From Chlorella sorokiniana (taxonomy: Eukaryota; Chlorophyta; Trebouxiophyceae; Chlorellales; Chlorellaceae), in the NCBI GenBank assembly GCA_025917655.1, contig CP084614.1, positions 744,001 through 808,000 on the forward strand: DNA of 64,000 nucleotides, written 5' to 3'. The position numbers were made by a program, and so were the translations under genes. Under the pieces are notes generated by a model. It saw nothing but the letters and a program-made list of their open reading frames with translations. It had not been told where the DNA came from and ran no database searches. Below, piece by piece: positions 1 through 64,000 of this stretch (positions are counted from its first letter, which is position 1; every line of letters starts with the position of its first letter).

Positions 1-505
1 GTGGCGGTGGCTAGCTTTGTGCACCGCTGCTACCGTCTGTCGTTAGCTGGAGACGACACCCACAGCAGCGATTCTGAGCCCCAACCCCACCGCGAGGCGA
101 CCCCGGCTTGAGTGGGCCTACGTCGCCTTTCTCGCGGCCCCGCCAGCCCGTGCCCGGCTTGCGTTGGATTCTTCCTTGCCTTTTCTGACTCTTTCACAGT
201 TTGCCTTGCTTTGCATCCTTGTCATCATGCTTTGCTTGCGTGCTTGCTTGCCATCCCGTGTGCTTGCTGCATCTTGCATCTTCACCTCGGCGCGATGGGG
301 GTGCGCGGGCCCGGGCTTTGACTCCCGCGCGCCGCCTGGCCTGATGAGTTCCCGGTTTCGAGGGCCAGCCCGTTCCTATCTGCTGGCTCCGGCTGCAGCA
401 GGATGGGCCCATTTGCGTCTGAGTTGCATGGGCCCTATGCCCCGTCGCGAGGGACAAAGTGATTGTCCCGAAGGCAGACGTTAAACACGTGTAACATAAC
501 ATAAC
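1..505 (+). mobile_element. LINE-T copy 1, 3' end
   Basis: This is the 3' end of a non-LTR retrotransposon, entering from outside the window. The first ~110 bases are the C-terminal codons of its RT-bearing protein. They match copies at 24.06 and 24.78 kb (the stretch after the zinc-binding CPHC...HH...C motif) and end in a stop. A ~370-base 3' UTR follows and closes with a short (TAACA)n tail at about 489-505. Microsatellite tails are typical of several non-A-tailed LINE clades; the clade is not assigned here. Confidence 0.75.
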
Positions 506-1006
506 TCCCGCTCCTGTGGTGTTGGCCGAGGCAGGGTTTTACCCCCTTGCCACTCACTGGGGCAAGCTGGTGACCCGTTTCGGAACAGGCTGGTGGGCCT
601 CCCAGATACGCGCGTCACCAAGTGGGCGCTCTTTGAGCAGTTAGACCTTTGCGGGCGCACGGTGGGGCGGGTGGGGTGGCCCGCCAGCCGTGGGGGACCC
701 AGGTTGTAGGATACCTTCGCAGCCTGGGGTTGGGTCCCCTTGATGGTGGGGAGCCCCGCCCGGTCGATGTTGGCGAGGCGTGCGGCCTCGCCGACGAGGC
801 CTACGTCGAGGGCGTCTGCAGGGGGCACCATCCCAGCCCAAAGTGCAGTTTTACTGTGCTAATGTGAGGGGGCTCACGCGTGATACGTACTGCCGTCGCC
901 CGCAACCGTACCTGGCCGAGGTTGACAGGTCGTGCGCGCATGGCCAGCCTGGCCAGGTTCCGCACGGGCTGTCATTGGTTGCGGGTGGAGACTGGGCGGC
1001 GTGAGG
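506..1006 (+). mobile_element. LINE-T copy 2, internal part, joined directly to the tail of copy 1
   Basis: This is the coding region between RT and the zinc-binding C-terminus of LINE-T, matching the minus-strand copy at 25.8-26.3 kb. It begins immediately after the (TAACA)n tail of copy 1, so the two lie head to tail. It stops at 1006 where a LINE-A fragment begins. Its missing continuation matches the sequence that resumes at 24,064, beyond the Copia fossil, so I infer that this copy was the original target of that Copia insertion. Confidence 0.65.
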
Positions 1007-1279
1007 TTTTTTTTTTTTTTTTTTTTTTTCTTTTGAGGGGGTGCTCTTACACTTGAGACGTGGGGGATCTCAAGAAGCGTAGGTAGGCCGAAGCCACGAA
1101 GCATCATGACCGATGAGGCAGCCAAACAGCAGCGCGAACGCGCATGTGACAGCAAGATGGGGCATGCAGTCACGGGGTGGTACGCAGATTTTTTTCTTTT
1201 TGTTTTGTGTGTGTATGTGTGTTCGGTATGTCGCTGTGAAAGCAGATGAAACGCGAGATCCCGGCAACCGCCAGACTGG
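1007..1279 (-). mobile_element. LINE-A 5'-truncated 3'-end fragment
   Basis: Reading the minus strand, this is the last ~250 bases of the LINE-A 3' UTR (long-UTR subtype, with the CA-rich and A-rich tracts), the terminal hairpin with TGTAA, and a poly(A) tail seen as a T-run at 1007-1030. The flanks are unrelated (LINE-T on the left, Copia on the right) and no target-site duplication is visible. The junction therefore probably includes a deletion or recombination. Confidence 0.85.
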
Positions 1280-1569
1280 CACGAGCGCTTTGGGCACTTG
1301 GGCTACGAGAACCTGGCCAAGCTGCCAAGCATGGTCACCGGCATGGCCACCACAGCAGATGAGTTCAGGGAAGCAGCCTTTTGTGAGCCATGCGCTCTGG
1401 GAAAGCAGCACCGCAGCCCGTTCCAGCAGTCACACAGCGCAGCCGACACGGCCGCGGGCACTGGTGCACACAGATGTGTGCGGCCCGCTGCCTGTCACCT
1501 CCATGGGCGGCAGCAACTACTTCGTCACGCTTCTTGAGATCCCCCACGTCTCAAGTGTAAGAGCACCCC

Positions 1570-1604
<35 letters not shown>

Positions 1605-1759
1605 ACTTCGTCACCCTTTTGGACGAGTACAGCAAGCTGTCAGCCGTGCGACCCACGGCACACAAGTCCGGCGCAGCTGCAGCTGTCAAAGACGTGCTGA
1701 CGCTGCTGGAGAATCAAACCGGCCACAGCGTGCAGCGCTTGCGCTGCGACAACGGCTGA
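1280..1759 (+). mobile_element. Ty1/Copia fossil 1, left piece (GAG-pre-integrase and start of integrase)
   Basis: This is a remnant of a Ty1/Copia LTR retrotransposon covering the GAG-pre-integrase zinc region and the first part of the integrase core. The same element resumes at 16,616 and 23,262 and ends in an LTR at 24,063. Its 5' LTR, gag and part of pol are absent from the window. The element is broken: it lies in three main pieces separated by LINE-A insertions, and this piece also holds a 72-bp LINE-A insert. It is older than those insertions. Confidence 0.8.
1529..1600 (+). mobile_element. LINE-A micro-insertion (72 bp) with target-site duplication
   Basis: Only the last ~42 bases of LINE-A (hairpin, TGTAA, C-run) plus about 30 As are inserted into the Copia fossil. 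The target sequence AACTACTTCGTCAC is repeated on both sides (1515-1528 and 1601-1614), the signature of target-primed reverse transcription. The insert starts five bases 5' of the hairpin stem. Confidence 0.95.
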
Positions 1760-4700
1760 CAGACGCGGGGCTGCACCCAGGCGTGCGGCCCGGTATGCTC
1801 CGCGTTTTTGGGACCGGCGGCATCACGCCGGCTGCTGCTGCCGCAGCCTTGGCGGCGCCTTTGGGCGGCGGCGCCCGGCCGCTGCCAGGGGGCAGCGGCC
1901 AGGTCTGGGCCTGGCGGATGTACCTGCTGCCCCCTTGGCCGCTGGGCCTCTTTGCCGCCCGGGTGGTCCCGTTGCCCCGCGGGCCCCTCCTCCCTCCCCT
2001 CCCCTTCCTGCAGAAGAACCCATGCCGCAGGCCGCGCCCGCAGTGCAACGTCCCGAGGGAGAGCCTGGGTTTGATGTGGCTTGTGATTTTGTGGCGGAGG
2101 AGTTGGATTGTTCTGCGGCCGAGGCAGAGCAGATTGTTCTTGCGGCTCGTGAGGCGCAGCCTGCGGTCTACAGAGATGCGGCCCACGCCTCTCGCCCGGG
2201 TGACTTGCCTCGTGCTTTCAGATTGGCTCTGCATGCCCAGGCTGTTGTTTTGTTGGGCGAGCCGCGGGCTGCGGCTTTGGAGGTGGCCCCGCTTGCGGAT
2301 TCTGGGGAGGCGGTGGGGGCGCCTGGGTCGTCGCGTCTTGCGGCCGCCCCCTCCCTCCTCTGCTTCCCCCGCCCAGGCCCATACCGCCCACCAAGCTCTG
2401 CCAAGCGTGGATCTGTCACAACCTTGGCAAAGGGCCCGCTGGCACCCAGGGCCACCTGCCATCTGCTTCTGGCCCTCGCCGCTCGGCGCGTTTGTCGGCT
2501 CCAGCCGAGGCGGGTGCCCACAGCTGGTTGACAATTGCGACGCGGGCGGCGCCTGAGCGGGGCGCACGTCTGGACACACCCACCTCCACGATTCTTCCAC
2601 CGGTTGCGGCAGCAGGAGCCGCAGCCGGCCCCGCAGATGAGTCATTTTGATTGGCGGGCCGCTCGCCCTGCCCAGCCTTTGCGCCTCGTGGCGGTCAATG
2701 CTAACGGCCTGCGTGATGCTGCTAAGCGGCACCAGCTGCTTGAGCGGTTCATTGCTGGTCCTTGGCATATGCTGCTTGTGTTTGAGGCGCATGCTGCCTC
2801 TGCGGAGGAGGTGGCAGGCTGGGCACGCGAGGGCACAGGGCGCGGCTCGCCTTTTTGCGGGAGCAGCTTTTGCTGCCCCGCACACTAGCTCTTCTGCTGG
2901 GGTGGTTGCCTTCATAAAGGCCACCGCCCCGTGGAGGCCGTCACGCTGGCGGCTGTCCCGGCCCAGGAGGGCAGGCTTCTCCATCTTTCCTTCTCCTATG
3001 CAGGCCTTCCCTTTTCAGTCCTTGGCTGTTATGCGCCCACGGAGGCGTGCAACCGCCCTGCATTTTTCTCCAGGTCCCTTCTTTGCAGCAATCCCCACCG
3101 ACCGCCTTGTGCTCATGGCTGGCGATTGGAACCACGTTTCTGATCCCTTGGACGTTGCCGGCGCTACCGCCCTTTCACGGCATCGATTTGCCGGCGCGGA
3201 GGAGTTTGCTGCGGTGGCGGCTCAGCGCAACCTGGTGGATGTGTGGCGGCGGCTCCACCCGGCGGCACATGCAGTCACGCACGTAGCCTCCGGGGCTGCG
3301 GGCGGGGCGCGCTTGGACCGTTGGTATGCGGCGGCGCCCCTGCTTGCGGGGATTAGCAGCGCAGGCATCCTTCATGGCTTCCCTGGCGATCACCTCGCTG
3401 TGGATGTCCATTTGTCGCCCCCTTCCGTCGTCCCCTGCTGGCCCTGGGCGCTTCCGCCTCCCCGACCACTTCCACTCCGACCCAGATTTTGTCGCTTTTG
3501 TCCGCCAGCACATCCACACCTTTGCAGAGGAGCACCCCGTGCAGCCTGGCGCCCGCCGCGCTTACTGGGTTCCACTCAAGGCCCACCTCTCCACCCACGT
3601 CGTGGCATTCACTGCAGCCCGGCGGCGGCAAGCGGATGCCACGAGGCGCGCGTTGTTGGCTGCAGTGGAGGACGCCATGCGAGCATATCTTAGCCAGCCC
3701 AGCCACCCAGCCACGCTTGGCCTGCTCCGACGTGCGACCGCAGCCTTGAGGGAGCATGACGCGGCAAGAGAGCAGCGGCGGCGCGAACAGCTGGACGTCC
3801 TTTGGCATTGCTTCGGCGAGCGCCCTACACGCTGGTTTCACATGTTGGACCGCAGCGCCTTACCAAACCAGCCCCTGGCGGAGCTCTTACACCCATCTGA
3901 CCCAGCAGCCCCAGCGGCAGACCTCAGCACACCCGCGGGCCGTGAACTTGCCTCAACCCGGGCGGTGGCCTTCTTCTCGGCGGACAGCCCTGTGGGCCTC
4001 TTCCACTCGGAGGCTACCGACTCCGCAGCTAGCGGGGCGGTTGTTGGACGCGCTGGATGCCACCCTGTCCCCCGACGAGGCGGCTGCCACTCTAGGACCT
4101 CTTTGGTGGGCCCATCACCGATGCCGAGGTGCGAGCTGTGTTTCCCGACCTGCCACTTGGCACCAGCCCCGGCCTGGATGGTCTGCCGTATTCCTTCTAC
4201 GTGACGTTCGGTCTGAGCTGCGCCCGTTCTTCCCGGGCATGGCTGATGAGGCCTTGGCATTCTTTGCCCGCCGCTGATGAGGGTAGCCTGGCAGCTGGGG
4301 TGGAGCCGTTCCGCCCTCTCGAGGTTACGGCTGGCCTCATTGTCCCGCTGTCCAAGCCTGGCACCGCTGACACCCGGCAGCTTGCCTCCCACCGCCCCAT
4401 CACCCTCCTGAATTGTGACTACCGCCTGCTAGCTAAGGTGTTGTCGGCCCGCTTCGCTGGGCCCCTTCTCTCCGTCATCGACCCCACCCAGACCGCCTTC
4501 TTACCCGACCGTTGGATTGGCGACAATGTCCCGCTTGCACCTTGAGGAGGTGGAGTACTTGAGAGAGCAGGATGCGCCTGGCTGCATCGTCTTCCTGGAC
4601 TTTGAAAAGGCGTACGACAGGGTTGATCGCCCTTGGCTTTTTGATGTCATGCGCCGCATGCGCTTCCCGCAGCTTTGCGTGCGTTGGGTGCAGCTGATGC

Positions 4701-5670
4701 TGTCCGGGTGCTTGCCATGGTGTCCCCGAACGGCTATTACACCCCAGCCTTCCCACTCGCACGCGGTGTGCAACGGGCAGCCCCCTTAGCGTTTTGTTGT
4801 ATCTCATTGCCGCACAACCCCTCGCAGCTTCCTTGCGCCGTGCGCGGAAGCCAGGCGTTTGCGTGCCCCCGCCGCCGCCCGGGGGCTCCCCCGCTCCAAT
4901 CTCCCACCAACATGCAGATGATATCACCATCCATGTCTTGGCCCCGCGTGACGCGCACGCCGCCCTGGGCGGGGCCTGTGGCCGACTTTTGCGGCCACCC
5001 AGGCCAGGCTCAACCTGCGCAAGTGCAAGGGCATCTTGTTTGGCGATCAGTCCACCATCGACCCCGCAACGGGCTTGTGTGGCGTCACCGGCGTGCGCTT
5101 CCCTTCGCCGTCGAGTCCATCCGCCACCTCGGCATTCACCTGGGCCTTGACGCCCAGGTGGCCCACGAGCAACCTTCCAAGTTCTCGTGGTAAGGCCGAG
5201 GGAGGTTGCCGAGCGTTGGGCGCGGCACGAGCCGTCCCGGGCCGGGAGGGCCCACGTGGCCAAGCAGGTGCCGGCGGCCATGGTGGTGTATCACGCCACC
5301 TTTGTGCGCCCGCCGCCGCCATGTGGCGCCGCATTGTTAGCGTCATTTTCTCTTTTGTGGGTGGCATGTCACCCTCGATGTCCCTCGATGTCCCGCCCAC
5401 ACCGCGGTCTTGCCGTGGTTGGAGGGGCCATTAACTTGGTTGCCCGCCGACGTGCCGTGGTTGGAGGGGGGGCATTAACCGCCACAGCGCCAACCCGGAG
5501 GTTAATTAGTATGTGCCCATTTGTGGTGCCATATAGGGACGTTGATCGTATTTCAACACTCCCCCGAGCAACGTTCCGTATGCTCGCTTCGTACCTAACC
5601 ACGTTCGTGAAGGCAGGGCTGCTCCCCCGCTTCCGAGTGGAGAAACGTTTTACAGGCCGGAAACCTGGAT

Positions 5671-5743
5671 GTCCCGTGATGGGAATCGAACCCACGATCT
5701 GTGGGTGTATGTGACAGCGCGCCCATCTAGCGCATTGGGGCCC
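5671..5743 (-). other. tRNA-like module in array unit 1
   Basis: On the minus strand there is a perfect D-arm (GCGC, 7-nt loop, GCGC) and a T-arm with loop TTCGATT inside GGGTTCGATTCCC, a pol III B-box match. The two acceptor strands do not pair and the anticodon arm is only four bp with an oversized loop, so this is a tRNA relic or SINE head rather than a working tRNA. Confidence 0.6.
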
Positions 5744-5942
5744 ATAACCTGTTAAAAGCGCCAACCCGGAGGTTAATTAGTATGTGCCCATTTGTGGTGC
5801 CATATAGGGACGTTGATCGTATTTCAACACTCCCCCCGAGCAACGTTCCGTATGCTCGCTTCGTACCTAACCACGATCGTGAAGGCAGGGCTGCTCCCCC
5901 GCTTCCGAGTGGAGAAACGTTTTACAGGCCGGAAACCTGGAT

Positions 5943-6015
5943 GTCCCGTGATGGGAATCGAACCCACAATCTGTGGGTGTATGTGACAGCGCGCCCATCT
6001 AGCGCATTGGGGCCC
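5943..6015 (-). other. tRNA-like module in array unit 2
   Basis: Same D-arm and B-box T-arm as in unit 1, with one base different near the anticodon arm. The acceptor stem again does not form. Confidence 0.6.
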
Positions 6016-6213
6016 ATAACCTGTTAAAAGCGCCAACCCGGAGGTTAATTAGTATGTGCCCATTTGTGGTGCCATATAGGGACGTTGATCGTATTTCAAC
6101 ACTCCCCCGAGCAACGTTCCGTATGCTCGCTTCGTACCTAACCACGATCGTGAAGGCAGGGCTGCTCCCCCGCTTCCGAGTGGAGAAACGTTTTACAGGC
6201 CGGAAACCTGGAT

Positions 6214-6286
6214 GTCCCGTGATGGGAATCGAACCCACAATCTGTGGGTGTATGTGACAGCGCGCCCATCTAGCGCATTGGGGCCC
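6214..6286 (-). other. tRNA-like module in array unit 3
   Basis: Identical to the unit 2 module over the part compared. The partial fourth unit ends before reaching it. Confidence 0.6.
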
Positions 6287-7263
6287 ATAACCTGTTAAAA
6301 GCGCCAACCCGGAGGTTAATTAGTATGTGCCCATTTGTGGTGCCATATAGGGACGTTGATCGTACCGTATATGGCAGCCTTGCCTTGGGGCTGCGTGCCT
6401 GCCTCGCGTGCGGTGGCGGACCAGCGCCGGCGGGGTGGCTTTGTCGCGACGGGGCGGCCGAGTGGGTGGCCGGGGCGGCCGCCCCGGGGTGATGGCAGCT
6501 GCGCCCCCTCTCGGCGGCGCGGCCCTCCCGGCTGGCACCGTGGCAGGCTGCGTGGTGGGGGCGGCCGCCCCATCCGCCTCGGCGCGTGGGATTTCGTGGA
6601 CCCCACCGTGTGGGGCTTTGGCAGCGTGGACCTCTTGGGGTTCACCGTTAAGGCAGCCACACAGCGGCGCATCCACCTGGCAGCCCGGCAGCGCTGCGGC
6701 CCGCGATACCTTCCTTCGGCGGGCTGCAGGCCAGCCCGTGGCGGCAGCCTGCAGATGAGCCAGGCCCGTCTGCTGCCGCCACGGGCTTGCAAGCGTTGGA
6801 GCTGCGCTGGGCCTCCTCCTACGACACGCGGCTTCACGAGCGGGTCATGTCTCGCCGGCGGGCAGCAGAGTGGGAGGTGGATCTCCTGCCGTGTCAGCGC
6901 CCGGGCCAGCGGCAGCGCCTTGCCGTCTTTGAACGGGTGGCGCAGCGGCAGCATGCTGAGGAAGAGCAGTTGCAGCAGCTTCAGCCACAGCCGGCCCCAC
7001 CACCAGCTTGGCCTTTGAGGGACGACACAGTGGATGCAGCGGCAGCGCCGGCGGGCCTCAATGAGGCTGCCCAAGCGGAGCGCGCTGCGGTGCGCGGTGT
7101 ATGGCGCCGCCTGCGCGAGGCAGGCCGCTGCTGCCGAGTGGGTCTGTCGTGTCTTTGCGGCTGTCTCGGGTGTGTGCCCTCCTCCCCTCTGTCCCCGTGT
7201 CTTTCTTGCAGATGAGCATGCCACTTGGGCCCCACCCGCCCGTCTTCGCCACGTATGGGCACA

Positions 7264-7300
<37 letters not shown>

Positions 7301-8144
7301 GGGGTGCTCTTACACTTGAGACGTGGGGGATCTCAAGAAGCGTAGGTAGGCCGAAGCCACGAAGCATCATGACCGATGAGGCAGCCAAACAGCAGCGCGA
7401 ACGCGCATGTGACAGCAAGATGGGGCATGCAGTCACGGGGGTGGTACGCAGATTTTTCTTTCTTTTTCACAGGCAACCAGGCCAAGACAAAAAAAGGGGG
7501 GCGTACTGGGACAGGGAGAAGGGGGCGTCCAGGAGGGGGCAGGCTAAGAAAAGGAGGGGAGCCATGGAAAGGGAAGGTGCAAGCCACTCAGAAAGGGGCG
7601 AGGAAATCGAGTGTGGAAGCGTGCTGGAGGGAGCCATGGGAACAGGGACAAGTCAACGCAGGAGCCGAGCGCTGGGGAACCGTCAGCCAATGGATGCAAA
7701 GAGCAAGGACGGGGCAAGCCGAGGGCTGGCGGGCACACGACTACCGACAGCAAGGGCATGTACGCGCTCCGCAGGTGTGCCTGCCGGCCCGCTAGGACCG
7801 GCGGCGCGGGTGCCGCAAGGCAAGCCGGGCGGGGGCGGCGGACCCCCGCCGGCACGTTGCCACACACGGTGGCGAACGCCCATCACCCGCCGCGCCACTA
7901 CACACGCACTTGCCGCCATCGCCGCTGCCGCTGCCGGCCGCCCAACTGCCGCCGCCTGCAAGAATGGAAGGAGCCCCAGCAGCGCGCATGTAAAGATGAA
8001 CAGAAGTCAGGCTGTATCGCATGGCCCAAAAGGGAGTGGAAGCAGCACGGTCGAGTATAAAAATAACAAGAAGGCCGCTGAGGCCGTGGGAAAGCGCCCC
8101 GCAAAGAAAGGAGGGCCCCAGCCAGAAAAGGGCAGGGCGGAGAG

Positions 8145-11100
8145 TTAACCGACGCCCGCGCGTGGTGCAGCCCGTGCCATTGCTGCCCCGCCGCTTGAAG
8201 GGGCTGCCCCGCCTTCACGCTCCATACTCAGCAGCGGCCCCGCAGGAGGGAGAGCCGTAGGTGAGGCTCCACCAGGGCGAGCGGAGGCAGGGGAGAGCTG
8301 CAGGCGTGGAGGGGGCAAGGGACCAAGGCAGGACGCAGGGGCAATTGCAGGCACCCGAGACGCAGAAGGGCCCTCCACTGGTGCGGCCACCGGGTGGGAC
8401 AGGCTGAAGCGCAACCGCATAGCACCCGCCTCCACAACACAAAGCGCGCCCCTGTGGGTCCACCGCGCTTTGAACTGGCCCATACGGAGGGAGGTGTCGC
8501 GGCCACGGAACCACTCAGCATAGGTGCCATCCAGCCGGCGCATGTTGTGCGTGGCCCGCGCCCAGTCCCGCTTGATGGCAGCCAGCACCGCTGCTACCGT
8601 GGCACCGCACACGCTGGCCGGCGAGATGGGCTGGCCCGCAAGAGTTCGCCGGCCGCGCATCTGCCACACAGCGTAGAGGTAAGCGGTGCGCAGGTGTGCC
8701 CATACGTGGCGAAGACGGGCGGGTGGGGCCCAAGTGGCATGCTCATCTGCAAGAAAGACACGGGGACAGAGGGGAGGAGGGCGCACACCCGAGACAGCCG
8801 CAAAGACACGACAGACCCACTCGGCAGCAGCGGCCACGGCCGGGCAGAGCAAGAATGCATGGGTCAGCCCATCAAGGGGCGGATCCGCTGCTGCCGCACA
8901 ATCACCGTGCTGGCACAACGCATCTGCCGCTGGCACGACCCGAATGTGGCAAAGGAAGGCGGCCACATACAGGCACCCATGCAGCACGCGGTATGCCACA
9001 GTGTACTGCTCACGGGGCAGGTCTGCCTCGCGCAGGCGGCGCCATACACCGCGCACCGCAGCGCGCTCCGCTTGGGCAGCCTCATTGAGGCCCGCCGGCG
9101 CTGCCGCTGCATCCACTGTGTCGTCCCTCAAAGGCCAAGCTGGTGGTGGGGCCGGCTGTGGCTGAAGCTGCTGCAACTGCTCTTCCTCAGCATGCTGCCG
9201 CTGCGCCACCCGTTCAAAGACGGCAAGGCGCTGCCGCTGGCCCGGGCGCTGACACGGCAGGAGATCCACCTCCCACTCTGCTGCCCGCCGGCGAGACATG
9301 ACCCGCTCGTGAAGCCGCGTGTCGTAGGAGGAGGCCCAGCGTAGCTCCAACGCTTGCAAGCCCGTGGCGGCAGCAGACCGGCCTGGCTCATCTGCAGGCT
9401 GCCGCCACAGGGCTGGCCTGCAGCCCGCCGAAGGAAGGTATCGCGGGCCGCAGCGCTGCCGGGCTGCCAGGTGGATGCGCCGCTGTGTGGCTGCCTTAAC
9501 GGTGAACCCCAAGAGGTCCACGCTGCCAAAGCCCCACACGGTGGGGTCCACGAAGACGGAATCCCACGCGCCGAGCAGCATGGGGCGGCCGCCCCCACCA
9601 CGCAGCAGGGCTGCCATACGGTGCCAGCCGGGAGGGCCGGCGCCGCCGAGAGGGGGCGCAGGCTGCCATCACCCCGGACAGCGTAGTGCACAGGGCCGGG
9701 CAGCCCCGGCAACTGCCGGCGCACCCACTCGGCCGCCCCGTCGCGACAAAGCTGCCACCCCGCCGGCGGCGGCTGGTCCGCCACCGCACGCCAGGAGGCA
9801 GGCACGCAGCCCCAAGCAATATGCAAGGCCAGAGTGGGCCCGCGAGCATCGCATCCCGCAAGCGGCCCACCGTATAGATGCCAGCCGCGGCCAGCGGCTC
9901 CCACGCCGGGCTGACGGGGTCGAGCACGGCGCCATCAGGCCCGCGGACCTGGCGGTTGTGGAAGAGGCGCTCCGCCAGGACTTGGTGGTGTGAGAGCCGC
10001 GGTGGGGGAGGAGGCGGTGTGGAAGCGTTTGCTGGAAGCCGCTCAAATAAGCTGCTAGACGGGGTGGGAGGAGGCGTGTAGTGACCTGCAGCCCGCTAAC
10101 AGCAATGGCGGGCCCAAGGGAAGGGACGGCATCCACCAGGCGCGCCGCAACAAGGAGCTTCCAAGCATGACGGCCTGGCTGCAGAAGGCGGGCGGTGACC
10201 TTGGCACGCAAGCAATCAGCATGCACGTCGGGGGCAACCAAGTTAATGCCCCCTCCAACCACGGCAAGGCAGCAGTGTGGCGGGCTGGGTGGCTAACGGC
10301 AGCACCGCGCAGGACATCAGAGGGTGACATGCCACCCACAAAAGAGAAAATGACGCTAACAATGCGGCGCCACATGGCAGGCGGCGGGCGCACAAAGGTG
10401 GCGTGATACACCACCATGGCCGCCAGCACCTGCTTGGCCACGTGGGCCCTCCCCAGCCAGGACAGCTCGTGCCGCGCCCAACGCTCAGCAACCTCCCTCA
10501 GCCTTACCACGAGAACTTGGAAGGTTGCCTGTGTGGCCACCTGGGCGTCAAGGCCCAGGTGAATGCCGAGGTGGCGGATGGACTCTGACGGCGAAGGGAA
10601 GCGCACGCCAGTGACGCCACACAAGCGCGTTGCAGGGTCGATGGTGGACTGATCGCCAAACAAGATGCCCTTGCACTTGCGCAGGTTGAGCCTGGCCTGG
10701 GTGGCTGCGCAAAAGTCGGCCACAGGCCCCGCCAGGGCGGCGTGCGCGTCACGCGGGGCCAAGACATGGATGGTGATATCATCTGCATGTTGGTGGGAGA
10801 TTGGAGCAGGGGAGCCCCCAGGCAGCAGCAGGGGCCTGCAAACGCCCTGCTGCTGCGCACGGCGCAAGGAAGCTGCGAGGGGTTGTGCAGCAATGAGATA
10901 CAACAAAACGCTAAGGGGCTGCCCTGTTGCACACTGCGTGCGAGTGGGAAGGCTGGGGTGTAATAGCCGTTCAGGGACACCATGGCAGTGCACCCGGACA
11001 GCATCAGCTGCACCCAACGCACAGCAAGCTGCGGGAAGCGCATGCGGCGCATGACATCAAAAAGCCAAGGGCGATCAACCCTGTCGTACGCCTTTTCAAA

Positions 11101-13056
11101 GTCCAGGAAGACGATGCAGCCAGGCGCATCCTGCTCTCTCAAGTACTCCACCTCCTCAAGGTGCAGCAGGACATTGTCGCCAATCCAACGGTCGGGTAAG
11201 AAGGCGGTCTGGGTGGGGTCGATGACGGAGAGAAGGGGCCCAGCGAAGCGGGCCGACAACACCTTAGCTAGCAGGCGGTAGTCACAATTCAGGAGGGTGA
11301 TGGGGCGGTGGGAGGCAAGCTGCCGGGTGTCAGCGGTGCCAGGCTTGGACAGCAGGACAATGAGGCCAGCCGTAACCTCAGAGGGCAGGAACGGCTCCAC
11401 CCCAGCTGCCAGGCTACCCTCATCAGCAGCGGCAGCAACAGCCAAGGCCTCATCAGCCATGCCCAGGAAGAACGGGCGCAGCTCAGACCAGAACGTCACG
11501 TAGAAGGAATACGGCAGACCATCCAGGCCAGGGCTGGTGCCAAGTGGCAGGTCAGGAAACACAGCCTGCACCTCAGCATCAGTGATGGGCCCACCAGCAG
11601 GTCCTAGAGTGGCAGCCGCCTCGTCAGGGGACAGGGTGGCATCCAGCGCGTCCAACAACCGCCCCGCTGCTGCGGAGTCGGTAGCCTCCGAGTGGAAGAG
11701 GCCCACAGGGCTGTCCGCCGAGAAGAAGGCCACCGCCCGGGTTGAGGCAAGTTCACGGCCCGCGGGTGTGCTGAGGTCTGCTGCTGGGGCTGCTGGGTCA
11801 GATGGGTGTAAGAGCTCCGCCAGGGGCTGGTTTGGTAAGGCGTTGCGGTCCAACATGTGAAACCAGCGTGTAGGGCGCTCGCCGAAGCAATGCCAAAGGA
11901 CGTCCAGCTGTTCGCGCCGCCGCTGCTCTGCTGCCGCGTCATGCTCCCTCAAGGCTGCGGTCGCACGTCCGAGCAGGCCAAGCGTGGCTGGGTGGCTGGG
12001 CTGGCTAAGATATGCTCGCATGGCGTCCTCCACTGCAGCCAACAACGCGCGCCTCGTGGCATCCGCTTGCCGCCGCCGGGCTGCAGTGAATGCCACGACG
12101 TGGGTGGAGAGGTGGGCCTTGAGTGCAACCCAGTAAGCGCGGCGGGCGCCAGGCTGCACGGGGTGCTCCTCTGCAAAGGTGTGGATGTGCTGGCGGACAA
12201 AAGCGACAAAATCTGGGTCGGAGTGGAAGTGGTCAGGGAGGCGGAAGCGCCCAGGGCCAGCAGGGACGACGGAAGGGGGCGACAAATGGACATCCACAGC
12301 GAGGTGATCGCCAGGGAAGCCATGAAGGATGCCTGCGCTGCTAATCCCTGCAAGCAGGGGCGCTGCCGCATACCAACGGTCCAAGCGCCCCGCCTGCAGC
12401 CCCGGAGGCTACGTGCGTGACTGCACGTGCCGCCGGGTGGAGCCGCCGCCACACATCCACCAGGTTGCGCTGAGCCGCCACCGCAGCAAACTCCTCCGCG
12501 CCGGCAAATCGATGCCGTGAAAGGGCGGTAGCGCCGGCAACGTCCAAGGGATCAGAAACGTGGTTCCAATCGCCAGCCATGAGCACAAGGCGGTCGGTGG
12601 GGATTGCTGCAGCAAGGGACCTGGAGAAAAATGCAGGGCGGTTGCACGCCTCCGTGGGCGCATAACAGCCAAGGATTGAAAAGGGAAGGCCTGCATAGGA
12701 GAAGGAAAGATGGAGAAGCCTGCCCTCCTGGGCCGGGACAGCCGCCAGCGTGACGGCCTCCACGGGGGCGGTGGCCTTTATGAAGGCAACCACCCCAGCA
12801 GAAGAGCTAGTGTGCGGGGCAGCAAAAGCTGCTCCCGCAAAAGGCGAGCCGCGCCCTGTGCCCTCGCGTGCCCAGCCTGCCACCTCCTCCGCAGAGGCAG
12901 TATGCGCCTCAAACACAAGCAGCATATGCCAAGGACCAGCAATGAACCGCTCAAGCAGCTGGTGCCGCTTAGCAGCATCACGCAGGCCGTTAGCATTGAC
13001 CGCCACGAGGCGCAAAGGCTGGGCAGGGCGAGCGGCCCGCCAATCAAAACGACTCA
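8145..13056 (-). pseudogene. LINE-A ORF2 (copy A): endonuclease, RT, zinc-binding C-terminus
   Basis: From MSRFDWRAARPAQP, residues ~10-280 form an APE-like endonuclease (VAVNANGLRD, GCYAPTEA, AGDWNHVSDPLD, LDRWYAA, GDHLAVDVH). A linker and RT follow (NCDYRLLAKVLSARF, FLDFEKAYDRVDRPWLF, GSPLSVLLYLI, HADDITIHVL). The C-terminus carries a CX4C...HX4C zinc-binding pattern (CQHGDC...THAFLLCP), like other plant and algal LINEs. The usual YADD of the RT catalytic loop is HADD, also in copy C. The reading passes through at least four frame changes, so this copy cannot encode one intact protein as read. The endonuclease 'E' motif is FEAH rather than QET/QEV. Confidence 0.85.
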
Positions 13057-13162
13057 TCTGCGGGGCCGGCTGCGGCTCCTGCTGCCGCAACCGGTGGAAG
13101 AATCGTGGAGGTGGGTGTGTCCAGACGTGCGCCCCGCTCAGGCGCCGCCCGCGTCGCAATTG

Positions 13163-14729
13163 TCAACCAGCTGTGGGCACCCGCCTCGGCTGGAGCCGAC
13201 AAACGCGCCGAGCGGCGAGGGCCAGAAGCAGATGGCAGGTGGCCCTGGGTGCCAGCAGGGCCCTTTGCCAAGGTTGTGACAGATCCACGCTTGGCAGAGC
13301 TTGGTGGGCGGTATGGGCCTGGGCGGGGGAAGCAGAGGAGGGAGGGGGCGGCCGCAAGACGCGACGACCCAGGCGCCCCACCGCCTCCCCAGAATCCGCA
13401 AGCGGGGCCACCTCCAAAGCCGCAGCCCGCGGCTCGCCCAACAAAACAACAGCCTGGGCATGCAGAGCCAATCTGAAAGCACGAGGCAAGTCACCCGGGC
13501 GAGAGGCGTGGGCCGCATCTCTGTAGACCGCAGGCTGCGCCTCACGAGCCGCAAGAACAATCTGCTCTGCCTCGGCCGCAGAACAATCCAACTCCTCCGC
13601 CACAAAATCACAAGCCACATCAAACCCAGGCTCTCCCTCGGGACGTTGCGCTGCGGGCGCGGCCTGCGGCATGGGTTCTTCTGCAGGAAGGGGAGGGGAG
13701 GGAGGAGGGGCCCGCGGGGCAACGGGACCACCCGGGCGGCAGCAGGCCCAGCGGCCAAGGGGGCAGCAGGTACATCCGCCAGGCCCAGACCTGGCCGCTG
13801 CCCCCTGGCAGCGGCCGGGCGCCGCCGCCCAAAGGCGCCGCCAAGGCTGCGGCAGCAGCAGCCGGCGTGATGCCGCCGGTCCCAAAAACGCGGAGCATAC
13901 CGGGCCGCACGCCTGGGTGCAGCCCCGCGTCTGGCTGCTGCCCAGATGCAGGCCGCACGCGGCGCAAGACAACACGCCCCCTCTCAAAGACACAGGGACG
14001 CAAGACGACCTGAGCAGACCACCCCAGCCCCTGTACCACCCGCGGCAGGCGAGGCAGTCCCGCGTGGGGATAAGGCACCCGGACCACTGCCTCAATCATA
14101 TCCAGAACAGGCAAATGGGCCTCCTGCCCAGGCCCAACGGCAGCCACACCTGCTCGCTCATGAACAACAGAGACACCGCTGGCCGCGTCGTATCCAACAA
14201 CAGCCAGCAGGGCCTCCGTGGTGCCACTCACGACGAACTGAGAGGGCAGGCTGCGCAGCTCCACAACCCAATGGTCCGCCGGGAGGTAGCCAAGGACAGA
14301 CTTGACGGGAATGCCCACTGCAACGTCCTCCACCTGCACAGTAAGGCGCTGCGCCTGCACAACAGCTGCAAAGCGCTGAACGGCGTCGTTGCCGCGGCGC
14401 GGCACCATCTGTACACGGGCCAACCGCTGCCAGCCGCGGCGAGACGGCCCCGCCGCAAGGCCCGCAATGAAGTCTGCATGCTGCAAATAAGCCTGGCTGA
14501 CGATCCGCGACGCAAAGGCGGAGTACGCCTCCTCGCTGAGATCAGCTGAGGCGTAGCGGCCCACTGCCTCAGCCACATCAAGCTCCAGATACATGCAACC
14601 AGCTGGCTGAAACCGTTTGGAGCTAAGATAATCAGCGTCCGAGCGTAATACACCGTCGACTGCTTGCTGCACCACGACTGGCGGCACTGGCGGCCAGGGC
14701 GGCGGCACAGGAGGCTGAGGCGCCGCCAT
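13163..14729 (-). pseudogene. LINE-A ORF1 (copy A)
   Basis: This is the first protein of LINE-A, starting at MAAPQPPVPPPW and very Pro/Ala-rich. A more structured middle follows, then a second Pro/Ala stretch and a C-terminal segment with an acidic helix (VAEELDCSAAEAEQIV). LINE ORF1 proteins usually bind RNA, but I do not recognise a standard RRM or CCHC knuckle here, so function is only inferred from position. The first frame runs 369 codons to about 13,620 and the rest continues in another frame, so this copy has at least one frame break. Confidence 0.7.
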
Positions 14730-15099
14730 GGGTGCTGACGCCGGGCAAACCTGACAGTAAAGGTCACCTTAGCGCTGTTGTGCGCGCGGGATGCAGACGA
14801 CAGACGCCGGTAAAAGCGGAAGTCGCAATCCAACCGCCACGAGCGAGACTCCCGTAATACCGCGCTGCAAACGCCGTAAAATCGCCAACTAAATCCGCTG
14901 TAAACGCTGCCGCGCGCGGAGGGACAGGCGGGAAACGCGACAAGGGCGAAAGTCGCAGAGCGAGGGGTGTGTGCCCCGCTCGCGACAAAATCGCGCCACA
15001 GCTGACGTAAAACCAATATCAAGCGCAGCCGAACGCTGGCGCGAGGTGGGGCAGCCCGGTGAGGCGGGCTAGAGGAACTCCAGGGTGGGCGAGAGCAAG

Positions 15100-15101
<2 letters not shown>

Positions 15102-15177
<76 letters not shown>
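15102..15177. repeat. (AAC)n microsatellite = 5' end of LINE-A copy A
   Basis: About 25 uninterrupted AAC units. Because the element lies on the minus strand, this is a (GTT)n tract at its 5' terminus, directly followed by the leader starting TTTACTTGCTCTCGCC. The same arrangement occurs at the 5' end of copy B. Confidence 0.95.
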
Positions 15178-15193
15178 CCACAGCGCATCTGCC

Positions 15194-16578
15194 GCACCGC
15201 TTACCTCTACGCTGTGTGGCAGATGCGCGGCCGGCGAACTCTTGCGGGCCAGCCCATCTCGCCGGCCAGCGTGTGCGGTGCCACGGTAGCAGCGGTGCTG
15301 GCTGCCATCAAGCGGGACTGGGCGCGTGCCACGCACAACATGCGCCGGCTGGATGGCACCTATGCTGAGTGGTTCCGTGGCCGCGACACCTCCCTCCGTA
15401 TGGGCCAGTTCAAAGCGCGGTGGACCCACAGGGGCGCGCTTTGTGTTGTGGAGGCGGGTGCTATGCGGTTGCGCTTCAGCCTGTCCCACCCGGTGGCCGC
15501 ACCAGTGGAGGGCCCTTCTGCGTCTCGGGTACCTGCAATTGCCCCTGCGTCCTGCCTTGGTCCCTTGCCCCCTCCACGCCTGCAGCTCTCCCCTACCTCC
15601 GCTCGTCCTGGTGGAGCCTCACCTGCGGCTCTCCCTCCTGCGGGGCTGCTGCTGAGTATGGAGCGTGCAGGCGGGGCAGCCCCTTCAAGCGGCGGGGCAG
15701 CAATGGCACGGGCTGCACCACGCGCGGGCGTCGGTTAACTCTCCGCCCTGCCCTTTTCTGGCTGGGGCCCTCCTCTTCTTTGCGGGGCGCTTTCCCACGG
15801 CCTCAGCGGCCTTCTTGTTATTTTTATACTCGACCGTGCTGCTTCCACTCCCTTTTGGGCCATGCGATACAGCCTGACTTCTGTTCATCTTTACATGCGC
15901 GCTGCTGGGGCTCCTTCCATTCTTGCAGGCGGCGGCAGTTGGGCGGCCGGCAGCGGCAGCGGCGATGGCGGCAAGTGCGTGTGTAGTGGCGCGGCGGGTG
16001 ATGGGCGTTCGCCACCGTGTGTGGCAACGTGCCGGCGGGGTTCGCCGCCCCCGCCCGGCTTGCCTTGCGGCACCCGCGCCGCCGGTCCTAGCGGGCCGGC
16101 AGGCACACCTGCGGAGCGCGTACATGCCCTTGCTGTCGGTAGTCGTGTGCCCGCCAGCCCTCGGCTTGCCCCGTCCTTGCTCTTTGCATCCATTGGCTGA
16201 CGGTTCCCCAGCGCTCGGCTCCTGCGTTGACTTGTCCCTGTTCCCATGGCTCCCTCCAGCACGCTTCCACACTCGATTTCCTCGCCCCTTTCTGAGTGGC
16301 TTGCACCTTCCCTTTCCATGGCTCCCCTCCTTTTCTTAGCCTGCCCCCTCCTGGACGCCCCCTTCTCCCTGTCCCAGTACGCCCCCCCTTTTTTGTCTTG
16401 GCCTGGTTGCCTGTGAAAAAGAAAAAAATCTGCGTACCAGCCCCGTGACTGCATGCCCCATCTTGCTGTCACATGCGCGTTCGCGCTGCTGTTTGGCTGC
16501 CTCATCGGTCATGATGCTTCGTGGCTTCGGCCTACCTACGCTTCTTGAGATCCCCCACGTCTCAAGTGTAAGAGCACC

Positions 16579-16615
<37 letters not shown>
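15194..16615 (+). mobile_element. LINE-A copy C, 3' part
   Basis: Continuation of copy C after the copy A insertion: the last ~180 codons of ORF2 (stop at 15,738), then the 3' UTR (15,739 to 16,583), hairpin, TGTAA and a 32-base A-run ending at 16,615. The 3' UTR is the short subtype also found in copy A, lacking ~150 bases present in copy B. The right flank is the Copia fossil. Confidence 0.92.
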
Positions 16616-16618
<3 letters not shown>

Positions 16619-17433
16619 GCCGCGTGCGTGGCATGCCAAGCTGAAGGAGGAGTTGGAGGCAATGGACTTCCACCCCTCAGCTGCTGATCCAGCCCTGTTC
16701 ATCAAGTCTGGCCAAGACCCAGTCTTCTTGCTGGTCTACGTGGACGATATGCTGATCGTCACCCGCCTCATCTCTGACGTCAATGAGACCAAAGGCAAGA
16801 TCAAGTCAGCCTTTGAGGCACGTGATCTGGGCGCTGCCACCTGCTTCCTTGGGATGGACATCCACCGCGACCGCAGCGCCCGCACCATCTCTCTGGGTCA
16901 GCACCGCCTGACAGCAGACCTGTTGGACAAGTACGGCATGGTAGAGTGCAAGCCGCTGAGCACTCCAATCAGCACCGCCGTCAAGCTGACCAAGGACGGC
17001 GAGCTGCTGGACACCCGCACCCATGCCTACTCTCAGCTGGTAGGCAGCCTTATGTATTTGTCGGTCTGCACGCGCCCAGACCTGGCGCAAGCCGTGGGAG
17101 CACTGGCCCGCTTCATGGCAAAGCCCACTGTCACGCACTGGCAAGCTGCCAAGGGCGTGTTGCGCCACGTCGCTGGCACCGCGCATTACGGCATCACCTT
17201 CGGCGGGAGCGGCCTGAGCTTGGAAGCCTTTTGTGATGCTGACTACACCGGAGACCTTGATACCCGCCGCTCCACCACTGGGTATGTGTTCACTCTCAGT
17301 GGTGGTGCAATCAGCTGGTCGAGCCGCTTGCAGCCAACAGTTGCAGCTTCCACAACCGAAGCTGAGTACATGGCAGCGGCCTACGCCATCAAGGAGGCTC
17401 TCTGGCTGAGGACACTGCTGAACGACCTGGGCA
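16616..17433 (+). mobile_element. Ty1/Copia fossil 1, middle piece (RT end and RNase H start)
   Basis: This second piece of the Copia fossil covers the later part of the reverse transcriptase (catalytic YVDD region) and the RNase H domain up to the point where LINE-A copy B is inserted. The Copia order Int-RT-RNase H is respected relative to the piece at 1,280. A stretch of pol is missing between the two pieces, at the site of LINE-A copy C. Confidence 0.85.
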
Positions 17434-17440
17434 GGAGGCC

Positions 17441-17441
17441 G

Positions 17442-17523
<82 letters not shown>
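17441..17523. repeat. (GTT)n microsatellite = 5' end of LINE-A copy B
   Basis: About 27 uninterrupted GTT units between the copy B insertion point (GGAGGCC) and the leader TTTACTTGCTCTCGCC. It is the same junction as in copy A, so the tract appears to belong to the element. Confidence 0.95.
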
Positions 17524-17526
<3 letters not shown>

Positions 17527-17978
17527 CTTGCTCTCGCCCACCCTGGAGTTCCTCTAGCCCGCCTCACCGGGCTGCCCCACCTCGCGCCAGCGTTCGGCTG
17601 CGCTTGATATTAGTTTTACGTCAGCTGTGGCGCGATTTTGTCGCGAGCGGGGCACACACCCCTCGCTCTGCGACTTTCGCCCTTGTCGCGTTTCCCGCCT
17701 GTCCCTCCGCGCGCGGAAGCGTTTATAGCGGATTTAGTTGGCGATTTTTACGGCGTTTGCAGCGCGGTATTACGGGAGTCTCGCTCGTGGCGGTTGGATT
17801 GCGACTTCCGCTTTTACCGGCGTCTGTCGTCTGCATCCCGCGCGCACAACAGCGCTAAGGTGACCTTTACTGTCAGGTTTGCCCGGCGTCAGCACCCATG
17901 GCGGCGCCTCAGCCTCCTGTGCCGCCGCCCTGGCCGCCAGTGCCGCCAGTCGTGGTGCAGCAAGCAGTCGACGGTGTA

Positions 17979-18177
17979 TTTTTTTTTTTTTTTTTTTTTT
18001 TGAGGGGGTGCTCTTACACTTGAGACGCATACACACACAAAACAAAAAGAAAAAAATCTGCGTACCACCCCGTGACTGCATGCCCCATCTTGCTGTCACA
18101 TGCGCGTTCGCGCTGCTGTTTGGCTGCCTCATCGGTCATGATGCTTCGTGGCTTCGGCCTACCTACGCTTCTTGAGA
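17979..18177 (-). mobile_element. LINE-A insertion with twin-priming inversion
   Basis: The insert starts with a T-run and 26 bases of the LINE-A 3' end on the minus strand (17,979-18,026). It then switches to ~150 bases of adjoining 3' UTR in plus orientation (18,027-18,177). The duplication AGTCGACGGTGTA flanks both sides (to 17,978 and from 18,177). About six or seven bases of the hairpin loop are lost at the inversion joint. This is the classic product of twin priming described for L1. Confidence 0.92.
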
Positions 18178-18500
18178 GTCGACGGTGTATTACGCTCGGA
18201 CGCTGATTATCTTAGCTCCAAACGGTTTCAGCCAGCTGGTTGCATGTATCTGGAGCTTGATGTGGCTGAGGCAGTGGGCCGCTACGCCTCAGCTGATCTC
18301 AACGAGGAGGCGTACTCCGCCTTTGCGTCGCGGATCGTCAGCCAGGCTTATTTGCAGCATGCAGACTTTATTGCGGGCCTTGCGGCGGGGCCGTCTCGCC
18401 GCGGCTGGCAGCAGTTGGCCCGTGTACAGATGGTGCCGCGCCGCGGCAACGACGCCGTTCAGCGCTTTGCAGCTGTTGTGCAGGCGCAGCGCCTTACTGT

Positions 18501-18874
18501 TTTTTTTTTTTTTTTTTTTTTTTGAGGGGGTGCTCTTACACCTGAGACGTGGGGGATCTCAAGAAGCGTAGGTAGGCCGAAGCCACGAAGCATCATGACC
18601 GATGAGGCAGCCAAACAGCAGCGCGAACGCGCATGTGACAGCAAGATGGGGCATGCAGTCACGGGGGTGGTACGCAGATTTTGTTTTCTGTTGGTTTTGT
18701 GTGTGTATGTGTGCTCGGTATGTCGCTGTGAAAGCAGATGAAACGCGAGATCCCGGCAACCGCCAGACTGGGGCAGGCAGCGGCACAACAGGGCAAGGCA
18801 AAGAACTGAAAGACCCGAGGCGAGGATGGAGCAACCCACCACGGAAGAGACGCAAAGGCAACCAGGCCAAGACA
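18501..18874 (-). mobile_element. LINE-A 5'-truncated insertion (374 bp) in copy B ORF1
   Basis: Minus-strand 3' end of LINE-A: T-run 18,501-18,523, hairpin region, then 3' UTR of the long subtype up to a 5' truncation at 18,874. The 15-bp duplication GCAGCGCCTTACTGT lies at 18,486-18,500 and 18,875-18,889. Confidence 0.95.
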
Positions 18875-20166
18875 GCAGCGCCTTACTGTGCAGGTGGATG
18901 ACGTTGCAGTGGGCATTCCCGTCAAGTCTGTCCTTGGCTACCTCCCGGCGGACCATTGGGTTGTGGAGCTGCGCAGCCTGCCCTCTCAGTTCGTCGTGAG
19001 TGGCACCACGGAGGCCCTGCTGGCTGTTTTTGGATACGACGCGGCCAGCGGTGTCTCTGTTGTTCATGAGCGAGCAGGTGTGGCTGCCGTTGGGCCTGGG
19101 CAGGAGGCCCATTTGCCTGTTCTGGATATGATTGAGGCAGTGGTCCGGGTGCCTTATCCCCACGCGGGACTGCCTCGCCTGCCGCGGGTGGTACAGGGGC
19201 TGGGGTGGTCTGCTCAGGTCGTATTGCGTCCCTGTGTCTTTGAGGGGGCGTGTTGTCTTGCGCCGCGTGCGGCCTGCATCTGGGCAGCAGCCAGACGCGG
19301 GGCTGCACCCAGGCGTGCGGCCCGGTATGCTCCGCGTTTTTGGGACCGGCGGCATCACGCCGGCTGCTGCTGCCGCAGCCTTGGCGGCGCCTTTGGGCGG
19401 CGGCGCCCGGCCGCTGCCAGGGGGCAGCGGCCAGGTCTGGGCCTGGCGGATGTACCTGCTGCCCCCTTGGCCGCTGGGCCTGCTGCCGCCCGGGTGGTCC
19501 CGTTGCCCCGCGGGCCCCTCCTCCCTCCCCCTCCCCTTCCTGCAGAAGAACCCATGCCGCAGGCCGCGCCCGCAGCGCAACGTCCCGAGGGAGAGCCTGG
19601 GTTTGATGTGGCTTGTGATTTTGTGGCGGAGGAGTTGGATTGTTCTGCGGCCGAGGCAGAGCAGATTGTTCTTGCGGCTCGTGAGGCGCAGCCTGCGGTC
19701 TACAGAGATGCGGCCCACGCCTCTCGCCCGGGTGACTTGCCTCGTGCTTTCAGATTGGCTCTGCATGCCCAGGCTGTTGTTTTGTTGGGCGAGCCGCGGG
19801 CTGCGGCTTTGGAGGTGGCCCCGCTTGCGGTAACTGGGGAGGCAGTGGGGGCGCCTAGGTCGTCGCGTCTTGCGGCCGCCCCCTCCCTCCTCTGCTTCCC
19901 CCGCCCAGGCCCATACCGCCCACCAAGCTCTGCCAAGCGTGGATCTGTCACAACCTTGGCAAAGGGCCCTGCTGGCACCCAGGGCCACCTGCCATCTGCT
20001 TCTGGCCCTCGCCGCTCGGCGCGTTTGTCGGCTCCAGCCGAGGCGCCCACAGCTGGTTGACAATTGCGACGCGGGCGGCGCCTGAGCGGGGGCGCACGTC
20101 TGGACACACCCACCTCCACGATTCTTCCACCGGTTGCGGCAGCAGGAGCCGCAGCCGGCCCCGCAG

Positions 20167-22220
20167 ATGAGTCGTTTTGATTGGCGGGCCGCTCGCCCTG
20201 CCCAGCCTTTGCGCCTCGTGGCGGTCAATGCTAACGGCCTGCGTGATGCTGCTAAGCGGCACCAGCTGCTTGAGCGGTTCATCGCTGGTCCTTGGCATAT
20301 GCTGCTTGTGTTTGAGGCGCATGCTGCCTCTGCGGAGGAGGTGGCAGGCTGGGCACGCGAGGGCACAGGGCGCGGCTCGCCTTTTGCGGGAGCAGCTTTT
20401 GCTGCCCCGCACACTAGCTCTTCTGCTGGGGTGGTTGCCTTCATAAAGGCCACCGCCCCCGTGGAGGCCGTCACGCTGGCGGCTGTCCCGGCCCAGGAGG
20501 GCAGGCTTCTCCATCTTTCCTTCTCCTATGCAGGCCTTCCCTTTTCAGTCCTTGGCTGTTATGCGCCCACGGAGGCGTGCAACCGCCCTGCATTTTTCTC
20601 CAGGTCCCTTGCTGCAGCAATCCCCACCGACCGCCTTGTGCTCATGGCTGGCGATTGGAACCACGTTTCTGATCCCTTGGACGTTGCCGGCGCTACCGCC
20701 CTTTCACGGCATCGATTTGCCGGCGCGGAGGAGTTTGCTGCGGTGGCGGCTCAGCGCAACCTGGTGGATGTGTGGCGGCGGCTCCACCCGGCGGCACGTG
20801 CAGTCACGCACGTAGCCTCCGGGGCTGCAGGCGGGGCGCGCTTGGACCGTTGGTATGCGGCAGCGCCCCTGCTTGCAGGGATTAGCAGCGCAGGCATCCT
20901 TCATGGCTTCCCTGGCGATCACCTCGCTGTGGATGTCCATTTGTCGCCCCCTTCCGTCGTCCCTGCTGGCCCTGGGCGCTTCCGCCTCCCTGACCACTTC
21001 CACTCCGACCCAGATTTCGTCGCTTTTGTCCGCCAGCACATCCACACCTTTGCAGAGGAGCACCCCGTGCAGCCTGGCGCCCGCCGCGCTTACTGGGTTG
21101 CACTCAAGGCCCACCTCTCCACCCACGTCGTGGCATTCACTGCAGCCCGGCGGCGGCAAGCGGATGCCACGAGGCGCGCGTTGTTGGCTGCAGTGGAGGA
21201 CGCCATGCGAGCATATCTTAGCCAGCCCAGCCACCCAGCCACGCTTGGCCTGCTCCGACGTGCGACCGCAGCCTTGAGGGAGCATGACGCGGCAGCAGAG
21301 CAGCGGCGGCGCGAACAGCTGGGCGCCGCCTGCGTGAGGCAGACCTGCCCCGTGAGCAGTACACTGTGGCATACCGCGTGTTGCATGGGTGCCTGTATGT
21401 GGGCGCCTTCCTTTGCCACATTCGGGTCGTGCCAGCGGCAGATGCGTTGTGCCAGCACGGTGATTGTGCGGCAGCAGCGGATCCGCCCCTTGATGGGCTG
21501 ACCCATGCATTCTTGCTCTGCCCCGCCGTGGCCGCTGCTGCCGAGTGGGTCTGTCGTGTCTTTGCGGCTGTCTCGGGTGTGCGCCCTCCTCCCCTCTGTC
21601 CCCGTGTCTTTCTTGCAGATGAGCATGCCACTTGGGCCCCACCCGCCCGTCTTCGCCACGTATGGGCACACCTGCGCACCGCTTACCTCTACGCTGTGTG
21701 GCAGATGCGCGGCCGGCGAACTCTTGCGGGCCAGCCCATCTCGCCCGCCAGCGTGTGCGGTGCCACGGTAGCAGCGGTGCTGGCTGCCATCAAGCGGGAC
21801 TGGGCGCGGGCCACGCACAACATGCGCCGGCTGGATGGCACCTATGCTGAGTGGTTCCGTGGCCGCGACACCTCCCTCCGTATGGGCCAGTTCAAAGCGC
21901 GGTGGACCCACAGGGGCGCGCTTTGTGTTGTGGAGGCGGGTGCTATGCGGTTGCGCTTCAGCCTGTCCCACCCGGTGGCCGCACCAGTGGAGGGCCCTTC
22001 TGCGTCTCGGGTGCCTGCAATTGCCCCTGCGTCCTGCCTTGGTCCCTTGCCCCCTCCACGCCTGCAGCTCTCCCCTGCCTCCGCTCGCCCTGGTGGAGCC
22101 TCACCTGCGGCTCTCCCTCCTGCGGGGCCGCTGCTGAGTATGGAGCGTGAAGGCGGGGCAGCCCCTTCAAGCGGCGGGGCAGCAATGGCACGGGCTGCAC
22201 CACGAGCGGGCGTCGGTTAA
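20167..22220 (+). pseudogene. LINE-A ORF2 remnant (copy B) without RT
   Basis: The endonuclease domain is open from MSRFDWRAARPAQP through GDHLAVDVH into the linker. At about 21,320 the sequence joins, out of frame, to the C-terminal part with the zinc-binding CQHGDC...LLCP region, which then runs to the ORF2 stop at 22,220. Compared with copy A the missing piece corresponds to about 9,043-11,904. The two edges share only TGG, suggesting end joining. The copy is non-autonomous as read. Confidence 0.85.
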
Positions 22221-23187
22221 CTCTCCGCCCTGCCCTTTTCTGGCTGGGGCCCTCCTCTTCTTTGCGGGGCGCTTTCCCACGGCCTCAGCGGCCTTCTTGT
22301 TATTTTTATGCTCGGCCGTGCTGCTTCCACTCCCTTTTGGGCCATGCGATACAGCCTGACTTCTGTTCATCTTTACATGCGCGCTGCTGGGGCTCCTTCC
22401 ATTCTTGCAGGCGGCGGCAGTTGGGCGGCCGGCAGCGGCAGCGGCGATGGCGGCAAGTGCGTGTGTAGTGGCGCGGCGGGTGATGGGCGTTCGCCACCGT
22501 GTGTGGCAACGTGCCGGCGGGGTCCGCCGCCCCCGCCCGGCTTGCCTTGCGGCACCCGCGCCGCCGGTCCCAGCGGGCCGGCAGGCACACCTGCGGAGCG
22601 CGTACATGCCCTTGCTGTCGGTAGTCGTGTGCCCGCCAGCCCTCGGCTTGCCCCGTCCTTGCTCTTTGCATCCATTGGCTGACGGTTCCCAAGCGCTCGG
22701 CTCCTGCGTTGACTTGTCCCTGTTCCCATGGCTCCCTCCAGCACGCTTCCACACTCGATTTCCTCGCCCCTTTCTGAGTGGCTTGCACCTTCCCTTTCCA
22801 TGGCTCCCCTCCTTTTCTTAGCCTGCCCCCTCCTGGACGCCCCCTTCTCCCTGTCCCAGTACGCCCCCCTTTTTTTTTGTCTTGGCCTGGTTGCCTTTGC
22901 GTCTCTTCCGTGGTGGGTTGCTCCATCCTCGCCTCGGGTCTTTCAGTTCTTTGCCTTGCCCTGTTGTGCCGCTGCCTACCCCAGTCTGGCGGTTGCCGGA
23001 ATCTCGCGTTTCATCTGCTTTCACGGCGACATACCGAACACACATACACACACATAACAAAAAGAAAAAAAAATCTGCGTACCACCCCGTGACTGCATGC
23101 CCCATCTTGCTGTCACATGCGCGTTCGCGCTGCTGTTTGGCTGCCTCATCGGTCATGATGCTTCGTGGCTTCGGCCTACCTACGCTT

Positions 23188-23215
23188 CTTGAGATCCCCC
23201 ACGTCTCAAGTGTAA
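23188..23215 (+). promoter_or_regulatory. LINE-A 3'-terminal hairpin and TGTAA poly(A) signal
   Basis: A perfect 7-bp stem, CTTGAGA (23,188-23,194) with TCTCAAG (23,204-23,210), encloses loop TCCCCCACG. It is followed at once by TGTAA (23,211-23,215), GAGCACCCCCTC and the A-tail. The same block ends every A-tailed copy here (1.53, 7.3, 16.55, 18.0, 18.54, 26.43 and 28.08 kb, partly truncated in some). TGTAA is the common green-algal poly(A) signal. That the hairpin is an RT recognition element is an inference. Confidence 0.75.
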
Positions 23216-23222
23216 GAGCACC

Positions 23223-23265
<43 letters not shown>

Positions 23266-23725
23266 GACCTGGGCATGGCTATGCACACTATCGAGATCCA
23301 GGCCGACAGCCAGAGCGCCATCAAGCTGCTAAAGAACCCCGTCTTCTCCATGCGCTCGAAGCACATTGATGTCATCTACCACTTTGCGCGCGAGCGAGTG
23401 ACCCGCAAGGACATCACTTTCAGGTACATCTCCACAGATAAAATGGTGGCTGATGCCCTGACCAAGCCATTGGCCTCGTCCAAGTTCGTTTTCTGCCGCA
23501 CCGCTATGGGCATCGGCGGCACCGACAGCGACAGCAAGTGAACAGCTTTTGCTGGGCACTAGATGATGCAGCTCGACAGTCTGCGTGGGAGTGTTGAAAG
23601 TGGGTTCCTGTGAACCCTCTGTTCAGCCTGCCGACCTGCATGTGCCCTTGTTTGTCATCGTTTGTCGCCATCTGTCCTTGCTTGTCCGCGTCTGTCCTTG
23701 TTTGTCCCGGTCTGTCTCTAGACCT

Positions 23726-23925
23726 TTCTAGAAGCTTCTCGACCCGACTTCTCCAGAACATCCTTGAACATTCCAGAACATTCCAGAAGCTTCCGCGCGC
23801 ATTCCGCTGCATGCTTCCAGAAACTTCCAGAGACTTCCGGAAGCTTCTACACACTTCCGTGCATCCGTTTCCAGATGCTTCTCGATCCTTCTGGAACCTT
23901 CTACAGCCTTCCGTCCAGAAGCTTC
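23726..23925. promoter_or_regulatory. Array of heat-shock elements (nGAAnnTTCn) in the LTR
   Basis: Alternating GAA and TTC blocks recur at exact 5-bp spacing. 23,726-23,738 holds TTC-GAA-TTC. 23,756-23,793 holds eight units in register with one mismatch, six of them perfect (GAA at 766, 776, 786; TTC at 771, 781, 791). 23,815-23,847 holds seven units with one mismatch. Weaker units continue from 23,869 to 23,925. The HSF consensus needs about three units. The array lies 40-240 bp upstream of the TATA box. HSF binding is an inference from the motif. Confidence 0.8.
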
Positions 23926-23966
23926 CAGATCATGCTGTGCATGCTGTGACTTTCTAGCCGGCGGCC

Positions 23967-23974
23967 TATATAAG
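23967..23974 (+). promoter_or_regulatory. TATA box of the Copia LTR
   Basis: TATATAAG within GGCCTATATAAGAGGCC, about 40 bp downstream of the last heat-shock-like motif and ~90 bp before the LTR end. This placement suits an LTR core promoter with transcription starting near 24,000. Confidence 0.7.
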
Positions 23975-24063
23975 AGGCCTGTCGCCCTTGATGGCAACTT
24001 TTCCATCCTTTTATTTTCAGCTGTCTTGCCCACCGGGCTGCTGCCCCTCGTGTAACTTCAACA

Positions 24064-24516
24064 CTGGAGACGACACCCACAGCAGCGAGTCTGAGCCCCA
24101 GCCCCAGCGCGAGGCGGCCCCGGCTTGAGTGGGCCCACGTCGCCGTTCTCGCGGCCCCTACCAGCCCGTGCCCGGCTTGCGTTGGATTCTTCCTTGCCTT
24201 TTCTGACTCTTTCACAGATTTCCTTGCTTTGCATCCTTGTCATCATGCTTTGCGTGCATGGTTGCTTGCCCTCCCGTGTGCTTGCTGCATCGTGCATCTT
24301 CACCTCGGCGCGATGGGGGTGCGCGGGCCCGGGCTTTGACTCCCGTGCGCTGCTGGCCTGATGAGTTCCCCGTTTCGAGGGCCAGCCCGTTCCTGTCTGC
24401 TGGCTCCGGCTGCAGCAGGGATGGGCCCGTTTGCGTCTGAGTTGCATGGGCCCTATGCCCCGTCTGCGAGGGACAGTGATTGTCCCGAAGGCAGACGTTA
24501 AACACGTGTAACATAA
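24064..24516 (+). mobile_element. LINE-T 3' end, right flank of the Copia insertion
   Basis: Begins within the last codons of LINE-T ORF2 (CTGGAGACGACACC...), passes its stop and 3' UTR, and ends in the (TAACA) tail near 24,516. It is most simply the continuation of LINE-T copy 2 (506-1006) displaced by the Copia fossil. About 260 bp of LINE-T between the two is missing, so this link is inferred. Confidence 0.75.
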
Positions 24517-25255
24517 CATTGGTTGCGGGTGGAGACTGGGCGGCGTGAGGGGTTGGACAGGCCCAGCCGGATTTGCCCCCACTGCTCGTTGGGTGCTGTG
24601 GAGGACGAGCATCACATGGTGTTTGACTGCCCAAAGTATGCCCGCCTGCGTGCCGATTACAGCGAGTCCCTTTTGGGGGTCGGTCAGGGCCCGCCCAGAG
24701 GTCCGTTGGCGGGGCAGGGAACCTTGGCACAGTTCCTTGCGCAGGAATCGGTGGCGGTGGCCAGCTTTGTGCACCATTGCTACCGTCTGTCGTTGGCTGG
24801 AGACGACACCCACAGCAGCGAGTCTGAGCCCCAGCCCCAGCGCGAGGCGACCCCGGCTTGAGTGGGCCCACGTCGCCGTTCTCGCGGCCCCTGCCAGCCC
24901 GTGCCCGGCTTGCGTTGGATTCTTCCTTGCCTTTTCTGACTCTTTCACAGATTTCCTTGCTTTGCATCCTTGTCATCATGCTTTGCGTGCATGGTTGCTT
25001 GCCCTCCCGTGTGCTTGCTGCATCTTGCATCTTCACCTCGTCGCGATGGGGTGCGCGGGCCCGGGCTTTGACTCCCGTGCGCTGCTGGCCTGATGAGATC
25101 CCCGTTTCGAGGGCCAGCCCGTTCCTGTCTGTTGGCTTCGGCTGCAACAGGGATGGGCCCGTTTGCGTCTGAGTTGCATGGGCCCTATGCCCCGTCTGCG
25201 AGGGACAGTGATTGTCCCGAAGGCAGACGTTAATCCAGTGTAACATAACATAACC
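24517..25255 (+). mobile_element. LINE-T copy 3, 5'-truncated
   Basis: Starts straight after the tail of the previous LINE-T, in the C-terminal coding region (GGTTGCGGGTGGAGACTGGG). It includes the zinc-binding motif CPHCSLGAVEDEHHMVFDCP, reaches the stop near 24,861, then the 3' UTR and a (TAACA)n tail ending about 25,252. This is head-to-tail packing like copies 1 and 2. Confidence 0.85.
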
Positions 25256-27567
25256 CCCATCGCGTCGAGGTGAAGATGCAAGATGCAGCAAGCACACGGG
25301 AGGGCAAGCAACCATGCACGCAAAGCATGATGACAAGGATGCAAAGCAAGGAAAACTGTGAAAGAGTCAGAAAAGGCAAGGAAGAATCCAACGCAAGCCG
25401 GGCACGGGCTGGCAGGGGCCGCGAGAACGGCGACGTGGGCCCACTCAAGCCGGGGTCGCTCGCGCTGGGGCTGGGGCTCAGACTCGCTGCTGTGGGTGTC
25501 GTCTCCAGCCAACGACAGACGGTAGCAATGGTGCACAAAGCTGGCCACCGCCACCGATTCCTGCGCAAGGAACTGTGCCAAGGTTCCCTGCCCCGCCAAC
25601 GGACCTCTGGGCGGGCCCTGACCGACCCCCAAAAGGGACTCGCTGTAATCGGCACGCAGGCGGGCATACTTTGGGCAGTCAAACACCATGTGATGCTCGT
25701 CCTCCACAGCACCCAACGAGCAGTGGGGCAAATCCGGCTGGGCCTGTCCAACCCCTCACGCCGCCCAGTCTCCACCCGCAACCAATGACAGCCCGTGCGG
25801 AACCTGGCCAGGCTGGCCATGCGCACACGGCTGTCAACCTCGGTCAGGTACGGTTGCGGGCGACGGCAGTACGTATCACGCGTGAGCCCCCCTCACACTA
25901 GCGCAGTATAACTGCACTTTGGGCTGGGATGGTGCTCCCTGCAGGACGCCCTCGACGTAGGCCTCGTCAGCGAGGCTGCACGCCTCGCCAACATCGACCA
26001 GGCAGGGCTCCCCACCATCAAGGGGACCCAACTCCAGGCTGCGAAGGTATCCTACAACCTGGGTCCCCCACGGCTGGCGGGCGGTGGCCCCACCCGCCCC
26101 GCCGTGTGCCCGCAAAAGGTCTACCTCCTCAAAGAGTGCCCACTTGGTGACGCGCGTATCTGGAAGGCCCACCAGCCTGTTCCAGAAACGAGTCACCATC
26201 TTTCCCCGGTGAGTGGCAAGGGGGTAAAACCCTGCCTCGGCCAGCACCACAGGAGCGGGAGTGCTTTGCGGCAGGCGCCCCATCGCGTGCCGCAAAAATG
26301 AGCGCAAGAGCCGCTCGGAAGCATCCTCCCCACCCCGTGACTGCATGCCCCATCTTGCTGTCACATGCGCGTTCGCGCTGCTGTTTGGCTGCCTCATCGG
26401 TCATGATGCTTCGTGGCTTCGCCTACCTACGCTTCTTGAGATCCCCCACGTCTCAAGTGTAAGAGCACCCCCTCAAAAAAAAAAAAAAAAAAATCCTCCC
26501 CACCCCCTCGCAAGAACTGCGGCGCCCACACCTCGCAGCCATACGACACCACCGGCAGCACCAAAGCCTGGAAAAGCCGCCTTTGCAACCCAAAGTCAGA
26601 CGTGCCAATGTGTGAGAGTTGACGCCGCATGGCGTGCAAGGCCCGTAGGCCCGCCCTGCCCAACTCTGCGCAGGCAAAAGGCCCAAACGCTAGTAGCTGG
26701 TGTAACTACACCCCAAGGTACCTAAAGGAGGGTGCTATGGCCAGCCGCTCCCCCTGGTACGTGAGGCGTGGTGCTGGCCTTGCCGCCACGCGAGAAGAGG
26801 CGGGGAAGACCACCACCTTGGTCTTCTCAACATCAACGGTCAGGCCCCAACGCTCACAGTACCGCTCCAGCACCCCCAGGTGTGCTTGGAGCCCAGCTGC
26901 CGTAACGGACACGAGCAGCAAGTCGTCAGCATACAACAACGGTGGGACCCTGTGACCACGCAGGGCGGGCAGCACAACCCCATCCGCACTCATCACCCAC
27001 TGCTCAAGGTCGTCTAGAAACAAGCCAAACAAAGTGGGGCTCAGCGGGCACCCCTGCTTGACGCCAATGGAGGATTGGAACAAAGGAGTGAGGCCCTCGT
27101 GCGTGCGGACACACATGGGCACATCCCCGTACAATGCCTTCACCGCATCAAGCAACGCCGTGGGCATCCCACGGCGTGCAAGCTTGTCCCAGAGCAACCT
27201 CCTATCCACCAGATCGTACGCTTTCTTGAAATCCACAAAGCAAGTGAACAAGGACGCACCCCGTGCCCGAGCGGATTCAATCAGCGTGCGCAACACGAAA
27301 ATCTGGTCAGCGGTCCGGTGGTCCTTCCGGAACCCTGCTTGGCCTGCAGCTCTCAGGCCTGCCCCCTCCGCCCAGTCCGTGACCCTCTTGTTCACCAAGA
27401 CGGCATATAGCTTTGCCAGCAACGTGCCAACTGCAATGCCCCTGTAGTTGCCAGGCTCCAACGGATCACCGGCCTTGACTATGGGAGTGATAGCACTCAC
27501 CGCAAGGACCGACATCGTCCCAAGGCGACGGCAGGCATTGAAGACAGCGCTATGGCAGGAGCCAATG
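25256..27567 (-). mobile_element. LINE-T copy 4 with reverse transcriptase
   Basis: The longest LINE-T copy. On the minus strand, RT occupies about 27,560-26,700 (GNYRGIAVGTLLAKLYA, GFRKDHRTADQIFVLR, FVDFKKAYDLVDRRLLW, VKQGCPLSPTLFGLF, LLYADDLLLVS). A linker follows (LVLPVVSYGCEVWAPQ), then the zinc-binding end CPHCSLGAVEDEHHMVFDCP near 25,730, the ORF stop near 25,455 and part of the 3' UTR. The tail is missing at 25,256 and the 5' end (endonuclease) is missing at 27,567. A 156-bp LINE-A insertion splits it at 26,337. The RT domain reads open for ~270 codons. Confidence 0.9.
26337..26492 (+). mobile_element. LINE-A insertion (156 bp) in LINE-T
   Basis: The last ~137 bases of LINE-A, from GTGACTGCATGCCCC through hairpin and TGTAA, plus a short A-tail. 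Flanked by the duplication ATCCTCCCCACCCC (26,323-26,336 and 26,493-26,506). Confidence 0.95.
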
Positions 27568-27669
27568 TTATGTTATGTTATGTTATGTTACACTGGTTTA
27601 ACGTCTGCCTTCGGGACAATCACTGTCCCTCGCAGACGGGGCATACGGCCCATGCAACTCTGACGCAAA
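27568..27669 (-). mobile_element. LINE-T tail fragment
   Basis: About 80 bases of LINE-T 3' UTR with a (TGTTA)n run on the plus strand (27,568-27,590) as its tail. It sits between LINE-T copy 4 and a Copia fossil. A severely 5'-truncated insertion, or the end of copy 4 after rearrangement. Confidence 0.75.
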
Positions 27670-28831
27670 AGAATGTCGTCGACGTAGATGAGCAGGTAGA
27701 CTGGTGGATAGGAAAGCTTGATGAAGAGGCTTGGGTCAGCAGTTGACTCGGTGAAGCCCATGGACTCGATTTCGGTCTTCAGGGTGCGATGCCAGGCTCG
27801 AGAAGCTTGCTTGAGTCCATAGAGGGCCTTGTTCAGCTTGCAGGCTTGGTCGTGGTTGCCGTTGTGGTAGCCTGGAGGTTGCTGAATGTAGACGTCTTCG
27901 TCCAGCTTGCCGTTGAGGAAGGCGGTCTTGATGTCCAGCTGGTGAATCTCCAGGTCCAGGTCGGCAGCAATGGCCAACACGGTGCGCAGGGTGGAGTATT
28001 TAGAGACAGGAGCAAATGCTTGGTCGTAGTCGATGCCTTCACGTTGGTGGAACCTCTTGACAACGAGGCGGGCCACGTCTCAAGTGTAAGAGCACCCCCC
28101 CCCACCCCACCCCACCCCACCCCAAAAAAACAAAAAAAAAACGAGGCGGGCCTTGTAGCGCTCCACGTTGCCGTTGGCGTCGCGCTTCAGGCTCGGCTGT
28201 TGCTCCCACGGACTCGGTGTCGCCGGTGTCGTCGGTGTCGATGAGGGAGATGGTCTCTGGCAGGTTGGGCTTGGGCAGGTTGGGCTTGGGCAGGTTGGGC
28301 TTCGGCATGTTGGAGTTGGTCTCATTGAAGGTTACGTCGTGGCTGATGACGATGGAGCCGTTGTCGAGCAGGATCTTGTGGCCTTTGGTGTTGGTGGGGT
28401 AGCCGATGAAGCGGCCGGGCTCGCTGACGGCGTCGAGCTTGGAGCGCAGCGCTGTCGGAATGTGGGCGTAGGCACGGGCGCCAAAGATGCGCAGGTGGGA
28501 GAGGTCGGGCTTGGTGCCGTGTAGCATCTCGAAGGGGGTGACGTCTTGGGCAGATGTTGGAGAACGGTTACGCAGGTAGTTGGCGGTGGCGATGGCTTTC
28601 GCCCAAAAGGTGCTTGGGCAGGTTGTACTCGGCCAGCCTTGTCCAGCAGGGTGCGGTTGAGACGCTCGGCCTTGCCGTTTTGCTGGGGCGTGAGGAGACG
28701 GTGGTTTCTGACTGGATGCCCTTGGACTTGTAGAAGGTGTCCAGGTCGTTGTTGATGAACTCGCCGCCGTTGTCGGAGCGGATGCGCTTGACGGTGTGGC
28801 CGGTCTGACGCTCCAGTAGGTGGTACATCAG
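27670..28831 (-). mobile_element. Ty1/Copia fossil 2 (integrase end and RT)
   Basis: Minus-strand remnant of a second Copia element, distinct in sequence from fossil 1. It covers part of the integrase core with its C-terminal extension and then the front half of the reverse transcriptase. No LTR or gag is visible, both ends stop abruptly in LINE-T sequence, and it contains a LINE-A micro-insertion. It is broken by at least that insertion and by loss of both ends. Confidence 0.8.
28075..28139 (+). mobile_element. LINE-A micro-insertion with CCCCA-repeat tail
   Basis: Starts inside the LINE-A hairpin loop (ACGTCTCAAG), has TGTAA and GAGCAC, then an expanded run of C and CCCCA units followed by A7CA10. 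The duplication AACGAGGCGGGCC flanks it (28,062-28,074 and 28,140-28,152). Only ~20 bases of true element sequence were copied. Confidence 0.9.
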
Positions 28832-29103
28832 CTACACGCGTTTGGGCCTTTTGCCTGCGCAGAGTTGGGCAGGGCGGGCCTGCGGGCATTGCACGCCATG
28901 TGGCGCAAGCTCTCACACATTAGCACGTCTGACTTTGGGTTGCAAAGGAGGCTTTTCCAGGCTTTGGTGCTGCCTGTGGTGTCGTACGGCTGCGAGGTGT
29001 GGGCGCCACAGTTCTTGCGAGGGGAGGGGAGAATGCTTCCGAGCGGCTCTTGCTGTTTGCTGGCTTCTGCTACAGCAAGGGTGGGCCCGTTTGCGTCTGA
29101 GCT
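28832..29103 (+). mobile_element. LINE-T fragment (linker region plus 3' UTR piece)
   Basis: Plus-strand LINE-T linker downstream of RT (contains LVLPVVSYGCEVWAP), joined near 29,040 to a short piece resembling the LINE-T 3' UTR (GGGCCCGTTTGCGTCTGAG). The join is not collinear with other copies, so the fragment is rearranged. Confidence 0.75.
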
Positions 29104-29825
29104 GCATGTTACACAAAACCCTGCCTCGGCCAAAACCACAGGAGCGGGGGTGCTTTGGGGCAGGCGCCCCATCGCATGCCGCAAGAACGAAGCAAAATGC
29201 AGCAAGCACACGGGATGGCAAGCATCCATGCACGCAAAGCTCGATGGCAAGGATGCAACGCAAGGCAAAATGTGAAAGAGTCAGAAAAGGCAAGGAAAAC
29301 TGCAACCCAAGCGGGCATGGGCTGGCAGGGGCCGCGAGAACGGCGACGCAGGCCCACTCAAGCTGGGGTCGCCTCGCGCTGGGCCGGGGGGGGGGGGGCA
29401 CAGACTCGCTGCTGTGGGTGTCATCTCCAGCCGACGACAGACGGTAGCAATGGTGCACAGAACAGGCCACTGCCACCGGATCCTGCTCAAGGAATTGTGC
29501 CAAGGTTCCATGCCTCCCCCCCCCAAAAAAAAAGGTTCCATGCCTCGCCAACGGACCGTTGGGCGGACCCTAACCGACCCCCAAAAGGGACTCACTGTAA
29601 TCGGACCGCAGGCGGGCATACTTTGGGCAGTCAAACACCATGTGATGCTCGTCCTCCACAGCACCCAACGAGCAGTGGGGGCAGGTCCGGCTGGGCCTGT
29701 CCAACCCCTCACGCCTCCCGGTCTCCACCCGCAACCAACGAACCTCGGTCAGGTACGGTTGCGGGCGACGGGAGTACGTGTCACGTGTGAGCCCCCACCT
29801 CACACTAGAGCAGTATTACCCTAAA
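29104..29825 (-). mobile_element. LINE-T, rearranged minus-strand pieces
   Basis: The main piece (about 29,193-29,825) runs on the minus strand from the zinc-binding C-terminus (CPHCSLGAVEDEHHMVF near 29,690) through the ORF stop into a truncated 3' UTR. A separate ~85-bp minus-strand piece of the RT-to-C-terminus linker lies left of it (29,104-29,190). A 16-bp retrotransposition scar occurs at 29,516 and a long G-run at 29,387-29,397. Confidence 0.75.
29516..29531. mobile_element. 16-bp insertion scar (C9A7) with target-site duplication
   Basis: Nine Cs and about seven As stand between two copies of AAGGTTCCATGCCT (29,502-29,515 and 29,532-29,545). The uninterrupted LINE-T sequence at 25.58 kb has one copy. 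C-run plus A-run is how LINE-A ends, so this is probably an almost empty LINE-A insertion. Confidence 0.75.
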
Positions 29826-29927
29826 CAAGTGTAACATAACATAACATAACATTTTGGCCCAATGCGCCGTCCGCAGGGGACAGTGATTGTCCCGACGGCA
29901 GACGTTAAACAGGTGTAACATAACAGA
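29826..29927 (+). mobile_element. LINE-T tail fragments
   Basis: (TAACA)n at 29,830-29,852, then ~60 bases of diverged LINE-T 3' UTR end and a second (TAACA) tail ending about 29,927. This is the last repeat-derived sequence before unique host DNA. Confidence 0.75.
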
Positions 29928-30288
29928 TCTCCATCGGTGTTCGCAGCTTGTTCCTTTGGCACATGTTCTGCACAATCTCATTAATTTGCTTAGAATTCTA
30001 GCCCTCATCACTTTGTAACGATGATTGATCTTGATAGGAGCAAAACAAATGACGATATGTATATGGGTTGAACTCTCTGAAGTCATTCTAGGTCAGGGCT
30101 TGTTGCAGACAAGGAGCGTCTGCTGTACGTTCGTGTGAAGCCAAGGCGATACAGGTTCGTGTATATCGCATCGGGCTGTCCTATGCCTACTGATGGCATT
30201 ACTGCGCTGCTGCTTTCCCCACTAAGAGCCTTCTCCATCGCTGACATTGAAGGGTTGCGCATCCGCGCTGTGGTGCTGACTGGCACGC
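29928..30288. other. Unique sequence between repeat cluster and apyrase gene
   Basis: No repeat copies and no gene I can support. It would contain the 3' UTR of the minus-strand apyrase gene. A 68-codon open stretch on the plus strand (30,093-30,296) lacks a start codon and resembles nothing I know. AT content is higher in the first 150 bases. Confidence 0.5.
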
Positions 30289-33200
30289 TCAGCTGAGCTG
30301 ATGAGACATTGGCTCGGGCGCTGGCTGGCCACCATAACCCTTGCTTGCTGCTGGTTTGCACGCTGGTGCGGCCGCTAAGTGTTGTTGGATGGACATATGC
30401 CGGCAAGCCAATCCCGCCATGCGCTCGCAAGGACAGGTCGGGAGCGCTGCAAGGACCTTTGGGTCCAGCTTGCCGCCAGCACGCCAAGAGTATTGCCTTG
30501 CAAGGTGACAATTGCGTAGGAAGGTGCCGCATAGTATCAGGACCAGAACCACAACTGCCACTAGCCTGAGCGCCCGATTGTCAGAAAAGCTGCAGCACGA
30601 GAAAGACAAACGGTTCAATCACATCACAACCATGTTTATGGCCCTAGCTGCGGGATAATTTGCAGCCCGCAGAAGCTTTCCATATTGCCTTGCCTGGATC
30701 CTGCTTCTTGCCGTCGGTCGCGGCCCACTGCACGAGATCCCTCAACCAATGCTGCTCCCAAAGTCCAACCGACGTCACCGCTGCCTGCATGGGTGAAAGC
30801 TTCATCTTCAGAGTTGCAACCCACCTGCTATGTGGAAAGACATTTGACAACTTACCTATTTCGAGCTGGGCATTGCTGAGTGAGAGACCATGTGTCAACA
30901 GCGCAGCAACATATGGTGCCCTGCAAATGGCCACAATACTATACACATGCAGTTGCACGCCAGTAGAATGATGCACCGACCAGAGTCTGCACCATATTCA
31001 ACCTCGCCTGAAGCAGTAGGTCTCCAGCATTAGCTCCCCTGGCCGGTCTCTGCGAGCCTGTGTCCAGCTCTTGGCACAAAAATCGTGCCCTGCCTATGAC
31101 CAAGCATGCGAGGAATGCGGAATCAATGATTCAAGCTAGAGCAAGAGCGAATGGACCTCCACCGGGCTTGCCTGTTCAAGTGCATCTAAAGGAGCGGTGT
31201 GTGGCAGCTGGTAGAAGCGGTAAACGACGTAGAAGCCAGTGAGTGCCACGAACTTGTGACCATCTGCGTCAGGCTGCAAGGTAGAGGGGCAACCATGTCA
31301 ACAGTTACGTCAAAAGGCACATTGACAACACAAGGTTTACGTTCCAGCAAGGCTGATACATGCTGCATGCAAGCACAGAATGTTGGCAGCAGTGGTGGAT
31401 GAGCTCAAAAAGCAACCATGAGCAAGCCCAATTTGACGCTTCAGCAACCGGCACACAAACCTGGGGCGCCCCAAGGGCGCAAAATGGGGCAGAACAGGGC
31501 ACGGTTGCATTGATTATGGCACGAGCCAAGTGTTGACAAGCGGTGTAGTCAGGTCTGCATCAACATGTCGGAAGAACATCTTGCGACTGTCGGAGACGCA
31601 ATGTTGTACCAGCGTCAGAAGACAACACAGGTGTGTTCCCGAAATCCCCAAGTGCCAATGCCTGCGGCTCCAACTCTACTCCACGCGCATCAAGCTGCAA
31701 CGCTCACCTTCCCGCGAGCACCACCCGTGCCGGAGCCGGACGGATAGCACCATCCTGGCTAAGGCGGGAATAGTGTTGTAGGTAGCCTTTATGCAAGCAA
31801 GGATGCTCCACCACAGGCGCCTCGCCCAGCAGGCGCGAACGTCCAGGGTGCAACCGCTGCCCAGTGTGCAGGGTACTAGCGGAAGCGCTTGGTGACGGCG
31901 CCAGGTAACCTGAGAGGCCTTGCTGCCTATCATCTGCAGCCCTATAGGGGCCATGGCACTGCCCTGAGCAGAATCGTTGTCAGCTGCGGCAACGCTGTCG
32001 ACTTCTACAACACCCACATCTAGTGTGGTTGCATCTGCTATGGCAGCACGAACTGCTCTGTTTTGCGGATGTGGATGCTTTGGCTGCTCCACGTCAGCCA
32101 CTTGCTGCTGCTGCTGTGCCTGCTGTTCGCCATTGCCCGCATGAGCTGCCGCCAGCCTCGGCGAGCCCTCCTCTAGCAGCAGGCTCACTGAGCGATCCCA
32201 CGCGTCGTTCAGGCCGTAGTGATGGTGGACGTGAGTGTAAAGCCGGTGCGATGAGCCCAACACCGTCGCATTCACTGCAAAAGCATTGCACATAAGAATG
32301 GCCAAGCAAAAGCAGGGGATGGGCTGCACAACACGCCAATAGCTCATGCCGCATGTGCATGGCGGTTCACATGGAAAGCAAGCCCCACATAACATAGCCG
32401 TCACAAGAGCACGACACCACCCAAATGACTCGCCTGCATCCTCTGGGTCCGGCACTGCGGCAGCAGCAAAGGTGACCTCTAGGGACGAGCCGCCCAGGTC
32501 CAGCGTGCCCAGCGTGCCGGTGGCGTTGCTCAGCGTGCCTGCACCACGCCTTGGGCGCTCAGTGCAAACGCTGGTGGAGACTGTCATGGCACTGCAGCGC
32601 ATCACGCTGCGCAGGCCGCCTGGCACATGCGGGCTTCACCTTTCAGGTAGTTGAGGGCGACCCAGCCGTACACGCCCTCATCTGCACCGCTGATGATGCG
32701 CGCCCAGCTGGGCTGGAAGCGGAACACGCTGCCTTCCAGCACGCTGCGTGCCCCGTTCAACAGCCCAGCCTGCTGTTCCTCGCTGCATGACATACGCAAG
32801 CGCACCTTACAGCCTGCAGAGCCTTGCACCATACATGGCGACGCCCAAACACAATGGGAGTGGTGGAAGCTCAGAGCGGGCGCTTGCCTGAGCTTGCGCA
32901 GTCCGGCAGTGCCAAACAGGAAGACTGGTGTGTTCCTCCACCGCCAAGCCGGCACCACAGCCTGAGCCCACTCCAGCAGAGGACCTGCACGACCACACAG
33001 GTGACATTACTGGACGTTGCTCGAAAAGCAACAATCAGCACAAGCGCCGGCAAACTACATCAAGTTGAAAGCGGCATAGCCGCACGGTGCCTCACCAAGC
33101 GCCTTGGCCTGCAGGCCGTGGTGATCCCCGGCATACTGATCCAGGCCAGGCTCCGTTTCTACACGCTGGTACGCTCGCTTGCCAGGCTTGGCACGGCGGG

Positions 33201-33459
33201 GTACTTTGTGAGGCGCCATGCCAGAGGGCACTGCCTCAAGCAGCGGCATCTCGGCCGGGTCGTCTGCTTCCCGCCATGTGTAGGCATACATGCGGGTACC
33301 GCTGCTGCCGGCGTCAATCACCAGAACATGGCCTGGCGGTGCTGGGCCATGTAGCAGTAGTAGCGCCACCGCAGATAGAACGGCAAGCACAGCTACCGCC
33401 TGTAGCGCAAGGCAGCGACGACCATCCCGCCAGAAGGCTTGCGGCTGCTGCTGCAGCAC
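30289..33459 (-). CDS. GDA1/CD39-family apyrase (NTPDase) with two membrane anchors
   Basis: Hydrolyses nucleoside di/triphosphates; with N- and C-terminal anchors the catalytic part would face the Golgi lumen or cell exterior. Eleven exons fit in frame (33459-33096, 32984-32640, 32538-32434, 32274-31910, 31856-31708, 31554-31461, 31273-31163, 31093-31008, 30920-30856, 30805-30694, 30589-30289), about 698 residues. An N-terminal TM (VAVLAVLSAVALLLL) is followed by apyrase motifs VLVIDAGSSGTRMYAYTW, PVFLFGTAGLRKL, GVYGWVALNYLKG and LDLGGSSLEVTF. Then come VEHPCLHKGY, HKFVALTGFYVVYRFY, DFCAKSW, DVGWTLGAAL, a second TM (LVAVVVLVLILCGTF) and a ~75-residue tail. Three introns are GC-AG. The frame opens at GTG with no in-frame ATG, so the true start (perhaps an upstream exon) is unresolved. 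Family assignment is secure; localisation is inferred. Confidence 0.88.
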
Positions 33460-33963
33460 GTCAATGACGCATAAAGGGTGGGCATAAGCGTATGAAAATC
33501 AAAAGAATACGCGCTGCGGTCGGTTGCACCTGTGGCAGCTGGACACCGCCGCCGCGGCAGAAGGAGCGCGCAGGCCGGCAGATACGAACGATACAAAGGC
33601 GTCTCAGTCGTCGATCGACCTTGCCTGAGTCACGGACAGGAGCCTGGGGAGCTGCAGTCGCGGCACCGTGCTTCTGGCAGCCATCCAGGCAAAGTTTTTG
33701 GGGCCCGCGTGGCATACATCCAATTCATCAATGATTGCAGGTGTGTAAATTGCTGGCGCCAATCTGCTCATGTGCAAGGCAGGCGCCCTTCTTAGTTTGT
33801 GGCATTCTTGTACTGCCGGCCAGCCTTCACCCGTTTCTTCCCGTTTTGCGCTGATAGCGTCAACCTCGCACACGTGCATGTCGCACTGCTACCTGATGTC
33901 TGTGTTGCCATAGCTTCGGAGAAGCCTGTCACCTGACCCACGCTCAGGACATCTGTGCATGGA
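33460..33963. promoter_or_regulatory. Divergent upstream region of apyrase and FYRN/FYRC genes
   Basis: 504 bases between two divergently transcribed genes. No repeat, no clear TATA box and no convincing ORF. It may include a 5' exon of the apyrase gene, whose start is missing. Confidence 0.45.
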
Positions 33964-36900
33964 ATGGCGGCACCTGAGGCGGCCACCATGGGTATTGGAA
34001 GCGATCAGGAGAATGAAAAGCCTGCACCAGAGGCCGCTGGGTCCCTCAAACTGCTGTGGGACAAGCAAGCCGCACTAGGCACTCACAGGTGTGAAATTTC
34101 CGGCGACTTGGATGCAAAGCAGGTTGAGCGCACTTTCCTGACGCGCCCCGATGTCAGCAACAAGCCTGCATTTTTGAATGGCGGCGATGGCGCGTGGGCG
34201 CGACAGGCAGCTTGTGTCATTGTTGGCTCATTCCTGCTCGCCAATTTCTGGCGCAGAACGAATGACATTTTCCAGGAGGAGCGCAGCCTGACAGAAGAGG
34301 AGGAGCGCATCATCGCGCAGCGGGTGCGGCTAGCCGCCGCCAGCAGCGCGCCGCTCTGGGTGTCGCTGACTGGCTGCAGCTGTCGTCGCTCGCGTCGTCT
34401 CCTGCCCACCAGCGTGTTGTCCAGCAAGGCGAGAGCCCTCTCCCCGCCGCAGGTGGCCCTTCAGCGCCGGATGTTCGAGGAGTATGAGCGGCGGGAGCGG
34501 CGGCGCAGGGTTGCGGAGCTGCGAGAGGTGTGCCCAGGGCTGAGCGAGGAGGAGGCGGAGCAGGCTCTGGAGCTGTGTGACGGAAGGTGCGCCTGCACCA
34601 TGCCTCGCTTGCACTGCAGCACCGCAGTCTTCAGCCGCCTCTGCTGTTTGGGCACGCTGCAGCGGGCCGAAACCCAAGAGGCCCGGTGCCTCTGCCGCAG
34701 GGAGGACGAGGCTGCAGCTCTCCTTGTGTCGGACCCGGGCTTCAAGCGGCAGGTGCAGGAGGCCTGCAGCGCGGCTGGCATGCCCGCTGCCGCTGTCGCG
34801 CCTGCCCCTCGCAGGGAGCCCAGCCGCCACAGCAGTCGCGGCACCAGGCCAGCTGGCCCGCGCCCCAAAATTGTGGATCCCGCCACCCTGGGCACCAGCG
34901 TGAGACCCCTTGCCCCGGCGCACCTGCCCCGCCCCTGTTTGCCCTGCCTGGCACAGCAGCGCTCCTTGGTCGCATGTCTCTGTTGTGGCGCCCGCAGCGC
35001 TGCGCCCCCACGATGACGCTGATTGCTGCGCCTGCAGGTTTTTGTTGGCGCGTTCCGGGGCAAGGGGTTCAAGCCGCCGCCCAAGGGCCGCGCACACGCC
35101 AAGGACGCTGCAGCTAGAAGCAACCAGGTGCCGCTGCAGGGCTCAGACACGGAGAGCGAGCAAGGCGATGGGGATGTGCAGGATGAGGAGGGCTTTGCGG
35201 GGCAGCTGCACGATGAAGGCGAGACATGTGGCCAGCAAGGGGAGCGGGGCGATGAAGGGGCCTCCCCAGCCAGTTGCCAGGCAGCAGCAAGTTTATTGGA
35301 GCAGCAGACGGTGCTGCTGTGGCCAGGAGGGCAATGCGCCGCGGACAAGGCAGACGCTGCGCAGCACCAAAGGTGGGATGCGAGGGTCTGCAAGGGCGGC
35401 GTTTGCCGCTGGAGTGGGTAAGCCTTGGCAGCACGTGCTGACACACACCATGTACCCATGCGAGCAGGTATGTGCTGGTGCACGCCGACACGCTGCAGCC
35501 CCCAGCGAGTCCACCCTGCGCGCAGCGCGGCGCCAGCTGGGCGAGCCATCCGACTCCCGACCCGCGGGCGACGGCGAGCACCCAGCACCATGCTCCGCGG
35601 CACGCTCTCGCCCCTCTGGCCCTGTCGATGGGCGGGCGGCTGATGAAGCACCCGACGCAGCCTTTACGGAGGCCGGGCGAGGTCGGGAGGAGCAAGCAGC
35701 GGCGGGACTTGCAGAGACCGAGCCTAGCAGCACGGAGCAGCGGCAGGCCGCACGACCCATAGCCCAGCCCGACAGCATTGGTGGGCTTGCAGCCAGAACT
35801 CGCCGTGCCATGAAACGCCCAGCTCCATCGCCGCCCTCAGATAGCGAGGCCACAGAATCAGACGCGGAGCCGTCGGCAGCATCCAGGTGCGTTGTGTGCC
35901 CTGCTGCCAGCCTCAGCTGCGCAAACGTCTGCATGCTTGCACGACCCATCATGATTGCAACGCCACTTGCGTTGGCCTGGTGCAGCGAGAGCGACGACGC
36001 CAGCAGCGACGATGACTTTGCTGTCCCAGCCCCGCGACGCCGGCCACAGGTGGGCGCCGGGATGGAAAAACGTGGTGGACCACTGATGTATTTGTGCTCA
36101 CTCGTTTGCGTTTGACTTGTGCATTGCCTATGCGCAGGCTGCACCCCAGCCCGCAAAGCGCGCCGTGCGTCCGAGCCGGGCTGCCAAGCAGGCCGCCGCA
36201 GCCGTCTTTGTGGCGTATGCCGATTCTGGCGACGACAGCGAGGCCGGGCTGGCGGGATCGTCGTCGGACGAGGAGGACCCACGACAACGCCCCTCGGCAT
36301 CCAAGCTGCGTAGCAGCAACCGGCCCAAGCCAGCCTCGCCGTCATCAGAGCAGGCAGCTGCCAAAGCCCCCGCCAGCAAGTCACCCCCAAAGAAGAAGCA
36401 GCGGGCTCAGTCAGACGTCGCGGCAGCAGCAGGCATGTTGTCGGCGGCACCCGATCTTTTGGGGGTGCGGCAGCCACCTTGCCCACTGACCAGGGCGGCA
36501 ACCAGCAGGGCGGCGGCGAGGCAGATCAGGCGGCGCAGCAAGAGCAGGAGCACGTTGGCGGCATGGAGGCGGCTCTGCCTCGCGTGCGCGCCATCTCCAG
36601 CACCGGCCACACCTGCCGCGGGCGCGTGAAGCAGAAGAGCCACAAGTCAGCGGACCTGGTGCAGGCGGGGGCGCTGAGGTGGGCTAATGTGGGCGCTCAC
36701 AGCGGAGAAGGCTGGGGGCGTTTGAGGAGGCTCCTTTGGACGAATCCCTCTGCCCTCCATCTGCCTCCTTATCTGCTGTGGCTGCTGCATGTGCAATGCC
36801 GGCTGCCGCGCCCAGCACGAGCCGCGCAAGCCGTGCATCGATGTCCCCCTCTCCGCCGCCATGCCCGCGTGGAGCTGAGGGCCGTTGTGTGCGCGCAGGG

Positions 36901-38904
36901 CGGAGAAGGGCTGGTTCAACGCGGGCTACATCTTCCCTGAGGGCTTCCAGTCCCGCACCCTCTTTCGCTCCAGGTGCGCTGCTGGAGGGGGAGTGCGCTG
37001 GCTGCGCGGTCCCTCATGCTCGTCGCTGCATTGTGCCAGCCACAGTGTTTTGGTCAAGCGCTGAAGCCTGTGCGCTGCTGCTGCCTGCTGGCTGAGCTGG
37101 CTGCCCTGCCCTGCCGCCTGCAGTGTGGCCATTGACCAGTTGTGCGTGCATGAGTGCCACATCCTGGGCAGGGGTGGCCAGCACTGGCCACAGCCCACAT
37201 TCAAGGTGCAGTTATGCTGGGGGGTGGGGGAGGGGGCGGGGGGCAGCTGGTGTTGTGACTGCGGCCTTTTCCTGTTTGGAGTCTTGCCTTCATCACCGGC
37301 CCCCTGACTGCACCACGCTGCGCCAGGTGGTAGCGCTGGACCGCCCCGACGAGCCGCTCATCGCCAAAAGCTGCACGGGCTGCTGGACGGGGGGTGAGTT
37401 TTGGGCCTGCTGGGCTGGGGGGATGGGAGCTGAGTGCTTTCAAAGTCACCTGGCTGGGGATACCTCCTCCAACGGCCCTGCTCAACCCCCGACCCCCTCT
37501 TGCCCCTTTCCCAAACTGAACATGTGTGCGCCAGGTCTTGAAGCGCATCAACGCAGATCGAGGCGCGCCGCAAGGCCGGGGAGGACTTGCCGCCGCCACC
37601 CAAGACCGCCATCGCAGGACCCGAGTACTTTGGCCTCAACCAGCCAAACGTGGGCTGCAGCGTGCTTGGTGGATGCGGGCAAAGAGGGGGCCCGGCTGTG
37701 GAGAGCAGCTGCAGTCAAGCAGCTTGAAGCAACGCCCATTTTCCCACCCCACCGCAGATCCAGGAGGCGGTTGAGGCGCTGGACCCCGGCCGCCTGTGCA
37801 CCGAGTACTGGGCGGGCAAGGCGGAGCGGCTGCGCGCGGCGGCAGGCTTGCCCCTGGGGGCAGCGCCCGCGCGTGCACCCCGCGCATCCAGGTGAGGCTG
37901 CCTGGTTACGGGGTGGGGCGGGCGGACCACCGACGCATAGCACTCTGCACACGTTACAAACTGCCTGCCCAACGGCCCACATGCCTCGAACCTCCACGGT
38001 TTGGGTGCAGGGCTCCCAGCCAAGGCAGCAAACGTGCGGCCCAGGGCAGTGGCAGAGGGCTCGGGCGGCGGCGCGGCGACAGCGACAGCGAGGACGAGGC
38101 GGCGCCGGGAGAGGAGGACGAGACGCAGCTGATGACCAGCAAGTGGGTCGGAGGGGGAGGCTGCTCACGTCCGCTGCTGCCCGTCTTGCACTGCGCTGCC
38201 CCCGCACTCCGCCTCCTCGCCCGTCACCCCGCTTTGCCTTGCGGCGACCCGCAGGTGGAGCGCCGTGAGCCGAGCAGAGCGTTACCGCAAGCGGCTGCAG
38301 GAGAATGGGGAGGACACCTCGCTGCTGGGTGCGCAGCACGGGGGCAGGGGGCGTCCCTGCTGGTTGCCCTGCCTGCTTCCGCGGCTGCCCATGCCGCCCT
38401 ATCACCTGCCATCATTATCAGGGGGCACAACCCACACCCACACCCACACGTTGGCCTGTGCACAAGGTCACGTTGCCTGTTCAGCCCTCACCTCCACCCC
38501 CCCCGCCCAGCAGACCAGGACAACCCGCTGCCGCACTTTGTCGACCCCATCACCATGAGCGTGGTGGTGCGCCCCGCCATCTCGCCGTACGGCCACGTGG
38601 CAGGGCTGGCCACCTGGAAGGTGGGGCGCGCCGCGGCACGTCCCAGCGGCTGTGCAGCACGCGCAGTAGTACTCCCATGGCTTGCTGTTGGGCTTGGCAT
38701 GTTGAGTGTCTGTCGAGTGCACAATAGGGCAACCCCTCCGAGGCAGTGCTCCCTTGGCTGAACGCAGGTGGTGCTGGCAGAGAAGCAGCAGTGCCCCTTC
38801 ACCAACCAGCCGCTCAAGTTTGAGCAGCTCAAGCTGCTGACCAAAACCAACATCCACCTGCACCGCGGCAAGATAGTCAACGGCAATGTGCAGCCTGGCG
38901 CGTG
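33964..38904 (+). CDS. FYRN/FYRC-domain chromatin-type protein with UBA/CUE-like and U-box-like regions
   Basis: FYRN and FYRC form one fold found in chromatin regulators (trithorax proteins, TBRG1). The multi-exon model starts MAAPEAATMGIGSDQ. A hydrophobic stretch (ACVIVGSFLLANF) is followed by a charged helix and a UBA/CUE-like segment (VCPGLSEEEAEQALELCDGR, 34.5 kb; next exon from 34,701). Long acidic/Ser, low-complexity exons follow (35.1-36.6 kb). FYRN is at about 36,900 (GWFNAGYIFPEGFQSRTLF, then VAIDQLCVHECHI). FYRC is at 37.3-37.85 kb (IAGPEYFGLNQPN, IQEAVEALDPGRLCTEYW). The last exons give DPITMSVVVRPAISPYGHV and QCPFTNQPLKFEQL, a U-box/RING-like pattern, ending NGNVQPGA. Frames and splice sites join the C-terminal exons in sequence, but the U-box part could be a separate gene. 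Exact exon edges near 37.5 kb are uncertain. Confidence 0.7.
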
Positions 38905-39077
38905 ACCACGGTGCGGCGTCGAGCGACCGCCGCGACGCCAGTGTCTGTCATGTTCACAAAGAGAATGGGTGGTGGAGGAATGGCCAGCAGAGCAGCAACG
39001 TAACATGAGAAGTAGGGCAAGTACAGAGTGACAATGAAATGGCTGGGGCAAGGTGCGTCGCGGGCGGGGGGCGGGCG

Positions 39078-41616
39078 CTACCGCACCACCGGTATGCCCA
39101 GGTTGGTTGCCAGGAAGGTGACCCACAGAGTGACCGGCAGGATGGCGTAGCTGTACAGCTTGAGCAGTAGGCGCGCGGCCGGGGCCAGGGACTGCGTGTG
39201 CTCCGACAGCTGCAGCAGGATGATGAGGTTCTGCGGGGGCCGCATGCAGGTGTGGGTGTGGGGGAGGTTCGGGCGGCGGAGGTGCCATGTGCAGGGCGTG
39301 GGTCCGCACAGCGGCCAGCCAGGGCAGCCAGGGCAGCAGGCTGCCCCTCACCTGCGCGCTGGGCATGCATGCCTCGGTGAGCAGCACAAACAGGAGCACC
39401 GGGTCCGACAGCACCGGGGCAGCAGCCCGCCTGCAGGCCAGGTGCGGGTGGGCGCGCCGTCAGCACCCTGCCTCACGGCCCTCAGCAGCACACGGCAGGA
39501 CGGGGCGTGCAGGCTGGCAGGCGGGGCGCCCCTGCCTCACCCGCCAGCAGCGCTTGCAGGCACGCTATGCTGGCCAGCGGCAGCAGCAGGAAGCGCGTGA
39601 GCGACAGGATGGCCAGGGCCCGCGCCTCCGTGCCGTCTGACGGCAGCAGCTGTTTGAGGCCGCCCATCCACCCCAGCCGCGAGCGAGCCACGGCGGCCGC
39701 GGTGGCCGATGCAGCGGGGCCCACGCTGGCCGCGGCAGGGGGCCTCGGGCTGCTGCAGCAGCGATGCGGCCAGCACGAGCGTCTGAGAGGCCAGGGTGCC
39801 TTGCGCCAGCAGCTCAACCACCTGGGGGCGAGGGGGTGCATGCGCACGCAGAGGAAGTGAGCATGTCGGGTCAGATCCGCCACACAATCGGCCTTGTCAG
39901 CAGCGCGTTGCGCCCCAGTGGCCGACACCATGCCAGCTGCGCCCCCAGCAGCGCCCCACCTCCAACGTGGCCCTGGCCAGCGCCTGCAGCAGGCCCAGCT
40001 CCGGCGGCAGCGGCGGCGGCGGCGGCCTGCCCAGCCGCGGCGGCGGCCTCAGGCGCCTGCGCCATCGCCATGAGGGCGCGCCCTGCGGGCGTCATGCCCA
40101 CCAGCGTGCCCAGCAGGATGGCCACCACGGGCGGGTTGAGCACCTGGCAGGGGCAGCGGGCGTGGGCAGCAAGGGGTGCCTGAGGCTGCGGGTGCAGACG
40201 GGGCGGGCCGAGCGGCGTGCCACCCCCACCCCGGCCCACCCACCTGGCCCGCAAAGCGGCAAAGCTGCGTGGTCAGCGGGTGCATGGCCAGGCGGTGCGC
40301 CCAGGTGGGCGGCTCCACAACCCCGGGCTCGGCGGCGGCGGTGGACCAGGAGCCGCCGCTGCCCACGCCGCCGCCGCCGTTGGGGGCCCAGGGCGTGACG
40401 TCCAGCACGCGCGGCTGGCGCCACGACAGCGACCGGCTGGCAGCTGCCGCGCCCCCTGCCCCTCGCCCTCCTGCTCCGACGGCCCCCCTGCGTCTGGCTG
40501 CCGCTCGGCCCCTGCGGGTGGGGCGCTGCCGCCGGTCCACCAGGGCCAGCCCGATGCTCCACAGGCAGGGCGACCAGGCCAGCAGGAAGAGGGCGGCGTA
40601 GCCCAGGGCGCGGTCCGCCACCGCCCGCGGCAGCAGCGTGGTCAGGAAGACGGCGGGCAGCGTGAAGGAGTTGCCAAAGGCGGCGGCGGCCGGCACCATC
40701 TGGGCGGGGCCTGCGGCGCGGCGTGGGCACGGCTGGACGTGAGTGCGTGGCGCAAGGCAGCAGGAAGCGCGCGGTGCCAAGCACAGCGAGCAAAGGCCTC
40801 ACCCGCCACGGGCACCGGCTGCTTCAGCCGCAGCGCGGGTGCCGCCGCGGGCGCGCCGGATGCCGAGGCCAGGGAGAGGGCGATGGCCGAGGCGGCGGCG
40901 GGTGACGAGCGCCCCTGCCAGCTGCCCGCGCTGCCGCCCACAGCAGCAGGCTGCTGCTGCTGCGCATCGCCCAGCCCAAACAGCCGGGTCAGCGCCAGGC
41001 CACACACCGCGCCCAGCCCGATCTGCAGCAGCGCGGCGGCCGCGATGCCGCACAGCAGCATGCCGTCTGGCTGCGCCGCTAGCGTAGAGGCCACCTTGCT
41101 GAACAGCATGGCTGGGATGAGGATTTCATAGGACACCTGCACCCGGGGGTGGACTGTCAGCAGGAGCCCAGCATCGACGCAGGGACTCGCGCGGCATCAC
41201 AGCACTTGCGCTCACAACCCTGCGCCCCGCTCCAACCATCACCTCCAACCCACCTTGCTGAGCACTGTGGCCGTGGAGTTGGGGATGCGGCCGGAGCGCA
41301 GCAGCCAGCCCACCGCGCCGCAGATGATCAGCAGCTTGGCGCTGGCGTGCAGCGTGGCCGCCAGCACGGCCGGGTCCACGGCGGCAGCCAGCGCCTGGCA
41401 GGAGCTGGTGGCAGCGCCGCATGCCAGCGTGCCCGCCCTTGCGGCCGCACCCAGCAGCTGCTGAGGCAGCGCTGACGCTGCCACCACGCGCGTGCATCGG
41501 GCCGAGCCACGCCGTGCGGCGCGGCGCCACGACAGTTGGCGGGCGACGGCGGGTTTGCCCAGCGCTGGCACACCAGCCGAGACTTTTGATGCGACCGCCC
41601 GCGCCTGCATCATCAT
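39078..41616 (-). CDS. Auxin-efflux-carrier family (PIN-like/PILS) membrane transporter
   Basis: A multi-pass carrier of the Membrane transport protein family, which includes PIN and PILS auxin carriers. The start MMMQARAVASKVSAG opens a Ser/Arg/Ala-rich leader that looks like a plastid or mitochondrial transit peptide. TM segments follow: LLIICGAVGWLLRSGRI, YEILIPAMLFSKVA, IAAALLQIGLGAVCGLAL (41.6-40.9 kb), AAFGNSFTLPAVFLTTLLP (40.69 kb), VVAILLGTLVGM (40.13 kb), ALAILSLTRFLLLPLA (39.6 kb), DPVLLFVLLTEACMPSAQ (39.4 kb) and YAILPVTLWVTFLATNLG at the end. Known exons: 41616-41254, 41136-40803, 40699-40244, from 40143, and 39230-39078. The central loop is Gly/Ala/Arg-rich. Near 39,740 the frame slips by one base at a C-run. 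Its 3' end faces the FYRN/FYRC gene 173 bp away. Substrate is not predictable. Confidence 0.85.
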
Positions 41617-42026
41617 GAACGACTCATCCGACAATGATTGAAGGATTGGCAGCTTGCGACGAAAGCGTAAGCAAAACAAGGGAGACTCTGGGGTGACTTT
41701 GGCGATGAGTAAGGGTTCCAAGCTAATGAAATAGTGATGCTGAGTCGATTGATCGCAGTGACTGCGGTGATGATGGATGGCTTTGTCGGGAGGTGAAGGT
41801 ACAATTTTGGTGCCTGCTCCTCATCCACTTGCTTCTTCACAATAAGCAACCATTTATTTATATGGTTGGAACATGCAACGCTGTACTCAGGTCGCGCCCA
41901 AACCTGCTTCTCCCTCGTGGCCATGTAAGAGGACTTGCACCGCAGTTTTAAACTTGTTTTAGTTGTCGCTCGCATACTTCTCACTTTTTATTGCGGCTAG
42001 AGGGACCCCGCCCACCGGTCTGCCAC
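41617..42026. promoter_or_regulatory. Divergent upstream region of the carrier and NUMOD3 genes
   Basis: 410 bases, clearly more AT-rich than the flanking genes, with TTTATTTATATGG near 41,851-41,863 as a possible TATA-type element. No ORF or repeat supported. Confidence 0.45.
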
Positions 42027-43586
42027 ATGAAGAATTTTCTCTTCAGGGCTCAGCCCTCCAGGGGCCCCCGAGCCACTGTAACCACCACAACAGCAGTGAG
42101 TGCGGTATACAACAGCTTGCCGGGGCACTCTGTCGGCTGCCCAAGCGACGACGGCGGCCGCCTGCTGCCTGCTGCTGCCGGTCTGAGTGGCGTCCGCCTC
42201 CTGCAGGTTCCTTCCAGCGGTGCCGGGGCCACAAGCACCTCTACCAGGGTGGCGCCCGCTCCTGCACAGCCTGCCGCAAACACGAGCGAGCCGCCCCCTC
42301 CAGCCGCCACCCCGGTGGCGCCAGCGTCTGACCTGCAGACCCGCCAGCTGCGCCTGCTCCCCTGGCAGACCAGCGCCAGCCCGGCACGGCAGGCCAGCGC
42401 CAGCCCGGCACCAGCTGAGCGGGAAGACGCCAGTACCAGCCTAGGGCGGCCTGCATCGCCGCCATTGGGGGCGCAGCCAGCAGCGCAGACAGCGCAAACG
42501 GCGACAAGGCGCAGCCACGGCGCCTGCCGGCCGGCTCGCTCGCCGCGGGTGCTGTCCCACCTGGGCAGGCAGGCCCTGTGTGCGAGGTATGCGGGGGCAA
42601 GGGGTACCTCAGGTCGGGCGCCGCGTGCAGCCGTGCCTGGCATGCCAGCAGTGGCGGCAGCGCCCAGACTACAGCCCCGGCGCCTCCTGCTCACGCTGCA
42701 AGACGTCGACTTGGCGGTGCTGGACGGCTCAGCGAGCGGCGCGGCGGGCTCACCCGGCAGCCCAGTGAGCAGCGAGTCCAGCGGGGAGGAGGGGCCCAGC
42801 GCAAGCGGCGACGGCGCCACTGCCGTTGCGCGTCGGCCGCGGCGGCGGGCAGGCCCCATGCCAGCCGAGCAGCGGGAGGCCATCAGCCGCGCCCTGCAGT
42901 CAAAGGGCGCCAAGTCAGCCGAGCACCGGCGGTGAGTGTAGGCTGGCTTGGGCAGCGCTGCCCTGCCTACTCGTGAGCCGCGCCCGCCACGTCGCCGGCC
43001 AGGGCTGCGCTGCGCATGCAGCCCACCAGAGGCAATGGTTCCGTGCTGTGTCGCAGGAGCATTTCACGCGCCATGCGCGAGGCGCACGCCCGCAACCCCA
43101 ACCTGCGACGGTCGGCAGCGGGCCTGAAGAAGCGCTGCGGGTACTGCGGCCAGAGGGGCACAACCGCCGGTCGTGCCCACAGCTGGCGGCTGCCAGCGCG
43201 GGCACAGCGCCCACGCACGGTCCCCCGGCACCCTCAGCCGTGCCGGCCAACAAGTTGATTGTGATTGAGGAGGTGGATGAGGTGGCACCAGCGCAAGCAG
43301 GGGCCGCACCAGCAGCCAGCGTTGAAGGCAGCAGCAGCAGCAGCGGTGGCGTTGCAGGTATCACCACGCCTGCTGGCAGCAGCGGCAGCGCGTCCGCTGG
43401 TCCCCAAGCGCCGGCGCCACCAGCGGCATCAGGCCTTGATGCCAGCACTGGCAGCGCTGACGCAGCGGCGTCAGCGGCGCCGCGGGCCGCAGCCTCGGCA
43501 CCCGTCCCGCCGAGCGGCGGTGCGCAAGCGCTGGGGCCGCTGGCGGATCTGGTGCCCTCGAGGCGCCTGGCCCCGGCATGTCGCTG
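42027..43586 (+). CDS. NUMOD3-like / zinc-knuckle protein
   Basis: Starts MKNFLFRAQPSRGPR, a Ser/Arg/Thr-rich leader that could target an organelle. A long Ala/Pro/Ser region follows. Around 42,575 another frame shows a DnaJ-type CXXCXGXG motif (CEVCGGKGYL) with later CLAC and CSRC pairs, so an intron or frame slip is likely there. An exon ending AISRALQSKGAKSAEHRR is spliced (GT at about 42,932, AG before 43,057) to SISRAMREAHARNPNLRR. Together these form the repeated S/K-rich helix of NUMOD3 modules. Next is a CCHC-like knuckle, CGYCGQRG with NRRSCP, broken by one base in a G-run. An Ala/Ser-rich tail runs to about 43,586. The DUF1995 gene begins at that point and may be the same gene. Function unknown; nucleic-acid binding is inferred. 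Confidence 0.6.
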
Positions 43587-45509
43587 AGCGCAGAGGGCGA
43601 CTGGATCTTCTCCCTGCCCCGCACCAAGGAGGAGTGCGTGGCGCAGGCGGCGCAGGTGCGATGCTGCATGGCTGGCGCAGGTGCGGCATGCGGGCACCGA
43701 GCGCTAGGGGGAAGGCGACGATGCGGCCCCGGCTCCTGTCGCAGGCGGTGCTGCGGGCATGGGACGACGGCATACGGCGGCAGGCAGTGGAGCTGCTGCT
43801 GCCGCAGGCCGACCCCAACGCTGACGGCGGGTGGCCAGGCGGCATCCGGCAGCAGTTCAGGCAAGTGTTGCCGCAGGCGCTCGCCCGCTGCTGGAGTGCA
43901 TGGGCCTGGCGCGGCACTGCTGACCGCTGGCGCTGCCCAGCTGGCGACAGCACGCGCCTGCGCCGCCTGCCTGCAGGGTGGCCAAGCCGATGGTTGAGGC
44001 GATGCTGCTGCGCCTGAAGCAGCACCGCGGGCTGTCGGGCGCATCACCGCCGAGTTCCTGGACGAGGGCGACTGCGTGGGTGAGGGGGAGGGGGTGGGTG
44101 GTGGGGCATTGTGTGCCCTCGGGATGACTGGCAGCAGGGCTGGACTGCAGGGCAGCCTGCTCCGAGGGCGGGGCGGCTATGGGGCAGGTGGGGGTGGGGC
44201 CCACCTCCGCTTGCCCCCTTTTCCCTGCCGCAGGCGCGTGGCAGAGCGAGCGGCTAGGCGCCGTCCTGTTCGCCACGGCCGACACGCTGGAGGGGTTGAG
44301 GCGCATTGACGATGCGCTCAGGTGGGTGCAACCCCGCCGCTGCACTGCCCCGCTGGCCGCCCTGCAGCTGGCAACCGCGCAGCAGGCGCTGCAGGGCTGG
44401 TTCCACCCTGGCCCCCTTTGCTGCCTCCCCCCCCGCAGCGGCCAGCGGCTCACACTGGTGGTCAACCCGCAGTGGCAGACGCAGGGCCAGGTCATCTCAG
44501 GTGCGCCCGCCTGAGGCGACGCGCCTGGCGGGGCCGCCCACGCTTGCCGCACATCACCGGCCAGGGGCACAGCGTCACGCGTCACGCACCCGCCTCCCCC
44601 CCCGCCGCAGACTTTGGCATCGGTCGCGCGCGCAAGGCGGCGGAGCGCTTTGTGTCGGCGTTTGAGGAGTCGTACTACCTGCGGCGCGTGCGTGTGTTTG
44701 GGGACGACGTGCGCATCCTGCGCTGCTACCCAGGGCTGTGGCAGGTACGAGGCGGTGGGTGGTTGGGGGCAAGCGTCCGAGCAAGAGCCTGTGCTGCGGG
44801 CTGCAAGCGTCGCACCAACCTGAACAGACAGGACATGGCATGCCGCTGCTTGCCATCGCACCTTGCATGCTGCTGAGCGTGCAGACGCCCTCCCAACACA
44901 CAGGTGCACTATGTGGCCTCCGAGGCCCCCTCCGACACCGTGCTGCTGAGCTGCGAGGATGCCAAGCCCACCTTCCAGCGCCTCATAGAGCTGCTCAAGG
45001 CGGTGCGCGGCACCAGGTGGGCTGGGGGGACGCCAGGTGCCTGGCGCTGCACACGTCCCCGGCTTGCCCATCCAACAGCCGTGTCAGCGTGGCCAGGCCA
45101 GGCCGCCCTTCTGCGGTTGCTGCTTCCCCTGTGAGGGCTCCCGCCCCACACAGCCCCGCCGCACACGCTGAACCCCACGCGCCGCCCCGCAGGGCCAGCA
45201 AGACGTGGCTGGACCGCGTGCTCACCTCCTCCATGGGCTCCTTCAACGAGTTTGCTGCCTACCAGGCCCAGGGCGCCGGCGCCGGCGCCGCAGCCGGCTC
45301 AGGCGAGGGCACAGACGCGTCATCGACCGCCAAGGGGCGGGAGATTGATGCCTCGGGGGCAGCCAGGGCGAGTCGGGGGAGGCCGCCGCCGGGCCGGGCC
45401 AGGAGCGCGACATTGTGACGGGGAGGTGCTGCCGCCTGCGGTGGAGGGCAAGGCCCCGCGAGACATCCGCCTGCAGCCCGTCCACGAGATCGCCAAGTGG
45501 CTGCCCTAA
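43578..45509 (+). CDS. DUF1995-domain protein (plant/algal plastid family)
   Basis: DUF1995 proteins are found in photosynthetic organisms; the best-known plant member is LPA3, linked to photosystem II. The model starts MSLSAEGDWIFSLPRTKEE and has about eight exons. Recognisable blocks are AVLRAWDDGIRRQAVELLLP (43.75 kb), MVEAMLLRLKQHRGL (43.99), RITAEFLDEGDCV, ERLGAVLFATADTLEGLRRI (44.25), RLTLVVNPQWQTQGQVISDF, FEESYYLRRVRVFGDDVRI (44.66), YPGLWQVHY, FQRLIELLKAVRG (44.97) and TWLDRVLTSSMGSFNEFAAY (45.2). The last residues appear to be VHEIAKWLP before TAA at 45,507. Intron 2 (43,861-43,975) is GC-AG. Single-base frame slips occur near 44,037, 45,350 and 45,420, each at a G-run. The start may lie further upstream if this is fused to the zinc-knuckle gene. 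Confidence 0.78.
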
Positions 45510-45657
45510 CCGTGGATGGGAACCAAACGGCTGCTGAACGACCACAAACCCTGCACCCTACACTGTGCGCTTATGCTTCAGATTTTTCACACATGCATTC
45601 CATGTGGCTGACGCTGTATTTCATGTGCCAAGGCGCCCATTGCGCCCATGTAACGCA

Positions 45658-48077
45658 TCACAAGCTGAACAGCTGGTCGTGCCGCGATCCCAGCCACATG
45701 CTCAGCCGGCTGCATACGCTGGCCGCCTCTTCAGCGGTGGTCAGGGGGTCCAGTGCCAGGTAAAGCTCGGTGTCGGCGCTCACTGCAGAAGGTGGGAAGG
45801 CACCAGACTGACCACGAGCATCAACAGCTGCGACTGCATGCACTCTGCCCGTGGGATGCCCTGTGCATGCTCCATGTTTCAAGCGCCGGCGGCTCCCGCG
45901 GCCTACCCGTCCCCAGCAGCACAAAGCTTGGCCGGGCCTCGAAGCGCAGCCGCTGCAGGGGCCCGCTGCCAGTGCTGCTCTCAAACATGGATGCACGCAG
46001 CTGCGAGTAGGCCGCCACCAACTGCTGCAGCCAGATGGGGCAAGCAGGACAGCTCGACAACAACACACACGCGCCTACCTAGCAAGCACTTCGCCGGGCT
46101 GCAAGCATATGACGGCCAGCCACACAGGCGGGTGCCCGCTCACCTGCTGCAGGCCACCAGCGGACAGGGCCCGGCTGAAGGGGCTCATCACATACTGCTG
46201 CCGCATCGACAGCTTGTATGCAAAGTGCAGCAGCGACGTGGCTCCAAAGGCACCGCCGCCCGCTGCTGCTGGCAGCCTCCGCACAGCCAGCAGAGACCCA
46301 GGTGGGTCGCCGTGCCCTGCTGGCAAGCCATTGTTTTGCAAACTGCTGCTGCTGCTGCCATATTGCTGGCATGCTTCCTGCGTTGCGCTTTGGATCACGG
46401 CCTGCAAAGCGCCCACTGCCTCCAGCTGTTGCTGCATGCGCTGCCGAGCTGCAGATAGTGCTGCAAAGTCCGGCATGCCTCCGCACAGGATCACCACCGC
46501 AGTTTTACTGGGAGCATCCATGTAGTGTATATATGCATGAAGGTTGGCCGCTGCACAGCAGCGAGAAATGCCCAGCGCTGATCAACGGCCAGCCAACCTT
46601 GCACGACAAAGCAGCAAAGTCACTACACACAGCAGCCAGCAGCAAGGGGCACCTGGGTTGAAGCGGGGCAAGCAGATGGGCGTCATTGCTTCGCCAGAGT
46701 GTCGGAATGACTGGTTGGCACCCAGAGTATTCAGCAGCAGCAGCATGTCCCACTGCTGCATGGCAGCCACCCCGGTGGCCGCACACACCGCCGCCACCTG
46801 CCCAGCAGCCACGACCACCCCGTACACTGCGCTTGTGGCCTGCAGGGAGAAATGCCTGCGCCCTCACCATGCGATGCACGCAACTGCGGCGGCAGTTGAC
46901 ATGTGTTACGCTGCCATAATCGCCGCCTCACCTTGACAGCTGCTACGAGCGCGGTTGTCAGCGCCTGCCGCACGCCGCCCAGAAGCGGGAGGGAAGGGTA
47001 TGCGCCCAACAGGGTTGCTGGTGTGGTGGTGAAGGAATCAATAAGAGCAGACAGCATGCCCTCTGACCCACCTGCAGCCAGGAAGGGGCAAACAAGCAAC
47101 TTGCAAGAGGGGCAGCTGAGAGTATGCTCACGTTGAGCAGGACGCGCTGCTGCCAGCGGGTGCTCACCAAGCAGCTTGCGGGCGTCGTAGCCAGGGTTGC
47201 GGGCAAACATGGCAGTCAGGGCGGTGGCCGTGAGGAGCGATACAATCTGGCTGTGCACTAGCACGAGCTTCATGCATCAATGGGAATCGCAAGAAGTGAG
47301 CAGTAAGTGTTGAGCATGTCCATAAATGCAACAACATTCCAGTCAGCGGCGTGGCCATAACACTTGCCTGCATGCGCAATACAGCTGGTGGCTCAGACAA
47401 GGCGGACACTCCAACAAGGCACAGTGGCGGACGTTCCAGAAATGCGAACACATGCTGTCCCGCCCTGCAAGGAAGGCGTGTGGGTCGAAGCACTGCTGGG
47501 ATTTCGGGCACGCATGTGGTTGTGGTAGCCGCATGGGTGGTTGTGGTGTGCCCTACCTGATGTGCTTCAGTGCATGTCCCTTGCTGTGTGCCACAGACAG
47601 AATGGCTTCTGCTGTTGCCATCAGCCCTGCCAGCCGTGATTCGTCACCTCTGTAGCTGTAGATAGGCTTGCCGGCGGTGCTGAACACAAAGACATGCTTG
47701 CTGCTCGAAAGGAGGTGCTGCTCTGATGCCTCGCCAGCCTGATCGCTAGAGGCTCCTGCAGGCATTTGCACGCTGCTGCGCAGGGTAGCCGCCAGCTGCA
47801 ATGGCGCGCTTGCTGTAGCTGCCACAGCCTGCCGTACAGGTTGTTCGTCTTCCTCCCTGCCGAACAGGCCAGACGCAACTGAGGCGGCACTGCGGCGCCC
47901 GCTGTCCTCATCGCTGTAAAGCGACGCCGCACTGCTCGACTGTCGCAGATCACAACCTGCTAGCTGGGATGCGGCCTGCGCTGCTTCTGCTGCTGGCTCG
48001 GCAGGCGCTTGCCGTCCCGAATGGCTATTCAAGTCAGTCTGCCCTCCTTCCTGATCGCTGTTATCGTTGTCATCCAT
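45658..48077 (-). CDS. MON1: Vacuolar fusion protein MON1
   Basis: MON1 pairs with CCZ1 as the Rab7 guanine-nucleotide exchange factor on late endosomes. Start MDDNDNSDQEGGQTD is chosen because no earlier in-frame ATG exists. An acidic/Ser-rich N-terminus precedes the first longin domain (KHVFVFSTAGKPIYSYRG, 47.7 kb; FLERPPLCLVGVS, 47.45). Then come SQIVSLLTATALTAMFA with YDARKLL (47.2), a second longin region (YGVVVAAGQVAAVC; LLLLNTLGANQSFR, 46.75), LHAYIHYMD (46.53), KTAVVILCGGMPDFAALSAA, and the C-terminal region MRQQYVMSPF, FVLLGTG and SADTELYLALDP. The end is SRHDQLFSL. Eight or so exons; intron 47,268-47,367 is GC-AG. It is divergent from the BolA-like gene (about 260 bp between starts). 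Confidence 0.88.
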
Positions 48078-48339
48078 GATGCCTGTCGGCTTTGTCCTGT
48101 GTGCTCTCGTTGCCAAAAGCTTTCGTCGATCAAGGGGTGATCTGTTTTTGGTTGCCAACCAATCATGCTCTCTGGAGTGTAACCATCATACTCATCAAGA
48201 TAATTGCCCCCTTCTTAGGCTTCTTCCAGTCCACTGAGGAAGCGGTATAGGCGGTACAACTGCAGCGAATAAACACCCGGGTTGCGCTTGTAAACAAACA
48301 GCTGTATAAATTCGTGATCTGATTGCCATCTTAATAGGG

Positions 48340-48778
48340 ATGGTGACTGCCGGGGACGTGGAAGCCAGGCTTCGCTCAGCGCTGAAACCCCTTGAAGTGC
48401 TGGTGGAAGACTTGGAAGGGTGCGCCTTGCATTTCTGCAATCAATCACTGCAAGGTCTACATTATCGCGGCCAGCCGCCCTGAGAAGTAGCTGCTCGGCA
48501 GCGGCAGCGTGTGTACCCGCCTCCTGCAGCGACGGTCGAGCATACAATTGTACTGAGGAAAGACAAGTAATCTCCTGCTGCCTTGCAGCTGCGGTACTAG
48601 CTTCAATGTGCACATTGTTAGTCCAGCGTTTGCTGGCAAGCGGCTGCTGGAGCGTCACAAGATGGTGAACGCTGCGCTGGCGCCGCTCATGGGCTCCATC
48701 CACGCTCTGAGCATCAGGAAGGCCAAGACGCCCGAGGAGGATGCAGCGGCGCAGCAGCAGCAAGCTGCAGCAACATGA
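48340..48778 (+). CDS. BolA-like protein (BOLA2-type), 89 residues
   Basis: BolA proteins pair with monothiol glutaredoxins in iron-sulfur and iron homeostasis. Two exons, 48,340-48,419 and 48,589-48,778, join exactly in frame across a GT-AG intron. Exon 1 gives MVTAGDVEARLRSALKPLEV and VEDLEG. Exon 2 gives CGTSFNVHIVSPAFAGKRLL and RHKMVNAALAPLMGSIHALS, the BolA core, with the conserved RH before MVN. The cytosolic (no leader) form resembles BOLA2. The tail is Gln/Ala-rich. Convergent with the glyoxalase-type gene. Confidence 0.9.
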
Positions 48779-49043
48779 CATTGATCCCATAGCGGCTCAG
48801 CTAGTGCTTGTGCTATGGATGCCTGTGTTGGATTCACAAGGTGGTGTTATGCGCAGTGCGATGCTGCAAGGGTGGCAACTTTAGATTTCACTTGTCGTCA
48901 CTGGGTGGCATGCAACATCTTTGTCTATCCGATGGTCCTGGTATCACGAACAGTTGCCTGAGGTTGGCGTCATGGGACGAGTGTATTGATATGAGTATGC
49001 GTTGGCGGCAAGTTTGCATGCCCTGCCAAATCGTGTGTGTGCG

Positions 49044-50063
49044 CTATAGCCAGCCAGTCTCCTCGCCGTGCTGCTTGAGGAACTCGAAGGTAGCATCAAA
49101 GCAACCCAACTCGATGCCGTTACCTGCGAGGACGTGTGGCAAGATTATACCATGCTCAGCATAAGGATTGACCCTTTGAAAGCATACTGCATCGATGCAC
49201 GCGGCACGGCTGATGCCAACCCTCTGGATCGTGACAGAAGAGCTGCTTCACGTTGGCCTCTGCACCAGAAAGGCGCAAGATGGGTTTATGGTAAGCCAAG
49301 CACGACAGATTCCAATCCAACTCATGCACCGTTCAGTGGACAGTTCGCTTCAATTCATGCAGCATCACCGGGCAGCACATGGCGGGAGTACTCGACGCCA
49401 TGGCGCTGCAGCATCCGCTCCGCTTCGTCAAAGTCCTCCACCTGCAGCCTGGCATAGCAGCGGTCAGGTATGCTGCCTGGCTTCACACGAAAGCTCAACG
49501 CACCTCCAGCGCCAGATGGCTGCCCCGCCGGATGAACCAGGCCTCAGGCTCCCCGGCGTACAGCTCCTGCACTCACCGGCTGCCTTGGCCGAGCAACCGT
49601 AGATTGATTGGCGGGTGTCATGCAGCAGCATTGAGGGAACCAACCTTCCAGTCACGAAAGCGGTAGGGCACAGTAGGGTCCCGCTCAATGATGTGAATCA
49701 TGATGCCAAGGCCCTTGAGCCAGTAGCCTGCACCAGGCTACCAACGCGCATGCATGGGGCACCGAATCCTGCCTGCAACCCACACGCTCTCATACTTGCG
49801 TCGGTGCACCGCGCTGCCGCTGTCTCTGAGCAAGCCAGCAGCGGCGCGCCTGGGAAACCTATGGCGGGGCGGGGGATCTCCCTGAAGCCTAGCACCTTGG
49901 TGTAGAAGCGGCGGATGGCTTCCACGTCGAAGGCGCCAATGGCGACGTGGTTGACGGCCTTCAGGGTGATGGACGGCCCCCAGCGCTCGTCGCCGTCGGT
50001 GAAGCTGGGGTTGTTCGCGCCCGCCTGGGGGCACGGGGCAGGCTGGCAGGAGGTGGCTTCCAT
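49044..50063 (-). CDS. Glyoxalase I-like / VOC-superfamily protein
   Basis: Similar to the small plant glyoxalase-I-like (GLYI) proteins; VOC enzymes bind a divalent metal. Start MEATSCQPAPCPQAG. Exon 1 (50,063-49,850) contains LKAVNHVAIGAFDVEAI, RRFYTKVLGF and REIPRPAIGFP. Further exons give YWLKGLGIMIHIIERDP, then WFIRRGSHLALE, VEDFDEAERMLQRHGVEYSR, and KQLFCHDPEG spliced to NGIELGCFDATFEF, ending GEETGWL. Candidate metal ligands are the H of VNHVAI, the H of SHLALE and the E of GIELG. Intron 1 (49,728-49,849) appears to be GC-AG. It lies 35 bp downstream of another minus-strand gene. Catalytic activity as lactoylglutathione lyase is not assured for this subgroup. Confidence 0.85.
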
Positions 50064-50098
50064 TGCCCGTGTCTACATTAGACTCGAGAGCTACACTG

Positions 50099-50455
50099 CT
50101 ACCCCTTCACAGGCAGCGACGGTCCACAGCGCACCAGCTTCAGCACTGGCTTGCACTTGGTAAAGGGGTCGCCCTTGAAATCCCAAGCCTCCACCTCCAC
50201 ATACCGAGGTCCCTGCTGCCTGCGGATGCAGTGAAGTTGGAGAGGCCAAAACAAGCGTGACCGATGGAGGATGGACGCCTTGAGGTCGGGCCAGAACGCG
50301 GCGGTGGACGACCGGCAGCCAAGCTGGCCTTACGCAGGGACACACCGGGCCTGCTGCAGCAGGGCCTCCTTGATGTCTTGAGGCACCCCTTCCTCGCTCT
50401 CAGGTCTGGCAGCACCTCCTTCGCTTCCAGTGCCGCTGCTTCCACTCTCAGCCAT
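50099..50455 (-). CDS. Hypothetical small protein, about 76 residues
   Basis: Two exons join in frame: MAESGSSGTGSEGGAARP...EGVPQDIKEALLQQAR and, after an AG near 50,225, QQGPRYVEVEAWDFKGDPFT...VLKLVRCGPSLPVKG. The N-terminus is acidic and disordered-looking; the second half is a compact mixed segment with Trp and two Cys. No family recognised and no signal peptide. Its stop is only 35 bp before the glyoxalase-like start on the same strand. Upstream it is divergent from the 323-residue unknown gene. An earlier in-frame ATG exists at 50,467. Confidence 0.5.
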
Positions 50456-50621
50456 GATGCCAACCATCTTGAAGTATAACTTCGAATTTAGCAAGAGGGG
50501 AGGAAACAAACGAAAATCATCAACTTGGCTCTCAAGCAAATGCCCTGCTCAGCAGGGTGGAAGGTGCAGCAGGTGCTCTGGTCTCCAACCGTCCAAGGTT
50601 TGTTATTGCATCCAAGGCGCT

Positions 50622-52005
50622 ATGCAGGCCATGGCCAAGCTACAGGCAGCAGCAGGCTCTGCTGCTGCTGGTGGCGACGACGTCTACCCCTTCTCAACCT
50701 TGGCTGTGTGGCGTGACAAGCTGCGCTGTGATCTGAGGAGCGCAGATGCTGGGCCAGGCTTCAGAGCCACCCTGCTCATGCAGCAGGTGTGGACCGCTGC
50801 TGCCGCTGCTGCCGCCCCGCTGCTTGTGTGGAGGTGAACCTGCTGTCCAATTCTCACGCATTCTTGACCTCATGTGATTCAGGGCAAAGATGTGGAGCAG
50901 GCAGGTGCGTGGTGAAGGCAAGCAAGCAAGTTGGATAAGAATACAGGGTTTCCATGTGTTCAGGGCCGTGACTTTTGCATTGCCCCGGCTTGACGACCCA
51001 CCTCCGCAGTGCTGGGCTGCCTCAAGGACTGCCTCTTTGACCTGAACGAAGGCGTGACCTGGGGCCTGCTGGATCCCGGATTCGAGCAGCAGCAGCGCCA
51101 GGCCCTGGTCAACGCCGCCGCCAACGAGCTCAACACCGACAAGCAGTTGTGCGTGCAGCTGGCGCATGAGCACGGCGTGCTTGGGCAGTATGCCGCCCGG
51201 CTGCAGGTGAGTCCAAGCAGCAGCTGCAGCATGTAGTCCGCCTTTGGACATCCTGTCATGAGCAGGCCAGTTCAAGGCTTGACAAGCTGGCCAAAGGGTC
51301 TTGCTAGCTCTTGCCGCTGTGCAGAAGCAGCGCAGCCGCGCGCTGGACGACTACGAGCGGGTGGGCGAGCTCAGGTTTGGGCTGCTCGTTTGGCGCGCAA
51401 ACCTGAGGCGCGACGTGGCGTTGGCACGCAACCCAGCAGCCGGCGGCAGCAGCGACCCACAGCACATCGACCTGCTCTTCCGCTCCGCTTACTGCTCAGC
51501 CCTCAGCCTGATCAGGCGCTGCGCAGACAAGAGCACAGGGTACTGGGCGGGCCAACAGGCCAGGAATGCTCCGGATGGCAACAGCAAGCATTGCCTGCAT
51601 CACGCAGCAGTTCAGGTGTGGCCTGCGCAGCAGCACCCCTCCGCTTCGATTCTTATCCTCGTCAACTAGCGCACGCGCCGCAAGCATGTTGCCCCTGCAC
51701 CACTGCAGAAGGTGCGCAGCGGCCTTCTGGAGCTGGCTGACACGTTTTGTGTGGAGCGCCAGGCCTTGGACCGCCTGTTTGAAGAGGTGCGGAGTGGCAC
51801 GGCTGCGTGCAGCTCAAACAAGGGTACCAAGGCTGTCGTCAGCTTCCGCTCGGCCTGGACTGCGTGGCTGCCAGTGCAGGTGCCAGGCCCCGAGGTGGTT
51901 GGCGCGGTGGAGGGAGCCGAGGGTGCAGAGGGTGAGGACAGCGAGCAGGGCAGCATGCTGCGCAGCGCCGGCGACAAGTGCGAGGCTAGCACCCCGGGCT
52001 TCTGA
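50622..52005 (+). CDS. Hypothetical protein, 323 residues, five exons
   Basis: Exons 50,622-50,786, 50,883-50,904, 51,010-51,206, 51,325-51,615 and 51,709-52,005 fit GT-AG sites and keep frame, including a 22-nt micro-exon. Blocks include VYPFSTLAVWRDKLRCDLRS, VLGCLKDCLFDLNEGVTWGL, QALVNAAANELNTDKQLCVQ, RFGLLVWRANLRRDVALARN and GLLELADTFCVERQALDRLF. Mostly helical and soluble-looking with an acidic Glu/Gly-rich C-terminus. I do not recognise a domain. Divergent from the small gene on its left. A TGTAA 287 bp after the stop could be its poly(A) signal. Confidence 0.75.
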
Positions 52006-52291
52006 CTCACAGTGTGGTGCTTACAGCGGGACAACCGAAAAGGTGAAAACTGGGAGAATGAAAAGTGCGATCTGAAACTGAAACTACCGTTGAGTGACAA
52101 GTTAGGGCAGTTGATAACCGGCGTTGAAAGGGAGGCATACAGGCACGGGTTCAAGGGGCACGTCGTGCGCAAGAATCAGAGACAAGCACGCGCTGAAAAG
52201 AGGCAGGAAGGACCGCCGAGTAACTGCGACGGCAGAAGTGAGGCACACTGCCAGACCTCCAACCCCTGCATCCCTGATGAAAAACCAAACA

Positions 52292-52296
52292 TGTAA
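52292..52296 (+). promoter_or_regulatory. Putative TGTAA poly(A) signal
   Basis: TGTAA in ACATGTAAAGCTT, between the convergent ends of the 323-residue gene (plus) and the RRM gene (minus, stop at 52,301). Green algae commonly use TGTAA ~10-20 nt before the cleavage site. The call rests on motif and position only. Confidence 0.4.
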
Positions 52297-52300
52297 AGCT

Positions 52301-54193
52301 TCATTGCATGCAAGCGCACAGGGGAGGTGCGCAGGGGCGCAGTGGTGGCTCATCCTCAGCTGAGGGGGTGGGTGTTACCAGGGTTGAAGGAGCAGCCCAC
52401 TCGCCGGTGGGGGCAGCGCTGCTCCCGCCCGCCAGCAACTCGTTCTGCAGCTGCCACATGGCCAGCCGGTTGGCAGCAGCGGCATCCAGGTCAGGCGATG
52501 CGCTGCCGCTGCTTCCGCCAGCGCCAGCCGCGCGGCAGTTGATGGCGGTTGCCAGCTGTGAGAGCTCGCCCATGGGCGGGCTGCTGGCGGCCGAGGCGTG
52601 CTGAGCATCCAGGGTGCTGTAGGGGCTTGCAGCACCCGCCGGCAGCGACCAATCGGTGCCGTTTGACAGGCGGCATTCAGTGCCCGCGGGGTGGGCCAGT
52701 GCTGTGGGAAGGGCAGTTGAGCTGCCGGGGGAAGATAGGGGGCTGGCTGGGACGCCAGGTAGGGGCGCGTCACTGCAGGCCCGCCCAGGCTGCTGGCCGC
52801 CTGGCTGAACCCAGGCAGGTTGGCAAAGGGCAGTGGGGCGGGGGCATGGCGAAGCCGGGCATGCGAGCCTCAAAGCCACTGTTTGGCAGCGCCTGGGGCA
52901 TGGGGTACGCCTGCACGGCCAGTGCACAGGGGTCGAGACACCAGTTTGACAACAGGTGCACTGGGCAGCCAGGCAGCCGAGCGCGGATATCTCCAAATGC
53001 TGATGAAATCGCACCGCGGCGCAGCAGCACACCTGCGTGAGTGCTGCCTGCAGCTGGGGGCGCCCCCATTCTCCAGGGAGAGCAGCGCCGCCAGGTTGGC
53101 CAGGTCGGGCGCAGGCGCGCGGGTGGGCATGGCAGTCGGTGGGCCGCTTGCAGAGGTGCTGGCATCGGCTCCCAGCAGCGCTAGTGTCTGCAGCGCCTGC
53201 ACCAGCGTGCTCTGCGCGGCTGCAGCAGCAGGGGAGTGGCAGGCTTGCGGTGGGTGGTGGGCCACCAGGTGGCAGCGTCACAGACCACCCCACCGCCAGC
53301 ATGTCAAGCCCCTCCCTCCCAGCTCGCTCACCCTGCTGCCGGTGCTTGTAGTAGTCGGCGCGGTCCTCCACCAGGTTGAGCTGCTTGATGGGGATGCCGC
53401 AGATGTTCATGGGGCTCTCAGCAATCGCACGCTGTGCATCCTCCAGCAGTGCAAACGTCACAAAGCAGAAGGGGCGGCGGCGGAAGTTGTCCTTGCGCTT
53501 TGGAAAGTAAACGTCTGCGCAAAGTCAGGGCAGCATCGGCCCATTAGTTACGGATTGGGCATCTTTAGCAGCGGCTACTGGTCCAGCAGCTGGGGGGCGC
53601 GGGGTGCGCGGCGGCGCGACAGCAGCGAGCTGTACCTGTCACATGGCCCCATTGACTGAAGTGGGCCCGGACCAGCTCTTCCGTGCACTCTGCAGATGAA
53701 GAGTGAGGTTGAAGGGCAGGAGCAGGGTTGGGAAGTGGCGTGGCTATGGCGTAAGGATGCGAGTTGCCTTCACCCGTCCTTGGTAACCGGCTCAGGGCGG
53801 GACCCCAATCGCCCATGGTTCAAGTCCTCATGCCAAAACCCAGGCAGCGAAAGCCTACAAAGAACACACCAGGAGGGACGTGTCCACAGAAGACGCGGGG
53901 CCCGCTGCCGCGGCTTGCAATGTGGGCTAGATGATCCAACGGGCCACAGCCGATGTTAAGCTGTGCTTGAAGGCGTGCCTGCAGGCGCTCGAGCACCTGC
54001 AAAGTTGTGGTCATGAGGCGAGTGTCAGCGTCACTGCCCCGGAATGCAGGGTTGTTCGACAGGAAACATGATACCCTTGACATTCAATAACAGTCAACAA
54101 GTGCGACCGGCCCAAAGCTGACAAGCCGAGCGGCAGCAGGTTTCCGGCCCCCACCTGGGCCTCGGCGTTTTCTTGCACTGTAGGACGGCACAT
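52301..54193 (-). CDS. RRM-type RNA-binding protein
   Basis: First exons: 54,193-54,155 (MCRPTVQENAEAQ), 53,996-53,870, 53,689-53,636 and 53,514-53,332, all in frame. A short helical N-terminus (VLERLQARLQAQLN) precedes one RRM with RNP2-like RVFCGHVPP, then CTEELVRAHFSQWGHV, then RNP1-like PFCFVTFALLEDAQRAI and IPIKQLNLVEDRADYYKHRQ. The single RRM resembles the DAZAP1/hnRNP type. After this come an Ala/Leu segment (STLVQALQTLALLGADA; LANLAALLSLENGG), a Pro/Ala region and an Asn/Gln/Ala tail ending PPLCACMQ. Targets unknown; a role in mRNA processing or translation is inferred from family. Confidence 0.82.
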
Positions 54194-54636
54194 TATTGCT
54201 GATTACAACTTATAAACGCGGTTTGGAGCATGCAGAGGGCGGGCACTATCTGCGTCGCTGGTGACTCCGCGAAGTCACGTCGCCGCACGCAAAGCACGCG
54301 GAAGAAGGGCGAAGTGCATCGTTAACGGGGTTGCTTACGTGAAGCCGGTTGTTGTGGCTGCTTGACAGCATTTACAGGGGCTGGCAGCACCGTAACACTG
54401 TGTCAGTCCAACTGTCATCCTGCCGCCGCCACCCCTGCAACCAGACGCCTGCCTTGGACACCTTACGTTGCAGCTCAAGTGAGCCTCACTATAGCCAAGA
54501 CGTGTGATTCTTTCAGTGAAATGCACAGGACGGCAGTCTGAGCAGAGGCCAGCAACTCGTTTGCAAATCTTGCAACTGAGCAGCAGGGTGCTGGAGCTCG
54601 CAGGGCACGCCTGCACTGCCAGGCCCAGGAGAAGGC
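54194..54636. other. Intergenic, between PGM stop and RRM start
   Basis: 443 bases between two minus-strand genes. Holds the PGM 3' UTR and the RRM gene's upstream region. No repeat or supported ORF. The minus strand reads GTTTATAAG about 12 bases before the RRM ATG, too close for an ordinary TATA box. Confidence 0.5.
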
Positions 54637-57600
54637 TCAGCTGGAGCCATACACATAGTCCTCTACTTTGCCGGTGCAGACCTCAAACTCTGCAAAGGGA
54701 TACGGGCGGTGTTGGACATTGGGTGACAGCCCCATCATGGCAGCTTCAGCCCCGCACAGCAGCCCGCACAGCAGCCGCAGCCGAGGCGCAGCATGCTGCC
54801 CGCCCAGCCCCCTGACCCGGGTGCGCCTTGAAGAACTCCAGCAGGTGCTGCAGTATGGCACGCATGCCGCCCTGCACCTCCGACTCAACATTCAGCACCA
54901 CGTCTGAAACAGGGGAGGCGGGGGGTGGGTGGGGCGCATGTGTGAACAAAGGCACAGCCTGCTGATCCACATGGGTGGCCCAGTGCCCCACCAAGCTTGC
55001 ACCCTCCACCACTGATGCACACCCGGGTCGTGCAGCGAGGGCCGCAGCAGGATCCAGCCCTCCTTGCCGTCCCCCTCCGCCACCCGCACGCGCCAGCCCT
55101 CGTAGTTTTCTTGCTCCATTCGCCAGTGAGAGGCGCCGCCGCAGCCTGCATATGCGGGCAGGTAGGCAGGGTCTCACCTTCTGGCCGGCCAAGAAAGCAG
55201 CATCTGGTTGAGCGCAATGGCGGCGCCAAGCCCCTTGCAGCATCGGCAGAGGCGCGTGCACGTGGCCCCCGTCCTTGCCTGCATCCACCCAGTCCTTGAA
55301 TGCCGCAGTGACACGCTCCCCCTCAGCCTGCACGTCGGCCGCCTGGATGGCCACCCGGATCTCCATCGCCTCGGCGGGCTCCCTGCGGCGGGGCAGGGCC
55401 AGGAAAGCAGGATGGGTGGTGCATCACAGACCGTCTTCTGCTCTTTGGTCGCCTGCACCTCCCGGCTGCCGGCGGCTGCTGGGCACTTACCGCAGGCTGG
55501 TCAGCATGTCGGCGATGCCCTGCCTGCCCTCCAGGCGGCGCTTGACCATCTCAATCACCACTTTGAGCGCGGTGTAGCAGCCGTCGTCCAGGAAGTAGTT
55601 CTCCTGGGGGTGGGATGGGGAGGACATGGTTCGGCCAAGAGCAGAGCAGCAGCGCCCATAGCCTGCTCCCACTGCACAGCTTTGTGCCGCCAGCTGTCCG
55701 CGCACCCGCAGCGCGCCATGGCCCGACGTTTCCATCATGAGGGGGCATGGCACGCCGGCTTTGTTCAGCTCGATGCCCTGCATCGCCGCGGGGCAACAGG
55801 GATGAGCGGGGCAGCAGAAGCAGGGCACGGTGTAGAGCCGCACAGGGCCGAGGTGGCAGACAGCCTGCGCGGCGGCCCGGGCGGCGCACCTTGTTGATGA
55901 TGTTCTTGTAGCCCTGCAGCCAGGTGGGGAGCGGCAACACGGCGTTGGCATGGAGGACCAGCTCCCTGCCTCTGGGACCCCGCGCCGCCGCGGGAGCCAC
56001 GCTGAGGTCGACCAACCCTCACGCACCTTCTTGAAGCGGAAGTGGTTGCCCCCAGTTCCGCGATGAAGGCCGCCAGGCCGTTGCTGGTGCACGAGTCGGT
56101 GACGATCGTCTCCCGGGGTGCTCTCGCAGCGTGATGGCAGACATGAGCGCAATGTAGCGGTTGCGGTTGATGCCTGCGGAGCAGCCAGCACGGCGCGGAT
56201 TCGCGGGGCAGCCGCACTGACAAGGTTGGTCAGTGGCAGTTGGGGGAAGGCCACGCAGGCCAGCCGCTGTGCGCCTGATATGTTGCTTGCAGCAGCCTGC
56301 AAAGGGCGCGGCGCCTGCGCAGCCCCCACCGTTGCCCCCGCGTCCACGCAGCCCGAACGGTCCACATCAGTGTCCAGCATGATGCCCAGGTCCGCCCCGA
56401 CCCCAGCACCGCCGCCTGCGTCGCCTCCACCGCGTTCTTATCCTCAGGGTTGGGCAGGTGGTGGGGGAAGCTGCCGTCTGCGTGGCGGCGAGGGTGGGGA
56501 GGGGGATGGCCATGGGGTTGAGCCGCATAGCTGTTGCTGCAAGCATCAAGCCTCTGCAGCAGCCAGGCAGGCAGCCGCGGCAGCCTGTGTGGCAGCCCCC
56601 ACCAGGCTCCAGGTAGATGCTGGCGGAGACGTCGGCGCCCAGCGGGCCCAGCACCTGCACCGCATCCGCGCACAGCAGGGCATGCGGCAGTTTCTTTTTG
56701 GGGGCGGGGCAAAACATGCGCGTGGCTGTGTGTGGTCATGCAGCGCGTCCCCGGCCGGCCCAGGCACCCCCGTGCCTGCTCGGCGATGAAGCCGCCGCCG
56801 CCGTTGCCGGGGTTGACCACCACCTTGAGGCCCGTCAGCGGCGAGTCGGGGTGCTCGGGGTGCGCTATCTCCCGCTTCATGATGTCGCGCAGGAAGGCGG
56901 CGTAGTCCTGCGCCACAGGGGGCCACACATGGTGCAGCCAGCGCGAGTTTCCACGCATGGTGCAGCCAGCACAAGCCCCACGGCGGCAGCGGGCGCCCCT
57001 CCTGCGCCACGGCGTGGCTTGCTCAGCGCGCGCGACCACGCGTTCTTCCCGCCGCCCACGCCGGGCTCACCGGCAGGAAGTCCACAACCTGCACCAGCCC
57101 GCTGTTGGCCTGCAGCGCCGCGGTCACCACGAACGCGTGGTCGTTGTGGACGTCGGCGGGCAGCTGCCCTGCCTCTGTCGCCAGCTCGGCCGCGCGCCGC
57201 ACCAGCGCCGAGATGTCGCGCTTCTCCAGCCCGCCCTGCGGCAGGGAAGCAAGGGCCGGGAGTGGGCGGGTCGGCGGCACGCGGGCTTGTCCACGCGCGG
57301 GCGCTGCCTGCTGCATGGTGCAGCCACCCCATCAGCACTTGGTCACGCCAACAGCGGCGGCCAGCAGCCCCCTTCACCTCTGCCGTGCAGAACTTGGCTC
57401 CGTTGCGGTTCACCGGCAGGTGGCTGGCAGTGATCATGACAGCGCCGTCGTACTCGTGGCCTGCAGGAAGGGCGGGCGGGCAGCGGGGGTGTTGCGGTGC
57501 TGCGTGACGGCAACCAGCGCGCGGCATTGAAGCAGCAGGAGGCATCGGGGACAGCACAAGGGCAGCAGCCAGGCGTTGCCCACCCGGCAGGATGCAGCTC

Positions 57601-58265
57601 ATGAACATGGCGGGGGTTGTGCACATGCCAAAGCGCGCCACAGACACCCCGCGCTGACCAGGCCCGCAGCCACGCTGGCGGCCATGAGGGGGAGGAGAGG
57701 CGGGGGTCGCGACCGATGGACGCGCGCAGCGCGCTCGGCGGCCGACCCTTCTTCTCAGACAGCCACTCTGCGGGGAGGTCGCCAGGGCAGACTTGAAAAT
57801 GCGGTTGCCATGCAACCGCTGCGCCAGAAGCTCCTCCGGCTGCTCCTCATGCTCTCGCCTTCACTGCCAGCCTGTGACACACCCCGCTCAGTCCTGCTGC
57901 CAGCCTGCACCCGCACCCGCAAAGGCGGCGCCAATGAAGAACAGCATAGCGGGTGTCAGCGTGACAGGCTCTGCGGGGTTGATGTCCAGCGCCACGCCCC
58001 GCACGTCGCTGCCGTTCTGCACCCGCAGGTACGCCTTGAGCGCGGCGGGGTCCACTGGCGGCGGTGGCGGCGGGCGGCGGCATCCGCCGCAGCATCCGTC
58101 GCCGCTGCAGCACGCCGCAGTGCCTTCACCGTCCGCGCAACGAGTGGCGCATGACACCGCTGCGGCAGTGGGCCTCGCTGCTGGTCTGCGCATGTGCAAA
58201 GCTTGCGTTAGTCGTAGCCTAAAGACTGCCAGCGTGAGGCAGTGGCGAGGAACAGGTGGCGGCAT
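54637..58265 (-). CDS. Phosphoglucomutase/phosphomannomutase-family protein
   Basis: Alpha-D-phosphohexomutase superfamily, many exons. An N-terminal leader (MPPPVPRHC..., Arg/Ala-rich, later Cys/Gly/Pro-rich) may target the plastid. Domain 1: SDVRGVALDIN, FFIGAAFA, EWLSEKKGRPP, FGMCTTPAMF, then the phosphoserine loop ITASHLPVNRNG (57.43 kb). Next: LTGLKVVVNPGNGGGGFIAE (56.83 kb), metal-binding LDTDVDRSGCVDAG (56.36), RETIVTDSCTSNGLAAFIAE (56.1), sugar-binding METSGHGALR (55.73), ENYFLDDGCYTALKVVIEMV, and the C-terminal domain YEGWRVRVAEGDGKEGWILL (55.08), VVLNVESEVQ and VEDYVYGSS. It resembles the divergent plant PGM-like group rather than classical PGM. The usual SHNP and DGDGDR are here SHLP and DTDVDR, so the substrate is uncertain. 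Two single-base frame slips lie near 57,650 and 57,693 in C/G runs. Confidence 0.85.
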
Positions 58266-59199
58266 GGGCTACGTCATCCCTGCTTCATTTGCATTGACCG
58301 TAAATTACGCACCGGGATTTGATACTCCAGGTGCTTCCCTCCACCGCGCCGCTACACACACACTGGCTTGACGGTAGCCACTGCCAACCCGGCTGTTGTA
58401 CAAGCCGCTTGCTTCTATTCTGCCGACAGACTGCATCTAAGTCGTGCCCTAACCGGTCACAGGATCGCGGCGCGCGTCGATCGGTTGAACCGTCTCTGTT
58501 TCGTGGATCCTGCTTTGCAAAGCACCGCAGTTACTCATGAAACGATCGAGCAACAAGAGCGCCCGATCGCTGCAGGGATCTGCCAACTGGCTGATGCTGG
58601 GAGCTGACTTGGCGGCATGGCTGGCGGCAGGGCATCCATACTCGGGTGGACAGCCATTGCCCGCATGCGAGACTGGTATGAACAGTGCATTAAGTACTTG
58701 ACACTGAAAGGCATGAATCCTGCGGTTCTCACCACCGCAGGTCAGTCCACTCCTGGTCAGAGCCGCAGCCTTGTGCAGGCAACACTCCATGCTGCCATGA
58801 TACCCAGCTGCAGACATTACCCAGTGCAATGAACATGTATTAAGCAGCAGAAGGAACCTCTCGGTTCAAGTCTTGAGGCAGCCAGTGCAACTGTCTCGCC
58901 CATGCGCGCGCGCTCCAATGCAAGTTCAATCCAGACACCCATATTGTTTGCGCTAGCAAGCACCTTCTGTTATCTCCGTGTATTTTGATATTGTTCTCTC
59001 GGGTACTAGGCGCGGCCCCTGGTGCTCAACACAGCCGCGTTGCATCTCGGCGCCTTAGGCGGCCTGTCTAATCGGCTGACAGTCAGTGCGTCAACTGTGA
59101 GCGACTTTCGAGTAGCTGGCTAGCCGGAGGGGCTCGCGTGGAGCCTGAGCCGCCGCAGCGCCGCCGCCGCCCAGCTTCCTGCTTGGCGCCGCCTGCTCG
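58266..59199. promoter_or_regulatory. Divergent upstream region of PGM-like and Tweety-like genes
   Basis: 934 bases with no repeat and no ORF I can support; somewhat AT-richer in the centre. It presumably carries the two promoters and the 5' UTR of the Tweety-like gene. No TATA box stands out. Confidence 0.45.
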
Positions 59200-62100
59200 A
59201 TGGTCAACCTGACCACGGCCCCAGGCGGGGGAACCCTTGCGAATGGAGTGGTTACTTACCTTCCAGAGTGCTCCGCACTACGTTTTGACGACGTGGTACG
59301 CTTGGGCTCTGTGGTGCTGCTGGATGTGCGAATGTTTCGCCAGCTCAGCTCACATTGATTCAAACCCCGCCGTCCAGGTTTTCAACAATGCCGAGTCATT
59401 TGATTTAACTGACAGCACATACTATGTGGTGAGTATCAGGCTGCAGCTGTCAGCCCCCTGCACAGCACCTCGTCGCTGCTGCTTTCCTGGCCTTCCTGGT
59501 TTTGACATGCGCGCCTGCCTTCTGGGGCCCGCAGGATCTGATCCCTTCAGTCGTGCCCGGCCTCCTGTTCGCCATCCTGTCCCTGCCCGGCTTCCTGTTG
59601 TTTTCCATCTGGCTGTGCATGCAATGCGGCGGGCAACCCCCGCCGCCACACTGCCCCAGGGCAAGCACAGTTCATTGGCAGCTCAAAGCAGGTGCAGACC
59701 TGCAGGGAAGAGGCATGCTGTAGTTGCTGCCCCGCTGTGCATAGTAACTGCGTGGCCTGTCTCCACATGTATTGCTGCGGCCCGGGCAACGTTTACCCCG
59801 TTTGCCTGCGCTTACGTTTGCAGACTGCTCTGCCGCCCGGAGCACCGCCGCCCGCGACGGCGCCCCCGCCGCTCCCGTCGCGGGCTCGCCTGCAAGGTGG
59901 CGCTCCTGCTGGCGGCGCTGGCGCTGGCTGGGCTGAGCGGTTGGGGCATGGCGCAAAGCATTCAAGCCACCGACAGCACGGTCAGCGACTTCTGGGGCAT
60001 TGTGGAGCAGGTGGAGGGCAAGGTGAGGCGGCGGCAGCGGGGCTACCGGGCGCCGCTGCCTCGCGCGTGCTGGTGCTCACTGTTGCCGCCCGCCTCCTGC
60101 ATGTGCTGCGCTCGGTGCGATGCCCCTGTGACGGTCTGGCAGGCTTGTGCCGAGGCTGCAACGCCCCCGAGCATCCTGCGCCGTGCGGTGCCCGCAGGTC
60201 TCCACTGCTGCCGACGACCTTGAGCTGCTGGGGACGCAGCTGGCCCAGCTGAGCGGCAACGTCAGCACGGTCTCGGATAGGGGCCCAGGTGGGGGGCTCC
60301 CCTGCGGGGATGGGGAGGGATGGCGGGCATGTGTGAGCGGATCGCAGCCGTTGTGACCCGTGCCCCCCGCGTACGCCCCTGGTTCACTGCGTCGTTCCGC
60401 GCCGCCCTGCGTCGATCCATGCCGCCGCGCGGCGCGCCCCGTGAGCGCAGCGCTGCTGGAGCTGTTTGACTCCGCACTCGACCTGCTGACCGGCAGCCAG
60501 CTGGCGGGCCTGCTGACCCCCCGGGCCCACCTGCTGCCTCGCCGCCCGCGCCCACACCCGCCGGCCCCCTTCTGGCCGCCGTCAATGCCAGCGAGGTGCG
60601 GGACGCGCTGGCGGCGGCGGTGGATTCGCTGGTGGCCCTGCCCGACGACATCGACGGCCTGGAGGACGGCATCACGGATGCGGTGCAGCTGCTGCGGGAC
60701 AGCTTCAACGACACGCTGGCCGACATACGCTCCCGCTTCGAGGCACCCACGCTGGCGGTGGAGCAGCGCTGGCGCTTCATCCCCATTGCGGGTGGGGGCT
60801 GCCGCTCCATCAAGCCGGGGCCTGCCCCTGCACCTTCCACGCCCTCGCCAGGCTGCAGCTGTGGCTGGCCCACCCCCTCCCAACACAAATGCGCGCACAC
60901 ACCCTCCCCACCCGCCACCCGCGCCTCCCCCTCCCCTCCAGTCGTGTTTGGCACCACCATCCTGGCGGCCCTGGTCTGCGCCGCCTCCTTCTGGAGCCTA
61001 CGCTGGTATCGCTCGGCCGTCGCCGCCCTGGCGCTGCTCTGGCTGGACCTCGCCCTGCTGTGGCTGCTGGGAGTGGGTGAGCCGCAGGGCGCAGCGCGAC
61101 TGTCGGGCAGCAGCAGGGGCATGCGCGCACTGCAATCCATTGCATTTGTGCAGTCCGCACGGGCAGACAGAGCTTGCCGTGCGTAGTTGCACCTGGGCAT
61201 CCTCCCCCAAACCGCCGCCGGCCCCCCAAACTGGCGCGGCTCCCCCCCTTCCCCCTCGCCTCCAGGCCTGATACGCTTTGTGTCCGTGCTCGCCTCCGAC
61301 TCCTGCCTCTACTCCGAGTTCCTGTCGCTGGACCTGGTGCAGCGCAAGGTGGCAGCCTCTCAGCGCGATCGGGTGAGCCGCCTGCTGCCAGCTGGCTGAT
61401 GCCGGGCGTGCCGGGGCAGGCGCGCTTCGCTGCCCCTGCTGCCTGCAGCTCGAGCGCACGAGCCATGCTGTCAGCGCATCGAGCGTGTCCGCACCGCTCT
61501 CCCCCTTCGCCTCACGCCCACCCACCAACACCCACACCTGCACAATCCATGGAGTAGAATTCAGCTCACCAGGCAAGGTGCCTCCCCGCCTTCCCAGGTC
61601 CTCTCCATCCTCTCCTACGCCTACGGCCTCATCGACATCCCCGACAGCCAGGTGGTGGATCAGCTGCTGGGCGTGCCCACCTGGCGCCTCCACGACGCCG
61701 TGTACGGGCCCTTCCTCCCCCTGGCCACCCAGCTCACGCAGATGGCAGACACGCCGCAGGCACGTGCACTCCTGGCTGCGGTGCCCACCCTGCCGGCGCC
61801 AAGCAGCACGCCCCTCCGCTCCGCGGCCCCCTTGCTGTCAGCAAGCGCCTGCACAGCATTGCAGCGGCTGATGCTGTCCCGCCCCCGCTGCTGTGCCGCA
61901 GGTCGGGGCCCTGGTGGCGGGTGGGGGCTGTGATGGCTGCCTCGCGGCGCTGGCCAACCTCACCGCCATCCTGCCAAACGTTTCCGCAACAGGCAAGTCG
62001 CGGTGCCATGCACTCCTTCCTGTTTCTCGGCTCGCCCTGGGCGACAGCCCTGCCCCGCTGGACTGCTGGCAGCAGCACGTTGAGGGGACCATGCAGGGGC

Positions 62101-62776
62101 TTGCCTCGTGAACTGCCCACCCCTGTCCCGCCCCCGTCCCGCCCCACTGTGCACATTACTGCCCTGCTGCCATGCCCATCCCCCCGCCCCCCCCATCTTG
62201 CCCGCAGTTTGGCGGTTGGAGCAGCAGGCGCTGAGGCCGAGCATCCAGCCGCTGTACCACCAGGTCAAGGGGTACCTGTGCTGTGGGCTGTCGGGCGCCG
62301 CCGCCGACATCTGGGTGGCCTGGACCTGCGCCGGCGTGGTGGGCTTTGTGCTGGGCCTGCTGTGCACGGCGCGCATAGCCCACCACACCCTCTCACTCCG
62401 CAAGTACGAGGTGCGCAGCCGCGGGGCGGCAGTGGCAGTGTGCGGGTGGGTGGGTGCTGGTAGTTGCAAGGGGGGCCGCTGGGGATGCAAAGCGGCGCCG
62501 CCTGGGCTTGCAAGCAGACATCCTCATGTCCCCATCCCTTCATTGCAGCGGCGCCTTGCAGCCGCAGCTGCTGCAGCTGTGCCCGACAAAGTGTGCTGGC
62601 AGGGCGCAGCTCACACTCCACCGACCTCAGAGGGCAAGGGGGGCTCGAGCTGGAGGCAGGCTACACCGGCCAGCCATTCAGCGCAGCAGCGCCAGAGCTT
62701 GCCCTGGCACCACCGGCCGCAGGGTTTGGAGGACAGGGTGGTGCTGCTGCTGCGCCAACCGCGGCCTCAGGCGTGA
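59200..62776 (+). CDS. Tweety-like multi-pass membrane protein
   Basis: About eleven exons. The first (ATG 59,200, MVNLTTAPGGGTLANGVV) is uncertain. Then VFNNAESFDLTDSTYYV, TM1 SVVPGLLFAILSLPGFLLFS (59.55 kb), an Arg-rich loop, and TM2 VALLLAALALAGLSGWG (59.9). A long helical ectodomain follows, with DFWGIVEQVEGK, LELLGTQLAQLSGNVSTVSD, LPDDIDGLEDGITDAVQLL and FNDTLADIRSRFE (60.0-60.8). Then TM3 TTILAALVCAASFW, TM4 AVAALALLWLDLALLWLL (61.0), a second ectodomain with Cys pairs (CDGCLAALANLTAIL) and TM5 WVAWTCAGVVGFVLGLLC (62.3), then a cytoplasmic tail. Five TMs and two loops fit the Tweety/TTYH and plant Tweety-like families. Introns 61,760-61,901 and 61,993-62,207 are GC-AG. Channel activity is not implied. 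Confidence 0.75.
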
Positions 62777-63725
62777 CCCAGCACCTGTTCTGGCCGTGGG
62801 GCCGGCATACCAGCAGGCCCGCCCCCGCGCTGATGCATCCATGCAAGCTCGCTGCGATTCCGACTTGTGAGTCACATGCAAGGTGCTTGTGAAAGTTACA
62901 ATCTTGGGCTGCGGGAAAAAGGGGCAGTGCAGGCTCACAGGATGGCGCTCGTGGAGTGGAATACGCAGGCCGGCCTGGCACGGCCTGAGCGCGGTGACGC
63001 TCCACATCCCTCGGCGGATCGGCCAGGCACGAGGGAGCCGTTGCAGGAAAAGCGCAGGAAAGTGAGGACTGATGGGGATGATAGCTACAAGAGGCACTGG
63101 CTGCAGATGCCACCACAGCGGCGGGCACGTGGCACGGGACAGGCCCACCAACAGCAAGCAAGCACTTGGTTGCAAACGGGGACAGACGGTGAGCACGCAG
63201 GGGGAAGAGAAAGAAATCGGTTTCCGCGCGTGGGGGCAGCCTTGGCGAGGTCGGGCATCTGCGAAGGGCGCTTCTTGCAGGAGCGGCAACTCAAAAAGGT
63301 AACGGGCGTGGTAAGGGGCGGCGGGAGAGGGCCCAGAGCAGCCGAGGGGTGTCGAGGCGTTGGTAAGGGTAGTCAAATTGCGTGTCATTGTTGGCAAAGA
63401 ATACCATGCATGCTTCCCTCAGCAGAGGCCGTTAGGTCACCACCAGGCAGCGCGGTGGGCTGCACCCCCACACCGCGTGCGGCTGCCGCGAGCGGCAAGG
63501 TGGCTGTGGGCCAAAACATAGGGCAGCCAAAGCAAGGACGGGTAGAGGGAGAGGCCAGCAAGCACAGGGCCTGGGCATGAGTGGTATGGCGACATGTTGT
63601 ACAGGCAGCCTGGCCCTGTGCAGCAAGCCGCAAGCTGCGGGAGAGGAGCCAATCACCCACAGCCGTTTCGCTGCCAGCGCTGGTTTCATTCGTTGTAGGC
63701 GTGGCGCTGCAGCATGGGGAGCAGG
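62777..63725. other. Intergenic / 3' region between convergent genes
   Basis: 949 bases between the Tweety-like stop and the stop of the gene leaving the right edge, so mostly 3' UTRs. A 237-codon open stretch on the plus strand (62,867-63,580) lacks coding signs: scattered Arg/Gly, no domain, no splice-supported partner. No repeat is seen. Confidence 0.5.
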
Positions 63726-64000
63726 CTACACGCCGCCGCCGCCGCCGCTGCTGTGCTTGCCAGCTCCTCCGCCTTGCTGCCGCGACGCAGCGGAAGCAGC
63801 TGCGGCTGCTGCTGCGGCCACTGCATTGGCATGCTGCCGCACATCAAAATCCAGCCCAGCTGGCAGCGCACCGCTGCTGAAGGGGCTCACCAGCGGCACA
63901 GCACCAGCGGCAGGTGCGGCAACCGAGGTAGGCGCAGGCCCTGGGGCCTGGTCGGCAAAGGGAGAGAGCGCCGTGGGTGCCACCGCCGCGCCGGCAAAGG
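63726..64000 (-). CDS. C-terminal end of a Pro/Ala/Gly-rich protein (partial)
   Basis: Open on the minus strand from the window edge to TAG at 63,726. Residues such as LSPFADQAPGPAPT, LVSPFSSGALPAGLDFDVR and a poly-Ala run, then GGGGGV, describe a low-complexity C-terminus. The repeated SPF/PF tripeptides (LSPFAD, VSPFSS) recall adaptor-binding tails of endocytic proteins, but that is a guess from short motifs. The start and any domain lie outside the window. Confidence 0.5.
   Translation of the reverse strand, partial: FAGAAVAPTALSPFADQAPGPAPTSVAAPAAGAVPLVSPFSSGALPAGLDFDVRQHANAVAAAAAAAASAASRQQGGGAGKHSSGGGGGV

Follow-up and report, generated by a model that had tools for sequence, protein, structure and literature searches.

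The 472-bp long terminal repeat (LTR) that ends at position 24063 of the window, by which we mean the whole 64-kb stretch of DNA analysed here, carries long arrays of alternating GAA and TTC units in 5-bp register, and these arrays in the U3 part probably act as the promoter, driven by heat-shock factor (HSF), of a Copia lineage that resides in the probable centromeres of a green alga. The window LTR is the 3' LTR of a broken Copia copy, and the parts of this copy are the following:

16653..17433, plus strand: reverse transcriptase / RNase H part of the same Copia element, Pfam RVT_2 (PF07727)
17434..23261, no strand: nested insertion of LINE-like material that splits pol, with a poly-A on the right and a 14-bp duplication on either side
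23262..23541, plus strand: RNase H C-terminal part of the Copia polyprotein, ending in ...MGIGGTDSDSK, 62-80% identical to other copies
23592..24063, plus strand: 3' LTR of the family-A Copia element, 472 bp, with ends TGTTGAA...TTCAACA
23726..23738, plus strand: perfect heat-shock-element (HSE) trimer TTC GAA TTC, units read directly
23756..23793, plus strand: HSE array 1, GAA TCC GAA TTC GAA TTC GAA TTC
23815..23847, plus strand: HSE array 2, TTC GAA TTC GAG TTC GAA TTC, seven units in 5-bp register with one mismatch
23889..23901, plus strand: further perfect HSE trimer TTC GAA TTC
23965..23976, plus strand: TATA box, TATATAA from 23967, inside GGCCTATATAAGAGGCC

The textbook HSF site consists of GAA and TTC in alternation at 5-bp intervals. 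Array 1 holds eight units in this register with one mismatch, six of them perfect and consecutive from 23766, and all the arrays sit upstream of the TATA box; direct reading confirms the original prediction of an eight-unit and a seven-unit array with one mismatch each, a trimer at 23726 and a TATA box at 23967. Perfect runs of at least three units occur five times in the 64-kb window (the longest with six units), and all five lie inside the LTR, compared with a mean of 0.12 such runs in 60 first-order Markov windows, which had at most one run per window and none longer than three units. By the count of register pairs, the window LTR scores 14 against 0.32 ± 0.58 (maximum 4) in 500 dinucleotide shuffles, which do not preserve the 10-bp tandem-repeat structure of U3; given that structure, tandem expansion probably produced some of the units, which cannot all be counted as independent. 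A chance origin of the arrays was set aside, as the Markov windows, the shuffles and a reversed-pattern control (see below) all gave far lower values. No tRNA or Rfam family was found within the 64-kb window.

The RNase H frame of the window copy stops at 23541, 50 bp before the family-A LTR begins, and no second family-A LTR was found inside the window. The 14-bp duplication around the nested insertion lies at 17420-17433 and 23262-23275, and an open reading frame within the insertion (20134-21501) gives a weak endonuclease match below the Pfam cut-off. An LTR 100% identical to that of the window (on contig C6) over all 472 bp is present at C10:595061-595532 in unrelated flanks, where it heads a 465-codon open gag-pol frame that runs to the end of the analysed stretch and encodes Copia gag (PF14223), Pol_BBD and gag-pre-integrase domains. 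This 5' LTR is followed by the primer-binding-type sequence GGTTACGGGCCCC, which we read as a putative site of half-tRNA priming. The identical LTRs, unrelated flanks and open frame show recent movement of the family, so that the description of the copy as a fossil holds for the window copy, whose pol is split by the insertion, and fails for the family as a whole. Pol is interrupted in the examined A (window) and C copies, and many copies in the blocks described below are LTRs without intact pol. The minus-strand stretches 27588-28076 and 26706-27515 of the window hold a second Copia reverse transcriptase (RT) fragment, family-D-like, beside a LINE-type RT (RVT_1).

By its domain content the lineage is a Ty1/copia LTR retrotransposon, with Copia-type gag in the C10 copy, RVT_2 in the window copy and integrase (PF00665) in homologues among the matches listed. 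Among the 120 polyprotein matches listed of 384, the named ones come from green algae or bear generic names; the closest is from Chlorella sorokiniana (67% identity over 78%), followed by Parachlorella kessleri (60%), C. vulgaris (53%) and Micractinium (43%), and metagenome polyproteins in the same list reach 67%. These matches place the host probably within or close to Chlorella. Searches of viral_contigs returned three loci with weak matches (42% over 50 residues), and searches of genome_contigs 14 loci with bacterial titles at 24-42% identity, with no algal DNA in either set.

LTRs recovered in searches with the window LTR and a family-C LTR were sorted by hand into families A, B, C, E and a diverged F; they occur on contigs C2, C3, C4, C6, C7, C8, C9, C10 and C12, with a fragment on C5. 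After removal of partial copies, one split LTR and all duplicates, whether exact or nearly so, we counted 28 LTRs, 22 of them related to that of the window and six from family D, another Copia with 353-bp LTRs in the same blocks that served as control. The original prediction had proposed as its test that the register be kept in other copies of the family, and in-register units were indeed present in 22/22 related LTRs, with 5-17 register pairs each against shuffle means of 0.17-0.37:

Family A (window type): 14, 10, 10 and 6 register pairs
Family B: 11, 11, 9, 10 and 11 (five LTRs)
Family C: 17 in seven LTRs and 15 in one (eight LTRs)
Family E: 16, 16, 15 and 15 (four LTRs)
Family F: 5 (one LTR), with no run of three
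Control family D: 0 in 6/6 LTRs

Many copies exceed the perfect runs of the window copy, the LTR of one subfamily having 4+7+7+3 perfect units. The idea that the array is a general feature of the centromeric elements here was rejected, as family D has none in any of its six LTRs. TG...CA ends delimit the LTRs of families A, B, C and D, with some E and F ends less precisely placed, and a 5-bp target-site duplication is perfect in three of the four LTR pairs whose outer flanks are separate (B on C2, D on C4 and D on C3) and matches at 4/5 positions for B on C3, the tandem C copies being uninformative. Family B has LTRs of about 489 bp, in pairs differing at 1/489 and 2/483 sites, and short elements, about 2.3-2.8 kb from one LTR to the other, that contain a gag-like remnant. 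The LTRs at 3046819 and 3051771 on C2 were considered as a pair belonging to one element and rejected.

Comparison between the families indicates that no other noncoding part of the LTR is as well conserved as the array block. Across its 162 columns the window LTR is identical to the representatives of C, E and B at 130, 137 and 131 positions, respectively (80-85%), and no indel is required, compared with 71-76% identity in the TATA/R part and mostly gaps in the upstream part; other family-A copies have 10-bp deletions within the block that leave the 5-bp register intact. In RT/pol, A differs from C or E with a dS of 1.5-1.6 and a dN/dS of 0.13, 57-59 of 98 fourfold sites being different, and a noncoding block only 15-20% diverged beside nearly saturated synonymous sites argues for constraint. 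These synonymous distances are saturated and noisy, as dS between A and D (about 1.0) is below that between A and C (about 1.5) even though dN is higher for A versus D. When a third family served to define the units, conservation of units relative to the 2-bp spacers was significant in 0/11 single-representative comparisons (lowest p 0.06), including three with the diverged copy F (p 0.46-0.69). Pooled ratios, which reuse related copies, favour units in the comparisons with A and are equal in several among B, C and E.

Long perfect arrays are, as far as seen, special to the Copia LTRs. The exact five-unit pattern has 77 overlapping matches in the 38.8 Mb genome, all 77 in these Copia elements, and the reversed-pattern control has none; by manual grouping the matches form 33 arrays, 29 in LTRs and four in a second promoter (see below), on seven contigs (C2, C3, C4, C6, C7, C10 and C12). 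When one mismatch is allowed, 174 matches are obtained against one in the control, and among the 100 listed there is none on C1 and on C2 only in-block matches, while the four-unit pattern occurs at 72 places (control 2), with all of the 50 matches listed in the C2-C4 blocks. The three-unit pattern is not exclusive, having 311 matches against 159 in the control; the 100 matches listed, which span C1, C2 and C3 to about 2.085 Mb, include five outside the blocks on C1 and five on C2. Within this listed range, none of five HSP70 loci has a perfect trimer within 190 kb, the nearest lying 198 kb away, which argues against the motif as the alga's standard site at HSP genes; host heat-shock genes thus seemingly lack perfect trimers, as far as seen. 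An exon for an HSF DNA-binding domain is located at C5:1574262, and its translation matches PF00447; the genome encodes at least one HSF-type domain (two candidates were scored), a lower bound since the search was intron-blind.

The putative second promoter belongs to subfamily C, in which a stretch with arrays of 4, 5, 2, 4 and 2 units and the TATA-like CATAAAAGG follows directly after the pol stop and precedes an extra open reading frame, ORFX. The stretch and ORFX lie at two places:

C4:2279361-2278559, minus strand: second HSE-dense stretch and ORFX
C12:1412009-1410916: second HSE-dense stretch and ORFX

ORFX would encode a coiled-coil-like product of about 184-227 amino acids (184 codons in the C4 copies) and runs into the LTR. 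Its matches in the genome comprise three C4 copies and one C12 copy; no Pfam match was found for it, and among 58 candidates three metagenome proteins are relatives (80% identity over the whole length, 100% over 61% and 72% over 64%). The metagenome relative P0121 carries a segment missing from the C4 copies, and P0123 ends in another frame; since the relatives differ in length and in the frame of the C-terminus, the C4 and C12 copies look damaged.

The genomic distribution of the lineage is highly restricted, a point absent from the original prediction. All 89 Copia RT matches, counts being lower bounds, fall into one block per contig on 11 of the 15 contigs (C2-C10, C12 and C13), the largest block measuring about 94 kb and the matches together spanning less than 1% of the genome; the same genome search found none on C1, C11, C14 and C15. 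All array-bearing LTR matches likewise lie within one block per contig, and the exception outside the blocks is an LTR remnant without array at C3:2960121-2960223. LINE-type RT matches (n=57) are found within 40 kb of a Copia match in 41 cases and elsewhere in 11, and the remaining five make up the blocks of C1 (at 2.62 Mb) and C11 (at 1.34 Mb). According to the cited part of a study of Chlorella centromeres, each chromosome has one cluster of Copia and LINE elements, CENH3 ChIP-seq validated Copia centromeres in C. sorokiniana NS4-2 and C. pyrenoidosa DBH, and 13 centromeres of SLA-04, with Copia plus L1 and RTE-X, were placed by dot plot (PMC11005252). By analogy with that arrangement of one Copia and LINE cluster per chromosome, the blocks are probably centromeres, and Copia or LINE blocks on 13 contigs here compare with the 13 centromeres given for SLA-04 in the same part of the source (PMC11005252).

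From the position of the arrays upstream of the TATA box, their conservation, unmatched by other noncoding parts of the LTR, and the presence of at least one HSF-type domain in the genome, we strongly infer that they would be HSF sites driving the LTR promoter. The sequence also suggests that heat stress may switch array-bearing elements on; HSF binding and heat induction are predicted, as is the centromere identity of the blocks. HSF activated by heat or other proteotoxic stress would bind cooperatively, as trimers, to the alternating GAA/TTC pentamers that precede the TATA box in arrays of 6-8 (elsewhere 7+7+4+3), and the bound HSF would start genomic RNA synthesis from U3. The outcome would be stress-driven transcription and, given an intact copy, transposition that leaves the putatively centromeric chromatin and returns to it. 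A more far-reaching reading, which we regard as doubtful, has the centromeres wired to the stress response, such that heat would open centromeric chromatin and drive Copia transcription, re-insertion and centromere renewal. As part of that doubtful reading, the genome's strongest HSF sites by perfect-unit count would be the centromeric Copia LTRs and not the chaperone genes, and ORFX would have an HSE promoter of its own.

HSF may also bind the arrays in a different role, in which they keep centromeric chromatin open or gather HSF and thereby allow transcription of the centromeres, basal or linked to stress, which the host would tolerate or put to use. Open chromatin is maintained by HSF bound at promoters, and in human nuclear stress bodies HSF1 accumulates on pericentromeric satellite III, a precedent for such a role. 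The arrays are indeed located in one centromere-like block per contig, the blocks hold every exact five-unit site, many of the copies are LTRs that lack an intact pol, and the CENH3 chromatin of related Chlorella is hypomethylated and Copia-rich in the cited part of PMC11005252. We nonetheless consider this role unlikely, as some centromere-like blocks have no arrays (five-unit arrays occupy seven contigs, and C1 and C11 are without Copia RT), and recent movement together with strong purifying selection on pol (dN/dS 0.13) argues for selection on the element itself.

Quite unlikely, in our view, is an origin without HSF, in which the arrays would be a by-product of 10-bp tandem-repeat expansion (one DNA turn) or the sites of another factor. 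TRF reports period-10 arrays over the HSE stretch and also over the adjoining 23646-23716, which has no GAA/TTC, and the lack of perfect trimers at 5/5 HSP70 loci in the listed range fits such an origin as well. This neighbouring period-10 stretch, however, is not retained in B, C and E, which kept the GAA/TTC block; the alternation of GAA and TTC persists over several arrays despite variable spacers and phase shifts, and is missing altogether from the control Copia family D. The alternation is moreover that of the HSF site, in line with the criteria for heat-response elements (HREs) in the cited part of PMC5059998. Conservation of the array block might instead reflect exchange of LTRs between families (by recombination, gene conversion or template switching) and not selection for a response to HSF. 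Exchange of LTR pieces between families did take place and could mimic selection, as mosaic E LTRs have a D-like head of about 75 bp (C3:2112453-2112527, C2:3051682-3051755 and C2:3092781-3092855) followed by a C-type array, and the copies are crowded in the same blocks, with tandem LTR-internal-LTR arrays on C4. It is very improbable as the source of the conservation, because identity in the block is about the same (80-85%) between A and each of B, C and E, a pattern that old common ancestry predicts and recent exchange does not, and because similarity is lower in the flanking TATA/R and upstream parts. We favour the reading of the arrays as a putative HSF-driven promoter of the element itself.

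Heat-responsive Copia elements of land plants are among the closest known systems. Like the algal LTRs, the Brassicaceae families ONSEN/ATCOPIA78, COPIA37, TERESTRA and ROMANIAT5 are Copia elements with adjacent nGAAn units, and the window LTR and its relatives share with ONSEN the trait of at least three such units in the LTR. In Brassicaceae COPIA families, according to the cited part of PMC5059998, predicted HRE strength tracks heat induction, with up to thousand-fold accumulation for 4P types, and by analogy with this yardstick the algal LTRs would be strong. The algal arrays differ from those of ONSEN-type families in length, with 6 to 8 or 7+7+4+3 units against at most 4P arrays described in that part of the source, in their green-alga host and in the second array promoter that one subfamily has before an extra ORF. 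They differ also in genomic home: ONSEN integrates into active chromatin (cited part of PMC9780303), which, judged indirectly by location in one centromere-like block per contig, is probably not the case in the alga. The proposal of an algal counterpart of ONSEN holds for the putative mechanism, by analogy, rather than for membership of the ONSEN family.

The location pattern likens the lineage to the centromeric Copia-1_Chlorella_NS and Copia-2_Chlorella_SLA04, which also lie in centromere clusters. The word 'heat' is absent from the main text of the paper on Chlorella centromeres, and no regulatory array is described in the cited part of it (PMC11005252). Human satellite III and its nuclear stress bodies likewise represent repeats by centromeres that are transcribed under stress, the algal ones being putative HSF targets; satellite III is satellite DNA, whereas the algal arrays are the LTR promoter of a retrotransposon, to which HSF binding is predicted. 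Heat-responsive Copia in land plants and Copia-built centromeres in Chlorella are thus each known already, and our literature search, in which coverage of subscription journals and preprints was sparse, found nothing that joins the two. What appears to be new is a heat-element Copia in a green alga, its residence in centromere-like blocks and perfect arrays longer than the ONSEN 4P type. If the arrays work as predicted, heat-responsive LTRs would extend beyond land plants and centromere-dwelling elements would answer the cell's main stress factor; environmental stress could then be tied, in a way open to testing, to centromeric transcription and to the rapid turnover of centromere sequence in a 38.8 Mb genome.

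Several structural features of the blocks were also recorded. On C4, LTRs and internal regions of subfamily C alternate in tandem (LTR-internal-LTR-internal-LTR, period near 5.47 kb; C4:2266942-2289550), and a family-D Copia (C4:2272306-2278042) with identical LTRs and the target-site duplication GCTTG has inserted into this array. The subfamily-C RT (C4:2269330-2269190 and the matching C4 copies) is split at one site by a short poly-T-headed insertion that is flanked by the 9-bp duplication GCCTGGCAT and is missing from subfamily E. Three partial family-B LTRs, spaced at about 4.55 kb, lie among tandem repeats of a 140-bp-class sequence at C4:2253073-2262364, and the C3 block contains a large segmental duplication (approximately C3:2047139-2064000 and C3:2075734-2092000) with family-A and family-B LTRs. 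In the window, dense direct and inverted repeats adjoin the LTR (24064-25728 and 29050-29932), with arms of 255-300 nt and complementarity of up to 100%.
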